Source: Lactobacillus johnsonii ATCC 33200
GTDB taxonomy: Bacteria; Bacillota; Bacilli; Lactobacillales; Lactobacillaceae
Reading direction: 5' to 3'
Assembly: GCF_000159355.1 (NCBI RefSeq)
Contig: NZ_GG670120.1
Location: 574,353 to 638,352 of the forward strand
DNA length: 64,000 bases
Shown: one piece after another, positions 1-64,000 of the stretch
Position numbering within the stretch: position 1 is the first letter of the stretch
Layout: each line of letters starts with the position of its first letter
Program-made: the position numbers and the translations under genes
Notes under the pieces: model-generated
What the model saw: the letters and a program-made list of their open reading frames with translations, nothing else
Databases searched by the model: none
What the model was told of the DNA's origin: nothing

Positions 1-884
1 GATTGCCTGCTGGTGATAAGGTTGTGTTTGAAAAAACAATGTCTACCTTGGATAATCTTTATATTTTTACTAATAAAGGAAACCTAATTTATCGTCCAGT
101 ACATGAATTAATTGAAACAAAATGGAAAGAAACAGGGCAGCACCTGTCTCAAGAAATTGGTCTTGATAGTGATGAAGAAATTATTCGGGTGTTTGAAGTT
201 AATGATTTAAAGGCCAATTTAAACTTTTTGATTGCTACTAACGATGGATATATTAAACAAGTTACATTAGCAGATTTACAACCTACTAGAACATATAAGT
301 CTCGTGCAATTACTGCTATTAAGCTTAAGAGTAATGACAGTAAAGTTATCCGTATTGATCAAGTGCAACCTGATAGTAAAGAAGAAATTACTCTAATTAC
401 TAATCAAGCATATGCAGTAAGATTTGATATTAGTGAGATACCTACATCTGGCTCAAAAGCAGTTGGTGTTAAATCCGTTAACCTTAAAGATGATGACTAC
501 ATAGTAAATTATGTTTTAGCTGATCCTAAATATATTGATTTAATTAAGGTTGGAATCATCACTCAACGGGGAGCCTTTAAGCAACTCAAACTTAACCTTA
601 TAAATAAAATTACGCGTGCAAAACGAGGTGTCCTTGTACTACGTGAACTTAAGACTAAGCCTCATCGAATTATGGCAATCAGTAGTTATGGTGAAAATCA
701 TATTCTCCATCTGAATACTTCTAGTAATCGTCATATTGAGCTTAATACTTCTGAATTCCCATTGGGCGATCGCTACTCAAATGGATCTTTTGTACTAGAC
801 CCAATGACAGATGGGACTCCTGTCTCATTAACGCTTGGTCAGCCAATCGCAGATGGAAGAGATAAAACTGAAGATTTATTTTAA
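1..884 (+). CDS. parC: DNA topoisomerase IV subunit A, C-terminal part (window-truncated)
   Basis: This is the 3' part of parC; the gene enters from the left edge and about 294 residues are visible. ParC is the DNA-cleaving subunit of topoisomerase IV, which decatenates daughter chromosomes together with ParE. The catalytic tyrosine domain lies outside the window. What is seen is the C-terminal DNA-wrapping beta-pinwheel: repeated blade-like segments such as NLYIFTNKGNLIYRPVHEL, FLIATNDGYIKQV and GIITQRGAFKQL, each a short strand pair with a G-x-hydrophobic turn. The first in-window TTG is not the real start. The gene ends in TAA and is followed directly by a strong terminator. GyrA has a similar C-terminal domain, but no clear GyrA-box (QRRGGKG) is seen, which favours ParC. 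Confidence 0.88.
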   Translation, partial: LPAGDKVVFEKTMSTLDNLYIFTNKGNLIYRPVHELIETKWKETGQHLSQEIGLDSDEEIIRVFEVNDLKANLNFLIATNDGYIKQVTLADLQPTRTYKSRAITAIKLKSNDSKVIRIDQVQPDSKEEITLITNQAYAVRFDISEIPTSGSKAVGVKSVNLKDDDYIVNYVLADPKYIDLIKVGIITQRGAFKQLKLNLINKITRAKRGVLVLRELKTKPHRIMAISSYGENHILHLNTSSNRHIELNTSEFPLGDRYSNGSFVLDPMTDGTPVSLTLGQPIADGRDKTEDLF

Positions 885-890
885 TTAGTT

Positions 891-933
891 AAAAACTAAG
901 GATAATGATTTAACTGTTATCCTTAGTTTTTTT
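891..933 (+). terminator. Rho-independent terminator of parC
   Basis: A perfect 15-bp stem (AAAAACTAAGGATAA pairing with TTATCCTTAGTTTTT) around an 11-nt loop, followed by a T run, starts seven bases after the parC stop. Confidence 0.9.
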
Positions 934-1123
934 ATTAAAATAAGAATTATAGGAAAATAGTATGCATTTTATGCAAAATTTTTTATTATTGGCACAGGCG
1001 TTATTATAAAAAGCGTGAGATGAATATTAAGCTTTAATAAAGGACTATCAGAAAATAATTAGTTGTATTTAAAAATCTTATTCATTAGCTATTATTCCAT
1101 ATTTATATAAGAGGTATTCAATT

Positions 1124-2074
1124 ATGAAAACAAATATTGATGCGGTTTTATCCGCGAAATCGTTACGTTACTTTCTTCAATTAATTGATAATATGAGTTA
1201 TACGCAAGCAGCTCAAATTTTAGGTATTACTCAGCCGGCTTTAACGCAACAAATTAAAAAACTTGAACGAGCAGTTGGGTCACCATTATTTGGCCAAATG
1301 GGCAAATAATTATATTTAACTGATGCTGGCCTAAAGATGGAAGAGACAGCAAAAGCACTATTTTCAAGAGTTAATAATGCTGTAGACAGTATTCAGCAAT
1401 ACACTAAATCAGATACCGGAACTATTTCTTTAGGAATATTATCTACTATTTAAGCAAGAGTAATTGATCAATTCTTAGCTAAATTCAACCATAAATATCC
1501 TGATATAACATTACATGTGGGTTTCTATAATAGGACAGAGCTTTGGGATAGACTAGATAATAATCAATTAGATTTAGCAGTTCTTTACATGCCAGATCAT
1601 AATTCAACTGTGAAGAACATGAAACAGTATATGGCAAAACAAATTTATCCTGAAAAAGTTATTTTCTTAACTCACGATCCAGAAAATGAGTTTAATAAAA
1701 CAACTCAGCATAAATGGGCTGCTTATCCTAAGGACTACTATTTACCACAAATTGTTCGTCGTTTCTATGCTAGTGAGTTTCCAAACAATGAACTAAATAC
1801 TACGGTAACCTTTACTGCTCCGTATCAATTAATCAAATTTGCTGAATAAACTGACCATACCTATGTCTCCAAGAGTTTTTATAAGGCACACAAGGCTGAA
1901 ATTACATTATCTCCAGTAAAGACAAAGAGTGAGACAAACTTTGAAAGTTGTTTTATTTATCGTAAAAATAAGAGTGAAATACCTCGACTAATCAATTTCC
2001 TAAAAGAGTGGGATAAGTTTATTGAAGAGAAAGATTATGATAGTAGACTAGAGGATATTAAAGTTAATATTTAG
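1124..2074 (+). pseudogene. LysR-family regulator interrupted by three in-frame TAA codons
   Basis: One continuous frame from ATG 1124 to TAG 2072-2074 encodes a full-length LysR-type regulator (about 316 codons), broken by TAA at 1307, 1451 and 1847. No frameshift is needed to join the parts. The first segment holds the winged HTH (SYTQAAQILGITQPALTQQIKKLE, about residues 25-49). The frame after the first stop continues with LYLTDAGLKMEE, the usual linker-helix start, and the later parts form the effector-binding domain. In context the three stops fall where Lys (after MGK), Glu (after LSTI) and Glu (after KFAE) are plausible, so each may be a single first-base change of AAA or GAA to TAA. 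An RBS-like GAGGT lies before the start. The gene is probably non-functional. Its target is unknown; the nearest downstream gene, ppaC, has its own promoter. Confidence 0.85.
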
Positions 2075-2078
2075 TTTT

Positions 2079-2113
2079 AAGGCATTCTTTTTATAGCAAA
2101 AGGATGCCTTTTT
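2079..2113 (+). terminator. Terminator after the lysR pseudogene
   Basis: AAGGCATTCTTTT pairs with AAAAGGATGCCTT (13 bp with one G-U) around a 6-nt loop and is followed by T residues. It starts just after the final TAG at 2072-2074. Confidence 0.8.
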
Positions 2114-2127
2114 AATGCGTGATAGAT

Positions 2128-2156
2128 TTGCTTAAGTTTAACTTTTAATCTAAAAT
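2128..2156 (+). promoter_or_regulatory. Probable sigma-A promoter of ppaC
   Basis: TTGCTT (2128-2133) and TAAAAT (2151-2156) are separated by 17 bp. Transcription would begin near 2163, upstream of the AAAGGAG ribosome site at 2177-2183. Confidence 0.55.
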
Positions 2157-2192
2157 AATTAGGTAGATATAATTTTAAAGGAGCTCTATATA

Positions 2193-3128
2193 ATGGCAAA
2201 AGAATTGATTTTTGGTCACCAAAATCCTGATACAGATGCAATCGGAACAGCAATTGCATACTCATACTTACAAAATAAGTTAGGTTACGATACCGAAGCT
2301 GTTGCTTTAGGTGAAGCTAATGATGAAACTAAGTATGCTTTAAATAAGTTTGGTTTTACTGCACCTCGTGTTATTAAAACTGCTTCAAATGAAGTTGATG
2401 CAGTAATGCTTGTTGACCATAACGAACCTCAACAAAGTGTTTCTGACATTGATAAGGTTAAAGTAACTCATGTAGTTGATCACCACCGTATTATGAACTT
2501 CAATACTGCTGATCCTTTATACTACCGTGCAGCTCCAGTTGGTTGTACCAGTACCATTATGTGGCAAATGTACAACGAAAAAGAAATTGAAATTCCACAA
2601 GATATTGCAGGAATTATGCTTTCAGCTATTATCTCAGATACTTTACTCTTAAAGTCACCAACTACTACTGACCAAGATAAAGAAGCTGTTGTATCTTTAG
2701 CAAATATTGCTGGTGTTGACTACAAAGAATACGGTCTTAAGATGCTTAAAGCTGGTACTAATATTGCTGACAAGTCAGAAGAAGACCTAATTGATTTAGA
2801 TGCTAAGAGTTTTGAATTAAACGGTAGCAACGTTCGTGTAGCACAAATTAACGTTGTTGATTTACCAGAAGCCTTAGAACGTAAAGACGCTTTCTTAAAG
2901 GCTATGGATGAAGCTTCTAAGCGTGAAGGTTACGATATGTTTATGCTTTTAATTACCAACATTCTTGACTCAGATTCAGAAGCTTTAGTAGTAGGTAGTG
3001 ATGAATCAAAAGCTAAATTTGAAAAAGCATTTAACGCTAAATTATCAGATTCAGAAGTTAAATTACCAGGCGTTGTTTCAAGAAAGAAACAAGTTGTTCC
3101 TCCATTAACTAACGCTTTTGAAGCTTAA
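2193..3128 (+). CDS. ppaC: Manganese-dependent inorganic pyrophosphatase (family II)
   Basis: Hydrolyses pyrophosphate to two phosphates in the cytoplasm, pulling nucleotide and polymer synthesis forward. The 311-residue length fits family II PPases of the DHH superfamily. The N-terminal DHH domain has [13 protein letters not shown] (about residues 7-19, metal-binding His and two Asp), MLVDHNE (about 72-78) and VVDHHRI (about 95-101). The C-terminal DHHA2 domain ends with [10 protein letters not shown], the basic substrate-binding motif of the family. ATG 2193 follows AAAGGAG at a 9-nt spacing. Third-base usage is visibly optimised (AAC, ACC, CAC), as in highly expressed lactobacillus genes. 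It is monocistronic, with its own promoter and terminator. Confidence 0.96.
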
Positions 3129-3149
3129 TTATTTGGTTTAATTTAGAAA

Positions 3150-3187
3150 AAGACAGGTATGATCCTTTCATACTTGTTTTTTTATTT
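3150..3187 (+). terminator. Terminator of ppaC
   Basis: ACAGGTATGA pairs with TCATACTTGT (one G-U) around a 5-nt loop, followed by TTTTTTTT. The T run ends only about 12 bases before the recQ start. Confidence 0.8.
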
Positions 3188-3198
3188 AGTAGAGGAAA

Positions 3199-4995
3199 AT
3201 GAAATCATCAATAGAAGTACTAAAGAATGTTTTTGGTTATACAACTTTTCGTCCTGGACAAGAGCGAGTTATTGAGCAAGTTCTTAAAGGAAGAAATGTT
3301 TTAGCTGTAATGCCAACTGGAGCAGGAAAGTCAATGTGTTATCAGATACCAGCATTGGTTAACCCTGGTGTAACATTGGTAATATCTCCTTTAATTTCCT
3401 TAATGAAGGATCAGATAGACTCTCTAAAACAAAATTGCATTAATGCTGCTGCTTTAAATTCAGCAACTCCTCAAGAAGAAGTAAATCCAATCTTGAGACA
3501 AGCCTATGAAGGGAAAATAAAACTTTTATACATAACTCCTGAGCGGTTAGCAATGGATTATTTTCGCTATCAATTAAACTTTTTGGATATTTCTTTAGTT
3601 GCAGTAGATGAAGCCCACTGTATTTCTCAATGGGGACATGACTTTAGACCTGCGTACCGCCAAATTATGGAGGGAGTAAAGTCAATTAAAAGCCAGCCTA
3701 ATATTTTAGCTTTAACAGCAACGGCAACCCCTTCAGTGCAGAAAGATATTGCAGATCAATTAAAGATTCCGGCTGAAAATTATGTTATTACTTTATTTGC
3801 AAGACCAAATTTGAGCTTCAAGGTAGTAAATAATCCTAAAAATACTAACTTATATCTTTTAGATTATATTAAAAAGCATCCCAATCAATCAGGGATTGTG
3901 TATGCGAGTACAAGAAAAAATGTTGAAGAGTTGACTGACTATTTAGCTCAAAATGGAATTTTAACAGCGAGTTATCATGCTGGGCTATCTAATAAAGAAA
4001 GAGCTGATGTACAAGATGCCTTTCAATTCGATAAGGTACAAGTGATTGTTGCAACAAATGCTTTTGGTATGGGAATTGATAAAAGAAATGTTCGATTTGT
4101 AATTCACGCTAATAGTACTCCAAACTTAGAATCATATTATCAAGAAGCCGGGAGAGCAGGCAGAGACGGAGAGCCATGTGAAGGAATATTAATTTATCAT
4201 CCGAAAGATATTAGACTATATCGTTGGTTTATTGAACAATCTGATTTAGATGATGAATACCAAAAAATTCAATATCAGAAATTAGCTGCAATTACTAAGT
4301 ACGTCAATACAACGGAATGTTTACAACAATTTATCGTCAGATATTTTGGTCAGACTTGCTCTCCATGTGGCAAATGTTCTAATTGTTTGGGAACATTTAT
4401 TGAAAAAGATATTACTGCAGAAAGCAAAAAAATCATTTCAACAATTTATGAACTTGATGGACGCTTTGGCAAAAATGTAGTTGCCGATGTAGTTACAGGT
4501 GCCAATAATCAGCGCATGCGAGAAATTCGGGCATCTAATTTTAAAAATTATGGTAGTTTGAAGTTAGAGAAGAGGGCTGCCTTAGACTTAATTAATTATC
4601 TAATCAGTCATAACTACTTGGAGTTAACAGATACTCAATATCCTGTAGTTCATGTAACTAATTTAGGATGGGACGTTTTAGATGATAAAAAGCAAGTAAG
4701 TCAAAAGATTTCAAAAAATATCATAAAATCAATACAACTTACTAATCAAATTTCAGAAAAGGAAAATAACCTATTCTTGCGTTTAAAGGAAACACGCTTA
4801 GAGTTAGCTAAAGAGCAGGGAATACCAGCATTTTATATTTTCTCTGATAAATCATTAAGAGATATGGCACTTCAAAAACCTAAAACAAAAACAGACTTTT
4901 TGAATATTTCAGGTGTTGGTCAAGCAAAATTAAAAGCATATGGGCAAATTATGCTTGATACTATTAGGAAATATTTGAAAGAAGAAATAGATTAA
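3199..4995 (+). CDS. recQ: ATP-dependent DNA helicase RecQ
   Basis: A 3'-5' helicase that unwinds forks and recombination intermediates. The 598-residue protein has all domains of a full RecQ: motif 0 FRPGQ (17-21), Walker A MPTGAGKS (38-45), DEAH box VDEAHCISQWGHDFRPAY (about 135-152), ALTATATP, NAFGMGIDKRNVRF (motif V) and ESYYQEAGRAGRDG (motif VI). The zinc-binding region follows, with ECLQQF and QTCSPCGKCSNC supplying four cysteines, then the RQC winged helix and a C-terminal HRDC domain (about 520-598, with SGVGQAKLKAYG). The zinc cysteines are retained, unlike the Fe-S cysteines of the repair genes at 31.4 and 41-44.5 kb. ATG 3199 has GAGG only 3-4 nt upstream, which is tight, but no better start exists. 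Confidence 0.95.
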   Translation: MKSSIEVLKNVFGYTTFRPGQERVIEQVLKGRNVLAVMPTGAGKSMCYQIPALVNPGVTLVISPLISLMKDQIDSLKQNCINAAALNSATPQEEVNPILRQAYEGKIKLLYITPERLAMDYFRYQLNFLDISLVAVDEAHCISQWGHDFRPAYRQIMEGVKSIKSQPNILALTATATPSVQKDIADQLKIPAENYVITLFARPNLSFKVVNNPKNTNLYLLDYIKKHPNQSGIVYASTRKNVEELTDYLAQNGILTASYHAGLSNKERADVQDAFQFDKVQVIVATNAFGMGIDKRNVRFVIHANSTPNLESYYQEAGRAGRDGEPCEGILIYHPKDIRLYRWFIEQSDLDDEYQKIQYQKLAAITKYVNTTECLQQFIVRYFGQTCSPCGKCSNCLGTFIEKDITAESKKIISTIYELDGRFGKNVVADVVTGANNQRMREIRASNFKNYGSLKLEKRAALDLINYLISHNYLELTDTQYPVVHVTNLGWDVLDDKKQVSQKISKNIIKSIQLTNQISEKENNLFLRLKETRLELAKEQGIPAFYIFSDKSLRDMALQKPKTKTDFLNISGVGQAKLKAYGQIMLDTIRKYLKEEID

Positions 4996-5056
4996 TGAAG
5001 TGTCTAGTAATAAATAGTAGAATAGACTAGAACAGATTAAAAATAGGAGGACTAAA

Positions 5057-5644
5057 ATGGAATATCCACAATTAGACCTGGAAAATGTAAAAGGTCCAAA
5101 AGCAGTAATTAAAACTAATCATGGAGATATTAAAGTTCAATTATTTGAAAAAGATGCTCCAATGACTGTAGAAAATTTCGTTCGTTTAGCTAAAAAGGGT
5201 TACTATGATAATACTACTTTTCATCGTGTAATTAGTGACTTTATGATCCAAGGTGGTGATCCAAAGGGTGACGGTACTGGCGGTGAAAGTATCTGGGGAC
5301 ATCCTTTTGAAGATGAGTTTTCAAATAAACTCTTTAACTTACGTGGTGCACTTTCCATGGCTAATTCTGGTCCTAATACTAATGGTAGTCAATTCTTTAT
5401 CGTTCAAAATAAGAATGTGCCTAAACGAATGATTAAAGAAATGGATGCAGCTGGCTATCCAAAAGAAATTGTAAAAGCATATAAACAGGGTGGAACCCCG
5501 TGGTTAGATGGTCGTCATACAGTTTTTGGTCAAGTAATTGATGGTATGGATGTCGTTGATGAAATTGCAAAGGTTCCACGTGATAAGGCAAATGATAAGC
5601 CTAAAGAAGATGTAATTATTAAGAACATTCAGATTGAAGATTAA
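5057..5644 (+). CDS. Cyclophilin-type peptidyl-prolyl cis-trans isomerase
   Basis: Catalyses proline isomerisation during folding. The 195-residue protein has no signal peptide, so it is cytoplasmic. Cyclophilin marks are [16 protein letters not shown] (about residues 55-70, catalytic Arg and the FMIQGGD strand), [17 protein letters not shown] (about 98-114) and [18 protein letters not shown] (about 150-167). An insertion around 120-145 ([18 protein letters not shown]) is typical of lactobacillus PpiB-like proteins and accounts for the extra length over the 165-residue core. A good AGGAGG precedes ATG 5057. It is monocistronic. PpiB is a reasonable name, but orthology is not certain. Confidence 0.9.
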
Positions 5645-5651
5645 TTCAGTT

Positions 5652-5683
5652 AAAAACATGGTCTACCTTGATCATGTTTTTAA
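5652..5683 (+). terminator. Weak terminator after the cyclophilin gene
   Basis: AAAAACATG pairs with CATGTTTTT around a 12-nt loop. The stem is AT-rich and the T run is short. Confidence 0.5.
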
Positions 5684-5710
5684 TTTGGGCTTATAACACG
5701 GGGGTTAAAT

Positions 5711-6406
5711 ATGAATATATTTACTAATGATAAGTATCGGCCATCAGAATCACGTATTTTAGCTACATCCTTAACTTTTTCAGCTGGTTTTATTGATGCT
5801 TATACTTATATTCAACGAGGACATACTTTATCTGCAGGTCAAACAGGAAATGTTATCTTCTTTGCTTCAGCATTTGCTGATCACAATATAGCTGGTATGT
5901 TAAATAGAGCAACTACATTTATTGCATTTATTTTAGGGTTATTACTGGTAGGTCTTTTTCATAAATACGTTAAAAGTAATTATTGGCGGGTATTTTGTCT
6001 ATTTCCAATTTTACTTATTTGCTTAGGCGTAGGCTTTGTTCCTAAAACTGTCCCGAATTATTATGTCGTGCCCGTAATTGCCTTTGGACTGGCTGTTCAA
6101 AATGCTTCCTTTAGTAAGATCGAAGGTATGGGATATAATAATGCATTTACAACTGGTAATTTAAAAAAATCTGTCGTTGCCTGGAGTGCATATTTCTTTG
6201 GTGAAGATAAATCTCAGCATAATGCAGCTGTTAACTATATGTTTTTAGTTATTGCTTTTGCACTTGGCGCTATTGTGTCAGCATTACTTCAAAAAGTATT
6301 TTTCTTAAAAACTATATGGTTTGCAGTATTACTTCTGGGAACTATTAATGTTGTTTATACAATTTCATTAAGTAAACGGAAAAAATTAAATTTTAAAAAT
6401 GACTAG
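5711..6406 (+). CDS. DUF1275 (YoaK-family) membrane protein
   Basis: A 231-residue integral membrane protein of the DUF1275/YoaK family, whose biochemical function is not established. Family marks are the N-terminal TFSAGFIDAYTYIQRGHTLSAGQTGNVIFF (first helix and the conserved G-x-D-A-Y and Q-T-G-N) and a central GLAVQNASFSKIEGMGYNNAFTTGNL, with a second T-G-N. About six hydrophobic segments are visible, and the C-terminus is basic (SKRKKLNFKND). GGGGG lies 4 nt before ATG 5711. The gene is followed by an exceptionally long terminator hairpin. Confidence 0.85.
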   Translation: MNIFTNDKYRPSESRILATSLTFSAGFIDAYTYIQRGHTLSAGQTGNVIFFASAFADHNIAGMLNRATTFIAFILGLLLVGLFHKYVKSNYWRVFCLFPILLICLGVGFVPKTVPNYYVVPVIAFGLAVQNASFSKIEGMGYNNAFTTGNLKKSVVAWSAYFFGEDKSQHNAAVNYMFLVIAFALGAIVSALLQKVFFLKTIWFAVLLLGTINVVYTISLSKRKKLNFKND

Positions 6407-6431
6407 TCGTTAAAATTTTTAGTACATGTTT

Positions 6432-6487
6432 AAAAATCTCACTAGATTGAACCATTGCATCCGCAGTTCAATCTAGTGAGATTTTTT
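6432..6487 (+). terminator. Strong terminator after the DUF1275 gene
   Basis: A perfect 21-bp stem: AAAAATCTCACTAGATTGAAC pairs with its exact complement at 6466-6486, around a 13-nt loop and followed by T residues. Confidence 0.9.
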
Positions 6488-6489
6488 AT

Positions 6490-7649
6490 TTAGAAAAAAT
6501 AAGTGGTAAGGATTAGAGAAAAGGAGCTAATAAATCATGAAAGTATAAATTCGTATAATATATATTATGTAAAGTATAATATAAAAAGTATAGAATATAT
6601 CAAAAGTACCTTGTTCATATGAATTATGTTTTAGGCAGTTAAATCTTTATCAACATATCTAAAATAATTTTTCTGAGTTAATTAGATTCTTACCGACTAA
6701 AAAATATAAGTTAAGGATTTTTATTTTGAATCTTCATTGTAAGCTTAAATAAAAATTTTTATAGCTATGTCTATCTCTTATCTATAACTTTGTGATGCTG
6801 TGACGGCCATTCTATGGCTTTTAAAATAATTATTGGTTAGCAGTTAATCATTTGATTTAAATTTTCTGCTATATGTTCTATGCTAAATGTTTGCTATTGC
6901 TAGAGCTTATTTGTGGATTTAAGCTAGTTGTACAAGTAATAAGTATTCTCAGATAAAAGCTTAGAACTGAATATGATCATGGTAATACATAGAGTAATAA
7001 ATTAGGACAATATTACTCCTAGCTGGGGCAATAATACATGATTTTTCATTAAAATTACCTTTCATTAAAACAATAATTTTAATGAAAGGTGTAGATGTAT
7101 ATCCTATAAAATATAGCTTTTTTAATTCATTCAAATCGATCTGTTTTTTTCTTTTAAAGTTAACTTTAAAAATTTGTTTTGTTCCCAACAGCTACAAATT
7201 TATTTTAACCATATGTAATTCAGTCCAATATTTTAAATATTTTACTATATCATTTTTGAACTAATACTTTTATTCTCCTTTAATACCCTTTATTCAGCTT
7301 ATGTTTATCTCCTATTTAACCTTAAATTCTCATACATTATAGTTAATTTTATTATTCATGCTTTGAAACTACGCTTATTTACAGCAATAATTGCTTTTTA
7401 CTTAATGCTTTTTCTTAAATTACCTTTATTTATACTAAAAATCCGTTCTTTTTGGATTAATTTATTGTTCGAATCTTATTAGTTGTAAATTGATCTAAAT
7501 TCTATACGCTTTATAACTAATTACCAGCCTTTTCCATAGTATACTAGCTTGTCTCCCCTCTTTCCGGCTAGGGGACAGTAACAAAACTTTTTTTAGGTCA
7601 ATAAATAAGATATAATATTATACAAACCTACGTTCGAGGAGACTATAAT
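6490..7649. other. Gene-free AT-rich stretch upstream of xerS
   Basis: About 1.16 kb, very AT-rich, with no convincing coding region on either strand; the open frames here (60-75 codons) have no recognisable family and biased, low-complexity composition. At 6521-6526 AAGGAG is followed after 10 nt by ATG AAA GTA TAA (6537-6548), a start region with only three codons and probably a gene remnant. Direct and inverted copies of TTTCATTAAAA lie at 7044-7090. GTCTCCCCT ... AGGGGAC at 7551-7576 forms a small GC-rich dyad. TATAAT at 7611-7616 is a probable -10 element for xerS. Confidence 0.55.
7044..7090. repeat. Direct and inverted TTTCATTAAAA repeats
   Basis: TTTCATTAAAA occurs at 7044-7054 and 7060-7070. 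The second copy lies in a perfect 14-bp inverted repeat, ACCTTTCATTAAAA (7057-7070) with TTTTAATGAAAGGT (7077-7090), around a 6-nt centre. This is a dyad of the size used by dimeric DNA-binding proteins or tyrosine recombinases. No gene is adjacent; xerS starts 560 bp downstream. Confidence 0.6.
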
Positions 7650-8720
7650 TTGGAAACTAATAAATACTTAGAACTTATTAAGCAAGAATTGGCTAATATG
7701 CCAGATTTTGTAAAGGAATACAATCTAGGAACTTCTCATTCATTAACTACAACCTATCAATATTTAACTGAAATTCGACGTTTTTTCGACTGGCTAAGAC
7801 AAAATAATATTGCTTCGGTTTCTTCTAATAAAGAAATTGAAGTAACGACGTTGGAAAATCTACAAAGAAATGATGTTATGCTATACATTCATCATCTTAA
7901 ACATACTAAAAACCAACAAGGTCGCTTAAATTCGCCAACTACCATTAATCGTTCTATTAATGCTCTACGCTCCCTCTATAAGTTCTTAACGATTACTTCT
8001 GACAATAATCATGGTGAACCATATTTTGATCGTAATGTCATGCTAAAGATTAACTCATTAAATGATACTAAAACCTTAAATTATAGAGCTCATGTTTTAG
8101 AGTCACATATGTATATGGGAGATTTAAAATACCAATTTTTAGATTTTATTGAAAATGAATATGTACATAAATGTAATAAGCAGTCCCTACCTGCCTTTAA
8201 AAAGAATCACGAGCGAGATATGGCGATTATTGCATTAATTTTAGGAACTGGAATTAGAGTTTCTGAATGTGTTGGCGTAAATATGCGTAATATTAATTTA
8301 AAAGATGCTATGCTGGATGTTACACGCAAAGGTGGTCAAAAAGATAGTGTTCCTATTGCTGCATGGACGATTCCTTATTTAAAGAAATATAGGGAAATAC
8401 GTGCCGATCGGTATCATGCTGAAAAAGAAGATACTGCTTTCTTTTTAACTAGATGGCATGGAAAGACTAAAAGGATAACCACTAATGCAGTTGAGAAAAT
8501 GGTTAACAAGTATTCTGCAGCTTTTGGGAAACCTCTTACTCCCCATAAGTTACGCCATACGCTAGCTAGTGAACTTTATGAAGTAACTAAGGATCAAGTG
8601 CTAGTAGCACAGCAATTGGGTCAGAAAGGAACAACTGCTACTGATTTATATACTCATGTAGATCAAAAAAAACAAAAAGCGGCACTAAATAAAATAAATA
8701 GATATAAATCTTCTGATTAA
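7650..8720 (+). CDS. xerS: Tyrosine recombinase, XerS type
   Basis: A 356-residue site-specific recombinase, exactly the length of streptococcal XerS, the single recombinase that resolves chromosome dimers at dif-SL in place of XerC/XerD. An N-terminal core-binding SAM-like domain (about 20-130) is followed by the catalytic domain: Arg203 in GTGIRVSE, Lys227 in TRKGGQ, H299-x-x-R302 in PHKLRHTLASELY, and the nucleophile Tyr334 in TDLYTHVD. The usual second His of the L-G-H motif is Gln325 (LGQKGTT). The start is TTG 7650 with CGAGGAG upstream. I found no site I could confidently call dif in the upstream 1.1 kb, though that region is repeat-containing and XerS genes usually lie beside dif. A phage or element integrase is the alternative, but no excision or replication genes are present. 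Confidence 0.82.
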   Translation: METNKYLELIKQELANMPDFVKEYNLGTSHSLTTTYQYLTEIRRFFDWLRQNNIASVSSNKEIEVTTLENLQRNDVMLYIHHLKHTKNQQGRLNSPTTINRSINALRSLYKFLTITSDNNHGEPYFDRNVMLKINSLNDTKTLNYRAHVLESHMYMGDLKYQFLDFIENEYVHKCNKQSLPAFKKNHERDMAIIALILGTGIRVSECVGVNMRNINLKDAMLDVTRKGGQKDSVPIAAWTIPYLKKYREIRADRYHAEKEDTAFFLTRWHGKTKRITTNAVEKMVNKYSAAFGKPLTPHKLRHTLASELYEVTKDQVLVAQQLGQKGTTATDLYTHVDQKKQKAALNKINRYKSSD

Positions 8721-8790
8721 TTCAACTCTAATCTTATTATTTAGCCTATAATAAAAGTGTATACTTTATTTAAAAAGGAAAGAACACTTC

Positions 8791-9672
8791 ATGGAATTAA
8801 GAGTTTTAAAATATTTTCTTGCGGTTTGTGAAGCAAAAAATATATCAAAGGCAGCTGAAGCTCTTCATATTAGTCAACCATCGCTTTCACGCCAATTGAA
8901 AAATTTAGAGGCTGAACTTGGCGTAACTTTGTTTTATCGTGGACATCAGGAAATTACTCTTACTCAAGAAGGATATTATCTTCAGGAACATGCAGAAGAA
9001 ATAATTTCTTTGACCAATAAAACACAACAAAATCTAAAACGCTCTCAAATTATATCTGGTGAATTATACATCGGAGCAGGCGAAAGTATTGCAATTAAAC
9101 GTGTAATGGATATTATACATCGAATTTTACAGAACTATCCTCAAGTAAAAATTCACTTCTTTAATGGAAATTCATCCATGATTGAAAGCAAGCTTGAGCG
9201 TGGAATATTAGACTTTGGAATTACAATGGGCCAATATGATACTACTCAAAATTTTAATAGTCTGACCCTTCCTGAAATTAATGAATATGGTGTGATTGTA
9301 AGTAAAAATCATCCATTAGCTGATCATTCCTATGTTACTGCCGAAGATTTACAAAATTATCCTATCATTATGTCGAAACATACGGCTGATTCTAATAACT
9401 TTAGAGATTGGTATACTGAGCCACAAAAGTTAAATATCGTGGCTACATTTAACTTACCTGATAATTTGCAGTATCTCGTAGACAAGGGACCTTATTGCCT
9501 ATTGATATATAAAGATTTGCTTCCTTTAGATAAGAGTAACTTATGCTTTTTACCACTTGAGCCTAAAATTATTGACCATAATCGTTTGATTTGGAGTTCA
9601 AGAAATCAACTATCAAATGTTGCAAGTCTATTTCTTAAACTGATTCGAGATTCTATAAAAAGTAAAAATTAA
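8791..9672 (+). CDS. LysR-family transcriptional regulator
   Basis: A 293-residue LysR-type regulator of normal length. The N-terminal winged HTH (NISKAAEALHISQPSLSRQL, about residues 17-36) is followed by LEAELGVTLFYRG and a linker helix. The effector-binding domain (about 90-290) contains LYIGAGESIAIKRVMDIIHR and the LDFGITMGQYD hinge. AAGGAAAG precedes ATG 8791. The gene stands alone between xerS and a convergent membrane-protein gene, so no target can be read from context. Unlike the LysR gene at 1.1 kb, it is intact. Confidence 0.9.
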   Translation: MELRVLKYFLAVCEAKNISKAAEALHISQPSLSRQLKNLEAELGVTLFYRGHQEITLTQEGYYLQEHAEEIISLTNKTQQNLKRSQIISGELYIGAGESIAIKRVMDIIHRILQNYPQVKIHFFNGNSSMIESKLERGILDFGITMGQYDTTQNFNSLTLPEINEYGVIVSKNHPLADHSYVTAEDLQNYPIIMSKHTADSNNFRDWYTEPQKLNIVATFNLPDNLQYLVDKGPYCLLIYKDLLPLDKSNLCFLPLEPKIIDHNRLIWSSRNQLSNVASLFLKLIRDSIKSKN

Positions 9673-9683
9673 TTTATACATAA

Positions 9684-9728
9684 AAAAAACGATTTGAAGA
9701 TCTAAAAAAGATTTTCAAATCGTTTTTT
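9684..9728. terminator. Bidirectional terminator between lysR and the convergent gene
   Basis: AAAAAACGATTTGAA pairs exactly with TTCAAATCGTTTTTT, with A and T runs on both sides, so it can serve both converging genes. Confidence 0.85.
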
Positions 9729-9730
9729 AA

Positions 9731-10843
9731 TTAACGACTTTGCTGACTAGCAGCAGATTGTTGGTTGTTTTGTGCCTGTCCTTGATTATTGTGGTTCGTA
9801 TCTGAGCTGTTGTTACTATTATTGGTTTGTGATTGTTGACTAGATTCTTTATTGTCAGAAGATTGCGTTGATGTACTACTTTGACTTTGAGAATGTTGAC
9901 TTTCGTCATTATGTTCTTCTGATTTGCTACTTTGTGATGAACTGGATTGTTGGCTACTGCTTGAAGAACTTTCACTTGATTGACTAGACTGAGTATTTGA
10001 ATTTCCAGAACCAATATCAATATCAAAACTATCATCGGCTTTTGGATGGTATACTCTATGACTCTTCTTTGTTGCTGTCTTAGCTCTCAATGCTTTTGGA
10101 GTACTTACCTTAATTGCATTGATTTCTGTATATGTCCCCTCTTGAGAAATGTCGTATCCAGCATAAGCAAAACGCAAGTAGAATGAAAAGCTCGTCAAGA
10201 CTAAGTGGCCGCCCTTTTCTTTTAAGGTATATTCAACCTTTAACTTTTTAAGGGCTCCCTCATTGTCTAATCCAGATGCATTACCTTTAAGCTTTTTAAT
10301 TAGCTTACTGTGGGTCTTATTCCAGAACTTTAGACTATTACCACTGTAGCTAACGCGATAGATAGAACCAGATTTCTTAAGTTTCATATCGCCTTTAATT
10401 GCTTTACTTCCGCTTAAAATAATTGCTGGGTCGAATTGGCTAACTACTTTATTAGGAGTCATAGTAGAAGAAGCTTTCCACTTTGGACTACCAGTATTAT
10501 CCCACATTTTTTGATATACTTTGTCTTCATTTAGCCACATAGATGTCTTATCAACTTTAGCTTGTGCCTTAAGTGGATCATTTTGATATTCCCCAGTCCA
10601 AGTTCTTGTAGCTTGAATTCCGGGTGAATTCTTTACATTAAATTTATAGCTTTTGAAATCGGTATTGAGTGCTTCTGCAATAATTTCTTTGTCACTACTA
10701 TTACTTGTAGCAGAATTAACAGCGGTAGGACTACTATTTTTAATAGCACTTGTGTTCATAGCTAATATAACTTGAAAAACGATTACCAGTCCTAGACCAA
10801 TACCAGCGACTAGCCCTACTATTTTTAAAAACTTATTTTTCAT
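9731..10843 (-). CDS. Membrane-anchored extracytoplasmic protein with Ser/Gln/Asn-rich tail
   Basis: I do not recognise the family. The 370-residue protein has an N-terminal positively charged stretch and one hydrophobic segment (LVAGIGLGLVIVFQVILAM, about residues 11-29) without a lipobox cysteine, so it is probably a signal anchor. Residues 45-265 form a soluble, mainly beta-like domain with several Trp and Tyr (ATRTWTGEYQND, SMWLNEDKVYQKMWDN) and repeated short strand pairs, reminiscent of LolA/LppX-like lipoprotein domains; that comparison is inference. From about 275 to the end the sequence is almost only Ser, Gln, Asn and His, like the tail of PBP1A at 29-31 kb. There is no LPXTG motif. 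Such tails are commonly found on lactobacillus cell-wall proteins. Confidence 0.75.
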   Translation of the reverse strand: MKNKFLKIVGLVAGIGLGLVIVFQVILAMNTSAIKNSSPTAVNSATSNSSDKEIIAEALNTDFKSYKFNVKNSPGIQATRTWTGEYQNDPLKAQAKVDKTSMWLNEDKVYQKMWDNTGSPKWKASSTMTPNKVVSQFDPAIILSGSKAIKGDMKLKKSGSIYRVSYSGNSLKFWNKTHSKLIKKLKGNASGLDNEGALKKLKVEYTLKEKGGHLVLTSFSFYLRFAYAGYDISQEGTYTEINAIKVSTPKALRAKTATKKSHRVYHPKADDSFDIDIGSGNSNTQSSQSSESSSSSSQQSSSSQSSKSEEHNDESQHSQSQSSTSTQSSDNKESSQQSQTNNSNNSSDTNHNNQGQAQNNQQSAASQQSR

Positions 10844-10883
10844 TTAATCACTCTCGTTTAAAGTTCATATAATTTACTTTATT

Positions 10884-10920
10884 AAAAAAATAGGAAAGCA
10901 ACTTTAGCTCTCCTATTTTT
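10884..10920 (-). terminator. Terminator of degV
   Basis: On the minus strand AAAAATAGGA pairs with TCCTATTTTT, with a partly paired AGC/GCT extension and a TTTTTTT tail, directly after the degV stop. Confidence 0.8.
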
Positions 10921-10927
10921 GATATGA

Positions 10928-11815
10928 TTATTTTTTACTAAAGTCCATTTTATCTATGTCTGCCATCCAAGTAATACCAAGAGATTTTTCTCCTAAATAG
11001 GTAGCAATTACGGAACTAAAATTGAACATTTTAATGGTCATATTAGGGAAAGCAGCTTGAAAATCATTTTTAACCTTAGTAGCCTGCTCTAAATCATTAG
11101 AATTATAAACTGCTAATGACAATTTATCCTTAATAGGCGAATTATTAATTCGCTCAATAGTGATATTTTCAGCCTTCTTAACAGCTCTTTTCATGGAACG
11201 AACTTTATCAAAACTTACGATTTGATAATCATCCTTTTTAAATGTTAAAAGTGGCTTAATTTGAAGCATGGTACCAATAAAAGCACTCGCATTACTCAAA
11301 CGGCCGCCGCGCACTAAGTTATTTAAATCATCTACAACGAAAAGAACATCAATTGTATCTCTAATTTCGTCTAACTTAGCTAGAATTTCTTTAGGTTCCC
11401 AACCATTTTTAATCATTTTAGCAGCTGCTAGCACTAGATTTCCCATTGAACGAACAGTCATTGCTGGATCATAAGGATAAAGATTAAATTCAGGATGATT
11501 ATGAGCTAAAGTAACTAAACTGTTATAAAAGCCAGAAATACCAGATGTTAAGGGAATAGCAATAATAGCTTCATAACCTTCATTTTTCAATTTTTGGCAT
11601 AATTCAAGCATAGTACCCGGACTAGGCTGCGAAGTCTTAGGAAAAGGTGCTCCATCGCGTTCTAGCTCAAAAAGCTTCTCTGCAGTAATATCTACCCCAT
11701 CCATGTATTGATTATCTCCAATAATAACCGGAATAGGTACTACTGTAATATCATTGGCCTTGGCTTCTTCTGGGCTTATATCACTAGTACTATCTGTAAT
11801 GAGTGCTATCTTCAC
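10928..11815 (-). CDS. DegV-family fatty-acid-binding protein
   Basis: DegV proteins bind a single fatty acid; family members of the FakB type present it to the kinase FakA for phosphorylation. The 295-residue protein has the family layout: N-terminal ALITDSTSDIS (about residues 4-14), TSQPSPGTMLELC (about 81-93), the ITLSSG-equivalent PLTSGISGFYNS (about 108-119), DLNNLVRGGRLSNASAFIGT (about 163-182) and a basic beta region near the end. The start is GTG 11815 with AAGGTAGG upstream. A divergent, broken paralogue lies at 22.07-22.98 kb. Which lipid it carries cannot be read from sequence. Confidence 0.9.
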   Translation of the reverse strand: MKIALITDSTSDISPEEAKANDITVVPIPVIIGDNQYMDGVDITAEKLFELERDGAPFPKTSQPSPGTMLELCQKLKNEGYEAIIAIPLTSGISGFYNSLVTLAHNHPEFNLYPYDPAMTVRSMGNLVLAAAKMIKNGWEPKEILAKLDEIRDTIDVLFVVDDLNNLVRGGRLSNASAFIGTMLQIKPLLTFKKDDYQIVSFDKVRSMKRAVKKAENITIERINNSPIKDKLSLAVYNSNDLEQATKVKNDFQAAFPNMTIKMFNFSSVIATYLGEKSLGITWMADIDKMDFSKK

Positions 11816-11844
11816 GTGTGAAAACCTACCTTAAAATTAAAATG

Positions 11845-11866
11845 GCAGCATTAAGTTGCATGCTGC
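11845..11866 (-). terminator. Inverted repeat between marR and degV, possible terminator
   Basis: GCAGCAT and ATGCTGC (7 bp) surround an 8-nt loop. On the minus strand the hairpin is followed by CATTTTAATTTT, so it may end the marR transcript, or it may be a structure in the degV leader. Confidence 0.4.
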
Positions 11867-11930
11867 AATACTACTTATCAAACTGAAATTATATCATAAA
11901 ATTCGACGTTTTTTAAACATAATCGATGAT

Positions 11931-12341
11931 TTATACTTCATCTGTTACAAGATTGTTAACAATAATTTGTAATTTACTATCAAAATCCTGTATTTTTTCT
12001 TCACTCCAACTAGAAAAAATTTGTGCTTCAATTTGAGAAAGAACTTTTTTTAATTCTTGGGCTTTAGCTAATCCCTCATTGTTTAAATTTAAAGATTTGC
12101 TAGAATCCTTCTTTGAACGTTCTACTTTAATTAAAGAAGCAGTTTTTTTCTGCTTGATTTGTCTACTTAGGGTCGAAAGAGATATACTTAATGCCTGTGC
12201 TAATTCTCCCATCGTCAAAGTTTCGTTCTGATGATGATCAAAGAATAGTAATAAGCGAGTTTGAGAGAGGTTTAATCCACACTTTTTATTAATCACTCGC
12301 TTAATATTCTCACTAACGCTATTAAATATTAAGACATTCAT
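11931..12341 (-). CDS. MarR-family transcriptional regulator
   Basis: A winged-HTH regulator of 136 residues if translation starts at ATG 12341. That start is preferred over GTG 12353 because AGGTGG sits 8 nt before it. The recognition helix region is TMGELAQALSISLSTLSRQIKQ (about residues 45-66), followed by the wing with KVERSKKDSSKSLNLNNEG. A long C-terminal helix contributes the dimer interface. Inverted TTTTCAC...GTGAAAA repeats about 70-115 bp upstream may be its operator, suggesting self-regulation. Its regulated genes are unknown; rqcH is divergent and degV lies downstream. Confidence 0.85.
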   Translation of the reverse strand: MNVLIFNSVSENIKRVINKKCGLNLSQTRLLLFFDHHQNETLTMGELAQALSISLSTLSRQIKQKKTASLIKVERSKKDSSKSLNLNNEGLAKAQELKKVLSQIEAQIFSSWSEEKIQDFDSKLQIIVNNLVTDEV

Positions 12342-12410
12342 TTTATTTACCACCTATACTTAATTGTCCCATTTTTTCTAATCAACAATAATTCTAAGAC
12401 ATAATTTAAT

Positions 12411-12458
12411 TTTTCACAAGATTCGTGAAAAAATTAACAATATTAGTGAAAAAATCAC
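12411..12458. promoter_or_regulatory. Candidate MarR operator dyads
   Basis: TTTTCAC (12411-12417) and GTGAAAA (12425-12431) form a perfect 7-bp inverted repeat with a 7-nt centre. GTGA-AAAAA-TCAC (12446-12458) repeats the same half-sites with reversed polarity. They lie in the divergent marR/rqcH intergenic region, as MarR operators often do. Confidence 0.4.
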
Positions 12459-12530
12459 ATGTTTATTTAACAAGGAAATTCAAGGGATTAAAGAGTATAA
12501 TTAAATATGCTGTTTTAAAGGAGGATATTT

Positions 12531-14222
12531 ATGGCTTTTGATGGTTTATTTATTCATAGTCTTCTGCAAGATCTCTCCCCTACTCTGGTTGGAGGAAAAC
12601 TTACTAAAATATACCAACCATTTGAACAAGATTTAGTTTTAAATTTTAGGAAAGATCGAAAGAATCAGCGGTTGCTGATTTCTGCTAATGCTCAAAATCC
12701 ACGCTTTTATATTACAAATGACACAATTGCAAATCCTGACGTTGCTCCTACTTTTGTCATGGTTTTGCGGAAATATTTAGAAGGATCAGTTCTTCAAAAA
12801 ATCGAACAAATCGGTGTTGAGAGAATAATTAACTTTCATTTTTCTAATCGAAATGAATTAGGAGATGAAATGCAGCTTATTTTATCAGTAGAATTGATGG
12901 GCCGACACAGTAATGTGATTTTATATAATGCGGATGATAATAAAATTATTGATTTGCTTAAAAGAATCAATCCTGATGAAAACCGCGCTCGCTTACTACT
13001 TCCACATGCCCCTTATGAACTCCCTCCTCTTCTTCCAGGAATCAATGGCTTCGATTTTTCTGCTGACAGCTTCAATGACTTAAAGGAAAAGTATCCTGAA
13101 CCAGCAGATTTTGTAAGACAATTTAATGGTTTAGACGGAGACGATAAAAAAGAATTTACTGGTTACTTAGAAGACGATTTTTCATATAGTTCTTTACAGA
13201 CATTTTTTAATCAATTTAATAGACCAAAAGGATATGTATTACAAACCATTAAGCATAAGGATCGTGTATATACTTACCTTCCCTATCATCTTGAATTAAA
13301 TTTGATTTATTCTAATGACGATGTCAATAAAACATTAGACGAGTTTTATCGTGATCAGGCTAATCGTGAATGGGTAAAGCAAAAATCTAAAAGAATTGAA
13401 AATATTGTTAATAATGAGCTTAAAAAACTTAAAAAGAAGATTATTAAGCTACGTAAGCAACTAGATCAAGCCGAGAATTCTGAAGAATATCGAATTAAGG
13501 GTGAATTGCTTAATGCTTATCTTCATGAAGTAAAGGCTGGGATGACAAGTATTGATCTACCAAATTATTATGAAAATAATAAGCCCTTAAAAATAAAACT
13601 TGATCCCGCACTTTCACCTGCTAGAAATGCACAAAAATACTTTACTCGTTATCAAAAATTACGTAATTCAATTAAACATATTAATGAACAAATTAAATTA
13701 GCAAATGAGAATTTAGATTACTTTGATTCTATCCAAACTGCAATTGATAACGCTGATCCACAAGATATTGATGCAATTAGCGATGAATTAATTAATCAAG
13801 GCTATCTAAAAGAACAAAATCATAATCATCGCCGTAAGAAAAAGATTAGCGAAAAAAATTTGAATACTTTTAAACTAAGTGATGGTAAAAAAGTATTAGT
13901 TGGTAAAAATAATTATCAAAATGATTGGCTAACTTTAAAAAAGGCAGACAAACGTGATTACTGGTTCCATGTCAAAAATATGCCTGGCTCTCATGTCATT
14001 TTGCAGGACAATGATCCAAGTGATGAAGATATCAAAGAAGCAGCTGAAATTGCTGCCTATTTCTCTAAAGGAAAGAATTCTAGTCACGTCCCAGTTGATT
14101 ATGTGCAAGTTAAAAGAATTAAAAAACCTAATGGTGCTAAGCCTGGTTTTGTCATTTATACTGGTCAGAATTCAATCGAAGTTACTCCCAATGAAAAAGA
14201 TATTTTAGAAAAAAGAATATAG
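12531..14222 (+). CDS. rqcH: RqcH/FbpA (NFACT family) ribosome quality-control factor
   Basis: RqcH binds stalled 50S subunits and recruits tRNA-Ala to add C-terminal alanine tails that mark incomplete proteins for degradation; older annotations call it fibronectin-binding protein. The 563 residues follow the NFACT order: NFACT-N (1-130), a second part with LMGRHSNVIL (about 125-134), helix-hairpin-helix, a long coiled coil rich in Lys/Glu (about 280-420) and NFACT-R with DYWFHVKNMPGSHVIL (about 485-500). The position matching the B. subtilis D97-R98 pair reads E97-R98, a conservative change at a residue needed for tailing. AAAGGAGG precedes ATG 12531. It lies close to the lspA-rluD-car genes, as in Bacillus. 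Confidence 0.93.
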   Translation: MAFDGLFIHSLLQDLSPTLVGGKLTKIYQPFEQDLVLNFRKDRKNQRLLISANAQNPRFYITNDTIANPDVAPTFVMVLRKYLEGSVLQKIEQIGVERIINFHFSNRNELGDEMQLILSVELMGRHSNVILYNADDNKIIDLLKRINPDENRARLLLPHAPYELPPLLPGINGFDFSADSFNDLKEKYPEPADFVRQFNGLDGDDKKEFTGYLEDDFSYSSLQTFFNQFNRPKGYVLQTIKHKDRVYTYLPYHLELNLIYSNDDVNKTLDEFYRDQANREWVKQKSKRIENIVNNELKKLKKKIIKLRKQLDQAENSEEYRIKGELLNAYLHEVKAGMTSIDLPNYYENNKPLKIKLDPALSPARNAQKYFTRYQKLRNSIKHINEQIKLANENLDYFDSIQTAIDNADPQDIDAISDELINQGYLKEQNHNHRRKKKISEKNLNTFKLSDGKKVLVGKNNYQNDWLTLKKADKRDYWFHVKNMPGSHVILQDNDPSDEDIKEAAEIAAYFSKGKNSSHVPVDYVQVKRIKKPNGAKPGFVIYTGQNSIEVTPNEKDILEKRI

Positions 14223-14223
14223 A

Positions 14224-14258
14224 AAAAAGCGTTCATATCAAAATGAGCGCTTTTTATA
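14224..14258. terminator. Terminator between rqcH and the carB-like gene
   Basis: AAAAAGCGTTCAT pairs with ATGAGCGCTTTTT (one G-U) and is flanked by A and T runs, so it can serve both converging genes. Confidence 0.8.
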
Positions 14259-14294
14259 TATTCTCTAAATTTACATAATAAATAATATTTAATT

Positions 14295-17200
14295 TTACAA
14301 AGGTTGAGTAGTCATTGCTAAAGTTTCAAGTACTATTAACACATCTTGCGCTGATTGTAAACTAGAAAAAACAGGAATATGTGTGCTTAAAGCTGCATCT
14401 TTAATCATAATTGCATCATGACTAGCAGAGTCGGATAAACTGGTTACATTGATTACTAGATTAATTCGGTGCTGCTTTATTTTTTCAAGTAAGCTATTAC
14501 TTCCCTCTTGAACTTTTTCAATAATTCCTGTTGTTATTCCCTCTTCAGCTAATACATTTGCAGTACCTTCAGTTGCTAACAGTTTAAAACCTAACTGATG
14601 GAAGCGGACAGCTATTTTAATTGCACTATGTTTTTCAGAATCTTTAACCGAAATAAAGACAGTACCATATGTTGAAATCATTAAATCACTGCCTTCATAT
14701 CCTTTAAACAATGCAGTTGGCAAATGCTTGGCTCGGCCCATCACACTACCAGAGGTCTTCATCTTAGAATCGAAGGTATTTTCACTACTATATGATAAAT
14801 AAGAAAAGACTGGCATTTTAACGTGAATCAAGTCGTTTGATGGCCAAATATCGCTTGGAAGATCTAATTCAGACAATGTACTTCCTAACAAAACTTTCAT
14901 TGTTATAGCTGTAATATCTTTTTTTAGTGCTTTAGTTAGAAAAGCTACATTGTGTCCAGAGTAACTTTTAATTTGTAATAAATAGATTTGATCATTAGCT
15001 AGTAAAAAGTGTAAGTTAACTGGTCCTCTTAAATTAAGTTTAGTGGCAATACTAATTGCACTATCACGTAATCTACGCTGATCATTAGTTGATAGATTTT
15101 GTGGACGATAGACAGCTATGGAGTCACTGGCATGTGAACCGGTTTGTTCAAAGTGTTCAATAATTCCGGGAATAGTAACATTTTTACCATCAGAAATAGC
15201 AGTCACTTCATACTTTTTGCCTTCAATAAACTTCGAAACATTCATATGCTCTAATGAATTTTCAGCAATATATCTTTGTAAAGCTGGTAAATCAAAGACA
15301 ACAGCAGATTTTTGCTTCTTACCGTTACTTGTACCACCAATTAAAGCTGGAAAGCCATTTCTTTTAACAAAAGCTAAAATGCTTTCTTCATTATCGCATT
15401 GAAGAGCTGGGACTGGATTAACGCCAGCCTGATATACTTCATCTGCATGATCTTCCCTTAGAATTTCCTTCAAATTAGGCTGACCTAAAATTGTTAGACC
15501 ATGTTCTAAGAGTGAACTGCGATACTCATTAATCTGTTTGCCAGAAAATTGCGTTACCACTTCTTTGATATTTTCTTTCCATGCAACTTCAAGAATATTT
15601 TCTAAAGTAATTGGTTCAAAGTAAATTCGATCGCATACATCATAAGCTGCACTCACACTTTCTGGATTATTACTAATAATCACCGGGCTAATTCCTTGCT
15701 CTTTTAAGGTCTTAGCAGCATGGTAGAGCATATAATCAAACTCACCAGTTAGAGATACTTGAAATGGTTTTAATCCTAAAAGAAGGCATTTTTTCGAATT
15801 AGATAGCGGTATTATTTCATCTTCAATTCCATAACTACTGTAAACAGCTTGAATATTAGGATGGATTAACCCAGCTGTTCCATCAATTTCAATATAGCTA
15901 GGCTTAATTGACCATTTTTTACATAAATCAGCAATTGATTTTTCATCTTGCTGCGTAATTTCAGCAATTAATCGATTAGAAAAACCATTTTTCTTTACTT
16001 TCAGCATTAAATCAGCCGTAAGTTCATCATTACGTAATTTCTTTAATAAAATCAAAATATGATTAAACTTCTGCAAAAATACTAAATGAATATGTAAAAG
16101 CTGGTGAAGAGTATGGTAATTAATTCCCTTTGCTATCGCGGCCAATAGTGTAATTAGGTGTATTTCATTAGGCTTTGCTAGATCTTGCAATAATTCTTTT
16201 TCGCTTTTTTTATATTCCTTTTTAAAGGTCTTAACATTATTAGAAAAACCAGTAGTTGACTGGAGAGCCTTTAAAAATGCACTTTCAAAGTTACGACCAA
16301 TTCCTAAAGCTTGGCCTCCGGAAGTGGTTTTATTATTAAGAGTGTAGTGATTATAACCAGCTTCTGTGAAAGACCAATAAGGTAATTTTACAAAGCAAGC
16401 ATCTTGAACAGGATCAACAGCGGCAGAAATTCCAGATTGTGGATCAGTGATTTCATTTAAATTATAGCCAAGTGCAATTTTGGCCGTTACATATCCAATA
16501 GAATATACGCCACTTCTATAAGAAAGCAAACTACTCTGAGTCAAACGTGGCTTAATACTTAATACTTTAAAATTAAAGTCTTCCCCACTTTGCTTAACAG
16601 CAAAATGAATACTTAAAGCTCCATGTAAATTAAGACAATTAGCAATCTTTCGACAGCAATTTCTTAAGCGTTGAATTTGATTATTATTTCTAGTTAAAAT
16701 CGGCGTTACTAATAAAGAATCTGAAGAGTTAATACCAACTGGTTCTAAACTACCAATATTTCCTACAAATACAAAATTTCCATTATTATCCCGAACAATA
16801 TCAAAAATTAATTCTTCCCAATTCGATAAATCTTCAGTTAAACGATAATCTTTCCAATTAAAATGATCATCGGCTTCTTCGTCTAAGAAGTATTGCTCTA
16901 ATTGAGTTAGATTTTCTAAAGAGATCATGCTATCGGGGCGATAATGCTGCTTTTTTGATAAAAGCAAAGGAAAATTAGCATGTTCAATTACCCGCCTTAA
17001 GTCCTCCTCTTTTTCTAATAGCCATTGATTGGCCACCGCAATCTTATTTGCTTTAAGAAAACTATAGAAATTATGAGGATCTGATAGACTCAATGCCAAG
17101 CTGTTAATAGTTAGTAACTCAATATTCATTTGAGTCAAGATGCCCGACTCTAATAATTCACTGGTGAGTTTTAAAGCTGGCTTACCCCCAAAAGCCGGAA

Positions 17201-17459
17201 TAATAGCATCCGGCTTCTCCATCCGAATAATTCGCTTCACAAAAGGCAACGTCATTGGTTCAAGATATACATTTACATTAGGATGCGGATCTGTTGTGAC
17301 TGTTGCAGGATTAGGATTAATCAATACAACTTGTACGTTACTTTCTTCAAAAGCCGTTAATGCTTGTTTAGCAAGAATATCAAGCTCTGATACTTCTCCA
17401 ACAATACTTGGCCCCGCTCCAATAACAAGAACTTTATTAATTTCATTATGTAAAGGCAT
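14295..17459 (-). CDS. Carbamoyl-phosphate synthase large-subunit homologue lacking catalytic residues
   Basis: A 1054-residue homologue of CarB, essentially full length and uninterrupted. The order is kept: N-terminal half (1-400), oligomerisation region (400-545), C-terminal half (546-925) and MGS-like domain (930-1054). Easily alignable parts include VLVIGAGPSIVGEVSELD, NPNPATVTTD, IIPAFGGKPALKL, VTIPGIIEHFEQTGSHASDS and TYGTVFISVKD. Active-site positions are lost in both halves. The ATP-loop region IVRPAYTLGGTGGG of CarB reads LLSKKQHYRPDSMI (166-179) and, in the second half, LIGGTSNGKKQKSA (706-719). The E-V-N-P-R metal site reads S-I-K-P-R (301-305) and Q-I-K-S-Y (829-833), and the Gln ligands read His285 and His817. 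ATG 17459 lies three bases after the carA-like stop with GATGGAG upstream. It is probably not a synthase; the role is unknown, and a regulatory or scaffold function is inference. Confidence 0.85.
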   Translation of the reverse strand: MPLHNEINKVLVIGAGPSIVGEVSELDILAKQALTAFEESNVQVVLINPNPATVTTDPHPNVNVYLEPMTLPFVKRIIRMEKPDAIIPAFGGKPALKLTSELLESGILTQMNIELLTINSLALSLSDPHNFYSFLKANKIAVANQWLLEKEEDLRRVIEHANFPLLLSKKQHYRPDSMISLENLTQLEQYFLDEEADDHFNWKDYRLTEDLSNWEELIFDIVRDNNGNFVFVGNIGSLEPVGINSSDSLLVTPILTRNNNQIQRLRNCCRKIANCLNLHGALSIHFAVKQSGEDFNFKVLSIKPRLTQSSLLSYRSGVYSIGYVTAKIALGYNLNEITDPQSGISAAVDPVQDACFVKLPYWSFTEAGYNHYTLNNKTTSGGQALGIGRNFESAFLKALQSTTGFSNNVKTFKKEYKKSEKELLQDLAKPNEIHLITLLAAIAKGINYHTLHQLLHIHLVFLQKFNHILILLKKLRNDELTADLMLKVKKNGFSNRLIAEITQQDEKSIADLCKKWSIKPSYIEIDGTAGLIHPNIQAVYSSYGIEDEIIPLSNSKKCLLLGLKPFQVSLTGEFDYMLYHAAKTLKEQGISPVIISNNPESVSAAYDVCDRIYFEPITLENILEVAWKENIKEVVTQFSGKQINEYRSSLLEHGLTILGQPNLKEILREDHADEVYQAGVNPVPALQCDNEESILAFVKRNGFPALIGGTSNGKKQKSAVVFDLPALQRYIAENSLEHMNVSKFIEGKKYEVTAISDGKNVTIPGIIEHFEQTGSHASDSIAVYRPQNLSTNDQRRLRDSAISIATKLNLRGPVNLHFLLANDQIYLLQIKSYSGHNVAFLTKALKKDITAITMKVLLGSTLSELDLPSDIWPSNDLIHVKMPVFSYLSYSSENTFDSKMKTSGSVMGRAKHLPTALFKGYEGSDLMISTYGTVFISVKDSEKHSAIKIAVRFHQLGFKLLATEGTANVLAEEGITTGIIEKVQEGSNSLLEKIKQHRINLVINVTSLSDSASHDAIMIKDAALSTHIPVFSSLQSAQDVLIVLETLAMTTQPL

Positions 17460-17462
17460 AGT

Positions 17463-18518
17463 CTACTCCATCATATTTAAAAACTGATCATAAATGCTGG
17501 CTGCATCAAAATTACCTGGTGAGCCTTCTGGATTAAAGGCAGTTGCTAAAACTTTATCTTCTTTGATATTGTAGCCTGCTAATAACTCCGACCTTAAATC
17601 AAAATATTTACGTGAAAGATTCAAAGATAAACTATCAGGTACTACTAATTGATCAATATTCATTGCAGTTTGCCAAATTCGATTATTAGTTTGTTCAATA
17701 ACTGGAAAATTGCTGCCATTATAGGCTGGAATTAAGTCCAAGAGTTCCAGGTTTAAATAATTACTAATTGCCAAAAAGCCTAAGCCAATTCCTAGAATAG
17801 GTAATTTTCCGTAAAACTTATCAAATACTGGTTTTAAAAATGGTGCAACTTCTTCTACTCTACTTGGTCCATTAGAAATAACAATTGCATCCGCTCGAAG
17901 ATTAATAATATCGTAAATTGATGCATTGTATGGTAAAACCACATTATTAATTTTCCGTAAAGAAAGGGAACGCAGTAATGAATGCTTTAAACCAAGATCA
18001 ATGACAGCTACAGTTTTTCCAATATTTGGGGCAGCATAAGGATGCGTTGTAGATATTTGTGCCGTTTTATTTTTTGGTAAAACTAGGGCCTTGATTTGAT
18101 CGAAAGCATGTGCATCATCTGTATCCATAATAGACGCTTTAATAACTCGCTTATTCTTCAATTTTTGAACTAGAGCGCGGATATCAACACCGTAGATTGC
18201 CGGAATTCTTTTCTCGTTTAGAAAATCATTTAAATCTTGAAAAGTTGGATTGGCAGAAATATGAAAAGCAATATCATTCGCAATTATGCCACGTACACTT
18301 GGATCAATCGATTCATAGTCGATTGCATTAATACCACTTCCACCAATCATTGGAGTAGTAAAAGCCAAAATTTTACCAAAATTAGCAGGGTCTGAAATTG
18401 CTTCCTGATATCCAAAATTGCTTGTTTGAATACCGAGCTCCCCTGTAGCAGTAATGGGAGCACCAAAACTGTGCCCCGAAAATGCAGTTCCGTCTTCAAG
18501 AATTAAATATCTTTTCAT
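17463..18518 (-). CDS. Carbamoyl-phosphate synthase small-subunit homologue without the glutaminase triad
   Basis: A 351-residue homologue of CarA with the normal two-domain length. The N-terminal subunit-interaction domain is recognisable (YLILEDGTAFSGHSFGAP, SNFGYQEAISDPANFGK, GVDIRALVQKLK). In the C-terminal class I amidotransferase domain the nucleophile elbow G-I-C-L-G-H reads G-I-G-L-G-F (243-248), so the catalytic Cys is Gly245. The catalytic His of H-P-E is Asn329 (FNPEGSPG); only Glu331 of the triad remains. The oxyanion-side N-G-P-G-D-P reads N-G-P-S-R-V. Glutamine hydrolysis is therefore not expected. ATG 18518 follows the rluD stop by three bases and the carB-like gene follows by three bases, so all three are translationally coupled. 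Both subunits have lost function together while staying open, which argues against simple decay. Confidence 0.85.
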   Translation of the reverse strand: MKRYLILEDGTAFSGHSFGAPITATGELGIQTSNFGYQEAISDPANFGKILAFTTPMIGGSGINAIDYESIDPSVRGIIANDIAFHISANPTFQDLNDFLNEKRIPAIYGVDIRALVQKLKNKRVIKASIMDTDDAHAFDQIKALVLPKNKTAQISTTHPYAAPNIGKTVAVIDLGLKHSLLRSLSLRKINNVVLPYNASIYDIINLRADAIVISNGPSRVEEVAPFLKPVFDKFYGKLPILGIGLGFLAISNYLNLELLDLIPAYNGSNFPVIEQTNNRIWQTAMNIDQLVVPDSLSLNLSRKYFDLRSELLAGYNIKEDKVLATAFNPEGSPGNFDAASIYDQFLNMME

Positions 18519-18521
18519 AAT

Positions 18522-19436
18522 CTATTGCTTCATTTCTTGTCGTAAATTCTCTAATTGTTTTTCAAAAATTGTTGGCAATGGTGCAGAAAATTCCAACCAT
18601 TCATTCGTAGAAGGTTGATAAAACCCCAAAGTCTTGGCATGCAAAAATTGTCCATGACCTGACAAGGTTTTCTTTGGGCCATATAAGGGATCGCCAGCTA
18701 ATGGATGACCGATGTACTTCATATGCACTCTAATTTGATGCGTTCTGCCTGTTTCCAGTACACATTTGACTAAACTATAATTTTTGAATTGCTCTAGTAC
18801 TGTAAAGTGTGTAACTGCAGCTTTTCCCTTTGGATTAACCGCCATTTGCTTTCTATTATTTGGATTTCTACCAATCGGAGCATTGATTACGCCATTTTTT
18901 ACTTCAAAGTTGCCATGAACAATTGCCAAATATTCTCTTTTATTTATTTTTTCTGCTAATTGCTTTTCTAAACTTTCACGTGCTCTATCATTTTTAGCTA
19001 TCATTAATAAACCAGAGGTATCTTTATCAATTCGATGCACAATCCCTGGACGAAACCCTTCAGGACTATCAGCTAAATCACGTGTATGATAAAGTAATCC
19101 ATTGACTAAGGTATGATCTGGATGGCCGGCTGAGGGATGAACAACTATTCCTTGAGGCTTATTAACCACAATCACATCTGAATCTTCATAAACAATATCA
19201 AGATGTAAGTTTTCAGCTTCTAATGATAATGGTTTAACAGGCGGAATAGTAACATCAATTACATCACCAGACTGTACTTTATAAGATACTTTTTCAGCTT
19301 TATTATTAACTAAAATATTTTTATCATTAACTAATTCCTTAATCTTAGTTCGACTTAAATCTGTAATTTTCTCAGCGATTACCTTATCTAAACGTCCTTT
19401 TTCTCCATCAATTACTAACTTATAATTTTTAGTCAT
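18522..19436 (-). CDS. rluD: Ribosomal large-subunit pseudouridine synthase, RluD family
   Basis: Converts uridines of 23S rRNA to pseudouridine. The 304-residue protein has an N-terminal S4 RNA-binding domain (RLDKVIAEKITDLSRTKIKELV, about residues 15-36) and the RluA/RluD catalytic domain. HRIDKDTSGLLMIAK (about 134-148) contains the catalytic Asp, and GRTHQIRVHMKYIGHPLAGDP (about 227-247) is the second family motif. lspA-rluD adjacency is conserved in Firmicutes, where the pyr operon often follows; here carA- and carB-like genes follow at once, without pyrR, pyrP, pyrB or pyrC. The exact uridine targets cannot be told; Bacillus YlyB is the likely counterpart. Confidence 0.92.
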   Translation of the reverse strand: MTKNYKLVIDGEKGRLDKVIAEKITDLSRTKIKELVNDKNILVNNKAEKVSYKVQSGDVIDVTIPPVKPLSLEAENLHLDIVYEDSDVIVVNKPQGIVVHPSAGHPDHTLVNGLLYHTRDLADSPEGFRPGIVHRIDKDTSGLLMIAKNDRARESLEKQLAEKINKREYLAIVHGNFEVKNGVINAPIGRNPNNRKQMAVNPKGKAAVTHFTVLEQFKNYSLVKCVLETGRTHQIRVHMKYIGHPLAGDPLYGPKKTLSGHGQFLHAKTLGFYQPSTNEWLEFSAPLPTIFEKQLENLRQEMKQ

Positions 19437-19450
19437 TTACTCTTCGTCCT

Positions 19451-19915
19451 TTAGTCTTTTTCGCTTATAAATATTAGATAGATAAAAACTAAGATAATTC
19501 CAACTGTAATTGCGCTGTCCGCAATATTAAAGATATTAAATTGAATAAAATCTAGTTGCAGCATATCAATTACATATTTTAGATGCAAACGATCAATAAA
19601 GTTACCAATGATTCCACCTAAAACTAAGGCTAATCCTGTATCAAAAAGGCCATTTTTATATTTGGGATTAAAAAGATAGTAAATTACAACTGCAATAGCG
19701 GCAATACTGATTAAATAAAATAAAATCATTTGTCCACTGAAGATATTCCAAGCTGCTCCATCGTTTTGTAAATATGTAAATGAAAGGACACCAGGAATAA
19801 TAGTCTTTTCATCACCAATTTTAAAATTAGTAACTATATAATTCTTTAATAATTGATCTGCAATAATTACTAATAAAGAAATTATTAGATATAAGGCTTG
19901 TTTAGCTTTACTCAT
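19451..19915 (-). CDS. lspA: Lipoprotein signal peptidase (signal peptidase II)
   Basis: A membrane aspartic protease that removes signal peptides from prolipoproteins. The 154-residue protein has four hydrophobic helices and the family motifs: LLVIIADQLLKNYIV (about 15-29), FTYLQNDGAAWNIFS (about 47-61), LVLGGIIGNFIDRL (about 97-110, first catalytic Asp) and FNIFNIADSAITVG (about 127-140, second catalytic Asp). Its ATG overlaps the fhs stop by one base (TAATG), so it is translationally coupled to fhs. rluD follows after 14 bases. Confidence 0.95.
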   Translation of the reverse strand: MSKAKQALYLIISLLVIIADQLLKNYIVTNFKIGDEKTIIPGVLSFTYLQNDGAAWNIFSGQMILFYLISIAAIAVVIYYLFNPKYKNGLFDTGLALVLGGIIGNFIDRLHLKYVIDMLQLDFIQFNIFNIADSAITVGIILVFIYLIFISEKD

Positions 19916-21594
19916 TAGAATAATCCTGAAATCTTTCCGTTATTATCTACATCAATATCTAAGGCAGCTGGATGTTTTGGCAATCCTGGCATATCTAAAA
20001 TAGATCCCGTAGCTACCACAATAAAACCTGCTCCATTTTTAAGAGCTAAATTCTTAACATGAAGTGTAAAATCTTCTGGAGCTCCTAATATACTCTTTTT
20101 ATCAGTAAAGCTATACTGTGTTTTAGCCATAATTACTGGTAAGTTTTCTTTACCCATTTTCTTAATTTCTGCTAATTGATCCTTAGCGTTATCAGAATAT
20201 TCAATATCCTTGGCATGATAAATATTATGAGCAATTTTACCAATTTTTTCTTCTACAGAGTCAATAGGTTCATATACTGAGGTAAAGTCACTAGCTTTAT
20301 TAGTTAACTCAACCACTTTTTCTGCGGCCTTAATTCCGCCCTTTGATCCTTCATCATGGTAAGAGACTACTTCACATTCAAAACCACCAGCTTTAACAAG
20401 TTCTTTCAATCTTGATAGTTCTTGTTCAGTATCACTAGCAAATTTATTTATTAGTACAATTACAGGTACACCATAATGAGCCATGTTTTCCATATGGCGC
20501 TTTAAGTTCTCAAAACCTTTTTCTAAAGCTGGAATATTTTCTTCATCTAAGTGATCAGTTGTCTCTTCTGCTTGATACTTCAATGCTCTTACGGTTGCAA
20601 CTACTACTACAGCGTCAGGACGTTTATCTAAATGGTTAGAAACAAAATCCATAAACTTTTGGCCACCGAGGTCTGCTCCAAAACCAGCTTCAGTCAAAAC
20701 ATAGTCGCTTAAGTGTAAAGCAGTATTAGTAGCAATTACTGAATTAGCACCATGAGCAATGTTAGCAAATGGACCGCCGTGAACAATTGCTGGGGTATGT
20801 TCAAGTGTTTGAACTAAGTTAGGCTTTAATGCGGTTGATAAAAGCGCAGCAATTGCTCCCTCAAACCCTAAGTCTTTAACATAAATAGGTTCATCTTTCA
20901 CAGAAAAGCCAACTAGCATATTTCCAATGCGCTTTTTCAAGTCATCAATATCAGTTGCTAAACATAAAATAGCCATTAATTCATTAGCTACAGTAATTGC
21001 AAAGCTAGCTTCATGTTCTATTCCATTAAAACGTGAACCTTGTCCGATAGTGATTTTTCTTAAAGTACGATCATTAACGTCAATTCCACGTTTTAATAAG
21101 ATACGATTAGGATCTAGTTCTAGACTATTATCTTGATAAATATAGTTATCAACTAAAGCAGCCAAAGTATCAATTGCACTAGTTAATGCGTGCATATCAC
21201 CAGTAAAGTGTAAATTAATATCTTCCATTGGGATGATCTGTGCATATCCACCACCAGTTGCACCACCTTTTAATCCAAAAACAGGACCCATTGAGGGTTC
21301 TCTTAATGCAATTAAAGTATTTTTGTGAAGTTGGTTGCTGATTGCATCCCCTAAACCAATGGTAATAGTAGATTTTCCTTCACCAGCCGGTGTAGGGCTA
21401 ATTGAAGTAACAAGAATTAACTTACCCAGTTCTTTACTTTGTTTAATTCTGTTAATTCCCTTCCAGCTAATCTTAGCCTTATCATTACCATAAAGTTCAA
21501 TTTCATCTGGTTGAAGATCAACTTTTTTTGCAATTTCTGTAATAGGTAATTCTTTAATTTCTTGTGCGATTTCAATATCTGACTTCAAATTCAT
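19915..21594 (-). CDS. fhs: Formate-tetrahydrofolate ligase
   Basis: Makes 10-formyl-tetrahydrofolate from formate, ATP and tetrahydrofolate, feeding purine synthesis and formyl-Met-tRNA. The 559-residue length is standard. The P-loop TPAGEGKST (about residues 69-77) is followed by [21 protein letters not shown] (split motif, about 99-119) and [10 protein letters not shown] (about 128-137). [14 protein letters not shown] (about 271-284) and [13 protein letters not shown] are further family marks. It overlaps the upstream small gene by ATGA and lspA by TAATG, so it is inside a tight operon. folD, the other one-carbon gene of the window, is at 54 kb. Confidence 0.96.
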
Positions 21595-21935
21595 TTCTTC
21601 TTTCTTTTAAGTGCTAAAAGCAAGTAAGTATTAATCTTACTCTTTGCTTCATATACAACAAATGCCTTCCATTGCCACTTAATCTTTAAATTTTGAAGCT
21701 GAAGTTTCTGACGATATGGTAGTTTTAGCCAGTAAACACTTGCTTCTTTCTGAAAATAAGAATTAAACCAGGTATAAATAACTATAACCACAAAAATAGC
21801 TCCTAAGCTAAGTGCAGGATAGCTAATTGCTTTATTGCTTTCATACCCGACAATAAAGGCTACAAAAATTAGTGCTAGGAGCCAGGAGTAATAAATTACA
21901 CCAGCAGCGCCTAAAAAAATAAAATGTTTTTTCAT
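21591..21935 (-). CDS. Small membrane protein, first gene of the fhs-lspA-rluD-car unit
   Basis: A 114-residue protein with two hydrophobic helices (about residues 6-30 and 38-58) and a basic C-terminal half ([19 protein letters not shown] and a final RKKK), so it probably sits in the membrane with a cytoplasmic basic tail. I do not recognise it firmly; similarity in layout to the lactobacillus EbsA-like membrane proteins is only a possibility. Its stop overlaps the fhs start (ATGA), implying coupled translation. No strong Shine-Dalgarno is seen before ATG 21935; AGGGTG is about 18 nt upstream. Confidence 0.65.
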
Positions 21936-22007
21936 AATTTAGAATTTAGGTCACACCCTATTTGTTAATTACTTCTATTGTAACAAAAATCAAGCAGATT
22001 TACGTTT

Positions 22008-22036
22008 TTGTTTAAAATAGCGTTCTAGACTATAAT
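22008..22036 (+). promoter_or_regulatory. Promoter of the broken degV gene
   Basis: TTGTTT (22008-22013) and TATAAT (22031-22036) are separated by 17 bp. GGAGGAAA follows at 22052-22059, so the expression signals are intact although the start codon frame is not. Confidence 0.6.
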
Positions 22037-22067
22037 ATTAAACAAGAATATGGAGGAAAATAACAAC

Positions 22068-22978
22068 ATGTAACTGACAGTTCATCTTATTTAACTAAAG
22101 AGCAATGCGAGAAATATGGAATTGATGTCTTACCAATTCCAATTATCTGGGATAATAAAGAATATCTGGATTTAATTGATATTGGTTTCCATGAATTCTA
22201 TGAAAAGCTAAGCACTTCCTCTACTCTTCCCACTACCTCTCAACCCTCAACTGGAACCGTAAAAAAATATATTGATAAATATATTGATGAAGGTTATACC
22301 GATCTAATTATCATTACTCTTTCAAGCGGTATTTCTAGCTTTTACAATAATGTTTTAAGTGTAGCTGATGAAGAAAGCAGAATTAATATTCATCCCTTTG
22401 ATTGTAAAATAACCTGTGCAGGAGAAGCTAATGCTGCAATATTAGCTGGTCGACTAGTCAAGGCCGGGGCTGACATTGATTTAATCATGCATGACTTAAA
22501 GGATTTAAGAAACACTACCGATGTTAGATTTATGGTAGACAATCTTAATCATTTAAAAAGAACAGGCCGCTTATCAAATGCCGCTAGTTTCGTAGGTTCT
22601 ATTTTAAAGATCAAGCCAATCTTATCTATGGACGTTCAAAATGAGGGTAAAATTTCAGCGATTGCCAAAGAGAGACATTATAAGCGTGCCTATAATCATA
22701 TTAAAAAAGACTTTGATAGTTTAACTTCTGATATGCCCTATCCAATTCAGTTGACAATTTTTCATGCTGATGATGAAGAAAGAAAAAATGAATGGGTTAG
22801 TGATTATAAAAGTAGTTTTCCTAAGGTCAAAATTTATCAAAGTATTATCGGACCAGTAGTTGGTGTTCATGTAGGGCAACATACTATGGCTATGATTTGG
22901 GGCAGAGATTTAGATTCTTATTTCGATAAAAATGGCAAGCCGATTAAGGATATTAAGTCAAAAGTTGTTGAAGATTGA
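22068..22978 (+). pseudogene. DegV-family gene with a destroyed translation start
   Basis: From 22070 one frame runs open to TGA 22976-22978 and encodes about 302 residues of a DegV protein: VTDSSSYLTKEQ, TTSQPSTGTVKKYI, TLSSGISSFYNN, DNLNHLKRTGRLSNAASFVG. The only well-placed start, ATG 22068 (16 nt after the start of GGAGGAAA), is in another frame and is followed at once by TAA (ATGTAACTGACAG). A normal DegV would read M-K-x-A-V-T-D-S, so a few codons seem to have been deleted between ATG and GTAACTGAC. The first in-frame ATG is 22487, which would give only a 163-residue fragment without the lipid-pocket N-domain. Promoter, RBS and terminator are intact, so the loss looks recent. Confidence 0.8.
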
Positions 22979-22999
22979 TACTATTTAACTAATATAATT

Positions 23000-23038
23000 A
23001 AGAGAAGCAAGAATTTTATTAAATTTGCTTCTCTTTTT
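23000..23038 (+). terminator. Terminator of the degV pseudogene
   Basis: AAGAGAAGCAA pairs exactly with TTGCTTCTCTT around a 14-nt loop and is followed by TTTTT. Confidence 0.85.
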
Positions 23039-23064
23039 AATTTATAACCTTAAGGGTGCTAATT

Positions 23065-24192
23065 ATGAAAAAATATAAATATTCTAGTTACGAGATTGCA
23101 GATATTGGTGACTATTTAAAAGTTTTTGCTTGTACAGCGGTCATGTTACAACCAATTATGAGCATTATTATTAATATGCACCAGTCTCAGCAAACGCAAG
23201 TTGATTTTGGTATTCTTTATAATCTAGTTAAATATACTGCTCCGGCCTTTATTTTTGGTATTTTATACACGACTATTAGGACTAGTGACTTAAACGGTCA
23301 TTTCTCTTACTTCAAGCATCTACAAAAGAATTGGTCCAATCTCTTTGTACCAACGATTTGGTGGACCTTAATTTATTTATTAGGGATGCCATGGCTTCAG
23401 CAAGGTAATAAGTTTAATAGCTTTGGTACTTTTTGCTGGCAATTTATTAATGGTAATGCAGCCCCTCACTTATGGTATAACACGATGATGCTACAGTTTA
23501 TTATCCTAATGCCGTTTTTTTGGTCAATTAGTCGCTATGTAAGAAATAATATTAAACGTGCTTTTGCAGTGGCAATTGTTACTTTAATTCTTTACTTAGC
23601 CTGGTTAGCATTTTACGACTATTATGTTTTTCATGGTGTTCATCAAAATGACTGGTATTTATTAGATCGAGTATTTATCTCTTTTTTTATTTATGCTGTT
23701 TTTGGTGTTTTAGCCTGGCAATTTAGATCGTACTTTAATGAATTTATAACTAAGTTTTGGTGGTTAATTGTAGTAATCTTTATTCTTTGCTTCATCTGGA
23801 CTAATTATGAATTAAGTCAATTCGGTTATCCTCTTAATTTCTATAATGCGCTTTACTATAAACCATCAATGACGTTTTACTGTTTGGCAGTAATTTGCTT
23901 AATTGCTGCTTTCTGTTTATATCAAGTTCGTAAAAGACAAATAAATAGCTTGAGAATATTCCATTTTTTAGCTATTTATGCTTATAGAGCCTATCTTGCT
24001 AATGTCTTTTGGAATCAGTCAGTCTGGCGAGGATTAAATATGCAATATCATGCAAAGTTCCATCCATTTTTAACCTTATTTGGTTGCTGGTTATTAACCT
24101 GGATCCTATCATTTTCATCTGCATATCTTTTACATATGTGGTGGACAAAAGTAAAGAAAATGATAGCTAGAAATACCCACCTATATATCTAA
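23065..24192 (+). CDS. Acyltransferase-3-like integral membrane protein
   Basis: A 375-residue polytopic membrane protein with about ten hydrophobic segments, in the style of acyltransferase family 3, which transfers acetyl or other acyl groups to surface polysaccharides. Supporting segments are IGDYLKVFACTAVMLQPI near the N-terminus (the usual family position of the conserved His is not evident), WSNLFVPTIWWTLIY (about 88-102) and APHLWYNTMMLQFIILMPFF (about 132-151, matching the family H-L-W-Y-x-x-x-L-Q motif). ATG 23065 is preferred to GTG 23056 because AAGGG lies 8 nt before it. Substrate is unknown. Confidence 0.75.
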   Translation: MKKYKYSSYEIADIGDYLKVFACTAVMLQPIMSIIINMHQSQQTQVDFGILYNLVKYTAPAFIFGILYTTIRTSDLNGHFSYFKHLQKNWSNLFVPTIWWTLIYLLGMPWLQQGNKFNSFGTFCWQFINGNAAPHLWYNTMMLQFIILMPFFWSISRYVRNNIKRAFAVAIVTLILYLAWLAFYDYYVFHGVHQNDWYLLDRVFISFFIYAVFGVLAWQFRSYFNEFITKFWWLIVVIFILCFIWTNYELSQFGYPLNFYNALYYKPSMTFYCLAVICLIAAFCLYQVRKRQINSLRIFHFLAIYAYRAYLANVFWNQSVWRGLNMQYHAKFHPFLTLFGCWLLTWILSFSSAYLLHMWWTKVKKMIARNTHLYI

Positions 24193-24237
24193 AAAAACTC
24201 TGAAAATTGCCACTAGGAGCAGTTATCAGAGTTTTTT
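24192..24237. terminator. Bidirectional terminator between converging genes
   Basis: AAAAAACTCTGA pairs exactly with TCAGAGTTTTTT around a 22-nt loop; A and T runs flank it on both strands. Confidence 0.8.
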
Positions 24238-24241
24238 ATCT

Positions 24242-25474
24242 TTAGTATTTAATTTTTACATGTAAGTTATCATGATTTGACATATCGTATAACGTTTGTA
24301 AATACAATTCATAATGTGGGTTGTCCGCAATTAAACGTTGATAAATTGGTGACTTTTTAAGTTTTTGCAATTCTTCACTTTCAATATGATTCTTTCCAGT
24401 AAAAAAATGATAATTCATTTCGCCGAAAAGACGTCCCATTTTTCTGACAGTATCTAGATCATCATGATTTTGATAAAGATCTTTCTGCATTAATTCTGCC
24501 GAAATAGTTCCTAGTTGAATATTTTTTAAATAATCATGAAAGTGAGTTAAAGTCCAGTTTTGTTTTTCTTTGTCAGTTAAATAGTCCTTCATCTTAAAAT
24601 GATAACAAGTATAACTAACTTCTTTCGGCGAAACCTTAACTACCCCATAGCCTTGATCATTGGAGCAAAAACTAGCAGTTACAACTTCGGTAGCTGGACA
24701 AGGATCTTGCGGCAACATAATATTCTGAGCATGAATATGACCAGAGAAAACTAATTTCACATTATATTGAGCTAATAACTTACGCAGTTCACGATAATCA
24801 TCAACAACATATCCTTTGTTTACAGCTGGATTATGGGCATAGAGGTTATGATGCATACAAAAAATCACTTGAAGATTATTCTCACTAGCATATTGAAGTT
24901 GTGCCTTAATCCAGCGTCGTTGTTCTCTTCCTAAAAAGCCAGCTGTCGCAGGGGCAGTAGTAGATTCTTCTTTACCGTAGTCATTAGAATCAGCTAAAAT
25001 CAACAAATAATTCGGATTAAGCTGAACACTATAAGCTAAAGATTTATCATCGACACTAACTGCATTTTTATAGGATGTTTTAAAAATATTACGCCACATT
25101 CTAGGACTAATTTGACCAGCGTAGTATTGTTTCTTTCCGCGGAATTCTCTGGCCCAGCCATCATAAATATCATGATTTCCAGGAAGAACTAAAAGCTGTG
25201 TTTCTTCTAAAGGTTTAAAAATCTCAGCGAATTTTTCTGCTGACACTCTCTCACCATTAAAAGTTACATCCCCCGTAACAATGATTGCAGCCGGTTTCTT
25301 TTTTTGCGCCATTCTTACAAATGCGCTTAAAGCAGTTTCTTGATAGTATAGATCTTTACCCTGACTAGTTTTTTGCATCTGTGAAAAAGCCTGTCCATGA
25401 TCATGTAAGCTATCTGCAATTAAATGAGTATCACTAATAACCCAAAAACTAGTCTTCTTATCTTGCGTTAACAT
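24242..25474 (-). CDS. Calcineurin-like metallophosphoesterase
   Basis: A 410-residue two-metal phosphoesterase. Motifs in order: FWVISDTHLIAD (D-x-H, about residues 11-22), VTGDVTFNGE (G-D, about 62-71), VLPGNHDIYDG (G-N-H-D, about 95-105), FCMHHN (about 206-211) and VFSGHIHAQN (G-H-x-H, about 242-251). The C-terminal 120 residues form an extra helical domain with Lys/Glu and Tyr content, as in several lactobacillus paralogues. No signal peptide is seen. It begins five bases after the upstream methyltransferase stop, so the two are cotranscribed. The substrate (cyclic nucleotide, phosphoprotein or lipid head group) cannot be told. Confidence 0.85.
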   Translation of the reverse strand: MLTQDKKTSFWVISDTHLIADSLHDHGQAFSQMQKTSQGKDLYYQETALSAFVRMAQKKKPAAIIVTGDVTFNGERVSAEKFAEIFKPLEETQLLVLPGNHDIYDGWAREFRGKKQYYAGQISPRMWRNIFKTSYKNAVSVDDKSLAYSVQLNPNYLLILADSNDYGKEESTTAPATAGFLGREQRRWIKAQLQYASENNLQVIFCMHHNLYAHNPAVNKGYVVDDYRELRKLLAQYNVKLVFSGHIHAQNIMLPQDPCPATEVVTASFCSNDQGYGVVKVSPKEVSYTCYHFKMKDYLTDKEKQNWTLTHFHDYLKNIQLGTISAELMQKDLYQNHDDLDTVRKMGRLFGEMNYHFFTGKNHIESEELQKLKKSPIYQRLIADNPHYELYLQTLYDMSNHDNLHVKIKY

Positions 25475-25479
25475 AATTG

Positions 25480-26604
25480 TTATCTCTTATTAGCCCAATA
25501 TTGATAATAGTCGGTTCGTAAATTACCATTATAGAATTTTCTCTTCTTAGTGGCCTTTGCACCAAAGTATTTTTCAAATTGAGGATCAGATGTAAGGTAG
25601 TACTGACTAAAAGAAGTAAGAGGACGCAATGTTTGTCCCATTTCTTCATAGATCTTTTCAGCTGCTTCTCGATCCTTAAGCCGTTTACCATAAGGAGGAT
25701 TTGCAACAATAACTCCATTTTCTAAATCAGTTGAAAAGTCTTTTACAGCGACTTGCTTAAATTTTATATCTTGCAGTACTCCTGCATTATGAGCATTCAC
25801 TTTAGCAATTTCTAAAATTGATTGATCAATATCGCTCGCTAAGATTGTAGCATGCTCCTTTTTTTCTTGTGCTTTAGCTTCTTCTACTAATTCGGGATGT
25901 AATTTCTTATCAAACCAATCAAAATTATCAAATGCAAATTTTCTCCAAATACCGGGAGCTACATTCTTTGCCCTAAGGGCAGCTTCAATTGCAATTGTTC
26001 CTGATCCAGTCATAGGGTCAATAAAGGGATGAGAACCATCAAAAGGAGTTAGTTCAATTAAACCTGCTGCAAAATTTTCTTTTAAAGGAGCTCCACCATG
26101 CTCGACACGATAGCCACGTTTAAATAAACTTTGACCAGTAGTATCTAAGCTTAAACGTGCAGTGTCTTTGTGGAGATGGATGTCTAGCGGATACTCGGCT
26201 CCGCTTTCTGGTAAAAATCCACGTCTTCGATATTGATCGGTCAACTTATCTACAATAGCCTTTTTTACAATTGATTGAACATCAGGTTCAGAATGTAACT
26301 TACTACGGACGCTTCTTCCCTTTACAGGAAATTGAGCATCTACCGGTAATAATTCTGCCCAATCATAGCTATAAACTTCATCATATAATTGGTCAAAACT
26401 GGTGGCCTTAAATTCTTTTAGTAAGATCTTTACGCGGTCAGCACTTCTAAGCCATAGATTAGTTCTTACAATGTCTTTTTGGGTTCCTTTAAAAAATACA
26501 CGGCCATTTTCAGTTGTTGTTTCATAACCTAAATTGTTTAATTCTTTTGCAACTACACTTTCAAATCCAGCGCCCATTGTTGCATATAATTTATATTCTT
26601 TCAT
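25480..26604 (-). CDS. ypsC: 23S rRNA N2-guanine methyltransferase, RlmL/YpsC family
   Basis: A class I SAM-dependent RNA methyltransferase of 374 residues. The N-terminal THUMP domain (about 45-155, including NLWLRSADRVKILL) binds RNA. The catalytic domain has the SAM motif FIDPMTGSGTIAIEAAL (about 190-206), ASDIDQSI (motif II) and the catalytic NPPYGKRL (about 307-314). The gene follows rnpB and gpsB, the same order as Bacillus ypsB-rnpB-ypsC, which supports orthology to YpsC. The name rlmL is used for the E. coli homologue, which is a fusion and longer. Confidence 0.9.
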   Translation of the reverse strand: MKEYKLYATMGAGFESVVAKELNNLGYETTTENGRVFFKGTQKDIVRTNLWLRSADRVKILLKEFKATSFDQLYDEVYSYDWAELLPVDAQFPVKGRSVRSKLHSEPDVQSIVKKAIVDKLTDQYRRRGFLPESGAEYPLDIHLHKDTARLSLDTTGQSLFKRGYRVEHGGAPLKENFAAGLIELTPFDGSHPFIDPMTGSGTIAIEAALRAKNVAPGIWRKFAFDNFDWFDKKLHPELVEEAKAQEKKEHATILASDIDQSILEIAKVNAHNAGVLQDIKFKQVAVKDFSTDLENGVIVANPPYGKRLKDREAAEKIYEEMGQTLRPLTSFSQYYLTSDPQFEKYFGAKATKKRKFYNGNLRTDYYQYWANKR

Positions 26605-26637
26605 TTTATATTTTCTCTATCTATATAAATTTTTCTA

Positions 26638-26665
26638 TAAAAAAAGGCTGAGCCAAAGCTCAACC
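26638..26665 (-). terminator. Terminator of rnpB
   Basis: On the minus strand GGTTGAGC pairs with GCTCAGCC (one G-U) around TTTG and is followed by TTTTTTT. Confidence 0.9.
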
Positions 26666-26667
26666 CT

Positions 26668-27047
26668 AACCTACAAATCTCTATAAGCCACGTTCTGTTC
26701 CAATAGGATTTGGTTAATTCCTATTTTCAGCGACCATCTATCTTCATTAAAAATGACCTCGTCTTTAGTTCATTTACTTAGACGAAAGCGCCCCTACCAA
26801 ATTTGGGTTGCCCGCTTGCAGGGTTTACCTCGTTCCACCAGCAAAGTTTCCTTCACTGCTTCGTCACTGTGGCACTTTTCAGGATAGTCACACATGTCAA
26901 AAATGATTTAGTGCTTTTTCCGCCGTAACTTGTAAAAACAAGTTCCCCAGCTTATTGGGCTGAGTACAAAAACTACAAGCATCTCAGCTTGTGCGTGCGT
27001 GGACTTTCCTCAGCTAGCATAAGCTAACCGCGATCGCTCGAAATTTG
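26668..27047 (-). ncRNA. rnpB: RNase P RNA, type B
   Basis: Catalytic RNA of RNase P, which matures tRNA 5' ends. On the minus strand the conserved core elements occur in order and at the right distances: GAGGAAAGTCCACGC near the 5' end (27002-27016), ACGGCGG, GGTGGAACGAGGTAAACCC, GCGGGCAACCC and, near the 3' end, ACAGAACGTGGCTTATAG (26681-26698). The length of about 380 nt and the gpsB-rnpB-ypsC position match Bacillus type B RNA. The 5' end is set from the extended -10 element at 27056-27061, and the 3' end lies just before the terminator; both are approximate by several bases. Confidence 0.95.
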
Positions 27048-27055
27048 CAATAACT

Positions 27056-27064
27056 ATTATACCA
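27056..27064 (-). promoter_or_regulatory. Extended -10 promoter of rnpB
   Basis: On the minus strand TGGTATAAT (TG-n-TATAAT) lies 8-10 bases before the expected RNase P RNA start. No good -35 is seen. It lies at the gpsB stop. Confidence 0.65.
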
Positions 27065-27069
27065 TAGTT

Positions 27070-27507
27070 TTAATTAGCTTGGTAAGTTCTATCTTGTTGA
27101 TTCATTCTTTGTTCAAGGTTGTAAACTTTACGCTCTAAAGTAGAAATACGTTGAATCATAGCAACATTAGTAGTTAATTCCGGTGCTTCTTTGTCTTCAT
27201 TAAGATTACTTATAGCAGCTTTTTGTACTTTCTGAGGAGTATAAGTCTTAACATCATCCTCAATTTCTTCATTCTTAAAATCTAACTTAGGTGCAGTGCT
27301 TTTAGACGTTTGCTGTTTTTGTTGAGCTTTTAAATCACTGATTTGTGTTTGCAAATCTTCAATAATAGTCGCAAAAGTACTGTAGTCTGAAATAATTGTA
27401 TCAAGATATGAATCTACTTCATCAGAATCATATCCCTTCATTTTTGTTCTAAATTGCTTTTTTAAAATACTTTGTGGATTTAATTGAATATCATTTAAAC
27501 TTGCCAT
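27070..27507 (-). CDS. gpsB: Cell-cycle protein GpsB
   Basis: A cytoplasmic adaptor that links penicillin-binding proteins, notably PBP1, to the division machinery. Translation from ATG 27507 gives 145 residues; AAGGAG lies 13 nt upstream, and the TTG 12 nt further upstream is too near the RBS. The N-terminal DivIVA-like domain has NPQSILKKQFRTKMKGYDSDEVDSYLD (about 10-36, with the GYD-x-DEVD core) followed by a coiled coil (about 37-65). A Gln/Lys/Thr-rich linker leads to a short C-terminal helical trimerisation region (RISTLERKVYNLEQRM, about 121-136). The partner gene ponA (PBP1A) is 1.4 kb upstream, as in Bacillus. Confidence 0.93.
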   Translation of the reverse strand: MASLNDIQLNPQSILKKQFRTKMKGYDSDEVDSYLDTIISDYSTFATIIEDLQTQISDLKAQQKQQTSKSTAPKLDFKNEEIEDDVKTYTPQKVQKAAISNLNEDKEAPELTTNVAMIQRISTLERKVYNLEQRMNQQDRTYQAN

Positions 27508-27571
27508 TGGTTTCGTCAAACTCCTTAGTTACAGACTAATGTCTGTTTTAATTTAGGCGATAAAATGTTAG

Positions 27572-27642
27572 CTAGTTGATAGCTTAATGGCACTCATTCT
27601 ATCGTATACAACTAGTATAAGTTATAAGTATCCTTCAAGCAA
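27572..27642 (-). promoter_or_regulatory. gpsB promoter and leader dyad
   Basis: On the minus strand TTGCTT (27637-27642), a 17-bp spacer and TATACT (27614-27619) form a good sigma-A promoter. Just downstream, CAACTAG...CTAT (27599-27615) can pair with ATAG...CTAGTTG (27572-27582) to make a leader hairpin. Confidence 0.5.
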
Positions 27643-27711
27643 TAATAGGAATACTATCTAAACAAAATCTTATTGTCTTAGGTATATAAAAAATGAAGAG
27701 CAAATTTATTT

Positions 27712-28275
27712 TCAATAAAAATTCTTTTGATGATTTTCTTCATATTCCTCTGCTGCTTCTTGTAAGTCATAAAAATCAATTATATCCAGTGGATAGTCAC
27801 TTTTTTCTTGATACTTTTTAATAGCTTCATAATCATATTTTGGCTTACCTGAATGTTCAGGATCATAAAGTAAAAGAGCGCGATCTGTGTGTTCTAACAT
27901 AAAATTTTGATAGTTTTTAAGCTGCACTGGCCTCATGTAAGGATAGTCAGAAGTAGAAGCTGTAAAATCAACCTGATCAGTAAGGTTTTGATACTTCATT
28001 TGATTACTATCATTCCATCTTTTTGAAAATTCTAAATAAGGTGTCATCAAAGCTGTATGAACACTATAGTCATTCTGCAGACTAATTGCTGTTTCTAGGC
28101 CCCATTGTTCGGTTCCAAGGTTTGCTCCACTAATTACCCAGTCAATCTTTCCTTCTTCAAGTAAACTCTTTAGAGAATTGCTTAGAGCATACTTAATTAT
28201 GGCCAACTTCGGATCTTTATCGCTAAAAACTCCCAATTCATAAGAACGATATCCGGTAACCCATAGTCGCTTCAT
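27712..28275 (-). CDS. ypsA: YpsA family (DUF1273) SLOG-superfamily protein
   Basis: A 187-residue protein of the YpsA/DUF1273 family, which has a Rossmann-like SLOG fold related to nucleotide-binding and DprA-like proteins; in Bacillus YpsA influences cell division. Marks are WVTGYRSYELGVF (about residues 5-17), WVISGANLGTEQWGLETA (about 46-63, the glycine-rich phosphate-binding turn) and RALLLYDPEHSGKPKY (about 132-147). GGAAGG lies before ATG 28275. It is divergent from recU and upstream of gpsB, the conserved Bacillus arrangement. Confidence 0.9.
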   Translation of the reverse strand: MKRLWVTGYRSYELGVFSDKDPKLAIIKYALSNSLKSLLEEGKIDWVISGANLGTEQWGLETAISLQNDYSVHTALMTPYLEFSKRWNDSNQMKYQNLTDQVDFTASTSDYPYMRPVQLKNYQNFMLEHTDRALLLYDPEHSGKPKYDYEAIKKYQEKSDYPLDIIDFYDLQEAAEEYEENHQKNFY

Positions 28276-28314
28276 TCTGATCCTTCCTTTCTCTAAAAAT
28301 GATTTAAAATCTTT

Positions 28315-28322
28315 GCTATAAT
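28315..28322 (+). promoter_or_regulatory. Extended -10 promoter of recU-ponA
   Basis: TGCTATAAT (TG-n-TATAAT, 28314-28322) lies about 20 bases before the recU start; no clear -35 is seen. Confidence 0.5.
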
Positions 28323-28342
28323 GCTAAACAGGAGTGATGTTG

Positions 28343-28954
28343 ATGGTAAAATATCCAACAGGCAGTTTAACACATTATACTAAAGATCAAACTGACCTTT
28401 TACATCCAAGAAAGCAAAAACATCGTAAAGATGTTGTATTTTCTGATCGTGGAATGAGCCTAGAACAACAAATCAATGAGTCTAATAAGTATTATCTTCT
28501 TGAAGATATTGCCGTTGTTCATAAAAAGCCAACTCCAGTCCAGATTGTTAAAGTAGACTATCCTAAACGATCCCGTGCAGTTATAAAAGAAGCCTACTTC
28601 AGGCAAGCTTCTACAACTGACTATAATGGCGTATATCAAGGACGCTATTTGGACTTTGAAGCTAAGGAAACGAGAAATAAGAGCTTATTTCCTTTAAAGA
28701 ACTTCCATGAACACCAAATTATTCATCTTGAAAGATGTTTAAAGCAAAAAGGAATTTGCTTTACGATTATTCGCTTTGTAACTCTTAATCGATATTTTGT
28801 AACTCCTGCTAGTTTTGTGATTGAAGCTTGGAAGACACCACATAAGAGTTCAATGACCTTGCAAGAGTTAATTGATAATTCAATTGAGATTAAAAGTGGA
28901 TTTCGCCCAACTCTCCCATACTTGGATGCAATCGATAATTTTATAGATAGATAG
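28343..28954 (+). CDS. recU: Holliday junction resolvase RecU
   Basis: A Mg-dependent endonuclease that cleaves four-way junctions. Translation from ATG 28343 gives 203 residues; AGGAG is 8 nt upstream, which favours it over ATG 28337 and GTG 28334. Marks are the N-terminal flexible arm, SDRGMSLEQQINESNKYY (about 37-54), AVVHKKPTPVQIV, TTDYNGVYQGRYLDFEAKET (about 92-111, metal-binding Asp, Glu and Lys) and LKNFHEHQIIHL (about 118-129). ponA follows after 10 bases in the conserved recU-ponA operon. Confidence 0.95.
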   Translation: MVKYPTGSLTHYTKDQTDLLHPRKQKHRKDVVFSDRGMSLEQQINESNKYYLLEDIAVVHKKPTPVQIVKVDYPKRSRAVIKEAYFRQASTTDYNGVYQGRYLDFEAKETRNKSLFPLKNFHEHQIIHLERCLKQKGICFTIIRFVTLNRYFVTPASFVIEAWKTPHKSSMTLQELIDNSIEIKSGFRPTLPYLDAIDNFIDR

Positions 28955-28964
28955 GAACAAAAGA

Positions 28965-31352
28965 ATGGCAGATAATAATCAAAGGCCAAGTAATTCTAGA
29001 ATGGCTAAGCTTCACCCAAAAGGTAAGCCTCGTAAACGAATTTGGCTACAAATAATCAAGTGGTTCTTTATCGTAGCAATGTTAGTAGTTGTTTCTGGAG
29101 TGGGTTTATTTGCATACTATGCTAAAGACGCTCCAAGCATCTCCCAGGCTCAACTTCAAAGTGGTGGTACAAGTAGTCTGTATACTCGTGATGGAAAATT
29201 TCTTCTTTCTCTAGGGTCAGAAAAAAGAACCTATGTTGATAATAATGAAATCCCTAAAGAACTTAAAAATGCCATTGTCTCTGTTGAAGATAGGCGTTTT
29301 TATAAAAAAGGCATTGGACTCGATCCAATTAGAATTATTGGGTCTGTCTTAGTTAATGCTAAAAGTAAAGGCGTAGCTGCTGGTGGATCAACTATTACTC
29401 AACAATTAGTTAAGTTATCGGTCTTCTCCACTGCCGCTTCTCAAAGAACCCTTCGTAGAAAAGCTCAAGAAGCATGGCTTTCAATGAAGGTAGAAAGAGA
29501 ATTTAGCAAAGAACAAATCTTGGAATTTTATATTAATAAAGTTTATATGAACTATGGTAACTATGGGATGGGTACAGCAGCTGACTATTACTATGGTAAA
29601 GATCTAAAAGATCTTGATTTAGCTCAGACTGCTCTACTTGCTGGGATGCCGAATGCCCCGGTTACATATGATCCATATGTTTATCCAGAAAAAGCAAAAT
29701 ATAGACGAGATATTGTATTAAAAGCAATGCTCAGAAACGATAAAATTTCAAAAGCCCAATATAAACAAGCAGTTAATGAGCCAATTACCCAAGGCTTGCA
29801 GCCTAAGAAGAGTAAATCTACTTCTGAATTACGAAAAGTAGATGATCCATACATCAAAGAAGTAATTAATGAAGTTAAGAGTAAGGGCTTTAATCCATAC
29901 AACGATAATTTGAAGATTACGGTTAATATTGATCAAGATGCTCAACAAAAGCTTTATGACTTAGTAAATGATGGTTCTGTTCCATTTACTAATGATAAGA
30001 TGCAAGTTGGAGCTACAATTATTGATCCTCGAACTGGCCATGTTATTGCCATTATTGGTGGCCGTAAACTTCCTGCAGTTCAATTAGGTTTAAATCGTGC
30101 TGTTCAAACTGGTCGTTCAACTGGTTCTACTGTTAAGCCTGTATTAGATTATGGTCCTGCAATTGAGTATCTTAACTGGCCAACTTCTCATATGTTAGAT
30201 GACTCTAAATATGTTTACCCTGGTACTAACATTCAACTTTATGACTGGGATAATAAATATGAGGGTAAAATGACTATGCGTCACGCTCTCGAACAGTCTA
30301 GAAATGTTCCAGCTGTTAAAACTTTAAGCAAGGTTGGAGTTGCAAGAGCTTCCCTTTTTGCAAGAAAGCTTGGGGTTAATGTTCCTTCTGATTCCGGCCT
30401 TTCAGTTGCAATTGGTGCTAATGCCTCCTCTCTTCAAATGGCAGGCGCATTTGGTGCATTTGCTAATGACGGTATTTACCACAAACCACAATTTGTTTCT
30501 AAGATTGAAACTCCAGATGGCTTGACTAGAAACTACGATAGTACTGGTACAAGAGTAATGAAGGAATCAACTGCCTACATTATGACTGATATGCTTAAAG
30601 GTGTTTTGACTAAGGGGTCAGGTACACAGGCACGCATTAGAAACTTATATGAAGCTGGTAAAACAGGAACAGTTAAATATTCTGATGAAGAGTTAGTAAG
30701 ATATCCTCAATACAAAAATTCACCAAAAGATTCTTGGTTTATTGGTTATACCAAACTCTATTCAATGGGAATTTGGACAGGGTATGATAATCTTAAAGAT
30801 GGTACTCCTTCAGGTGTTGGCTCATCGTCTGCTCAACTTCTATATAAGCAAATGATGTCATATTTAATGAGTGATAAAGCTAATAAAGACTGGTCAAAAC
30901 CAAGCACAGTTGTTAGACGCAGAATTGCTAATGGTACCCAAGATAAAGTCGTTTCTCCGAATGCAAGTAATTCTAGCTGGCAACTATTTGTTAAAGGTCA
31001 CGCACCAAGTAATCCGTATAGTGATGTGACTGTTGATAGACGAAAAGAGGAAGACGACGATATTGATACACGAGTTGATACAGAAGATGATACTTCTTCT
31101 AAGGGACAATCTCGTTCCCAAAGCAGTAGTTCTTCATCATCGAGTCGTGCTGAACAATCTTCAAGTCAAAGACAATCTTCTTCTACTTCTAACAACAACT
31201 CCAATACTCAAACTCAAAATAATAATCGCCAGACTGAAAAACAACCAGAAAATAATAACAATAATTCACAACAGAATCAGAATACAAATAATCAGGGTAA
31301 CAATCAAAATCAACAACAAAATCAGGGAAATAACTCCAATAATAATCAATAA
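28965..31352 (+). CDS. ponA: Penicillin-binding protein 1A (bifunctional)
   Basis: A class A PBP that polymerises and cross-links peptidoglycan. The 795 residues begin with a basic cytoplasmic tail and one membrane helix (about 27-52). The glycosyltransferase family 51 domain has VEDRRFYKKGIGLDPIR (about 107-123, catalytic Glu) and GGSTITQQLVK (about 142-152). The transpeptidase domain has S-T-V-K in GSTVKPVLDY (catalytic Ser, about residue 391), SRN, and KTGTVKYSD (about 566). From about 690 the tail is acidic, then almost wholly Ser, Gln and Asn to the end, resembling the tail at 9.7-10 kb. Such tails probably run through the cell wall. GpsB, its usual partner, is encoded nearby. Confidence 0.95.
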   Translation: MADNNQRPSNSRMAKLHPKGKPRKRIWLQIIKWFFIVAMLVVVSGVGLFAYYAKDAPSISQAQLQSGGTSSLYTRDGKFLLSLGSEKRTYVDNNEIPKELKNAIVSVEDRRFYKKGIGLDPIRIIGSVLVNAKSKGVAAGGSTITQQLVKLSVFSTAASQRTLRRKAQEAWLSMKVEREFSKEQILEFYINKVYMNYGNYGMGTAADYYYGKDLKDLDLAQTALLAGMPNAPVTYDPYVYPEKAKYRRDIVLKAMLRNDKISKAQYKQAVNEPITQGLQPKKSKSTSELRKVDDPYIKEVINEVKSKGFNPYNDNLKITVNIDQDAQQKLYDLVNDGSVPFTNDKMQVGATIIDPRTGHVIAIIGGRKLPAVQLGLNRAVQTGRSTGSTVKPVLDYGPAIEYLNWPTSHMLDDSKYVYPGTNIQLYDWDNKYEGKMTMRHALEQSRNVPAVKTLSKVGVARASLFARKLGVNVPSDSGLSVAIGANASSLQMAGAFGAFANDGIYHKPQFVSKIETPDGLTRNYDSTGTRVMKESTAYIMTDMLKGVLTKGSGTQARIRNLYEAGKTGTVKYSDEELVRYPQYKNSPKDSWFIGYTKLYSMGIWTGYDNLKDGTPSGVGSSSAQLLYKQMMSYLMSDKANKDWSKPSTVVRRRIANGTQDKVVSPNASNSSWQLFVKGHAPSNPYSDVTVDRRKEEDDDIDTRVDTEDDTSSKGQSRSQSSSSSSSSRAEQSSSQRQSSSTSNNNSNTQTQNNNRQTEKQPENNNNNSQQNQNTNNQGNNQNQQQNQGNNSNNNQ

Positions 31353-31370
31353 TTGAAATTAAACTAAAAT

Positions 31371-31413
31371 AAAAGATCCCAAAGTCGTTTTAATGACTTT
31401 TGGGATCTTTTTT
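31371..31413. terminator. Bidirectional terminator between ponA and nth
   Basis: AAAAGATCCCAAAGTC pairs with GACTTTTGGGATCTTTT (one bulge) around an 8-nt loop, with flanking A and T runs. Confidence 0.85.
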
Positions 31414-31423
31414 ATATTATTTA

Positions 31424-32053
31424 TTAGTTTAACGGTGGTAAGAAAGAATATGGATCTTGATTTTTAGTCCGAGCGGGCATTGTATATCTGCCGAATAAAA
31501 TCATAGCATGATGAGTATGAATCCATTCTTCTTTTGGAAGCAATTCTTCAAGCCGCTTCTCTACTTCATGAGGAGTCGCTTTTGCACTAACGATATTAAA
31601 TCTTTTAGAAATACGAGATACATGTGTATCTACTGCAATTGCTGGTACTTTGAAGCCTTCTGCTAAAACAACATTAGCTGTCTTTTCCCCCACGCCAGGT
31701 AAGGTCATCAAAATCTTTTTGTCTTTCGGAATCTGACCATCAAATTTTTCGGTAATAATTTGTGCTATCTCTTTTAAATGCTTAGCTTTTGTACGATATA
31801 AACCGATTGTACGAATGTGATTTTCAATATCTTCAATATTTGCTTGGGCCAAAGTGGCACTATCTGGATAGTCCTTAAAGAATTTAGGTGTAGTTCTATT
31901 AACCATTTTATCGGTGGTTTGGGCACTCATTAAAACAGCACATAATAGGTGAAACTTTGTGTCCCAATTCAATTCTCCTTTAGCATCTGGATATAAAGAA
32001 AGAATTCTTTTTAAAACCAACCGTGCTTCATCGTCTGATAATAATTCTTCCAT
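31424..32053 (-). CDS. nth: Endonuclease III-like DNA glycosylase without Fe-S cluster
   Basis: A base-excision DNA glycosylase/AP lyase acting on oxidised pyrimidines. The helix-hairpin-helix LPGVGEKTANVVL (118-130) carries the catalytic Lys124, and the catalytic Asp142 is in VDTHVSR. The 209-residue length matches E. coli Nth. The C-terminal C-x6-C-x2-C-x5-C motif is absent: after FGRYTMPARTKNQDPYSFLPPLN the protein ends, and the only Cys is residue 38. The catalytic residues are intact, so it should still work, held together without the cluster. The dnaD-nth order is conserved in Firmicutes. Confidence 0.93.
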   Translation of the reverse strand: MEELLSDDEARLVLKRILSLYPDAKGELNWDTKFHLLCAVLMSAQTTDKMVNRTTPKFFKDYPDSATLAQANIEDIENHIRTIGLYRTKAKHLKEIAQIITEKFDGQIPKDKKILMTLPGVGEKTANVVLAEGFKVPAIAVDTHVSRISKRFNIVSAKATPHEVEKRLEELLPKEEWIHTHHAMILFGRYTMPARTKNQDPYSFLPPLN

Positions 32054-32062
32054 CTTAATTAC

Positions 32063-32707
32063 CTAGTTTCTTTGAAGAAAATTTTTAATTTGATCTAGAG
32101 TAGTAAGCCCATGGCGCTGCCAATTTAGTAGGATTCTGTCAACATATTTAAAATTATATACCTGCGCTAAAATGGCTTCTCTAAGAGCTAACTTGACTAT
32201 TTCTGGGTCATAGTGATCAATATTAATCCAAGCAGCAATTTCTTGTTTTTCAATTGGGCTCAATAAACGGCCAAATTCTATCTCAAATTGCCTTACCAAC
32301 TCTTGAATTGGATTTGCGGATTGTTGAGTAGATGTAGAGGATTTAAAAGTAGCTTGATCTTGATAAGATTTTTCCCTTTCATCAATAAGCGTATCTAATT
32401 TCTGATATAAATGATTTAAATCATAGAAATTAGTTATGCGGCCTTCCCTATCTCTTTTTTGCCCCAATTCAATTAAATCCTTATCAATTAAGTTTTGAAT
32501 TAACTGGGAAATCTCAATCGGAGATAAATTCATTCTCTCTGATAAATTGTTATCGCTAGGGAAAAACTTTTTCTCCTGTTTGAAAGATTCTAGCTGTAAT
32601 AATAGCATTGCTTCAGTTTCAGATATTTTTAAAGAGGGATAGTAACGTAAAAGACTATTAGAAATAACCGTAAAACCTTCATTTTGAATAGCCGAAAAAG
32701 ACGCCAT
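32063..32707 (-). CDS. dnaD: DNA replication initiation protein DnaD
   Basis: Helps load the replicative helicase at oriC and at restart sites. The 214-residue protein has the N-terminal winged-helix DDBH1 domain (about 1-115, with FFPSDNNLSERMNLSPIEISQLIQNL) and the C-terminal DDBH2 domain (about 135-205), where YVDRILLNWQRHGLTT matches the Y-x-x-x-I-L-x-x-W motif. AAAGGAAAA lies before ATG 32707. It is separated from asnS by a terminator and followed by nth after 9 bases. Confidence 0.93.
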   Translation of the reverse strand: MASFSAIQNEGFTVISNSLLRYYPSLKISETEAMLLLQLESFKQEKKFFPSDNNLSERMNLSPIEISQLIQNLIDKDLIELGQKRDREGRITNFYDLNHLYQKLDTLIDEREKSYQDQATFKSSTSTQQSANPIQELVRQFEIEFGRLLSPIEKQEIAAWINIDHYDPEIVKLALREAILAQVYNFKYVDRILLNWQRHGLTTLDQIKNFLQRN

Positions 32708-32721
32708 ATAATTTTCCTTTC

Positions 32722-32755
32722 AAAAAAAGCTGAACTAAAATAGTTCAACTTTTTA
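32722..32755 (-). terminator. Terminator of asnS
   Basis: On the minus strand AAAAAGTTGAACTA pairs with TAGTTCAGCTTTTT (one G-U) around a short loop, followed by T residues. It lies just before dnaD. Confidence 0.75.
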
Positions 32756-32778
32756 TATTTATGATATTAGATTATCAA

Positions 32779-34077
32779 TTATGGTTGCATTCTGTTAATC
32801 AATCTTGGGAATGGAATAGCTTCACGAATGTGATCTAACTTACAAATCCAAGCGATTGTACGTTCAAATCCCATACCAAATCCAGAGTGAGGAACACCAC
32901 CGAATTTACGCAAGTCGAGGTACCATTGGTAATCCTCTAAGTTAAGACCTGCTTCTTCAATTTGTTGTTTCAAAATTTCGTAGTTACCTTCACGTTCAGA
33001 ACCACCAAAAATTTCACCATATCCTTCAGGTGCAATTACATCAGCACATAGGTATTCCTTAGGATTATCAGGATTTTTCTTCATGTAGAACGGCTTAATT
33101 GTGGTTGGGTAGTTAACGATGAAGACTGGACGATCAAATTGTTCTGAAATATACCCTTCATCAGGTGCACCAAAGTCGTCACCCCATTTAATATCACGAC
33201 CAGCTTCTTGAAGCATTTTAATAGCATCATCATATGAAAGACGAGTAAAGTTACCTTCAGTAGTTGGACGTAATTTTTCAGGATCTCTACCTAAGATCTT
33301 TAATTCATATTCATTATTTTCAAGAACTTGTTTAACCATGTAAGCCAAGTATCTTTCTTGGATATCTAAAGATTCGTCTTGGTGCATCCATGCCATTTCT
33401 GGTTCCATCATCCAGAACTCTGTCATATGACGACGGCCTTTGGATTCTTCTGCTCTAAATGTTGGTCCAAAAGTAAAGATTTTTCCGTAAGCCATCGCAC
33501 CAGCTTCACCATACAATTGACCAGATTGTGACAAGTAAGCATCATTGTTGAAGTAATCAACGTGGAATAATTGAGTAGTACCTTCTGGAGCAGAGTGCAT
33601 AAAGATAGGAGCATCGAACTTAATGAATCCTTCTTTTTCGAAGAAATCAATAGTTGCTTTAAACATAGTATTTCTAATTTGCATAATAGCAAATGGACGC
33701 TTAGATCTTAACCATAAATGACGATTATCAAGTAAGAAATCAACACCATGTTCCTTATTACCAATTGGGTAACCTTCATTGTTAGAAACAATTTCTAAAT
33801 CTGAAATTTGAATTTCATAGCCAAAGTGTGAACGCTTATCTTCGTGAACAGTACCAGTGATGTAAAAACTAGCTTCTTGACGCAAAGATTTAGCTGCTTC
33901 AAAAACTTCTTCAGAAACATCATTCTTACGAATAACACCTTGGAAAAATGCTGTTCCATCACGTAATTGTAAGAAGATAATCTTACCACTTGATCGTTTA
34001 TCAGTTAACCAAACATGCATTTTAACTTCTTGGTCTACATGTTTAGAAGAATCTTTAATTGAGATTAATTCTGTCAT
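32779..34077 (-). CDS. asnS: Asparaginyl-tRNA synthetase
   Basis: Charges tRNA-Asn. A class IIb synthetase of 432 residues, with an N-terminal OB-fold anticodon-binding domain (about 1-110, [21 protein letters not shown]) and the catalytic core. Motif 2 is seen in [26 protein letters not shown], and motif 3 in [14 protein letters not shown] near the end. The lack of an insertion domain and the [23 protein letters not shown] segment favour AsnS over AspS. A -10 TATAAT lies upstream in the ypmB-asnS gap (minus strand, 34109-34114). Codon use is strongly optimised. Confidence 0.96.
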
Positions 34078-34145
34078 TACTTACCAACCTTTTTAATTAA
34101 ATTTAATTTTATTATACTAAAAAATCACTCTTTAGTTTAACAAAT

Positions 34146-34640
34146 TTATAAATTGTCCGCATAGACTACTTCTTTTCCATTTCTAAAATCATAAAGAACA
34201 TAGCCATAATTACCATTTTTCTTTTTATATGTTACTTCCCAAACTGGCATCCCCTTATACCAACCTAGCTGGCACTTAGGGTTATTGTGTCCAGGATGCT
34301 CATCATTAAAAGTATTTAAAATCTGTTCTTCACTTTTACCTTTATTTGCTTGATAAAGGTAAGCTTTTTTACTTTTTGGAAGATAAATGAAGTAATACTT
34401 TTTACCCTTCTTACTCATTCCTTCTAAACTATTGCTCTCAACGCTACGACTTAAATGGTAGTTCTTAGTAACTGTAGTAATTGGAGTCTTTTCAAGGGCA
34501 ATCTTATTAGTTTCTTTAACTGTATCACTTGCTAGCTTAGTTGCAATATAAAATACAATACAAAGACATAGATAAATTGCTGCCAAAACCCCAACCACAA
34601 TTCCAGTGATTTTAAGTCCCTTTTTTACATATTTATTCAT
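34146..34640 (-). CDS. ypmB: YpmB-like membrane-anchored protein (DUF5590)
   Basis: A 164-residue protein with one N-terminal membrane helix (about 11-35) and an extracytoplasmic domain holding PepSY-like repeats (KKYYFIYLPKSKKAYLYQ and GMPVWEVTYKKKNGNYGYVLYDF). Its function is not established. Between dinG and asnS, Bacillus carries ypmB, which supports the name. It overlaps the dinG 3' end by eight bases, so it is translated from the same message. Confidence 0.8.
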   Translation of the reverse strand: MNKYVKKGLKITGIVVGVLAAIYLCLCIVFYIATKLASDTVKETNKIALEKTPITTVTKNYHLSRSVESNSLEGMSKKGKKYYFIYLPKSKKAYLYQANKGKSEEQILNTFNDEHPGHNNPKCQLGWYKGMPVWEVTYKKKNGNYGYVLYDFRNGKEVVYADNL

Positions 34641-37449
34641 TCTGTTTACTATTCCTTAAAATATTTAGTAGTTGTTGCTTGCTAACCTTTTTAGCACTCA
34701 CAGGTAGTCCTGATAAAAACTGTTCGCCATAAGATTTATTCCAAACTCGTTGATCTAAAACTACAAAGACTCCATGATCACGCTCATTTCTGATCAAGCG
34801 CCCACAGCCCTGCCTAAATCTTAAAATTGCTCGTGGAAGTGTATCCACTTCAAAAATTTTATCAGTTCCAACTTGCTTTTTTAAACATTCTGTTCGTAAT
34901 TTTACCTCGGGTTGATCTGGTGACTCAAAAGGCAAACGCGTAACAATTGCAAGATCTACTCCATTATGTTTAAAATCAATTCCTTCCCAGAAACTATTTG
35001 CTCCAAGTAAAATGGCTTTTTCAGCAATTCCGAAACGTTTAGCAATTTTTTCATTAGAACCAGTTAAGCCTTGAGCTAAAATTTCATAGTCCTTTAAAGC
35101 ATTACTGTTTTCACTTAATCTGCTAAAAACATCCCGGATAACATCTAAATTAGTAAATAAAACTAACACATGCTTATAGTCTTTAATTTGAGTAAGTAAA
35201 TTACTAATAAATGTTTCATATTCAGGACTGTTTGGATCCTCCGGCGCATTATTATCTGAAAGTGCATATACTTTTAAATGCTTTTCAACCTTGAAAGAAG
35301 GTTTTGCTCGATAAGTAAGTGTTTTTTTAGGATCTAAATATAGGTTTTTGATAGTGTATGAGAAGTCGTCTTGTTCTGCTAAAGTAGCAGAAATAAATAA
35401 TTTTTTATCAAAGTAATGATATAACTGTTTAACTTCTTCTTCAGGATCAAGTGTTAACCAAGTTAAATTAGTAGATAATGGATCATCTTCATTGCTTATT
35501 TCTAAAACGAATCCTTCATGATCTAACTTTTTAGGGTCACTTAATTGATCAAGTAAAAGATAGTTTTGCTCTGAGTAATAATCTAACTGATCTATTTCTT
35601 CTTGAAGATCTCTTATTAAAACATCATCGCTCGTTAAAAGATTCTTTTGTTGATGATATAGCAAAAAGAGGAGTTGATTAGTCTCTTGGCGCACAATTTC
35701 AATATTATCTTGCATAAGATTTAACAAATGCTTGAAGTGCTTAATATTATTGAATAAATCCTGTCCCTGAAATCCGAGACTAATAGCATTTTGGCGCTTC
35801 TCTTCCCAACTGGTAGCAAATTTTCGATTATCATAAAGGGCTTGCTGGATCTTGTTAATAGAATGAATTAAATCATTTGTATCTTTTTCAAGTTTATCTA
35901 AGATCAATTTGAATTCTAAATTATTACCAAAACGTGCTTTAGCACTATCTTCGGCATAAAAAAGCAAGTTACGTAAGTGACTACACATCCCCCAGAAACT
36001 TTCAAATTGGAGTGAATCGTTTCTTGAACTTGCTACATTTTCAACAAAACGATGCGCCTCATCAACAACTAGGAATGGATTCTGGCCCCAAATTGAGTCC
36101 ATATAGTGATTAGCTAAATAGGCATGATTAGTAATTAAAATATCAGCTTGTTCTTGTCTATTACGTGCTAAATTCCAGAAATCATATTCTGCAAAAGCTG
36201 TTCCAATTCTCGCATCTCCAGGATGTTCAATTGCTGCAAAGAGAGGTGCCTGATAGTTAGTTAACTGGAGTTCATCTAAATCACCAGTTTCTGTTTCAGT
36301 AAGCCAGATCAAAATCCCCATTTGTAAAATTAAAGTTTGCTGAATCGGATTATCAGTCTGATAAAGAGAATTGTAAAATCCATCTAAATCTAAATAATGA
36401 CTGCTTGATTTAACAATTTGGGCATCTAAGTCTAAACAAGTAACCCGTAAAAGTTGTGGAATTTCCTGCCTTAGAATTTGTTCCTGTAAAACCTTAGTGG
36501 GCGTTGCTACGACTAATTTTCTCCCAGAATATAGCTCATATGCATAAGCCATTAAGTAACTAAACGTTTTTCCGCTACCATTTGGTGCTTCAACAACTAG
36601 TGAGTTATCTGAGTCACTGTAAACAAAGTCGTGGAGTCTATTAATTAGACTAACTTGTCCCCGTCTAAAGCGGAGATTCTTTTTAAATAGTTCTTTCTTT
36701 TCATCATCGCTTTGAGGAAATGATCCAGGACTTGCTACATCATTACGACGTGGAGCTATATTTTGCTTTTTCAATATTAAATGTTTTACCTGAATCAAGT
36801 CTTTAGGCAACGGTCTCTTAGTCTGCCGAGTAACTTGACCAATTTCATAAAAAATATAGTCAGTATCTCGTAGCAATCCTTTTGATAAGGAAGTCAAAGT
36901 ATTGAGAGTTGCCTGAGGAAGATTTTCCAGTTTCTTAATTGCTTTTAGTAGTAATTTTGCCGTTACTAGTGCATCTGAATCAGCTCGGTGCGGATTTAAG
37001 TGTTTAATTCTCAAACGAGCTGTTAAATCTCGTAATTTATAAGATGGAAAAGTTGGAAAAACAATTTGTGCTAGTTCCACTGTATCCACTGCTTTTCCAG
37101 TTAGTGGCTCTAAGCCCGCATTTACAAGCTCATAGTTTAAAAACGGAAGATCAAAGTTTACATTATGTGCAACAAAAATTGTATTTTCTAAAATTTTTCG
37201 TATTTTTGGTGCATAGTAGCTAAAATCATGAGCCTTAGCAACATCCTCATTACTAATATGAGTTAAGTTTTCAACAGCTTGAGGGATTTCACGATGAGGA
37301 TTGATTAAGAATGAATATGTTTTTACTACCTTACGCTTTTTGATGATTGCACAGCCAAATTGAATAATATGATCGCCTTGATTGCGCTGGGTGCCCGTAG
37401 TTTCAAGATCGACGACCGCAAAAACATCATCTGTAAAGGCTTTTTTCAT
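34633..37449 (-). CDS. dinG: DinG-family helicase/3'-5' exonuclease
   Basis: A 938-residue fusion typical of Firmicutes. The N-terminal DnaQ-like exonuclease (about 8-170) has VVDLETTGTQ (first D-x-E), FVAHNVNFDLPFL and HRADSDALVT (last Asp). The C-terminal superfamily 2 XPD-like helicase (about 255-938) has APNGSGKTFSYL (Walker A), VDEAHRF (DEAH), and QGCGRLIRNERDHG (motif VI). The four cysteines that hold an Fe-S cluster in E. coli DinG are absent, as in Bacillus. In related bacteria this protein acts mainly as a 3' exonuclease. It lies downstream of addBA. Confidence 0.92.
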   Translation of the reverse strand: MKKAFTDDVFAVVDLETTGTQRNQGDHIIQFGCAIIKKRKVVKTYSFLINPHREIPQAVENLTHISNEDVAKAHDFSYYAPKIRKILENTIFVAHNVNFDLPFLNYELVNAGLEPLTGKAVDTVELAQIVFPTFPSYKLRDLTARLRIKHLNPHRADSDALVTAKLLLKAIKKLENLPQATLNTLTSLSKGLLRDTDYIFYEIGQVTRQTKRPLPKDLIQVKHLILKKQNIAPRRNDVASPGSFPQSDDEKKELFKKNLRFRRGQVSLINRLHDFVYSDSDNSLVVEAPNGSGKTFSYLMAYAYELYSGRKLVVATPTKVLQEQILRQEIPQLLRVTCLDLDAQIVKSSSHYLDLDGFYNSLYQTDNPIQQTLILQMGILIWLTETETGDLDELQLTNYQAPLFAAIEHPGDARIGTAFAEYDFWNLARNRQEQADILITNHAYLANHYMDSIWGQNPFLVVDEAHRFVENVASSRNDSLQFESFWGMCSHLRNLLFYAEDSAKARFGNNLEFKLILDKLEKDTNDLIHSINKIQQALYDNRKFATSWEEKRQNAISLGFQGQDLFNNIKHFKHLLNLMQDNIEIVRQETNQLLFLLYHQQKNLLTSDDVLIRDLQEEIDQLDYYSEQNYLLLDQLSDPKKLDHEGFVLEISNEDDPLSTNLTWLTLDPEEEVKQLYHYFDKKLFISATLAEQDDFSYTIKNLYLDPKKTLTYRAKPSFKVEKHLKVYALSDNNAPEDPNSPEYETFISNLLTQIKDYKHVLVLFTNLDVIRDVFSRLSENSNALKDYEILAQGLTGSNEKIAKRFGIAEKAILLGANSFWEGIDFKHNGVDLAIVTRLPFESPDQPEVKLRTECLKKQVGTDKIFEVDTLPRAILRFRQGCGRLIRNERDHGVFVVLDQRVWNKSYGEQFLSGLPVSAKKVSKQQLLNILRNSKQNE

Positions 37450-37473
37450 AATAATCTCCCTTCTATTCTGTTT

Positions 37474-40400
37474 CTAGTCTACTGGGACCACTTTCCTTGC
37501 GTCAAGCAAAATTAAATATTTTCCAATTACCTTTTTATTTTCCGATATTTCGTTTAATGCTTGTTCATATAAACGTAGTTGCCCAGTATATTTTTGCTTA
37601 ATTTTGTCTATAGCTTGTTCTTCATGAGTTTTGTCAACAAAATCAGTTTTATAGTCAAATAAAATTAAACCTTCGTCTGTTTCAAAATATCCATCAATTG
37701 TTCCGTGAACTAGAATTTTAGCTGCTGAGTCAGAAAAATCATTAAACAGTTCACTAGCATTCACTAAGCTTGAGAATTGACTTTCTCTATGTAATTTTTC
37801 TGGTTTTTGCCAAAATTCTGCTGCAAATTCACTCATTACAAACCAATTTAAAGCTTCTTTTGATAAGTGTGGCACCATCAATGGGTTTAACTTACCTAAT
37901 TCTACAAGCTCTTCAATTTCTTGTTCTAAATTTAACTCAGTTTTATCACCCTGATAATCATAATATTGTAAAACTAGGTGCATCGCTGTTCCGATCTCTG
38001 CCCCAGTAAATTTTTGTTTTTCTAAAAATACGGGAGTCTCATCAATCGGTTGTAAATATCGATTACTTGAAGAAATAAGACGTGAATTCTCAAGTTCAGT
38101 ATCCATAGGATCATTGAATACTTTTTTAATTTCAGAAACAGACTGATAGGCTGTAGTCTTAGTGGCATCCGCAAATGGATATTCAAAATTATAAAGGGTT
38201 TTAACTACATCATTCATTTTGGAACTTAATTTTTGAGTATCGTCTTTTTGTTCATCCTTTTCTTCTATATCTGACTGCACAGCAAACTTTAAGTAATATA
38301 TCTTATCTTGCTCTTCTAAAGCTAAGGTCATGTCTTCAATCGTTTGATCAAATTCATGCTTTTGTTCTAGCTTAGGTCCTAGAAAATCTAGTGGAGACTG
38401 GGCATTGATTTTTCTTATTAATGGAAGGATGTTCGTTTTTTGATCAATTTCACTTTCCCATTTTTTCTGCTTAGTTTCCATCTCACTTACACTAGCAACT
38501 AAGATGAGCTTTTGTTGAGCACGTGTTAAACCAACATATAAGATTCTAGCTTCTTCTTCAAGCATTTGTTGTCTTTTTTCGACATCGGCTAAAGATTTAA
38601 CTAGTGAATCAATCCGATAATCTTTTTCTTTAATTGTTAATCCTAGTCCATCTTTACTAATCGTAAAATTACCACTTAAATCACGTGTCTGATACTTGTG
38701 ACCTAGTCCCATGACAAACACTACTGGAAATTCGAGACCTTTAGAAGCATGGATAGTCATTAGTTTTACAGCATTATCAGCCTTATCACTTAAAAGTGGT
38801 TGTGCTAAATCCTTTTGATTTTTACGCATACGTTCGATAAAACTAATGAATTGATATAATCCTTTAAAACCAGCACTTTCGTAAGAAGTGGCTCTCTCAT
38901 ATAGAGATTCTAGGTTTACTCTACGCTGTTGTCCATTAGGCAAGCCAGTCACAATTTCTAACAGGTGAGTTCTTTCGTAAATACTCCAAATTAACTCAGA
39001 AATTCGATGGGTTGCCGCAAATGAGCGCAGAGATTCTAATTGCTGAAGGAAGTTTTTACATTTTTGACCAAGATCCGAATTGACTGATGCAAAGTTGGTT
39101 AAAGCATTATAAAAATTTCCGGATCTAGTTTTGACCCTAATTTGCACTAATTCAGGCTCTTTAAAGTTAAAAAGCGGTGAACGTAAGACTGCCACTAGAG
39201 GGATGTCCTGTTGTGGATTATCAATCAATCTCAAGTAATTCATGATCATCACTAATTCAAATGTTTGAAAATAGTTCTGAGCATCAGTTACAAATAAAGG
39301 TAAATCTGCCTTTGCAAATTCTTGCATTACTTGTAAGTTGTCACTTCTAGTACGCGTAATAATCGCAATATCAGAATATTCTAGCGGGCGTTTAAGCTGT
39401 GTTTTTCGATCCCAGACTTGAAAATTTTCTTCCTTAAGTTGCTTAATTCTGGCAATAACCATTTGAATTTCACTGAAGTCCATTTCGTCTCCAAAATTTT
39501 TTTCAAATGAAGCTTGCGTTTGTTTTTTATCCGTGAAAATATATTCACTTGCAGTAGGCAAGTCAGCAGGATAATAAGTCGCACCAAATTGTAATTGTCC
39601 TTCTTTTTTATAATCAATTCCACCAAAATTTGCAGTTAGAATTGGATTGAACAAAGAGTTAACTGTCTTAGTAACTCTTTTTGTTGACCTAAAATTATCT
39701 GATAAGATAATTTTTTCACTATCATCATTCTGTCCATAAGCATGATATTTGCTTAAAAACAAGTCAGGACGTGCTTGTCTAAAACCGTAAATAGATTGTT
39801 TTATATCTCCAACCATAAATAGGTTGTTTTGTCCTTTCTTTTTGATAGCTGCAATGATATTTTCCTGCAAAGCGTTAACATCTTGATATTCATCAATTAA
39901 TATTTCATTGAATTTTTCTTGATAGTATTCTTGTGCAATATGAGCATTTGAAGTATCGGTGGTAAGAATGCTAAAAGCGAATTGCTCCATGTCACTATAG
40001 TCAATTAAATTCTGTTCTCGTTTTAATTGACCAAATCTCTTAATTAATTTTTTTTCGGTATCAACAATGGTCTTAACTATTTTTTCTGACTTTTTGAGAA
40101 TATTTACCTGTTCTTTTTCTTCTACTACAAAAAAGTTAGCAAAAATCTTCTTAAGTTGATCATTTAAATCAGATTTTAGTTTTTGACTTTCTTGGTAAGT
40201 TTCAAGACTTTCCTCTGACCACTTTTTAGACTTGCGAATGTTCTTTTCAAACTTACAATTCATTAAATTAGCTCGAATTTCGTTATAAGCATGATTATCT
40301 TCTAAAGCATTCAACAATTGCTCCAAGCGGCTGGCAAAAATATCGTAGTTTTCTTTAACCTTTACTAAATCCGGATTTTCCATTTGAGGATTTTCAAATA

Positions 40401-41088
40401 GCTGTTTTATCTCATTTTGCAGATCCCCGATCTCTTTTACTAAAAGCGGCTTAATATGAGTCTGCCACAGGTCAGATTCAATTAAATCATCTTGAACTTG
40501 ATAAGAATTGGGTAAATTATTGAGAAATTTTTCATAATTAGGCTCAGTAACTACAGTATTGTACAACTGCAATAAAAGATTTCGAGCTCCTTCCGCATCC
40601 CTGTCACCAGAAAAATTATCATAAAAATCCTGAAAATCTTGATCATTTTTTTCAAGGTACTCAATTTCTATTTCATGGAGGGCACGCTCTTTTAAAAGCT
40701 CAGCTTGGGTTTCATCCGTTAAAACACTAAATTGTGGGTCAAGATCAATTACATAATAAAAACGTCTAATTACATCTAAACAAAAAGAATCAATTGTAGA
40801 TATATTAGCAGTATCCACATCAAGTAATTGGCTACGAAGAAATTGATTATTCGACTCTTTTTCAATTTGATCACTTATTTTTTGCTTGATTCGTTCCTTC
40901 ATTTCACGAGCAGCAGCTTTAGTAAAAGTGATGATCAAAAGCGACGAAACTGGTGTACCAGATAAAATGCGTTTCAAAACACGTTCAACTAATACTGTGG
41001 TCTTTCCTGAACCAGCGGATGCTGAAACTAGGATATCTTTCCCATAATCGTTAATTGCTTGATTTTGTTCTTTAGTAAAATTCGTCAA
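37474..41088 (-). CDS. addA: ATP-dependent helicase/nuclease subunit A (AddA/RexA)
   Basis: The motor subunit of the AddAB (RexAB) double-strand-break resection enzyme. The 1204-residue protein is a UvrD-like helicase: VSASAGSGKTTVLVERV (Walker A, about 21-37), IDEYQDVNALQ (motif II, about 395-405), GDIKQSIYGFRQA (motif III) and MTIHASKGLEFPVVFVMG (motif V). The C-terminal RecB-like nuclease is shown by ILFDYKTDFVDK (about 1143-1154). The start is TTG 41088, directly after the addB TAG; GGTGAAGAA in addB serves as RBS. Coupling by abutting stop and start keeps the subunits near equal stoichiometry. Confidence 0.95.
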   Translation of the reverse strand: MTNFTKEQNQAINDYGKDILVSASAGSGKTTVLVERVLKRILSGTPVSSLLIITFTKAAAREMKERIKQKISDQIEKESNNQFLRSQLLDVDTANISTIDSFCLDVIRRFYYVIDLDPQFSVLTDETQAELLKERALHEIEIEYLEKNDQDFQDFYDNFSGDRDAEGARNLLLQLYNTVVTEPNYEKFLNNLPNSYQVQDDLIESDLWQTHIKPLLVKEIGDLQNEIKQLFENPQMENPDLVKVKENYDIFASRLEQLLNALEDNHAYNEIRANLMNCKFEKNIRKSKKWSEESLETYQESQKLKSDLNDQLKKIFANFFVVEEKEQVNILKKSEKIVKTIVDTEKKLIKRFGQLKREQNLIDYSDMEQFAFSILTTDTSNAHIAQEYYQEKFNEILIDEYQDVNALQENIIAAIKKKGQNNLFMVGDIKQSIYGFRQARPDLFLSKYHAYGQNDDSEKIILSDNFRSTKRVTKTVNSLFNPILTANFGGIDYKKEGQLQFGATYYPADLPTASEYIFTDKKQTQASFEKNFGDEMDFSEIQMVIARIKQLKEENFQVWDRKTQLKRPLEYSDIAIITRTRSDNLQVMQEFAKADLPLFVTDAQNYFQTFELVMIMNYLRLIDNPQQDIPLVAVLRSPLFNFKEPELVQIRVKTRSGNFYNALTNFASVNSDLGQKCKNFLQQLESLRSFAATHRISELIWSIYERTHLLEIVTGLPNGQQRRVNLESLYERATSYESAGFKGLYQFISFIERMRKNQKDLAQPLLSDKADNAVKLMTIHASKGLEFPVVFVMGLGHKYQTRDLSGNFTISKDGLGLTIKEKDYRIDSLVKSLADVEKRQQMLEEEARILYVGLTRAQQKLILVASVSEMETKQKKWESEIDQKTNILPLIRKINAQSPLDFLGPKLEQKHEFDQTIEDMTLALEEQDKIYYLKFAVQSDIEEKDEQKDDTQKLSSKMNDVVKTLYNFEYPFADATKTTAYQSVSEIKKVFNDPMDTELENSRLISSSNRYLQPIDETPVFLEKQKFTGAEIGTAMHLVLQYYDYQGDKTELNLEQEIEELVELGKLNPLMVPHLSKEALNWFVMSEFAAEFWQKPEKLHRESQFSSLVNASELFNDFSDSAAKILVHGTIDGYFETDEGLILFDYKTDFVDKTHEEQAIDKIKQKYTGQLRLYEQALNEISENKKVIGKYLILLDARKVVPVD

Positions 41089-44000
41089 CTATTCTTCACC
41101 ATCCAAGTCTAATTTTTCTTTTATTAGGGTCAAAAGTGTCTTTTTATCAATAGATTTAATCTTATGATAGTTATTTTCTTTAAGCATTGCATCAAAGAAG
41201 AATATATCTTTAAAGTCAGAATAAGTAAGGGATGTTTGTTGACCATAAGAATAAGGATCTAGCTCAATCTTTCCTGACAAAATCTCATTACCGGCATTTT
41301 TTATTAAGTAGGAGTTATAAGCTAATAGCAAGTCTAGTTGATCCGGAGTAAAACTCTGGTTTTGTGGCCAGCTAATATCGCCGTTTACTTTTCGTTTAAC
41401 ACTGGTATATAGATCAGAGACAGCACGATCTTTTTCCATTCCAGGTTCTATTAGATCCAGCATTTCTTCATCTGCAATTAGGATGCCGTTATACATCAAT
41501 TTCTTAGTACTCTCTTTAGCTAAATCCTTAATTTGATAATTGCTTAAGATCATCTTTTCACTACTCAAACGTTCAAGACTACTGGTAATATTTTGATAAA
41601 ATGCACCTAAAACATCTAAATCCTTACCTTGAGCAAAAAACTTGTTATTGTTTTTTAAAACTTCTAAGTAGGAAATCATCTGCATTGAAATTCCGTTTGC
41701 AAATAAACCTAGGTCAAATTTTTTTGCGGATGACTTATAATCGATCACTTCACCTAAAATTCGATCATTTACTTGAGCCAAATCAACTCGATCCATCTTT
41801 CCTCGAAGATCTACAATCTTCTTTTTATTATTATCATCTTTCCAGCTATATGAAAGACCACTTACCTTTTGATTTTTACCAAAACTTAATTCGGAATACT
41901 GCGGTCTAAAAGTCGTCTTATTTACACTGCTATGCCAGTAATGAGCTACATTAGCTGTAGTTTGATCTAACTTATGGAATAGGTATTTATTGAATGGATC
42001 ATTTAAAAGCTGACGATATCTGCCCTTTTCTTTTAATTCTTCTCTTACTTCAATTAAAAGCTCGCCTAACTTCTCCTCTGTTAAATCAGCAAAGTTTAAC
42101 TTCTTTTCTTTAATTCTTTTAACTAGATAATCAAAAGTTTCATGGTAGTAGTTTCCGGCCTGAATTACATCAAGTTCATTTTCAAAGCGTTTCTTCAAAT
42201 GTAAGCCATAATTTAGGAAGTATTCAAAAGAATTTTGATAATAAGTTTCTAGTTGTGAAACAGAAGTTTCAATCCGATCACCGTACAGCTGTTGGGCTAG
42301 ATCAGGCGAAAGATTTTGCGGTATATTCTTAAAACTGCTCCCTTCAAGCACATTTTTCGCGATTTCACCAATTTTTTCTTCCGTCATATCTAGCAGAGAC
42401 TCTATATCAGTAGCTGCTTTATTCTTTAAGTAAGTCAGATAACCTAAACTTGCTTCTGGATTAGTTATAAAAGTTAAGACATCTCCATTATTCTGAGGTA
42501 AATCATGTTGGGAAAATTCATTAGCGCGGGTTAACTTTAATAGCTGCTTATAAAAAATTGAAGGCTCTAATTGTTCATTTGCAGTATTAATTACTGGATA
42601 AGAAATATAAATCTTATCACTAGCCAAGCTCAAAGCATTTCCAAATTGGTAATTTTGATCTAAGTTATTGATCTTTTGCTGATCTTCTAAGTATCCATTA
42701 GCTTCATTTCCTTCATTTAGCTGCTCTAAATTTTCAGAGCTAAAGAAACCTGGTATTTTTTCAATTTGGGGCAAGTTAGTACTAGTTGCACCAATAATGA
42801 AAACTCGTTTATATCCTTGGCCTTGAACCATACCTAATTCAGAAATGTTAACTGCATCAAGAGTAGACGGAATTTGCGAGAAATTAGCCTCGCTAAAGCC
42901 GCTGATTAACAGATCAAAAAATTGATCTACAGAAAACTTAGTTGCTACCAGTAAGTAGTCCTTTAATAAGTCAGTTAAAGTTGACCAAACTTGCTCTGGT
43001 TGCTGGGCTAATTGTAAATCACCAGTATCATTAGCTTCTTTGCGCCAACTTTCTAGACGTTTTGCAACATGATTTTTAATTAGAAAATTCCAGAAAACTG
43101 TTACTCCAGCTTGGGGATCCTCTTCTTTATCAAGTTGCTCAAAAAACTTAGTTAAAGCATCAATAAAGTACTCTCGTAGTCGATCAAGTTCTTCTACTTC
43201 TTTCTCAGATTTATCTAAGGCAATTACATCTGCATCTACAAAACTCTTTAGTGATTTAGTCCATAGCTTACCTTTGATACCATGAGCTAAGACAAAATTT
43301 TCAAGTAGGTCAACATCATTTTGATAGCGAGCAGAATTTTTGTACCAGTCAGGGATGAATAACTGGGTCTTCATTAAAGCAATTACATTATCCGTTTGAA
43401 AACCACGCTTAAAAATTTGCTGTAGATTTTCAACAGCAACTACTAGGGGATGGTATTTCATTTCTCTTTGCAAATCATTAAAGAAAGGAATCTGGTTTTG
43501 CCTTAAAATTGGAGTTAAATATGTTTCATATTCACTTAAATTAGGTGCTAAAACTAGAAAATCCTGATAGCGATAGTTATTTAAGGCTACCTGTTGGTAA
43601 ATTGTTCGCGCAACAAAATAGGCTTCTGCATACCGCGAGTCTGCTTTGACTGGCTGCAAAAACTTACTTAAACGTTCATCAAACCCACTCGTTTTTGTCC
43701 AAACCCCATTTAGTAAAGAGCTAGGACTTGTTTGAGTAAGTGGATACTCTTGAGTTTGATAATCTAATTGCTGATTTTGCCAAAAATGCTCTAATTGGCC
43801 GATTGTACGTTGCACTACGTAGTCATAGTCACCTGGTTCAGCATTATTATCAATTTTGCCAATTTTTGTCTTAAAAGCTAAAGTTGTATTTTTTGCTTTT
43901 TTTGAAATTAAACGAACCGAGGTTAACTCTTGCAAAGAAAAATGTGAAAAATCAGAAAAATAAAATTCCATCGTGCTCAAGTTATTGCTTTTTGCTAAGA

Positions 44001-44565
44001 ACTCATTAAGCAATAATTGCATTTCATCTTTGGTAGCAAATTTTTCTGATAAACGTTCAATAAACTCATCATAAATAATTCTTAAGTCATGAATTTTATA
44101 GCTGGTCTCTTCATTTAATTTTTTTTCATCAATATTGTCTAACTCAATATTGCCGGCTCGTACAGATAAAATAGCCTCATACATTTGTCTTAAGGCACCG
44201 GATGTAACTTGAGTTTGATTCTGAAATAGTTTTAATTCACCTTGATGATCTTTAACAATTTGCTCTAGTAGCATGACACTAGCGGCATCATCTAGAATTT
44301 GTGGTAGTTTAATTGCCTCATCTCTCAAGAAATACCAAGCTAACCGTGAGAAAGAAAGGATGTGCAATTTATTTACTGCAACTTGTTTTTTATTTGTTAA
44401 AACAGAGAGCTTGCTAAGTGCGCGTACTTCTGTGGTAAACTTAATATGGTTTGGCACAATAATAAAAACATCGTGTCTTTTATCTTGGTAGTATGACTTA
44501 ACAGCTTGATCAATTATTTCATTTTGCAAGTTGTCTACTTGTCTACCAGTAATTACATTAATCAT
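41089..44565 (-). CDS. addB: ATP-dependent nuclease subunit B (AddB/RexB), cysteine-free
   Basis: Partner of AddA in double-strand-break resection. The 1158-residue protein has the family layout: a helicase-like N-half that lacks a Walker A (starts MINVITGRQVDNLQNEI) and a C-terminal RecB-like nuclease with RGKMDRVDLAQVNDRI and GEVIDYKSS (about 915-950, Asp and Lys of the nuclease). Bacillus AddB holds an Fe-S cluster with four cysteines around the nuclease. Here the matching places read YYQNSFEYFLNYG and QTSLTYSDFKDIFFFD, and no cysteine occurs anywhere in the protein. This is the RexB form. AAGGAG precedes ATG 44565. The gene is divergent from the mevalonate operon. Confidence 0.95.
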   Translation of the reverse strand: MINVITGRQVDNLQNEIIDQAVKSYYQDKRHDVFIIVPNHIKFTTEVRALSKLSVLTNKKQVAVNKLHILSFSRLAWYFLRDEAIKLPQILDDAASVMLLEQIVKDHQGELKLFQNQTQVTSGALRQMYEAILSVRAGNIELDNIDEKKLNEETSYKIHDLRIIYDEFIERLSEKFATKDEMQLLLNEFLAKSNNLSTMEFYFSDFSHFSLQELTSVRLISKKAKNTTLAFKTKIGKIDNNAEPGDYDYVVQRTIGQLEHFWQNQQLDYQTQEYPLTQTSPSSLLNGVWTKTSGFDERLSKFLQPVKADSRYAEAYFVARTIYQQVALNNYRYQDFLVLAPNLSEYETYLTPILRQNQIPFFNDLQREMKYHPLVVAVENLQQIFKRGFQTDNVIALMKTQLFIPDWYKNSARYQNDVDLLENFVLAHGIKGKLWTKSLKSFVDADVIALDKSEKEVEELDRLREYFIDALTKFFEQLDKEEDPQAGVTVFWNFLIKNHVAKRLESWRKEANDTGDLQLAQQPEQVWSTLTDLLKDYLLVATKFSVDQFFDLLISGFSEANFSQIPSTLDAVNISELGMVQGQGYKRVFIIGATSTNLPQIEKIPGFFSSENLEQLNEGNEANGYLEDQQKINNLDQNYQFGNALSLASDKIYISYPVINTANEQLEPSIFYKQLLKLTRANEFSQHDLPQNNGDVLTFITNPEASLGYLTYLKNKAATDIESLLDMTEEKIGEIAKNVLEGSSFKNIPQNLSPDLAQQLYGDRIETSVSQLETYYQNSFEYFLNYGLHLKKRFENELDVIQAGNYYHETFDYLVKRIKEKKLNFADLTEEKLGELLIEVREELKEKGRYRQLLNDPFNKYLFHKLDQTTANVAHYWHSSVNKTTFRPQYSELSFGKNQKVSGLSYSWKDDNNKKKIVDLRGKMDRVDLAQVNDRILGEVIDYKSSAKKFDLGLFANGISMQMISYLEVLKNNNKFFAQGKDLDVLGAFYQNITSSLERLSSEKMILSNYQIKDLAKESTKKLMYNGILIADEEMLDLIEPGMEKDRAVSDLYTSVKRKVNGDISWPQNQSFTPDQLDLLLAYNSYLIKNAGNEILSGKIELDPYSYGQQTSLTYSDFKDIFFFDAMLKENNYHKIKSIDKKTLLTLIKEKLDLDGEE

Positions 44566-44630
44566 AAGTCTCTAGTCTCCTTAGCAAATATTTTAGCATA
44601 TGAGACAAGGCAATTAGACTTAATGAAATT

Positions 44631-44636
44631 TATAAT
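44631..44636 (+). promoter_or_regulatory. -10 element of the mevalonate operon
   Basis: TATAAT lies 15 bases before the mvk start region; AGGAAAG follows. No convincing -35 at normal spacing is seen. Confidence 0.4.
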
Positions 44637-44651
44637 ATAGGAAAGATAATT

Positions 44652-45569
44652 GTGAATAAAAAAATAGAAGTCAAAGCACATGGAAAAGTGATTCTTATTG
44701 GTGAGCATTCTGTAGTTTATGGCTATGATGCCCTCGCTCTTCCAATCCAGGCCTTAAATATCACCACAACTGTTGAAGAAACTGATGGTCCTACTTGGAT
44801 GGATACAACTCATTATCATGGTGCTTTTTTTGATGCACCTGCTGAATATGATGGTATTAAATATATTGTGAAAACTTTACTTGAAAGAGTAAAAAACGCT
44901 CCTAATCTCAAAATTACTTATACTGGTGAAATTCCTATGGAACGGGGTTTTGGATCAAGTGCTGTTGTAGCTTTAGGAACTACCAAGGCTGTCTCACAGT
45001 TTTTAGGATTAACTCTTTCTGAATCTGAGATCATGGAAATCACTAATCATGCAGAAATGATTAATCATGGAAAAGCTTCCGGCCTTGACGCTGCTACCGT
45101 AAATTCCGATTACTTAGTTTTCTTCAATAAACAAGATGGACCAAAACAGCTTTTTCAAAAATTAGGTGCTACCTTATTAATTATGGATACGGGTGAACTT
45201 GGAAATACCAAAGTCGCAGTTCAATCAGTTAAAAAGCAAATGGATGAAAGTGATCTTAAAAAGAAACAAATTGCACGGCTTGGAGAATTAGCTACCGCAA
45301 CACGACAAAATTGGTTTAACCAAAATGCAGAAGAGATCGGAAAGATATTTAATGAAGCCGAAGACATCCTTGCCTCCTTTAAGCTTTCAACTGAAAGAAT
45401 CGATAATATTTGTAAAATTGCCAATGAAAATGGCGCTTTAGGAGCTAAATTATCTGGTGGTGGCTTAGGTGGCATTGTAATTGCACTATGTCCTAATCAA
45501 AAAGTTGCTCAAAAAATTGCCGAAAAGGCTAAAGCTAATTTTGATAATGAATGGATTGAGGAAATTTAA
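44652..45569 (+). CDS. mvk: Mevalonate kinase
   Basis: First phosphorylation of the mevalonate route to isopentenyl diphosphate. The 305-residue GHMP kinase has GKVILIGEHSVVYGYDALAL (about residues 11-30), the ATP loop PMERGFGSSAVVALG (about 97-111), HGKASGLDAATV (about 139-150, catalytic Asp) and SGGGLGGIVIAL near the end. The start is GTG 44652 with AGGAAAG 6-7 nt upstream. Its stop overlaps the mvaD start (TAATG). First of four genes, mvk-mvaD-pmk-fni, the usual lactobacillus order. The pathway supplies undecaprenyl phosphate for cell-wall synthesis. Confidence 0.95.
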   Translation: MNKKIEVKAHGKVILIGEHSVVYGYDALALPIQALNITTTVEETDGPTWMDTTHYHGAFFDAPAEYDGIKYIVKTLLERVKNAPNLKITYTGEIPMERGFGSSAVVALGTTKAVSQFLGLTLSESEIMEITNHAEMINHGKASGLDAATVNSDYLVFFNKQDGPKQLFQKLGATLLIMDTGELGNTKVAVQSVKKQMDESDLKKKQIARLGELATATRQNWFNQNAEEIGKIFNEAEDILASFKLSTERIDNICKIANENGALGAKLSGGGLGGIVIALCPNQKVAQKIAEKAKANFDNEWIEEI

Positions 45570-46534
45570 TGAAGAAAACTGCTCGTGCCCACACTAATAT
45601 CGCCTTAATTAAATATTGGGGAAAAGCTGACCAAGCTTTAAAGACACCGTTAATGTCTAGTCTTTCAATGACATTAGATGCTTTTTATACTGATACTACA
45701 TTTGAACATGATTCTTCATTAACTGAAGATACATTTATTTTAAATGATCAAAAACAATCAGTAGAAGACAGCAAGCGAGTTTTTAATTATATTCATTTAT
45801 TACAAGAAAAGTTTGGCATGACTGACCACTTTACAATTCGGTCTACAAACCATGTTCCTACTTCTGCTGGTCTTGCTTCCTCAGCATCAGCTTTTGCGGC
45901 TCTTGCAACAAGCTTTGCTGCAAGCTATGGATTAGATCTTTCTAAAAAAGAACTCTCAAGACTTGCACGGCTTGGGTCTGGGTCAGCTACTAGATCAGTT
46001 TATGGTGGCTTTGTTGAGTGGAAAAAGGGATTTGATGATGAGAGCTCCTATGCAGTTCCAATTGATGAAAATCCTGATCTTGATCTTTCTCTCCTAGCAA
46101 TCGAAGTTAATACAAAGCAGAAAAAAATTTCCTCAACAAAAGGAATGCAGTTAGCCCAAACCTCTCCTTTTTATCAAACTTGGTTAGCCAGAAATGAAGA
46201 AGAAATTGCTGAAATTAAAAAGGCTATCCAAAATAATGACTTTACTAGAATTGGTGAACTTAGTGAACTAAGTGCAAACGAGATGCACGCTTGCAATTTA
46301 ACTGCTAAAGAACCCTTTACTTATTTTGAACCGGAAACCATCAAAATTATTAAGTTAGTTGAAGATTTAAGAAAAAATGGCATCGAATGTTACTATACAA
46401 TTGATGCCGGTCCAAACGTAAAAATTATCTGCACCTTAAGAAATAGAAAAGATATTATTTCAGCTGTTCAGAAAACCTTGACTAATGTTAAAATAGTCGT
46501 TGCGAGTTTCGGCCCAGGCGTTACTCTGCTTTAG
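45569..46534 (+). CDS. mvaD: Diphosphomevalonate decarboxylase
   Basis: Converts mevalonate diphosphate to isopentenyl diphosphate with ATP. The 321-residue protein has RAHTNIALIKYWGKAD (about residues 5-20), VPTSAGLASSASAFAALA (about 98-115, phosphate loop) and GSGSATRSVYGGFVEW (about 138-153), all diagnostic for this GHMP kinase subgroup. The catalytic Asp is in TIDAGPNVK near residue 280. It is coupled to mvk by TAATG. Confidence 0.96.
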   Translation: MKKTARAHTNIALIKYWGKADQALKTPLMSSLSMTLDAFYTDTTFEHDSSLTEDTFILNDQKQSVEDSKRVFNYIHLLQEKFGMTDHFTIRSTNHVPTSAGLASSASAFAALATSFAASYGLDLSKKELSRLARLGSGSATRSVYGGFVEWKKGFDDESSYAVPIDENPDLDLSLLAIEVNTKQKKISSTKGMQLAQTSPFYQTWLARNEEEIAEIKKAIQNNDFTRIGELSELSANEMHACNLTAKEPFTYFEPETIKIIKLVEDLRKNGIECYYTIDAGPNVKIICTLRNRKDIISAVQKTLTNVKIVVASFGPGVTLL

Positions 46535-46568
46535 TAATTTGAAAATAAAAAGATTAGAGGAATATTCG

Positions 46569-47642
46569 TTGATTACAGAACAAGCACCAGGAAAGTTGTA
46601 TATTGCGGGAGAGTATGCAGTTCTTGAGCAAAACTGTCCTGCCATTTTAGTTGCAGTAAATGAATTTGTACGTGTTTCAATTGCAAAAAGTACAGGTACA
46701 AGTGGGTTAATTCATTCTAAACAGTATTCTCAAGATTCAATTCACTGGATCCGTAAAGGTAACCAAATGGTTATTGATAATCGTGATAATCCGTTTGAAT
46801 ACATTTTATCTGCTATTAAATTTACAGAACGTTTTTGTCTTGAACAAAAAGTTCCAATGTCTTTATACGACCTACATGTTAATTCAGATCTTGATTCAGC
46901 CGATGGTAAGAAATATGGTCTTGGCTCTTCAGCTGCTGTAACAGTTGCTACAGTGAAGGCTATCCTTAATTTCTATGGATTGCACTGTACAAAAGATCTT
47001 ATTTTTAAACTTTCTGCTATTTCTCACTACAGCGTTCAAGGTAATGGATCTGCTGGTGATATTGCAGCAAGTGTTTATGGTGGTTGGCTTGCTTATCAAA
47101 CTTTTGATAAAGCATGGCTTAAGACAGAATTAGCTACTAAATCTCTTAGCGAAGTTTTAAATGAAGCTTGGCCTGGTCTTAAGATTCAATTATTAACTCC
47201 TCCCGAAGGATTAAACTTGGTAATTGGTTGGAGTCAAAAGCCTGCTTCAACTTCTCAATTAGTTGATAAGACTAATGCAAAGAAAAAGTTTATTAGGACA
47301 CAATACGACACCTTTTTAGATGAATCCCGAAAATGTGTTCTTGATATGATTAGGGGCTTTAATGAAAAAAATATTTCTTTAATTCAAAAACAAATTCGTT
47401 TAAATCGTCAGTTATTAAAAGACTTTGCTTCTCTTAACCATATTGCTATCGAAATCCCACGTTTAACTAAATTAATTAATATTGCTGAACAATTTAATGG
47501 CGCTGCTAAGACTTCTGGTGCAGGAAATGGCGATTGTGGTATTGTGATTGCAGATGAAAAAACTGATATCGAAGAAATGAAAAATAATTGGCGTAAAAAT
47601 GGAATTATGCCATTGAACTTTCTAGTTCACTCAATTGCTTAG
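46569..47642 (+). CDS. pmk: Phosphomevalonate kinase
   Basis: Phosphorylates mevalonate 5-phosphate. Translation from TTG 46569, with AGAGG 8 nt before it, gives 357 residues beginning ITEQAPGKLYIAGEYAVLE, the usual N-terminus; a frame extending upstream into mvaD is not used. The ATP loop is KKYGLGSSAAVTVATV (about 112-127), GSAGDIAASVYGGWLAY follows (about 158-174), and the GHMP C-terminal motif is KTSGAGNGDCGIVI (about 314-327). Its stop overlaps or abuts the start region of fni. Confidence 0.93.
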   Translation: MITEQAPGKLYIAGEYAVLEQNCPAILVAVNEFVRVSIAKSTGTSGLIHSKQYSQDSIHWIRKGNQMVIDNRDNPFEYILSAIKFTERFCLEQKVPMSLYDLHVNSDLDSADGKKYGLGSSAAVTVATVKAILNFYGLHCTKDLIFKLSAISHYSVQGNGSAGDIAASVYGGWLAYQTFDKAWLKTELATKSLSEVLNEAWPGLKIQLLTPPEGLNLVIGWSQKPASTSQLVDKTNAKKKFIRTQYDTFLDESRKCVLDMIRGFNEKNISLIQKQIRLNRQLLKDFASLNHIAIEIPRLTKLINIAEQFNGAAKTSGAGNGDCGIVIADEKTDIEEMKNNWRKNGIMPLNFLVHSIA

Positions 47643-47653
47643 TGGGAAAAATT

Positions 47654-48679
47654 ATGTCACAAAGATCTCAAAGAAAAGAAGAACATCTAGCATTAGCTAA
47701 GATGTTTTTTAATAGTAATAAAGATAATGATTTTAATCATGTTCATTTAATCCGCCCTGCTCTTCCAGAAAGTGCAGTAAGTAGAGATAGTATTTCAACT
47801 GAAATGTTTGGTCACCAAATTAGTGCTCCCTTCTTTATTAATGCAATGACTGGCGGCTCTGATACTTCCTATACCATCAATCAACGTTTAGCTAAAGCGG
47901 CTGCTGCAGAAAATATTCCGATGGCTTTAGGATCCGCTAGCATTCTTGAAAAAGAAATTGATCAAATAAAGAGCTTTGAAGTTGCACGTCAAGAAAATCC
48001 TGATGGACTAATTTTTGCAAATGTTAATCCAACTACTGATCCAAAAGTAGCTCAAAAGATTGTTGACGCTTTAGATGCAAATGCATTACAGATTCACCTT
48101 AATAGTGTTCAAGAAGCTGTAATGCCTGAAGGCGATCGAGATTTTCATTGGATAGACAATCTAAAAGAAATTAGAGATACAATTGATGTGCCAATTATTA
48201 TTAAAGAAGTTGGAATGGGAATTGATCCTGAATCTCTTCGTACCCTTTTAATCAATGACTTTTCAATTATCGATTTAGGTGGAAGCGGCGGAACTAATTT
48301 TGCCCAAATTGAAAATGAAAGACGAAAGACTCAAAAATTAAACTTTTTAGAAGATATAGGTCTTTCTACTGTCAAAACGCTGCTTGCAGCACGTACTATC
48401 CCCGTCAATAAGACTATTATTGCGGCTGGTGGTATTACAAATGCACTTGATATTTTTAAGTCTTTAGTTTTAGGAGCACAGTATGTTGGTATAGCAAACT
48501 ATTTCTTGCAGTTTGCTAGTCAAGATTCTGAGACTTTAATTGCTGCTATTCAAAACTTAAAATATGAATTAAAACTTTTAACTGCTCTATTTGGTTTAGA
48601 TCATATTTCTAAAGCCGATGAAGTTAAATATTATTTGGATACTGATCTTTACAATTTCACTCGACAACTCTATAATTAG
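47654..48679 (+). CDS. fni: Isopentenyl-diphosphate delta-isomerase, type 2
   Basis: An FMN- and NADPH-dependent enzyme that interconverts isopentenyl and dimethylallyl diphosphate. Translation from ATG 47654 gives 341 residues beginning SQRSQRKEEHL, the typical N-terminal R-K-x-E-H. A GTG at 47642 overlapping the pmk stop is possible but lacks an RBS. Marks are FINAMTGGS (about 60-68), IHLNSVQEAVMPEGDRDF (about 143-160), IIKEVGMGI (about 180-188, catalytic Lys) and DLGGSGGTNFAQIE (about 205-218). TIM-barrel flavin enzyme; last gene of the operon. Confidence 0.95.
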   Translation: MSQRSQRKEEHLALAKMFFNSNKDNDFNHVHLIRPALPESAVSRDSISTEMFGHQISAPFFINAMTGGSDTSYTINQRLAKAAAAENIPMALGSASILEKEIDQIKSFEVARQENPDGLIFANVNPTTDPKVAQKIVDALDANALQIHLNSVQEAVMPEGDRDFHWIDNLKEIRDTIDVPIIIKEVGMGIDPESLRTLLINDFSIIDLGGSGGTNFAQIENERRKTQKLNFLEDIGLSTVKTLLAARTIPVNKTIIAAGGITNALDIFKSLVLGAQYVGIANYFLQFASQDSETLIAAIQNLKYELKLLTALFGLDHISKADEVKYYLDTDLYNFTRQLYN

Positions 48680-48691
48680 TGCTATTCCTTG

Positions 48692-48720
48692 GATGGCTGC
48701 TGTAAGCAGCCATCTTTTTT
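48692..48720 (+). terminator. Terminator of the mevalonate operon
   Basis: GATGGCTGC pairs exactly with GCAGCCATC around a 5-nt loop, followed by TTTTTT. Confidence 0.92.
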
Positions 48721-48778
48721 ATTTTTTATGATATTAATGTTAAAGTAACAATTTTATTAATTTAAATATAAAAGTAAA

Positions 48779-48830
48779 AAGTTCATTAAATCAAATTTTG
48801 ATCTATACCAAAAGTTAATTTAATGAACTT
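48779..48830 (-). terminator. Terminator of the truncated ABC transporter gene
   Basis: AAGTTCATTAAAT pairs exactly with ATTTAATGAACTT around a long 26-nt loop. On the minus strand it is followed by TTTTAC. Confidence 0.65.
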
Positions 48831-48851
48831 CATTCTACTAAATATCAAAAG

Positions 48852-50084
48852 TCAATTGATATTGGTTTTTATCAAATGAATTTCGCGGTAAAATAATTCA
48901 TGCATTTCTTCAGTAAAATTATGGGCAATAAATACAATTGTCGCTTTACTTTTTAATAATTTGTCTAAAATATCAATGGTTTCACTTTGATCAATCGCAC
49001 TCGTCCCCTCATCAATTAAAATAATATCACTATCATGAACTTGAGCCCTTGCTAAAACAATTTTCTGCCTCTGTCCTCCCGAGATGTTTAATTTATCAAG
49101 ATTCAGTTTTTTATTAATGCCCTCATCAAATTTTTGCAGATCAGAAGATAAATCTACTTCTTCTACTGACCTTTCAACTTTATTATCTAGCTTATTGTTA
49201 AACATAGTAATGTTTTCTTTAATGGAGGCTGGGAATATAACCGGATCTTGCGGTAAGTATCCAATTGTTTTCAAATCTGGATTAATTTCATTTCCATCCT
49301 TATCTTCAAAAATAATCTTCCCAGCACTAGGTGCTAATTCACCCAATATCAATTTAAATAGAGTTGATTTGCCAGTACCAGAATCTCCTGTTAAGAGAAT
49401 CTTTTCACCCTGATTAATCTGAATATCCGGATAACTTAGTTTTTCGCCATTTGGAAAATCGAGTCTTAATGATTCTGTTTTAATTACAGTAGGCATATTT
49501 GTTTTTTGCTTATCTGAAACTTGAACTTTTTCCGCTGCTTCATTTACTTCTTCAATTAGACTCTTTACTCCCTTCATTTCTCCTCTAGCCTGAGAGATTT
49601 CATTAATTGCTTGATTTAAATAAAATCTGAAATTTCCCACTATTAATAGAGTACTCATTTGTACTAAGCCATTTTTTACTAAAAATCCAGTCAAAACAAA
49701 TATGATCAACCCAAACAATGCAGAAGCTATCCCGTTAATCGCATTAAGTAATTTAGTATAAGTAGTTTGCTTAACAGTTGCGTCTTCAAGTTTTTTACTA
49801 GCATTTTGAGTGACAGAAAATAGCTTTGCACCAGCTGCAAATTGTCTTAATTGATCTAAACCGCGTAGCCAGTCGTTTAAAGTATCTAAATATATTTCAT
49901 TGCTAGTCGAAATAAGTTTATTAGCTTTTTGGAGTGGTTTTTCAATCAATTTTGGCAAAACTAGAGAAATGGCTACAATTATACAAATTGTAATTAATAG
50001 AACCCAATTTAACATAATTAAATATATGATAATTGTAATAAGTTGAACAACTCCAAAAATTAGATACGGGAAAATGACTAACAA
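48852..50084 (-). pseudogene. ABC exporter lacking its 5' part
   Basis: The frame encodes about 410 residues of a membrane-ATPase fusion of the ABC exporter type. Membrane helices (about 5-50 and 125-165) lead into a complete nucleotide-binding domain with Walker A LLTGDSGTGKSTLF (about 233-246), Q-loop GYLPQDP, signature LNISGGQRQKIVLARA (about 333-348) and Walker B DIILIDEGTSAID. Full exporters have about 530-580 residues, so the first two or three helices are missing. An in-frame TAG lies 9 bases before the first possible start (TTG 50084), and the 5' end overlaps a divergent MFS gene by 11 bp. The sequence was probably truncated by a rearrangement. The gene at 63.3 kb is a close paralogue. 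Activity is unlikely unless it pairs with another half-transporter. Confidence 0.75.
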
Positions 50085-51287
50085 AAATAACTATAATATT
50101 ATAAACCTCTTAATCGGCCGGATCGGAACAAATGTTGCTGACTCTCTTTTCTATATGGCAATATTGTGGTACTTTAAAACCCATTTTAATTCACCAATGC
50201 TTCTTTCAATGATATTCATAGCTGAATCTAGCATTGATATGCTTTCGTTTACTTTAGGACCTATAATTGATCGCATAGATATCAAAAAAGCATTAAAATT
50301 AGTGACAATTATTCAAGCAATGCTGAGCGTAATCATTATTCCACTATTTAATAATCAAAAATTACACTTTTTAGCAATTATATTTTTGATAGTAGTCTAT
50401 GTTTTGTCAACTATCGGCTCAACATTAATCTATCCTGCTGAAGACAAGATACTGCCCAATATAGTAGAAAAGGAACAGTTACCTAAAGTTAATGGGATTT
50501 TTCAAATGTCTTATCAAACTTTAGATTTATTTCTCAATGCTGGAGCAACAATTTTAATTACCTTTTTATCTATAAAAAATACAATTATTATTTCAGCATT
50601 AGTATTTGCATTTGCACTTTTGTTCTACACGCGTTTACACTTTAAACTTCCAGCTGCCTCATCACCTGAAGGTAATACTAGCTATTTCAAAGGTTTAGTG
50701 CGTGGTTGGCAAGCATTACGCACTAATAAAAATATTTTAATTTTAATCTTACCTTTTTCTCTAACCAACTTATTTTATGGAATATCATCTGTTGGTTTAC
50801 CTTACTTTGCCACCAAATACTTAAACAATAGTGCAGTTAGCTATGGAAGTTTAGAACTTGCCTCTTCAATTGGAGGATTACTAGGCAGCCTTATCGTACA
50901 GCGACTTTACGTGAAAGACAGTCAACTAAGGCTATTAATTGTACTTGCTTAATGCTTTCTGGATTAGCAATTGTTTTAGAAGTGATAGCTGCTCCAATCT
51001 GGCCTATTTTAATTCTAATATTTGCCCTATGTAGTACTTTCTGGATTAGCATTATGAACATTAATTTTAAAGTTCTAGTTCAAGAAAGTTTTCCTTCTAG
51101 TTTATTAGGGCGAATTATCACGATTAACAGCAGCATTGTTAATTGCATGATTCCGATTGGATCATTTTTAGGAGGATTTATTGTTAAAAACTACGGTGCT
51201 CGTCCAGCCATTATTCTTGAAGGGCTGGCTCAGCTAGTGACAGCTGTCTTCTATCTAATAATGTTTTTAAAAAGAAAAAGAGCATAA
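50074..51287 (+). pseudogene. MFS transporter split by a frameshift
   Basis: Two adjoining frames encode one major facilitator of about 400 residues: 50074-50952 (twelve-helix N-part through helix 8, starting NNYNIINLLIGRIGTNVADSLFYMAILWYF) and 50952-51287 (LSGLAIVLEVIAAPIWPILI to the basic end KRKRA). They meet at TTGCTTAATGCTTTC, where TAA and ATG overlap; a one-base loss is the simplest cause. The family resembles the drug/macrolide-efflux group (MefA-like) in length and N-terminus. The start has no good RBS, and its upstream region is the truncated ABC gene. Coupled re-initiation at TAATG could make two pieces, but a split MFS is not known to work. Confidence 0.75.
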
Positions 51288-51311
51288 ATGCTCTAACTAA
51301 GGAGTTTTCTA

Positions 51312-51386
51312 ATGAGTAATAAAAAAGTAAAAATTAATAATGCTGAAATAAAAACAAGAGTAGTTTTCTATCGTCCAAGTCAATGA
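51312..51386 (+). CDS. Possible 24-residue peptide gene
   Basis: ATG 51312 follows TAAGGAG at a 7-nt spacing, a better ribosome site than its large neighbours have, and encodes a basic 24-residue peptide (MSNKKVKINNAEIKTRVVFY then RPSQ) ending in TGA. It lies between the split MFS gene and the acetyltransferase. It could be a real small peptide, a leader peptide for the downstream resistance-type gene, or the N-terminus of a deleted gene. No family is recognised. Confidence 0.35.
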   Translation: MSNKKVKINNAEIKTRVVFYRPSQ

Positions 51387-51414
51387 TTAATTTTAATTTA
51401 GAAAAGAGATTTTT

Positions 51415-52224
51415 ATGGCGCAAGATTTGATTACTACAGTTACAACAAAAAATGATTTCAAACAGGCATTTAACAATGTTCATCTTAATGCTTCCGACAC
51501 AGTTATTATCCATACATCATTAAGCAAGTTCTACTATGTTCCAGCTGGTCCTGAAACTGTCATCCTGGCACTTAAGGAGACAATAAGTAAAGGAACAATT
51601 ATGATGCCTTCAGAAGTTTCGACAAATTGTGATCCAGCAACCTGGGAGTATCCTCCAGTTCGCTCTGATCTAATGGAAACGATTAGAGATAATATGCCAC
51701 CCTATGATCCAATAACCTCAGCTACTGAGGGACTCGGAATAACACCTGAATATTTCAGAACTCTGCCTGATGTAGTTAGAAGTAACCATCCCTATCTACC
51801 GATCGCAATTTGGGGTAAAAATAAAATTCAAATAGCCAAAGAACAACCATTAAATCTTCCATACGGCATTAATAGTCCTTTAGATTATTTATACAAAAAT
51901 AATGGTAAAATAGTTTTTCTAGGAACAGACTATGAAACTTGTACTGCACTTCACTATGCCGAATCGACAATTAATCGACCAACCGAAACATGGTCAGCTG
52001 CTACCGGATTCGATGAACAAGGTAAGACTACTTGGACTGATTATCAAAATGTTGATCTAGATTCTTATGATGATTTTAATGAGCTTGGATTAGCTTTCGA
52101 GAAACAATATCCCGAGTGCTTTAACCAGGTGAGCTTGAACAATAGTTTTATCAAGGTAATCGAAATGAGACCTTTAATTGATTTTGCTAGAGATTGGTTT
52201 AAAAAGAAAGATAATAATATATAA
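51415..52224 (+). CDS. AAC(3)-family N-acetyltransferase
   Basis: A 269-residue protein of the antibiotic 3-N-acetyltransferase (AAC(3)/YokD) superfamily, which uses acetyl-CoA to modify amino groups of aminoglycosides or other small molecules. Marks are DTVIIHTSLSKFYYVPAG (about 28-45, matching the I-V-H-S-S-L-S motif), a MMPSEVSTNCDPATW segment (about 62-76), VVRSNHPYLPIAIWGK (about 121-136, R-S-x-H-P) and GINSPLDYLYKNNGKIVFLG (about 151-170). Substrate cannot be read; chromosomal members often act on unknown metabolites. Downstream of the split MFS gene, so both may once have formed a drug-handling unit. Confidence 0.85.
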   Translation: MAQDLITTVTTKNDFKQAFNNVHLNASDTVIIHTSLSKFYYVPAGPETVILALKETISKGTIMMPSEVSTNCDPATWEYPPVRSDLMETIRDNMPPYDPITSATEGLGITPEYFRTLPDVVRSNHPYLPIAIWGKNKIQIAKEQPLNLPYGINSPLDYLYKNNGKIVFLGTDYETCTALHYAESTINRPTETWSAATGFDEQGKTTWTDYQNVDLDSYDDFNELGLAFEKQYPECFNQVSLNNSFIKVIEMRPLIDFARDWFKKKDNNI

Positions 52225-52256
52225 CAAAAAAGTAGGAATAAATCCTACTTTTTTTG
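52225..52256. terminator. Bidirectional terminator
   Basis: AAAAAAGTAGGA pairs exactly with TCCTACTTTTTT around a 6-nt loop, serving the acetyltransferase and the converging transporter gene. Confidence 0.88.
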
Positions 52257-52265
52257 TTATATTCG

Positions 52266-53156
52266 TTATACGATCACGGTCATTGTAGCAGCTCCGATAA
52301 TGATGGCTAAGCCAATTAAAGTAACTACCATTTCTTTCTTAGTCTTCTTTTCATGCAAGAACCAGATTCCAGTTAGAGTTGCTAATACTACAGATGTTTG
52401 TGACAAAATAAATCCAGTTGCTAAACCATTCATATTTGGTTGAGCCGAAATTAAATATGTCAATGCAGCAAATGCAAAGAAAAATCCAGAGATAATTTGT
52501 TTGTAAGAAACCCCTTGAGCTAAAGCGCTTCTTTGACTTGATTCTTTAACTTTTAAGTAAACTGCATAACAAATAGCAACTAAGCACATTCCAATAGCTT
52601 GTGGTAAAAATGCTTTGGATCCATCAATTTTAGCAGCTTGAGGGGCTGCAGAATATGCCCAATATCCAATTTCACCAACTAATAAAATGATTACGGCTTT
52701 TCTTAACTTAGCACTGTTTTCATCAGTTTTATGTTCACTCCAGGTTGTCATCCAAGCACCTAAAATGATCAGAGCTAATGCAAGAAAACCTACTAACTTA
52801 TCACTCGTACTTGGCCAATCTCCTAAAGCAAATACTCCCCATAAAGAAGTACCTAACAACTGAAAGGCAGTTGTAATTGGCATTGCGCGTGATGATCCAA
52901 CCAAAGTAAAAGAATGAAAAGTAAGAATCTGCGCACTAGCCCAGCCTATTCCGGAGATAATTGACCAAATCAAAGCAGCCCCGCTAGGCAACGCTATTCC
53001 TTGAACTAAGTTATAGACTAAAGCAAAGAGAAAAGTACCAAATGTAGTACCAATAATTTGATTTACTGGTTTACCGCCAATTTTTGAGGCAATTGTCGGA
53101 AACAAGCCCCATCCAAGTAATGGCCCTAAACCAATTAATAAAGCTATTCCATTCAT
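52266..53156 (-). CDS. rbsU: GRP-family sugar transporter, probably ribose (RbsU-like)
   Basis: A 296-residue membrane protein with ten predicted helices of the glucose/ribose porter (GRP, GlcU/RbsU) family. The N-terminus LLIGLGPLLGWGLFPTIASKIGG matches the family pattern, and repeated halves end in WMTTWSEHK and ATLTGIWFLHEKKTKKE. Because it lies downstream of rbsD in the same direction, ribose is the likely substrate, as in the rbsUD arrangement of lactobacilli; GlcU-type glucose uptake is the alternative. AAGGAAAG lies before ATG 53156. No rbsK or rbsR is in the window. Confidence 0.8.
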   Translation of the reverse strand: MNGIALLIGLGPLLGWGLFPTIASKIGGKPVNQIIGTTFGTFLFALVYNLVQGIALPSGAALIWSIISGIGWASAQILTFHSFTLVGSSRAMPITTAFQLLGTSLWGVFALGDWPSTSDKLVGFLALALIILGAWMTTWSEHKTDENSAKLRKAVIILLVGEIGYWAYSAAPQAAKIDGSKAFLPQAIGMCLVAICYAVYLKVKESSQRSALAQGVSYKQIISGFFFAFAALTYLISAQPNMNGLATGFILSQTSVVLATLTGIWFLHEKKTKKEMVVTLIGLAIIIGAATMTVIV

Positions 53157-53176
53157 ACACTAAACTTTCCTTAAAA

Positions 53177-53217
53177 TATAAAAGTAATTGTAGTTTACAT
53201 ACGCAATTACTTTTATA
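53177..53217 (-). repeat. Intercistronic 14-bp inverted repeat between rbsD and rbsU
   Basis: TATAAAAGTAATTG (53177-53190) and CAATTACTTTTATA (53204-53217) are exact complements around a 13-nt loop. On the minus strand the hairpin is followed by TTTTAAGGAAAG, so it may end part of the rbsD message or protect its 3' end. Confidence 0.65.
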
Positions 53218-53231
53218 GCTAAATATTTACT

Positions 53232-53627
53232 TTAAAAAACTACTCCACTTTCCAAAATTACATTAGAATATGGAGTTTCTTCACCAGTTCTAATAAATGC
53301 TTTAGAAGACTTTAAGTCCTTCTTTAGTTCTGAATGAGGAATAAATTCAATCTCAACATTCGGAACTGCCTTCTTAATAGCTTCTAATTGCTTTGGATTT
53401 TCAGTTTTAATTTCCTCTGCAATATACATTTTTTGAACTTCTAATTCTTTCAAGACTTCTTCTAGAACATCAATAAATGATGGCAAGCCTGGACGCACAG
53501 ATAAATCAATCTTTTCAGTCTCAGCTGGAACTGGAGTACCAGCATCTCCAACTCCTAGCCAATCCATGTGGCCCATGTCCGCAATTACTCTTGAAATATT
53601 AGAATTCATTACGCCAGTTTTTTTCAT
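53232..53627 (-). CDS. rbsD: D-ribose pyranase
   Basis: Converts beta-D-ribopyranose to the furanose form needed by ribokinase. Translation from ATG 53627 gives 131 residues, beginning [19 protein letters not shown] as in the family; AAGGA lies 9 nt upstream, while the ATG at 53633 is too close. The catalytic His is in [19 protein letters not shown] (about 17-35). [18 protein letters not shown] (about 47-64) and a C-terminal [12 protein letters not shown] complete the fold. It is first of a two-gene unit with the ribose transporter. Confidence 0.95.
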
Positions 53628-53633
53628 AGTCAT

Positions 53634-54050
53634 TAATCCTTTTCTTAAAACACATTTACTAACATTCTAATATATATTTTTAAGATTAGCACTTTTAAAG
53701 CAGCTCATACATAAATTTATTCTCTTCACTTTTAATTTAAAAATAAAAAGAAACAGCAATACATTTTTATAATAATCACCATTATAGGAAAAAAACAAAA
53801 AAGAGAAGAAGACTGTAGTGACCCACAAAACAACAAAAAGCTGGTAATCCTTTTTTTGGAAATTATTACTTTTTTACTATATTCATATTATCTATCTTCC
53901 TTCTAAGTCTATCTAGAAAAATGTTATTATGGTAGTTGTTAATTTTAATTGATGAATTAAAACAATATGCTATTGATTTATTACAAAAGCTTTTTGATAT
54001 GAATTTCTACTTTTATGGAGAATTTTTAGAAGAAAGGGGCGCTTTTATTA
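53634..54050. other. Divergent rbsD-folD intergenic region
   Basis: About 415 bp, AT-rich, with no coding signs. TTTTAATT-GATG-AATTAAAA (53943-53962) is a perfect 8-bp dyad. GTAATCC and GGAAATTATTAC (53848-53874) form a weaker one. I recognise no riboswitch; in particular no tetrahydrofolate riboswitch consensus. AAAGGGG 11 nt before GTG 54051 is the folD ribosome site. Confidence 0.5.
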
Positions 54051-54902
54051 GTGACAAATATTATTAATGGACGTCAAATTGCCAAACAACTTAATCAAGA
54101 AACCAAAACTAGAGTTGATAAATTAAAAGAAGAAGGGATAATTCCAGGAATTGCGGTTATTCTTGTAGGAGATAATCCGGCTAGTGTAATTTATACGCGT
54201 AATAAACAGAAAACTGCTGAAAAGTTAGGCATGAAATCTATCTTGAGGAAATTTCCAAAAGATGTCAGTCAAGCTGAAGTTTTACAAGCAATTCATCACT
54301 ACAATGACGATCCAACTATTCATGCAATTTTAATTCAGCTTCCTTTACCTAAGCATCTCAATCAAACCGAACTAATTGAAGCAATTTCTCCTGAAAAAGA
54401 TGTTGACGGTTTTGATTCAAAAAATGTTGGTAAACTTTATAACAATGAGGATGGACACTATCCTGTTTCTTGTACCGCGCGCGGAATTATGACTTTGCTT
54501 CATTCTTATTTAGATAAAATTGAAGGAAAAAACGTAACAATCATTGGACGCAGCATTTTAGTAAGTCGCCCTCTGCAATCGCTTCTCATCAATGAAAATG
54601 CGACAGTAACAATGGTAAGCTTACATACAGATGATATCGATTATTACACTAAACATGCTGATATTTTAGTTGTGGCTGCTGGCAAAGCTAATTTGATTAA
54701 AAAAGATCAGGTTAAACCAGGTGCAACTGTGATTGATGTAGGAATTAATCGGATGGCAAATCATCACTTAGTCGGGGATGTCGATTTTAATAGTGTCAAA
54801 GAAGTAGCTGAAAATATTACCCCAGTTCCTGGTGGAGTAGGTCCAATGACTATCGCAACTTTAATGCAGCAAACCGTAGATTTAGCTGAATGGAATAAAT
54901 AG
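54051..54902 (+). CDS. folD: Methylenetetrahydrofolate dehydrogenase/cyclohydrolase
   Basis: A bifunctional enzyme linking methylene- and 10-formyl-tetrahydrofolate. The 283-residue protein has [29 protein letters not shown] (about 31-59, catalytic Lys and Tyr region), [11 protein letters not shown] (about 97-107), [10 protein letters not shown] (about 117-126), the NADP-binding [15 protein letters not shown] (about 161-175, where the usual V-G-x-P reads L-V-S-R-P) and [15 protein letters not shown] near the end. The start is GTG 54051. With fhs at 20 kb it completes formate-to-methylene-THF conversion. Confidence 0.96.
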
Positions 54903-54949
54903 AAAAAGGTGTTAAGTAGTATCAAAATATCTGCTTAACACCTTTTTTG
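54903..54949 (+). terminator. Terminator of folD
   Basis: AAAAAGGTGTTAAG pairs exactly with CTTAACACCTTTTT around a 17-nt loop, followed by T. Confidence 0.88.
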
Positions 54950-55080
54950 TTTATTATTTTCTCTATCTCAATTGATTCAAGCTAGAGCCAAAGATTGATC
55001 AATTTTTTTATCTAATGAATTTTTTTACTCTATCTTTTCAAAAACTTTCCATATAAATGCTCTAAGAATATCCTAGCTGA

Positions 55081-55677
55081 TTATTTTTTGAGATAGGGAC
55101 AATAATTAGAACGATCTATTCGGTAATCTTTATTTTCAATTGTCCACTCATGCAAACATGCATCCCCAGTCCCAAATTTAATCTTTGCATCTATTGGTAA
55201 CTTTAATAATGCATGATATAGTTGGGTAATTGTTCCACCATGAGTAACAATTACAATCGTATTATCTGATAAATTTTGACTTAATATCTCTGATAAAACA
55301 CTCTCTACTCGCATTCTAAATTCGAGTTTACTTTCTTGCTTGTACAATGCTTTGTGGATAGGAACTTCAACCGCAGGATATTTTTGATAAGCTTTCTCAT
55401 ATGGTAAGCCAGCCCGGAGACCATTATTGAATTCTTTCAAATTATCCCTACCAATAGCTGAAAGGCCAGTTAATTCTTCAAGATAATGTGCAGTTTCACG
55501 AGCTCTTTTTAATGTACTAGTGTAAATTTTATCTACATTATAGTGATCAACAATCCATTTACTAGTTTTTAAAGCTTGCTTATTTCCACGTTCAGTTAAA
55601 CTGAAATCAGCCCATCCTTCACATACTTTTAAAATATCTGCTTCACTTTCACCATGTCTAACAATTAGTAATTTCAT
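55081..55677 (-). CDS. Histidine phosphatase family protein (phosphoglycerate-mutase-like)
   Basis: A 198-residue acid phosphatase-type protein. LIVRHGESEAD (about residues 4-14) carries the phosphate-accepting His; WADFSLTERG, STLKRARETA (about 55-64) and VTHGGTITQLYH (about 145-156, second His) complete the fold. Substrate is unknown; relatives act on sugar phosphates, nucleotides or alpha-ribazole phosphate. Its ATG overlaps the upstream ASCH gene stop (TAATG). It is the last gene of a closely packed minus-strand group beginning near 59.46 kb. Confidence 0.85.
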   Translation of the reverse strand: MKLLIVRHGESEADILKVCEGWADFSLTERGNKQALKTSKWIVDHYNVDKIYTSTLKRARETAHYLEELTGLSAIGRDNLKEFNNGLRAGLPYEKAYQKYPAVEVPIHKALYKQESKLEFRMRVESVLSEILSQNLSDNTIVIVTHGGTITQLYHALLKLPIDAKIKFGTGDACLHEWTIENKDYRIDRSNYCPYLKK

Positions 55678-56126
55678 TATTCTACCTTTTCAAAAACTTC
55701 ACATACCATTGGTGCCTGAGGATAAAACGCTTTACCTGCTTCTCGATATTCCCAATCAAAAAAATCATCATGGGCTCGACGCCAATATTCATAACTTCGA
55801 TCACCCTCACCTTCATGGTAGGCGTGTTCTTTAGAAATTAAATCATAAGGTATAATTTCCACTACCTTATCTTGAATAACACAAACAGGTTCTTCTTTAC
55901 TATTCAAAACAATACTCCACTCACCTACTTGAGGTATTTTTTCATTTTTATCATAAAGTTCATAGGCAGATGTAGTAGCAGTTTTTATGCCTCGATTTAC
56001 CAACTCAGCCAATTCGTCTGCATCTTCAGCAGTTACTCCAAAAGCCCATGCTTCTACCGGAGTATTACATTCTAAGTTATGACTTTGACAAAAATCTTGC
56101 CAAAATTGTTTCAGTTGCTTATTCAT
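55677..56126 (-). CDS. ASCH-domain protein
   Basis: A 149-residue ASCH-domain protein with a PUA-like beta-barrel. GIKTATTSAYELYD (about 45-58) matches the conserved G-x-K-T-x-T motif, followed by VGEWSIVLNSKEEPVCVIQ (about 66-84) and GDRSYEYWRRAHDDFF (about 106-121). Related YqfB proteins hydrolyse N4-acetylcytidine, and others bind RNA; either is possible here. It overlaps the upstream phosphorylase by eight bases and the downstream phosphatase by one, so all three are translationally coupled. Confidence 0.85.
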   Translation of the reverse strand: MNKQLKQFWQDFCQSHNLECNTPVEAWAFGVTAEDADELAELVNRGIKTATTSAYELYDKNEKIPQVGEWSIVLNSKEEPVCVIQDKVVEIIPYDLISKEHAYHEGEGDRSYEYWRRAHDDFFDWEYREAGKAFYPQAPMVCEVFEKVE

Positions 56127-56901
56127 TTTTACCTAATTTCGTTAAAACTTTAGATCCAATCTCTAACCCCGCACTGTGAGATTCATACCCCCAGTCGCGT
56201 TCATCATAGTTTTCTATATCAGCCAATGTATCAGCAGTAAATAAAATTTGAGCGAAATCCACTTTTCTGAATTGCGCACAAGCTGCCAAAGATGCACATT
56301 CCATTTCAACAGTTGCAGCTCCTAATTGACGAAAATGTGCAACTTTCTTGGGCGTTTCTCTGAAGAAGCCATCAGTTGTCCAAGTTGTAATTTCATCATA
56401 TTTAAGATTTAAAGTAGCTAATACATCTTCTATCCGCTTTAAGAAATTCTGATTCAAATCGATAAATTGACCTGGCTCCATATAATGAAAAGAGGTTCCT
56501 TCATCACGAATTGCACGTTTGACTAGTAACATCTCATTTTCTGGTAAATCAGTTAACGCCCCCGCATTACCAACAGTTAAAACTTGGTTCACGCCATAAC
56601 TAATCAACCAATCAAGTAATTGAACAGAAGCAGGTCCTCCAAGCGGGGCTTGACATAAAGTAAAATATTCACCGTTTAATTCAACTTCATAAATCTTGGG
56701 ACTAAAAGAAACTGAATCAAATTCACCTATCGTGCGGTGAAAATGCTGATCTAAAAATATATCAATTTCATTCTTAGGAACAAAGGCATAAAGCAAGCGT
56801 GAATAAAAATGAAATGGTTCCTGATCATGATCTGGTTCAATTACTGCATGCTGGTTTGGGTCAAAATCTAAAATAAATGGTTGTTTCGTTTCTTCTTTCA
56901 T
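56119..56901 (-). CDS. Nucleoside phosphorylase (PNP/UDP family)
   Basis: A 260-residue protein of the phosphorylase superfamily that cleaves nucleosides or related N-ribosides. Marks are TLCQAPLGGPASVQLLDWLI (about 80-99), VLTVGNAGAL (about 108-117), KRAIRDEGTSFHYME (about 128-142) and VEMECASLAACAQFRKVDF (about 192-210, the M-E-x-E ribose-binding motif seen as V-E-M-E). TADTLAD supplies the base-site Asp. The N-terminal 60 residues are longer than in standard PNPs. A tandem, broken duplicate lies directly upstream. Natural substrate is unknown. Confidence 0.85.
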   Translation of the reverse strand: MKEETKQPFILDFDPNQHAVIEPDHDQEPFHFYSRLLYAFVPKNEIDIFLDQHFHRTIGEFDSVSFSPKIYEVELNGEYFTLCQAPLGGPASVQLLDWLISYGVNQVLTVGNAGALTDLPENEMLLVKRAIRDEGTSFHYMEPGQFIDLNQNFLKRIEDVLATLNLKYDEITTWTTDGFFRETPKKVAHFRQLGAATVEMECASLAACAQFRKVDFAQILFTADTLADIENYDERDWGYESHSAGLEIGSKVLTKLGKNE

Positions 56902-56912
56902 ACCTATTCCTC

Positions 56913-57675
56913 CTACAATTTTTGTAATATCTCAAAGCAAATTTCTAATCCACGCCGATGTGAATCGGTTCCTCCATCACGTGGATCATAGTCCTCTTCA
57001 TTAGCTAAAGTATCAGCTGTAAACAAAATTTTAGCAAATTCAACTTTTCTAAATTGTGCACATGCTACTAGTGCTGAACACTCCATCTCTACTACAGATG
57101 CCCCTAAGTCACGAAATTGCTTTACTTTTTTCGATGTTTCTCTGAAAAAGGCATCTGTTGTCCATGTCGTCACTTGCTCGTATTTGTAGTCTAGCTCAGT
57201 TATTGCTTTTTTTACCTGACTTAAAAATTCGGTGTTCAAGGCGACGGTTAGACTATCTTCTAAATAATGGAAAGAAGTTCCCTCATCTCTAATTGCCTTA
57301 TTTGGAATAAACATTTCATTTTCTGGTAAATCTATAAGCGCACCAGCATTTCCAAAAGCTAGAACTTTTTTGACACCATACGCAATTAACCAATCAAGTA
57401 ATTGTGTGGCTGCTGGCGCTCCTAAAGGAGCTTGGCATAAAGTAAAGTATTCTCCGTTACTTTCAATTTCATAAATGTCTGGTTGAAAGGAAATGGTATC
57501 ATACGATACCTAACACTTTATGGGGAACTTGTTCTAAAAAATTATCAATATCTTCTTTAGGGACAAATGCAAATAATAATTTAGAATGAAATTTAAACGG
57601 TTGTTTTTCATAATCGGGTTCAATAACAGCTTTGGGATCTTTATCTATTTGTAAAATACATCGCTCTTCTTTCAT
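56913..57675 (-). pseudogene. Second nucleoside phosphorylase, frameshifted
   Basis: A tandem paralogue of the preceding gene. From ATG 57675 the protein starts MKEERCILQIDKDPKAVIEP and runs in register to DNFLEQVPHKVLGIV, where TGA follows. In another frame the sequence goes on without a gap as SYDTISFQPDIYEIESNGEY, AFGNAGALIDLPENEM, RDEGTSFHYLEDS, TTDAFFRETSKKVK and VEMECSALVACAQFR to the stop at 56913. The shift lies near 57503-57512 (TTAGGTATCGTATGATACC). Everything else is intact, with GGAG before the start. Only a C-terminal fragment from ATG 57314 could be made, without the N-domain. Confidence 0.88.
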
Positions 57676-57683
57676 ACATACTC

Positions 57684-58148
57684 CTATTCAAAAAATGGAT
57701 AATCACCTTGATAGTAATGCTCAATAAACTTTAAATGCTGCTTATTAAAAATATCCGGTAAATTATCTTTAGGAAAATATTTTAACTCCAATGTTTCTGA
57801 ATCTGGTTTCTTATTCGTTTTGCCTACTAGCTCTACCAAGAATTCAATTACGACAGCTTGGGCTACATCCCCATTAGGATAATGCTGGATAAAATCTGTC
57901 GAAATTCCTAGCAAAGATTTAATTTTCACTTTCAATCCTGTTTCTTCTAAAAATTCACGCACACATGTCTCTTGAGCAGATTCTCCAAACTCCATTGCTC
58001 CACCTGGCAGACCCCATGATTTAAAATCTGCTCTTTTCTGTAATAAGATTTCATCTTGATCGTTAACTAAAACTCCACCAGCAAAATTTAAAATTAGTGG
58101 TTCATGCCCTACTTTTTGACGTAAATTTTTAATGTAATCTTGTTCCAT
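57684..58148 (-). CDS. NUDIX hydrolase
   Basis: A 154-residue NUDIX pyrophosphohydrolase with a complete box G-x5-E-x7-R-E-x2-E-E-x-G: GGAMEFGESAQETCVREFLEETG (about residues 48-70). LLQKRADFKSWGLPGG before it is typical. Substrates of the family are nucleoside diphosphates linked to other groups. Its ATG is next to the upstream kinase stop and the broken phosphorylase follows after 8 bases, so it is inside the packed gene group. Confidence 0.92.
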   Translation of the reverse strand: MEQDYIKNLRQKVGHEPLILNFAGGVLVNDQDEILLQKRADFKSWGLPGGAMEFGESAQETCVREFLEETGLKVKIKSLLGISTDFIQHYPNGDVAQAVVIEFLVELVGKTNKKPDSETLELKYFPKDNLPDIFNKQHLKFIEHYYQGDYPFFE

Positions 58149-58970
58149 CTATTTCTTCTCAATCGTGTCTAACATTGTCTCTCCAATATGTCTGAAAGCC
58201 AGATCCTCGATTTTCTCAGTATAATTAAAAATTCCAATTGCAGTAGTAAAAACCAAATATTGTTTTGTTAAGTCAGATAAGTGATAATTAGGATTCTTAC
58301 TTGAATATCCCGCCAGAAATGATTGAATCAATTCTTCATTCAAATCAAAATCTTGGTAAAACAGTTTTATAAAATCTTGGTAAACTGGGCCTAAACGCGC
58401 TTTTTCAAAGTCAATAAGTGCTAGCTTGCTATCAACATATTTATAGTTTCTGATGCCCACATCACCATGCAAGACAAATTTTGAATGTTGAGATAATTCT
58501 ATCTTAATTTCTTTTTTATAAGGTAGAAATTGACCAGTAAGTTTCTTCAATCTTCTTTTGTATGAACTTTCTTTAAAAAAATCTATTTTAGCCAGATAAT
58601 CATCAAACTGTCCATTAACAAGCTTAATTCTTATAAATGGTTTCACCTTTAAATGATACTCTCCTAATACTTGTCCCATCTCAAAAGCTAGATTCGAATC
58701 AATCTTTTCTCCTATATCTTTTGGTGAGCAATCTTTTAATACTAAAATAAACGTATTATTAAGAGAAAAACCGCCTAAAACGCGATCATTTAACTGATTT
58801 GTAACCATCTTTTCAGTGTAATAACCTTGCTCTTTTGCAAATTGTTTTACAAAAATCGATTGCCGATATAAATTACTATAGCCAACAAAAGTGCTGTTAA
58901 GTGATTCATGATTAATTTCGTGCAAGTCAGATTCCAACCGCCTATTTAATTGATTAATGATTGTTGACAT
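58149..58970 (-). CDS. Aminoglycoside-phosphotransferase-like (APH) kinase
   Basis: A 273-residue protein with the APH/choline kinase-like fold. KFVLHGDVGIRNYKY (about 173-187) matches H-G-D-x-x-x-x-N with the catalytic Asp, and KLALIDFEKARLGPVYQDF (about 192-210) gives the metal-binding D-F-E. The N-lobe (1-100) is divergent. It likely phosphorylates a small hydroxylated molecule; antibiotic resistance cannot be assumed. It overlaps the P-loop kinase gene upstream by 17 bases. Confidence 0.8.
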   Translation of the reverse strand: MSTIINQLNRRLESDLHEINHESLNSTFVGYSNLYRQSIFVKQFAKEQGYYTEKMVTNQLNDRVLGGFSLNNTFILVLKDCSPKDIGEKIDSNLAFEMGQVLGEYHLKVKPFIRIKLVNGQFDDYLAKIDFFKESSYKRRLKKLTGQFLPYKKEIKIELSQHSKFVLHGDVGIRNYKYVDSKLALIDFEKARLGPVYQDFIKLFYQDFDLNEELIQSFLAGYSSKNPNYHLSDLTKQYLVFTTAIGIFNYTEKIEDLAFRHIGETMLDTIEKK

Positions 58971-59457
58971 AGCTAATATCCTTCATAATCTTTTTAGTTT
59001 CTTGCCTTAAAGTTGTTCGACTAGAAAACTTAGTTTCAGAAATAAAATTTATATAGTCTTTTTCTTTCCACCACAAACGCATTTGTTTTTCTCCAAAAGA
59101 ACTAATATGACGCTGCTTATGGCGCATTAGGAGTTTCTCAAAAGAAATATCAAAATAATATGCAAAAATTTCCTCACCAAATAGCTCCTCTGCTTGTCTA
59201 AACAAAGGAAGATACCATTCTGCATTCAAAATACCTTCAAAGATCACATAGTCACAATTTCGATAACCGTAATAAAGTAAATCCTCAAATAATGGCAACC
59301 CTAACGTGTTTTCTCCGTCCTTAACTCGTAGCATATCTCGTCTAACTGTATCTTGTGAAATCAGTAAAGTATTACGTGGCAGACGTTGATGAATTTCTTT
59401 TGCCAGAGTGGTCTTACCACTGCCAGAATTACCTCTGATGATAATTAATTTAGACAA
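58954..59457 (-). CDS. P-loop kinase (AAA_33/zeta-like)
   Basis: A 167-residue small-molecule kinase-like P-loop protein. IIIRGNSGSGKTTLAKEIHQ (about residues 4-23) is Walker A, LLISQDTVRRDML (about 31-43) holds a D-x-x-R site as in zeta-toxin-like kinases, DYVIFEGIL (about 69-77) is Walker B, and a lid region with RHKQRHISSFGEKQMRLWW follows. No antitoxin-like gene is adjacent, so a toxin role is not supported. It may act in the same pathway as the overlapping APH-type kinase. Confidence 0.8.
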   Translation of the reverse strand: MSKLIIIRGNSGSGKTTLAKEIHQRLPRNTLLISQDTVRRDMLRVKDGENTLGLPLFEDLLYYGYRNCDYVIFEGILNAEWYLPLFRQAEELFGEEIFAYYFDISFEKLLMRHKQRHISSFGEKQMRLWWKEKDYINFISETKFSSRTTLRQETKKIMKDISYVNNH

Positions 59458-59487
59458 AATAATTACCTCTTTTTAAAATATGAAATT

Positions 59488-60677
59488 TTACATCTCTTCC
59501 TTCCGCTTTATCAACGGAATTATTAATAAAACAATGCTGAAGTAAGCTGCTGATACAAAAAACATTACTTTTAAATTCCCAGCCCACTTCATAATTGCGT
59601 TACTTACAAATAAAGAAAGACTGACTAAAATTTCAGCAATAAATGAAATTGTCGAAAGCATGGTAGACTTGTTGCTTTCTCCATAAATTGCTTCATTACT
59701 AGTAGCAGAAAATCTGTCTTGACATCATCCCACATTAATAATTCAATCAATAGAAAAAGACTCAATAATAAATATTTATTTTCTAAAATTCCACTCAAAA
59801 CAAGCACAGAAATCATGCACAGTGTATTTAATATCGTGATGCTTCTTGAACTAGCAAATGTCGATATTCTATTAAATAGAAGCGATCCTAAAATAAGTGC
59901 ACACATAAATAAGGTATAGACAAGAGATAAGTTAAAGCCTAATTTTTCAACGTAGATAATCGACCAATATATTAAAATAAATTGCGTCCCACAATCATAT
60001 CCAACGTTTAGCAACAACAATATCCAGAAATTTATTTTTTTAAAGAAACTAGCGATATTTTTAATACTATTATTTTTCCGCTTATGCGCTGCCTGATTAT
60101 CCGAAAAAGATAAAAACTTTATCATGACAAAAATAAACGCAGGATATAATCCTAATCCTATCAAAGCAAACCAAACTGGTGCAGTATCTGTAATTGCAAA
60201 GAGCTCGGTGTCAATATTTCCACCTATTAAGGTGGTTAAATTTAGGATAATCACTTGCGTCCCCATTAACTTGCTATTCGGAAAAATATGATTTTGCTCC
60301 TGCAAGTCAGTTATATAAGCAATGAGTGTTCCAGAATTAAGTGCAAGTCCAATTCCATATAAAAGTTCTGCTAGAGAAAAAAATAAAAAGTTTCTAAATA
60401 GAATTAGGATTAAAAAACTACTCGCAATAATTATTGAAGATAAAGCTAGAACCTTTAACCTTCCAATTCTATCTCCTAAATATCCAGCTGGTAGCAACCC
60501 TAGCATGATACCAATATTTTGAAATGATTTTATTGAACTGATATTAGCAGTCGGGATGCCATTTTTAGCATAGAATAATGAAAATATTCCTGACATTGAT
60601 GATCGGAATAGTGTAAACACTGCCGTAAAAGTTAAAAATAAAACTGCAATTTTAAAGCTTACACTTTTTGATTTCAT
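59488..60677 (-). pseudogene. MFS transporter frameshifted near its C-terminus
   Basis: A twelve-helix major facilitator starting at ATG 60677 (MKSKSVSFKIAVLFLTFTA; AAAGGG upstream), with the helix 2-3 loop GYLGDRIGRLKVLAL (about 55-70). After LFLLIELLMWDDVK the frame changes: the continuing frame codes RFSATSNEAIYGESNKSTML and then two more helices to KRKEEM and TAA 59488. A one-base loss near 59715-59722 explains this. As written, translation would stop about 43 bases... beyond the family end in a wrong frame at 59625, giving a protein without the last two helices. Substrate is unknown. Confidence 0.82.
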
Positions 60678-60722
60678 AACCATCAATCCCTTTATTTTTT
60701 ATACTGCTATATAAACTTATTT

Positions 60723-61245
60723 CTACTCAAACTCCGCCTGCCAATATGGATCATGATATGCCTTAAAGCACATTTCTACCTGCTCACGTGATCCCTTATC
60801 TTCACTCAACTCGGGTAAATCCTCTAACGCAAAATAATCACTTGCAATAGTTTCATTGTTTTCTTTAAAGCTTCCACCAACCGGCTTACATAAGAAAAAT
60901 ACTGGCTAATTCCATAAGGATACATCCCTTTATAGTGCTTATTACTATCATGAATTGCAACTAGCTTTTCAACAGTAATATCAATGCCGGCTTCTTCCTT
61001 GAACCAGCAACATTTTATTATCCTTGAATATTGCTGCTCGCGTTGCAATCTTAGAAGTTTGATAACCAACTTCGTTGCAGAAGAGATTTTTAACTTTCTC
61101 AATTGGCAAAACTGCCTTCTCAGCTATCATTTTAGCCGAAATATCGCGGATTTCTTGATACATCAAAACTATCTTTTCCATATGTTAATCCAGCTTGCGC
61201 TAAGCTTTGAAGGCGCATAGCCCAATCAACAACTTTATCTGTCAT
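60723..61245 (-). pseudogene. NUDIX hydrolase with three lesions
   Basis: Pieces of one NUDIX protein with an extra N-terminal domain lie in three frames. MTDKVVDWAMRLQSLAQAG and GKDSFDVS come first (ATG 61245). YQEIRDISAKMIAEKAVLPI to DNKMLLVQ follows in a second frame. KEEAGIDITVEKLVAIHDSN to SQYF continues in a third, and FLCKPVGGSFKENNETIASD to AEFE ends at TAG 60723. Between LLVQ and KEEAG most of the NUDIX box is deleted, and a one-base loss in a T run follows SQYF. It certainly cannot be active. It is close to the related gene family of ADP-ribose-type pyrophosphatases. Confidence 0.85.
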
Positions 61246-61732
61246 TATTTTCACCACTTAAATCGAGCAATAACACAATTTCTTCCCCATCTTTTTCTCC
61301 ATTCGAAACAAACTCAGCTTCTTTGTATAATTTTTCCGCCCAGTCGTTTCCAGGTACATAGGACAAATATATTTTTTTACTCTCACCTAGAGGCTTCGTT
61401 CTTATATACTCAATAAGCTTATTTAGTGCTTTTTTGCCTAACCCTTTTCCCTGGTATCTTTGGTCAATCATAAAGCGCCAGATACAATAATTATTACGAG
61501 CTACTCTTGGGGCTCCGTCCCAATTGAATACATTAAAGTTAATCATAATAAAACCAACTAATATATCTTTTTCATACACAGCAAAAGTTTCAACTCGTTC
61601 ATTTTCATTCTTGGTAGCATAAGCTTCTAATAAACTAACTGTATTAGTCGCAATATATTTCTTTTGATTTTCCTTAACTTGAAGATTGACAACATCCCAC
61701 AGATTTTTGTTCGTTATCTTCTTAAATTCCAT
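61235..61732 (-). CDS. GNAT-family N-acetyltransferase (spermidine-acetyltransferase-like)
   Basis: A 165-residue GNAT. Motif A is RFMIDQRYQGKGLGKKALNKLI (about 90-111, with the Q-x-x-G-x-G CoA loop); VGFIMINF (about 59-66) is the preceding strand, and YVPGNDWAEKLYKEAEFVSNG (about 127-147) is motif B. The combination resembles BltD/polyamine acetyltransferases. Its 3' end overlaps the broken NUDIX gene by 11 bases. Substrate is not certain. Confidence 0.82.
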   Translation of the reverse strand: MEFKKITNKNLWDVVNLQVKENQKKYIATNTVSLLEAYATKNENERVETFAVYEKDILVGFIMINFNVFNWDGAPRVARNNYCIWRFMIDQRYQGKGLGKKALNKLIEYIRTKPLGESKKIYLSYVPGNDWAEKLYKEAEFVSNGEKDGEEIVLLLDLSGENNDR

Positions 61733-61749
61733 CTCTGTTCCTCCGGACT

Positions 61750-62271
61750 TTACTCGTTCTTCAATACAAAGACTTTATGATCATTTTCATCATCTTTCAC
61801 ATACTGAAATCTTGCACGCTGGGCTACATGTTGACTAGCTAAGTTATCTTGAGCTGTTCGTAAAATCAAAAATTCTAAATTTAGCTGTTTAAAGGCATAC
61901 TCTACTAAAAACTCAACTGATTTAGTCATAATTCCTAAATGCTGAGCATCCGCAGAAAGCCAATACCCTACTTCACCTGATCGTTGATTCAACTCGTGTA
62001 AATCAATCATTCCACTAGGGACACCATCAACTAAAATAACTAAATTAAATGCCTCCCCAGCAACCATCTTTTCTTGAAACATTTTAATTGATGCAGCTTC
62101 ATCTTTAACAGACTTAATTTTTTCAACCCACTCTAAATATTTAGAAAATTCAACAAAATTCTTTTGAAGTTGATCAAACAGAGAAGCAGCTTGCCAGACT
62201 TCTGGTAAAACTAATTCAATTTTCTTATTTCCAGTTGAAAAATTATGTAAAACAAATGCAATATATTTCAT
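61750..62271 (-). CDS. RimJ/RimL-type GNAT N-acetyltransferase
   Basis: A 173-residue GNAT of the ribosomal-protein-acetyltransferase-like group. PSGMIDLHELNQRSGEVGYWLSADAQHLGIM (about 84-114) is the family core, where the CoA loop (usually Q-x-x-G-x-G/A) reads A-Q-H-L-G-I-M. FLILRTAQDNLASQHVAQRARF (about 134-155) matches the R-x-x-x-x-N-x-x-S motif. The actual target may be a small molecule. The next gene downstream, another GNAT, starts 17 bases later, so both are cotranscribed. Confidence 0.82.
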   Translation of the reverse strand: MKYIAFVLHNFSTGNKKIELVLPEVWQAASLFDQLQKNFVEFSKYLEWVEKIKSVKDEAASIKMFQEKMVAGEAFNLVILVDGVPSGMIDLHELNQRSGEVGYWLSADAQHLGIMTKSVEFLVEYAFKQLNLEFLILRTAQDNLASQHVAQRARFQYVKDDENDHKVFVLKNE

Positions 62272-62368
62272 AAATGATGCTCCTCTTTTCTCAATGATTG
62301 AATTATATTAAATTTTACTTAAGAATATTTAATATTTCAAGCGCAAATTCATAAAAAATATTCACAAA

Positions 62369-62411
62369 AAAATAAGCAGCAATTAGTTAAATAATTACTG
62401 CTTATTTTGAT
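62369..62411 (-). terminator. Terminator of the esterase fragment
   Basis: AAAATAAGCAG pairs exactly with CTGCTTATTTT, and the inner AATTA/TAATT extends the stem. On the minus strand TTTTTTTGTG follows. Confidence 0.75.
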
Positions 62412-62420
62412 ACTATACTT

Positions 62421-62684
62421 TTACTTTATTATAAACTCACTAACTAATTTTAATACTTCAGGTCTATTTTTTCCCTTAAACATGTGACACTCATCTGGAA
62501 TTAAATGGAGCTCACTTTTAGGCAAAAGTGTATGGAATTTTCTTGAAGCATTAGGTGATACGACTTTATATGCTAAACCATGAATCAATAGAACTTCTCT
62601 ATTATAATGTTCCGCTGTTTGATAAATCGGTAATAATTGTGCCGTTCTAAAGTAAGCTCCTCCCACTTCAAAGCCACTACAAGT
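62421..62684 (-). pseudogene. C-terminal fragment of an alpha/beta hydrolase (cinnamoyl-esterase-like)
   Basis: About 85 residues of an alpha/beta hydrolase C-terminus. GGAYFRTAQLLPIYQTAE, VLLIHGLAYKVVSPNASRKF and ELHLIPDECHMF match the end of Lactobacillus cinnamoyl/feruloyl esterases, where H-G-x-D-D-x-V-V-S-P carries the catalytic Asp; here the Asp positions read Ala-Tyr. The nucleophile elbow (G-x-S-x-G) and everything before are missing. The similarity stops close to 62680, where the plus-strand fragment begins. It cannot be active. Confidence 0.75.
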
Positions 62685-62685
62685 T

Positions 62686-63243
62686 ATGCTTGATTCAACC
62701 CAAAAGTCTTTAATCGATTTTTTAACTAAAAATGGCTTTCAATTAAAAAGACAGTGTTTTTCATTAACTGTTAAAAAACATAATATGAAATTGCTTCCTG
62801 AAGAAAAAATAACTATTCAAAAATTCGATATGCACAATAATAAATATTTAGACTGTTGTGATTTTCTATACCAATATTATAAAAACAGTCATAAAGTTGT
62901 GTCACCACTAACTATCTCAAAAGATCAGTTTATTAAAGAAGTTCCTACTAAAACAGGATATTATCATCTTAATAAAAATTTTCAAATTGAAAATATTATT
63001 TTTACTGAAAATAATGAAATTGCTTATATCTGTTCTACGAATCCAAAAACATGTCCTAAGTTCACTCAAAGCGTGCTATTAGATATGTTCAGCTCTTTCG
63101 AAAGTATATTTTTTGAAGCAGACGATACTGATTGGGCAGCAATGGACTTACTTAACCAGTTTGATGTAGACGTAACTCAAAGTTTCAATACATATATTCT
63201 AGATACATCCGTTACTAAAAACAAGTTAGACAATGATCTTTAA
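62686..63243 (+). pseudogene. Probable GNAT-like fragment lacking its N-terminus
   Basis: A 185-codon frame with no RBS before ATG 62686. The first residues, LIDFLTKNGFQLKRQCFSL, look like the end of an acetyltransferase domain (the L-x-x-x-G-F-x-x-x-x-C/Y-x-x-L pattern), followed by a second domain-like region of about 140 residues (NNKYLDCCDFLYQYYKNSH, IIFTENNEIAYICSTNP). This layout fits the C-terminal part of a two-domain GNAT protein. The start coincides with the point where the divergent esterase fragment loses its 5' part. Assignment to GNAT is inference; it could be an intact unknown protein. Confidence 0.45.
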
Positions 63244-63267
63244 TTAAAAATACATCCCTTTAGGCAG

Positions 63268-63314
63268 AAAATACTGGCAATCAATATTTATTTTAACGTT
63301 GATTACCAGTATTT
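63268..63314. terminator. Bidirectional terminator
   Basis: AAATACTGGCAATCAA pairs with TTGATTACCAGTATTT (16 bp, one mismatch/wobble) around a 15-nt loop between the converging genes. Confidence 0.75.
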
Positions 63315-63322
63315 CTTTATCG

Positions 63323-64000
63323 TCAATCTTTAACTAAATGAATTTCACGATCAAATAATGCACGCATTTCTTGATTAAAATTATGCGCTATAAAAATAAT
63401 CGTCTCTTTACCCTTAACTAAATTCTTCAAAATATTCATAGTTGCCTTTTGATCTATCGCACTAGTTCCTTCATCGATCAAAATTATGTCACTTCCATGA
63501 ACTTTAGCCCGGGCTAGAACAATCTTTTGTCTTTGACCGCCCGATATATTTAGTTTATCTAGATCTACTTGATGCTCTAATCCTTCTTTGAATTTAGCAA
63601 TATCATGAGTAAAATTAACTTCTTTGATTATGGGCTCTACTTGAGAATTTAATTTTGAATTAAACATAGTAATGTTTTCTTCAATCGTTCCAGGAAATAG
63701 ATTTGGATCTTGTGGAATATAACCAATCTTCGACATATCAGGATTAATTTCTTTTCCATCTTTATCTTTAAAAATAATTGATCCTTGTGTCGGGTTTATT
63801 GAACCTAAGATCAATTTAAACAAAGTAGATTTTCCAGCTCCGGAATCCCCAGTTAACAAAATTTTTTCTCCAGATTTTATTTGAATATCAGGAAAACTTA
63901 GCTTCTCACCGTTTGGAAAAGCTAAAGCTAAATTCTCAGTAGAAATTAATGCTGGCTTTTTCCTCTCAACTTTTGAATTGTTTTTTATTGGTGCAGAATC
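63323..64000 (-). CDS. ABC exporter, nucleotide-binding domain (window-truncated)
   Basis: The frame is open to the right window edge, so the 5' part with the membrane helices is outside. The 225 visible residues hold the whole ATPase domain: Walker A LLTGDSGAGKSTLF, Q-loop GYIPQDPNLFPG, signature LNISGGQRQKIVLARAKVHG, Walker B DIILIDEGTSAID and H-loop FIAHNFNQ. It is clearly a paralogue of the truncated exporter at 48.85 kb, with the same orientation and motif-for-motif agreement (roughly two thirds identical by eye). A fused membrane-ATPase exporter of peptides or drugs is likely; the substrate is unknown. Confidence 0.9.
   Translation of the reverse strand, partial: DSAPIKNNSKVERKKPALISTENLALAFPNGEKLSFPDIQIKSGEKILLTGDSGAGKSTLFKLILGSINPTQGSIIFKDKDGKEINPDMSKIGYIPQDPNLFPGTIEENITMFNSKLNSQVEPIIKEVNFTHDIAKFKEGLEHQVDLDKLNISGGQRQKIVLARAKVHGSDIILIDEGTSAIDQKATMNILKNLVKGKETIIFIAHNFNQEMRALFDREIHLVKD

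Follow-up and report, generated by a model that had tools for sequence, protein, structure and literature searches.

What does a gene pair do that has the architecture of carbamoyl-phosphate synthase (CPS) and has lost the residues for its reaction? The question is raised by carA* and carB*, two genes in a 64,000-nucleotide stretch of Lactobacillus johnsonii ATCC 33200 (NCBI RefSeq assembly GCF_000159355.1, contig NZ_GG670120.1, positions 574,353 to 638,352; hereafter the window). The first (17463..18518, minus strand) encodes a small-subunit pseudoenzyme of 351 aa with an N-domain and a dead class-I glutaminase domain, and the second (14295..17459, minus strand) a large-subunit pseudoenzyme of 1054 aa with the full CPS architecture; both frames are intact, with no stop. 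The domain set is that of the CPS superfamily (PF00988, PF00117, PF25596, PF02786, PF02787 and PF02142, all over cut-off), as is the fold by Foldseek and VIA, the VIA list comprising Foldseek's own matches only. In the titles, abstract openings and few passages of the open-access literature that we covered, with subscription papers mostly outside, no description of the pair was found.

We aligned 54 such pairs (52 from Lactobacillus, one from G086 and one from Holzapfeliella; class I) with 34 live CPS rows, using E. coli K-12 CarA/CarB (L193) as reference and for residue numbering. The live rows hold the E. coli residue at all eight catalytic positions (C269 and H353 of CarA; Q285, E299, N301, Q829, E841 and N843 of CarB). 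In CarA*, the nucleophile Cys269 is replaced by Gly245 (codon 17784..17786, minus strand) and the catalytic His353 by Asn329 (codon 17532..17534, minus strand), as noticed in the preliminary description; each replacement is present in 54/54 class I pairs, leaving neither residue of an active glutamine-dependent CPS. Conservation of the CarA N-domain, a subunit-contact part, is 0.79 in CarA* vs 0.80 in live CarA. The HAFDQ linker of CarA*, considered as a newly gained binding motif, occurs in live CarA of other genera and is therefore ancestral.

CarB* has lost the metal and ATP ligands of both ATP-grasp halves. In the N-half (residues 1–400, the former carboxyphosphate unit; 16260..17459, minus strand) Q285 is retained in 0/54 sequences and is His in 52, E299 is likewise retained in none (Ser in 23, Thr in 23), and N301 is Lys in 40, Arg in 10 and Asn in one. 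In the C-half (residues 556–930, the former carbamoyl-phosphate unit; 14670..15794, minus strand) Q829 is never retained (His in 53/54), and E841Q and N843K are each found in all 54. The parallel N-to-K and Q-to-H changes described earlier are thus real, with Q-to-H in both halves and the C-half N-to-K at or near fixation, but the N-half N-to-K is not fixed. The glycine-rich phosphate loops and their arginines, without which no active CPS is expected, are gone as well: R129, R169, G175, G176, R715, G721 and G722 are each retained in 0/54, and R675 in 13/54. The two sites differ in how they changed. The first ATP site of the Lactobacillus class has mostly drifted, the residues replacing R129, R169, G175 and G176 being variable; at the second, R715G, D753S, E761K, E841Q and N843K are fixed in 54/54 and H788 is kept. 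The oligomerisation-domain region between the halves (residues 401–555; 15795..16259, minus strand) is the least conserved part. Judged from the alignment, CarA* and CarB* have a CPS fold in which every catalytic centre is broken, and the earlier claims that all centres, both glycine-rich loops and the metal-site residues are lost from intact frames are confirmed. Human CPS1, an ammonia-dependent CPS, likewise retains an inactive glutaminase-like region; it keeps both phosphorylation steps, in contrast to CarB*, where the residues for both are lost.

Could the pair simply be a relic that has stayed open by chance? CarB* is present in 60/61 Lactobacillus genomes sampled and full-length in 57/61, at identities down to 48%, and dN/dS of the pair is 0.010–0.055 (NG86, with dS close to 1 or higher in most comparisons), similar to adjacent housekeeping genes. 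The comparison of orthologues had been proposed in the preliminary description as the means of recognising slow decay; values so far below 1 reject it. Breaks do occur: one class I locus in 53 is broken (G020/L085, a TAA in CarB*), CarA* of G434 carries a stop or frame break in an assembly that is 65% complete, and carB' of Limosilactobacillus fermentum DR9, discussed below, is open only in pieces. Against the low dN/dS and near-universal full-length retention, we regard chance survival as barely credible. The pair unites purifying selection with loss of catalytic residues, the two marks of a pseudoenzyme. We conclude that carA*B* has very probably ceased to function as a CPS while being maintained by selection, which supports the earlier proposal to this extent: selection acts on something besides CPS catalysis.

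A partner for such a role could be the live enzyme itself, with CarA* or CarB* entering mixed oligomers and tuning live CarA/CarB. The window genome does hold live and dead copies together: the search for a second, canonical carAB suggested at the outset located one ~62 kb from carA*B*, in a canonical pyr operon with a PyrR-binding RNA leader (RF00515), its CarB being 29% identical to CarB*. The near-identical conservation of the subunit-contact domain in CarA* and live CarA would also suit mixed oligomers. However, CarB* is present while canonical CarB is absent in 11/48 near-complete genomes (the genome with the TAA in CarB*, G020, is among these 11) and reduced to fragments in 2 more, and pyrB over cut-off is missing in 13/48. 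Tuning of canonical CPS is rejected as the general role, and regulatory subunits of this kind appear very improbable.

Gene order places the origin of the pair. On the minus strand, rluD (18522..19436) lies 3 bases upstream of carA*, followed by lspA (19451..19915, from the window ORF and locus reading) and fhs, encoding formate-THF ligase (19915..21594, from the window ORF, Pfam and locus reading). The rluD-carA* order is identical in 53/53 class I loci read, the flank reading having left out 9/60 class I genomes, and, as first described, the pyrR, pyrP, pyrB and pyrC genes are missing between rluD and carA* in the window. The slot between rluD and rqcH carries a live pyr operon in related genera and the degenerate pair in Lactobacillus; two sister lineages, Holzapfeliella and G086, also have the class I pair. 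The same neighbours stand beside the slot in outgroups where it holds a live pyr operon (fhs-lspA-rluD in L090, L091 and L267; lspA-rluD in L266); they are therefore inherited and cannot serve as functional evidence. The one-carbon sensing link that had been drawn from fhs, lspA and rluD is unsupported because the gene order is ancestral. We take the pair to descend from the CPS that once filled this slot as part of a pyr operon in an ancestor of the Lactobacillaceae. At the slot, G086, Holzapfeliella, G070 and L091 have PyrR sites (RF00515) and L089 has none; at the window locus none reached gathering score, and the attenuation typical of PyrR-controlled pyr operons is not indicated there. 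With neither pyrR nor a PyrR RNA site at this locus, a pyrimidine regulator is not favoured.

Other Lactobacillaceae have a differently degenerate, truncated CPS pair in the same slot (class II). We read 40 loci, 38 taken at pattern matches and 2 at other matches; because they were chosen by match, the 22 that yielded class II pairs are not a prevalence, and in 10 no CPS gene was recognised. Pattern matches were found in 57 genomes, 13 of which were also read and confirmed, with chance matches likely among the rest; in G106, G065, G130 and G111 the match lay away from the live CarA read. Class II resembles class I in its slot, in CarA Cys269Gly and in low dN/dS, and differs in a CarB of 828–900 aa with no MGS domain and an incomplete second ATP-grasp, and in E299K (22/22) where class I has Ser or Thr. 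One example is DVR01_09905 of L. fermentum DR9, annotated carbamoyl phosphate synthase small subunit, whose carB' is open as pieces of 139 and 691 aa. Both classes and one full-length intermediate carry Cys269Gly, and dead CarA forms one clade in the best tree with support (87/78) short of firm; the CarB tree is a quick build with very long stems.

In all 22 class II pairs read, pyrR lies directly upstream, unlike in the window pair. This raises the possibility that the pair derives from a PyrR-linked degenerate CPS that aids inorganic carbon sensing. The L. plantarum pyr operon is reportedly named pyrR1BCAa1Ab1DFE in a 2006 abstract, implying a second Aa2Ab2 pair. PyrR2 of L. plantarum (lp_1782; PMC7911632) is reported to control this operon according to inorganic carbon (PMC3582564), a response the pair could share. 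Holzapfeliella retains pyrR, pyrP and a PyrR site at the slot, and in L. fermentum DR9 a carbonic anhydrase gene stands beside carA', a weak clue. However, the slot has no pyrR in Lactobacillus (window), G086 or DR9, none of 10 class II loci scanned has a PyrR RNA site at gathering score, and no carbonic anhydrase was recognised, without a profile search, at class II loci other than DR9. We consider a carbon dioxide/PyrR module improbable.

In the MGS (allosteric) domain of class I CarB* (residues 931–1054; 14298..14669, minus strand), the positions of E. coli S948, K954, T974, T977, K993 and N1015 are conserved. T977 and K993, reported nucleotide-site residues of the E. coli CPS MGS domain, are present in 53/53 class I rows holding the segment (the L085 row is cut there). 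The UMP/IMP-site residues are therefore kept as in live enzymes, bearing out the earlier remark on this domain, and may instead be retained for fold stability. Most ligand positions in our conservation tests, including those of the MGS domain beyond T977 and K993, are positions we presume to be ligand contacts. We propose, in order of falling certainty, that the complex would yield no carbamoyl phosphate; that CarA* and CarB* would still assemble a CPS-like complex; that the MGS domain would bind a nucleotide-type ligand, the C-half pocket with its gained, fixed lysines possibly holding a second anionic ligand without catalysis; and that binding would alter the shape of the complex and signal nucleotide status to a partner. 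For the whole of this reading, a non-catalytic, nucleotide-binding CPS complex acting as sensor or regulator, we estimate a probability of about 0.5; the nucleotide-sensor step itself falls slightly short of even odds. The same pocket, whose rebuilding has left Lys, Gln and His invariant, could conversely run a different reaction, as its five fixed replacements, the kept H788 and motifs peculiar to CarB* (KQKSAVV, GSHASDSIAV, AGHNVAF) might indicate. Metal ligands and phosphate-loop residues are lost in both halves, though, and taken together the ligand positions of the C-half are conserved weakly, not clearly, above chance (345 of 5000), which makes a new enzyme unlikely.

Since class II has no MGS domain, MGS sensing is not a role common to both classes. 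A tentative history, possible but doubtful, is that catalysis was lost early in Lactobacillaceae, starting with the glutaminase Cys-to-Gly change; that the complex was kept as a non-catalytic ligand binder and shortened in some genera; and that it was rebuilt in Lactobacillus as a sensor of nucleotides or inorganic carbon, outliving its pathway. Set beside CarAB (E. coli CPS, PDB 1jdb/1a9x; PyrAA/PyrAB in Bacilli), the pair lacks both glutaminase residues (nucleophile and His), the two metal sites, the two phosphate loops and, at the window locus, the PyrR site, and some genomes that have it are devoid of pyrB or canonical CPS. A CPS-like pair without the residues for the CPS reaction is thus found in nearly every Lactobacillus genome sampled, and metabolic models that credit it with carbamoyl-phosphate or pyrimidine synthesis would be wrong wherever the canonical enzyme is absent. 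Should the pair prove to be a sensor, a whole family of bacteria important in the gut, the vagina and food would share a regulator of their nucleotide or CO2 physiology, and nature would offer a stepwise case of an enzyme complex that turned into a pseudoenzyme.

At the far boundary of the conserved slot, a gene on the plus strand (12531..14222), which we take to be rqcH, converges with carB*. A terminator-like hairpin between them (14224..14255, no strand assigned) is a weak consensus match, the search giving 5 matches over the whole stretch vs 3.8 expected. The rqcH-type gene is annotated as fibronectin-binding-protein-like in L. fermentum.

The degenerate carbamoyl-phosphate synthase (CPS) pair of the window (CarA, 17463-18518; CarB, 14295-17459; both minus strand) belongs to a group, class I, of which 54 pairs were compared with 34 catalytically intact (live) pairs in E. 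coli K-12 numbering. In 54/54 class I pairs CarA Cys269 is replaced by glycine and His353 by asparagine, the two residues reported as essential for glutamine hydrolysis (PMC6245113). Within CarB, Q285, E299, Q829, E841 and N843 are kept in 0/54 and N301 in 1/54, whereas all eight of these catalytic and metal positions are retained in 34/34 live pairs. Similarly, R129, R169, G175, G176, R715, G721 and G722 are kept in none of the class I pairs and R675 in 13; we take the compared CarB positions to be ATP and metal ligands, among other roles. No description of such a pair was found in the open-access papers searched.

dN/dS values (NG86, 15 pairs from six genomes of the closest group) were 0.020-0.050 for class I carB and 0.010-0.055 for class I carA, the ratios being rough since most dS values lie near or above 1; values from the two pairs with the least saturation (dS 0.12-0.37) were 0.010-0.055. 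Over the same number of pairs the neighbouring genes gave 0.028-0.055 (rluD), 0.025-0.066 (rqcH), 0.034-0.198 (fhs) and 0-0.086 (lspA), and the canonical genes (four genomes, six pairs) 0.022-0.026 (carB) and 0.027-0.038 (carA).

Class I CarB was found in 60 of the 61 Lactobacillus genomes searched, the exception (G040) being 59% complete. It is full length in 57 of these, was seen in part only in G001 and G031, and is interrupted by TAA in G020. Named carriers include L. taiwanensis, L. hominis, L. jensenii, L. delbrueckii, L. gallinarum, L. apis and L. acetotolerans, joined outside the genus by Holzapfeliella floricola at 45% identity, after which matches drop to 30%. In a family sample of 201 genomes that did not include G257 (Holzapfeliella by sequence; its locus L249 equals L153), matches of at least 50% occur, among those listed, in nine genomes, eight Lactobacillus and G086. 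Flanks were fetched for 51 of the 60 carriers plus G126 and G086; the order lspA, rluD, carA, carB is identical in 53/53 loci, and rqcH is present in 52, the contig ending there in L050. A Lactobacillus-type locus also occurs in an assembly titled Faecalicatena absiana (L129, JAEDAG010000004.1), which is likely mislabelled or contaminated. Elsewhere in the window, a degV-like ORF of 163 aa (22487-22978, plus strand) is probably decayed, relatives read on the same side of fhs having 294-318 aa, and the class B RNase P RNA (26679-27045, minus strand) is ordinary.

Searching the window genome with class I CarB revealed one other CarB, 29% identical, in a canonical operon (L005) about 62 kb from the degenerate pair. 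This operon comprises pyrD, pyrR, pyrB, pyrC, carA and carB, with a second pyrR directly behind carB (L005 4178-4714, minus strand). A PyrR RNA leader is present there, and none was found in the window at gathering score. In L. plantarum, inorganic-carbon control is reported to act through PyrR2 (PMC3582564). Completeness is at least 95% for 48 genomes; of these, 11 lack any second CarB (one being G020, with its broken class I copy), two more hold canonical CarB as fragments only, and 13 yielded no pyrB over the family cut-off. The HAFDQ linker, common to class I CarA and live CarA of other genera, is absent from canonical Lactobacillus CarA, which suggests that the canonical CarAB of the window genome is of a different lineage from the CPS in the slot between rluD and rqcH. 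Live pyr operons occupy this slot in L091 (genus g25), L266 and L267, in the order lspA-rluD-pyrR-(pyrP)-pyrB-pyrC-carA-carB. Holzapfeliella has rluD, pyrR, pyrP and the class I pair there, together with a PyrR site, and its canonical CarB is encoded at another locus; G086 has rluD, pyrP and the class I pair, also with a PyrR site. Given these live operons and partial sets of pyr genes, the class I pair looks like what remains of a pyr operon after loss of its other genes.

Domain identities were compared in 16 genomes holding both pairs, and larger, unequal sets agree. Mean class I/live identity is 0.79/0.80 for the CarA N-domain, 0.72/0.78 for the allosteric (MGS) domain of CarB and 0.69/0.83 for GATase; it is 0.70/0.93 and 0.56/0.92 for pre-ATP 1 and ATP-grasp 1, 0.60/0.91 and 0.65/0.86 for pre-ATP 2 and ATP-grasp 2, and 0.47/0.76 for the oligomerisation domain. 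Ligand positions were also set against 5000 sets of random positions from the same domain. In class I, ATP positions of the first ATP-grasp half are not conserved above random (1473/5000 sets as low), those of the second half weakly so (345/5000) and MGS positions strongly so (1/5000); the corresponding live values are 120, 12 and 1. Fixed new residues in the second half include E761K, E841Q and N843K, three shifts towards positive charge. The picture drawn from these alignments is of a class I CarB whose first site would be idle, whose second site carries fixed new residues and whose nucleotide site appears kept, and we infer nucleotide sensing as the simplest reading of the pair.

The HAFDQ codon pattern matched in 308 of 396 family genomes, chance matches included. 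Forty loci were fetched, 38 at such matches and two at class I CarB matches from the 201-genome search; they comprise 22 truncated degenerate (class II) pairs, one Holzapfeliella pair, seven live pairs and 10 loci in which no CPS gene was recognised. The class II pairs (L231-L242, L244-L248, L250, L251, L254-L256) lie in the rluD slot behind pyrR in eight other Lactobacillaceae genera. Their CarA carries Cys269Gly, and their CarB, of 828-900 aa, has E299K, retains the second ATP-grasp in part only and lacks MGS, so nucleotide sensing cannot be a role common to both classes. Class II dN/dS is 0.010-0.146 in pairs with computable dS. A scan of 10 class II loci revealed no PyrR RNA site; a tetrahydrofolate riboswitch lies near two class II loci (L237 649-743; L238 11119-11213).

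A full-length intermediate pair in G070 (L094 6472-10754) has lost its glutaminase residues (Cys269Gly, His353Asp) and has partly altered ATP sites (E299A, E841A), its first-half loop being still glycine-rich; this genome also has a live pair elsewhere (L093), and the search met a TGA in the second-CarA stretch. When 18 class I, 22 class II and 34 live rows are compared, only Cys269Gly is found in at least 85% of class I and of class II and in G070, and is absent from live rows and E. coli. Its codon pattern combined with Q273E occurs in 57/121 genomes and 21/36 genera (reversed control, 0), and reading the locus confirmed the change in 13 of the 57. Class I and class II each form a clade at 100/100 in the CarA tree, and all dead rows group together at 87/78, short of firm. 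In Limosilactobacillus fermentum DR9, a record named plasmid (L271, 6998-11413) holds a class II carA with GIGLGHE and a carB region open only as pieces of 139 and 691 aa; the adjoining gene bears the annotation carbonic anhydrase family protein.
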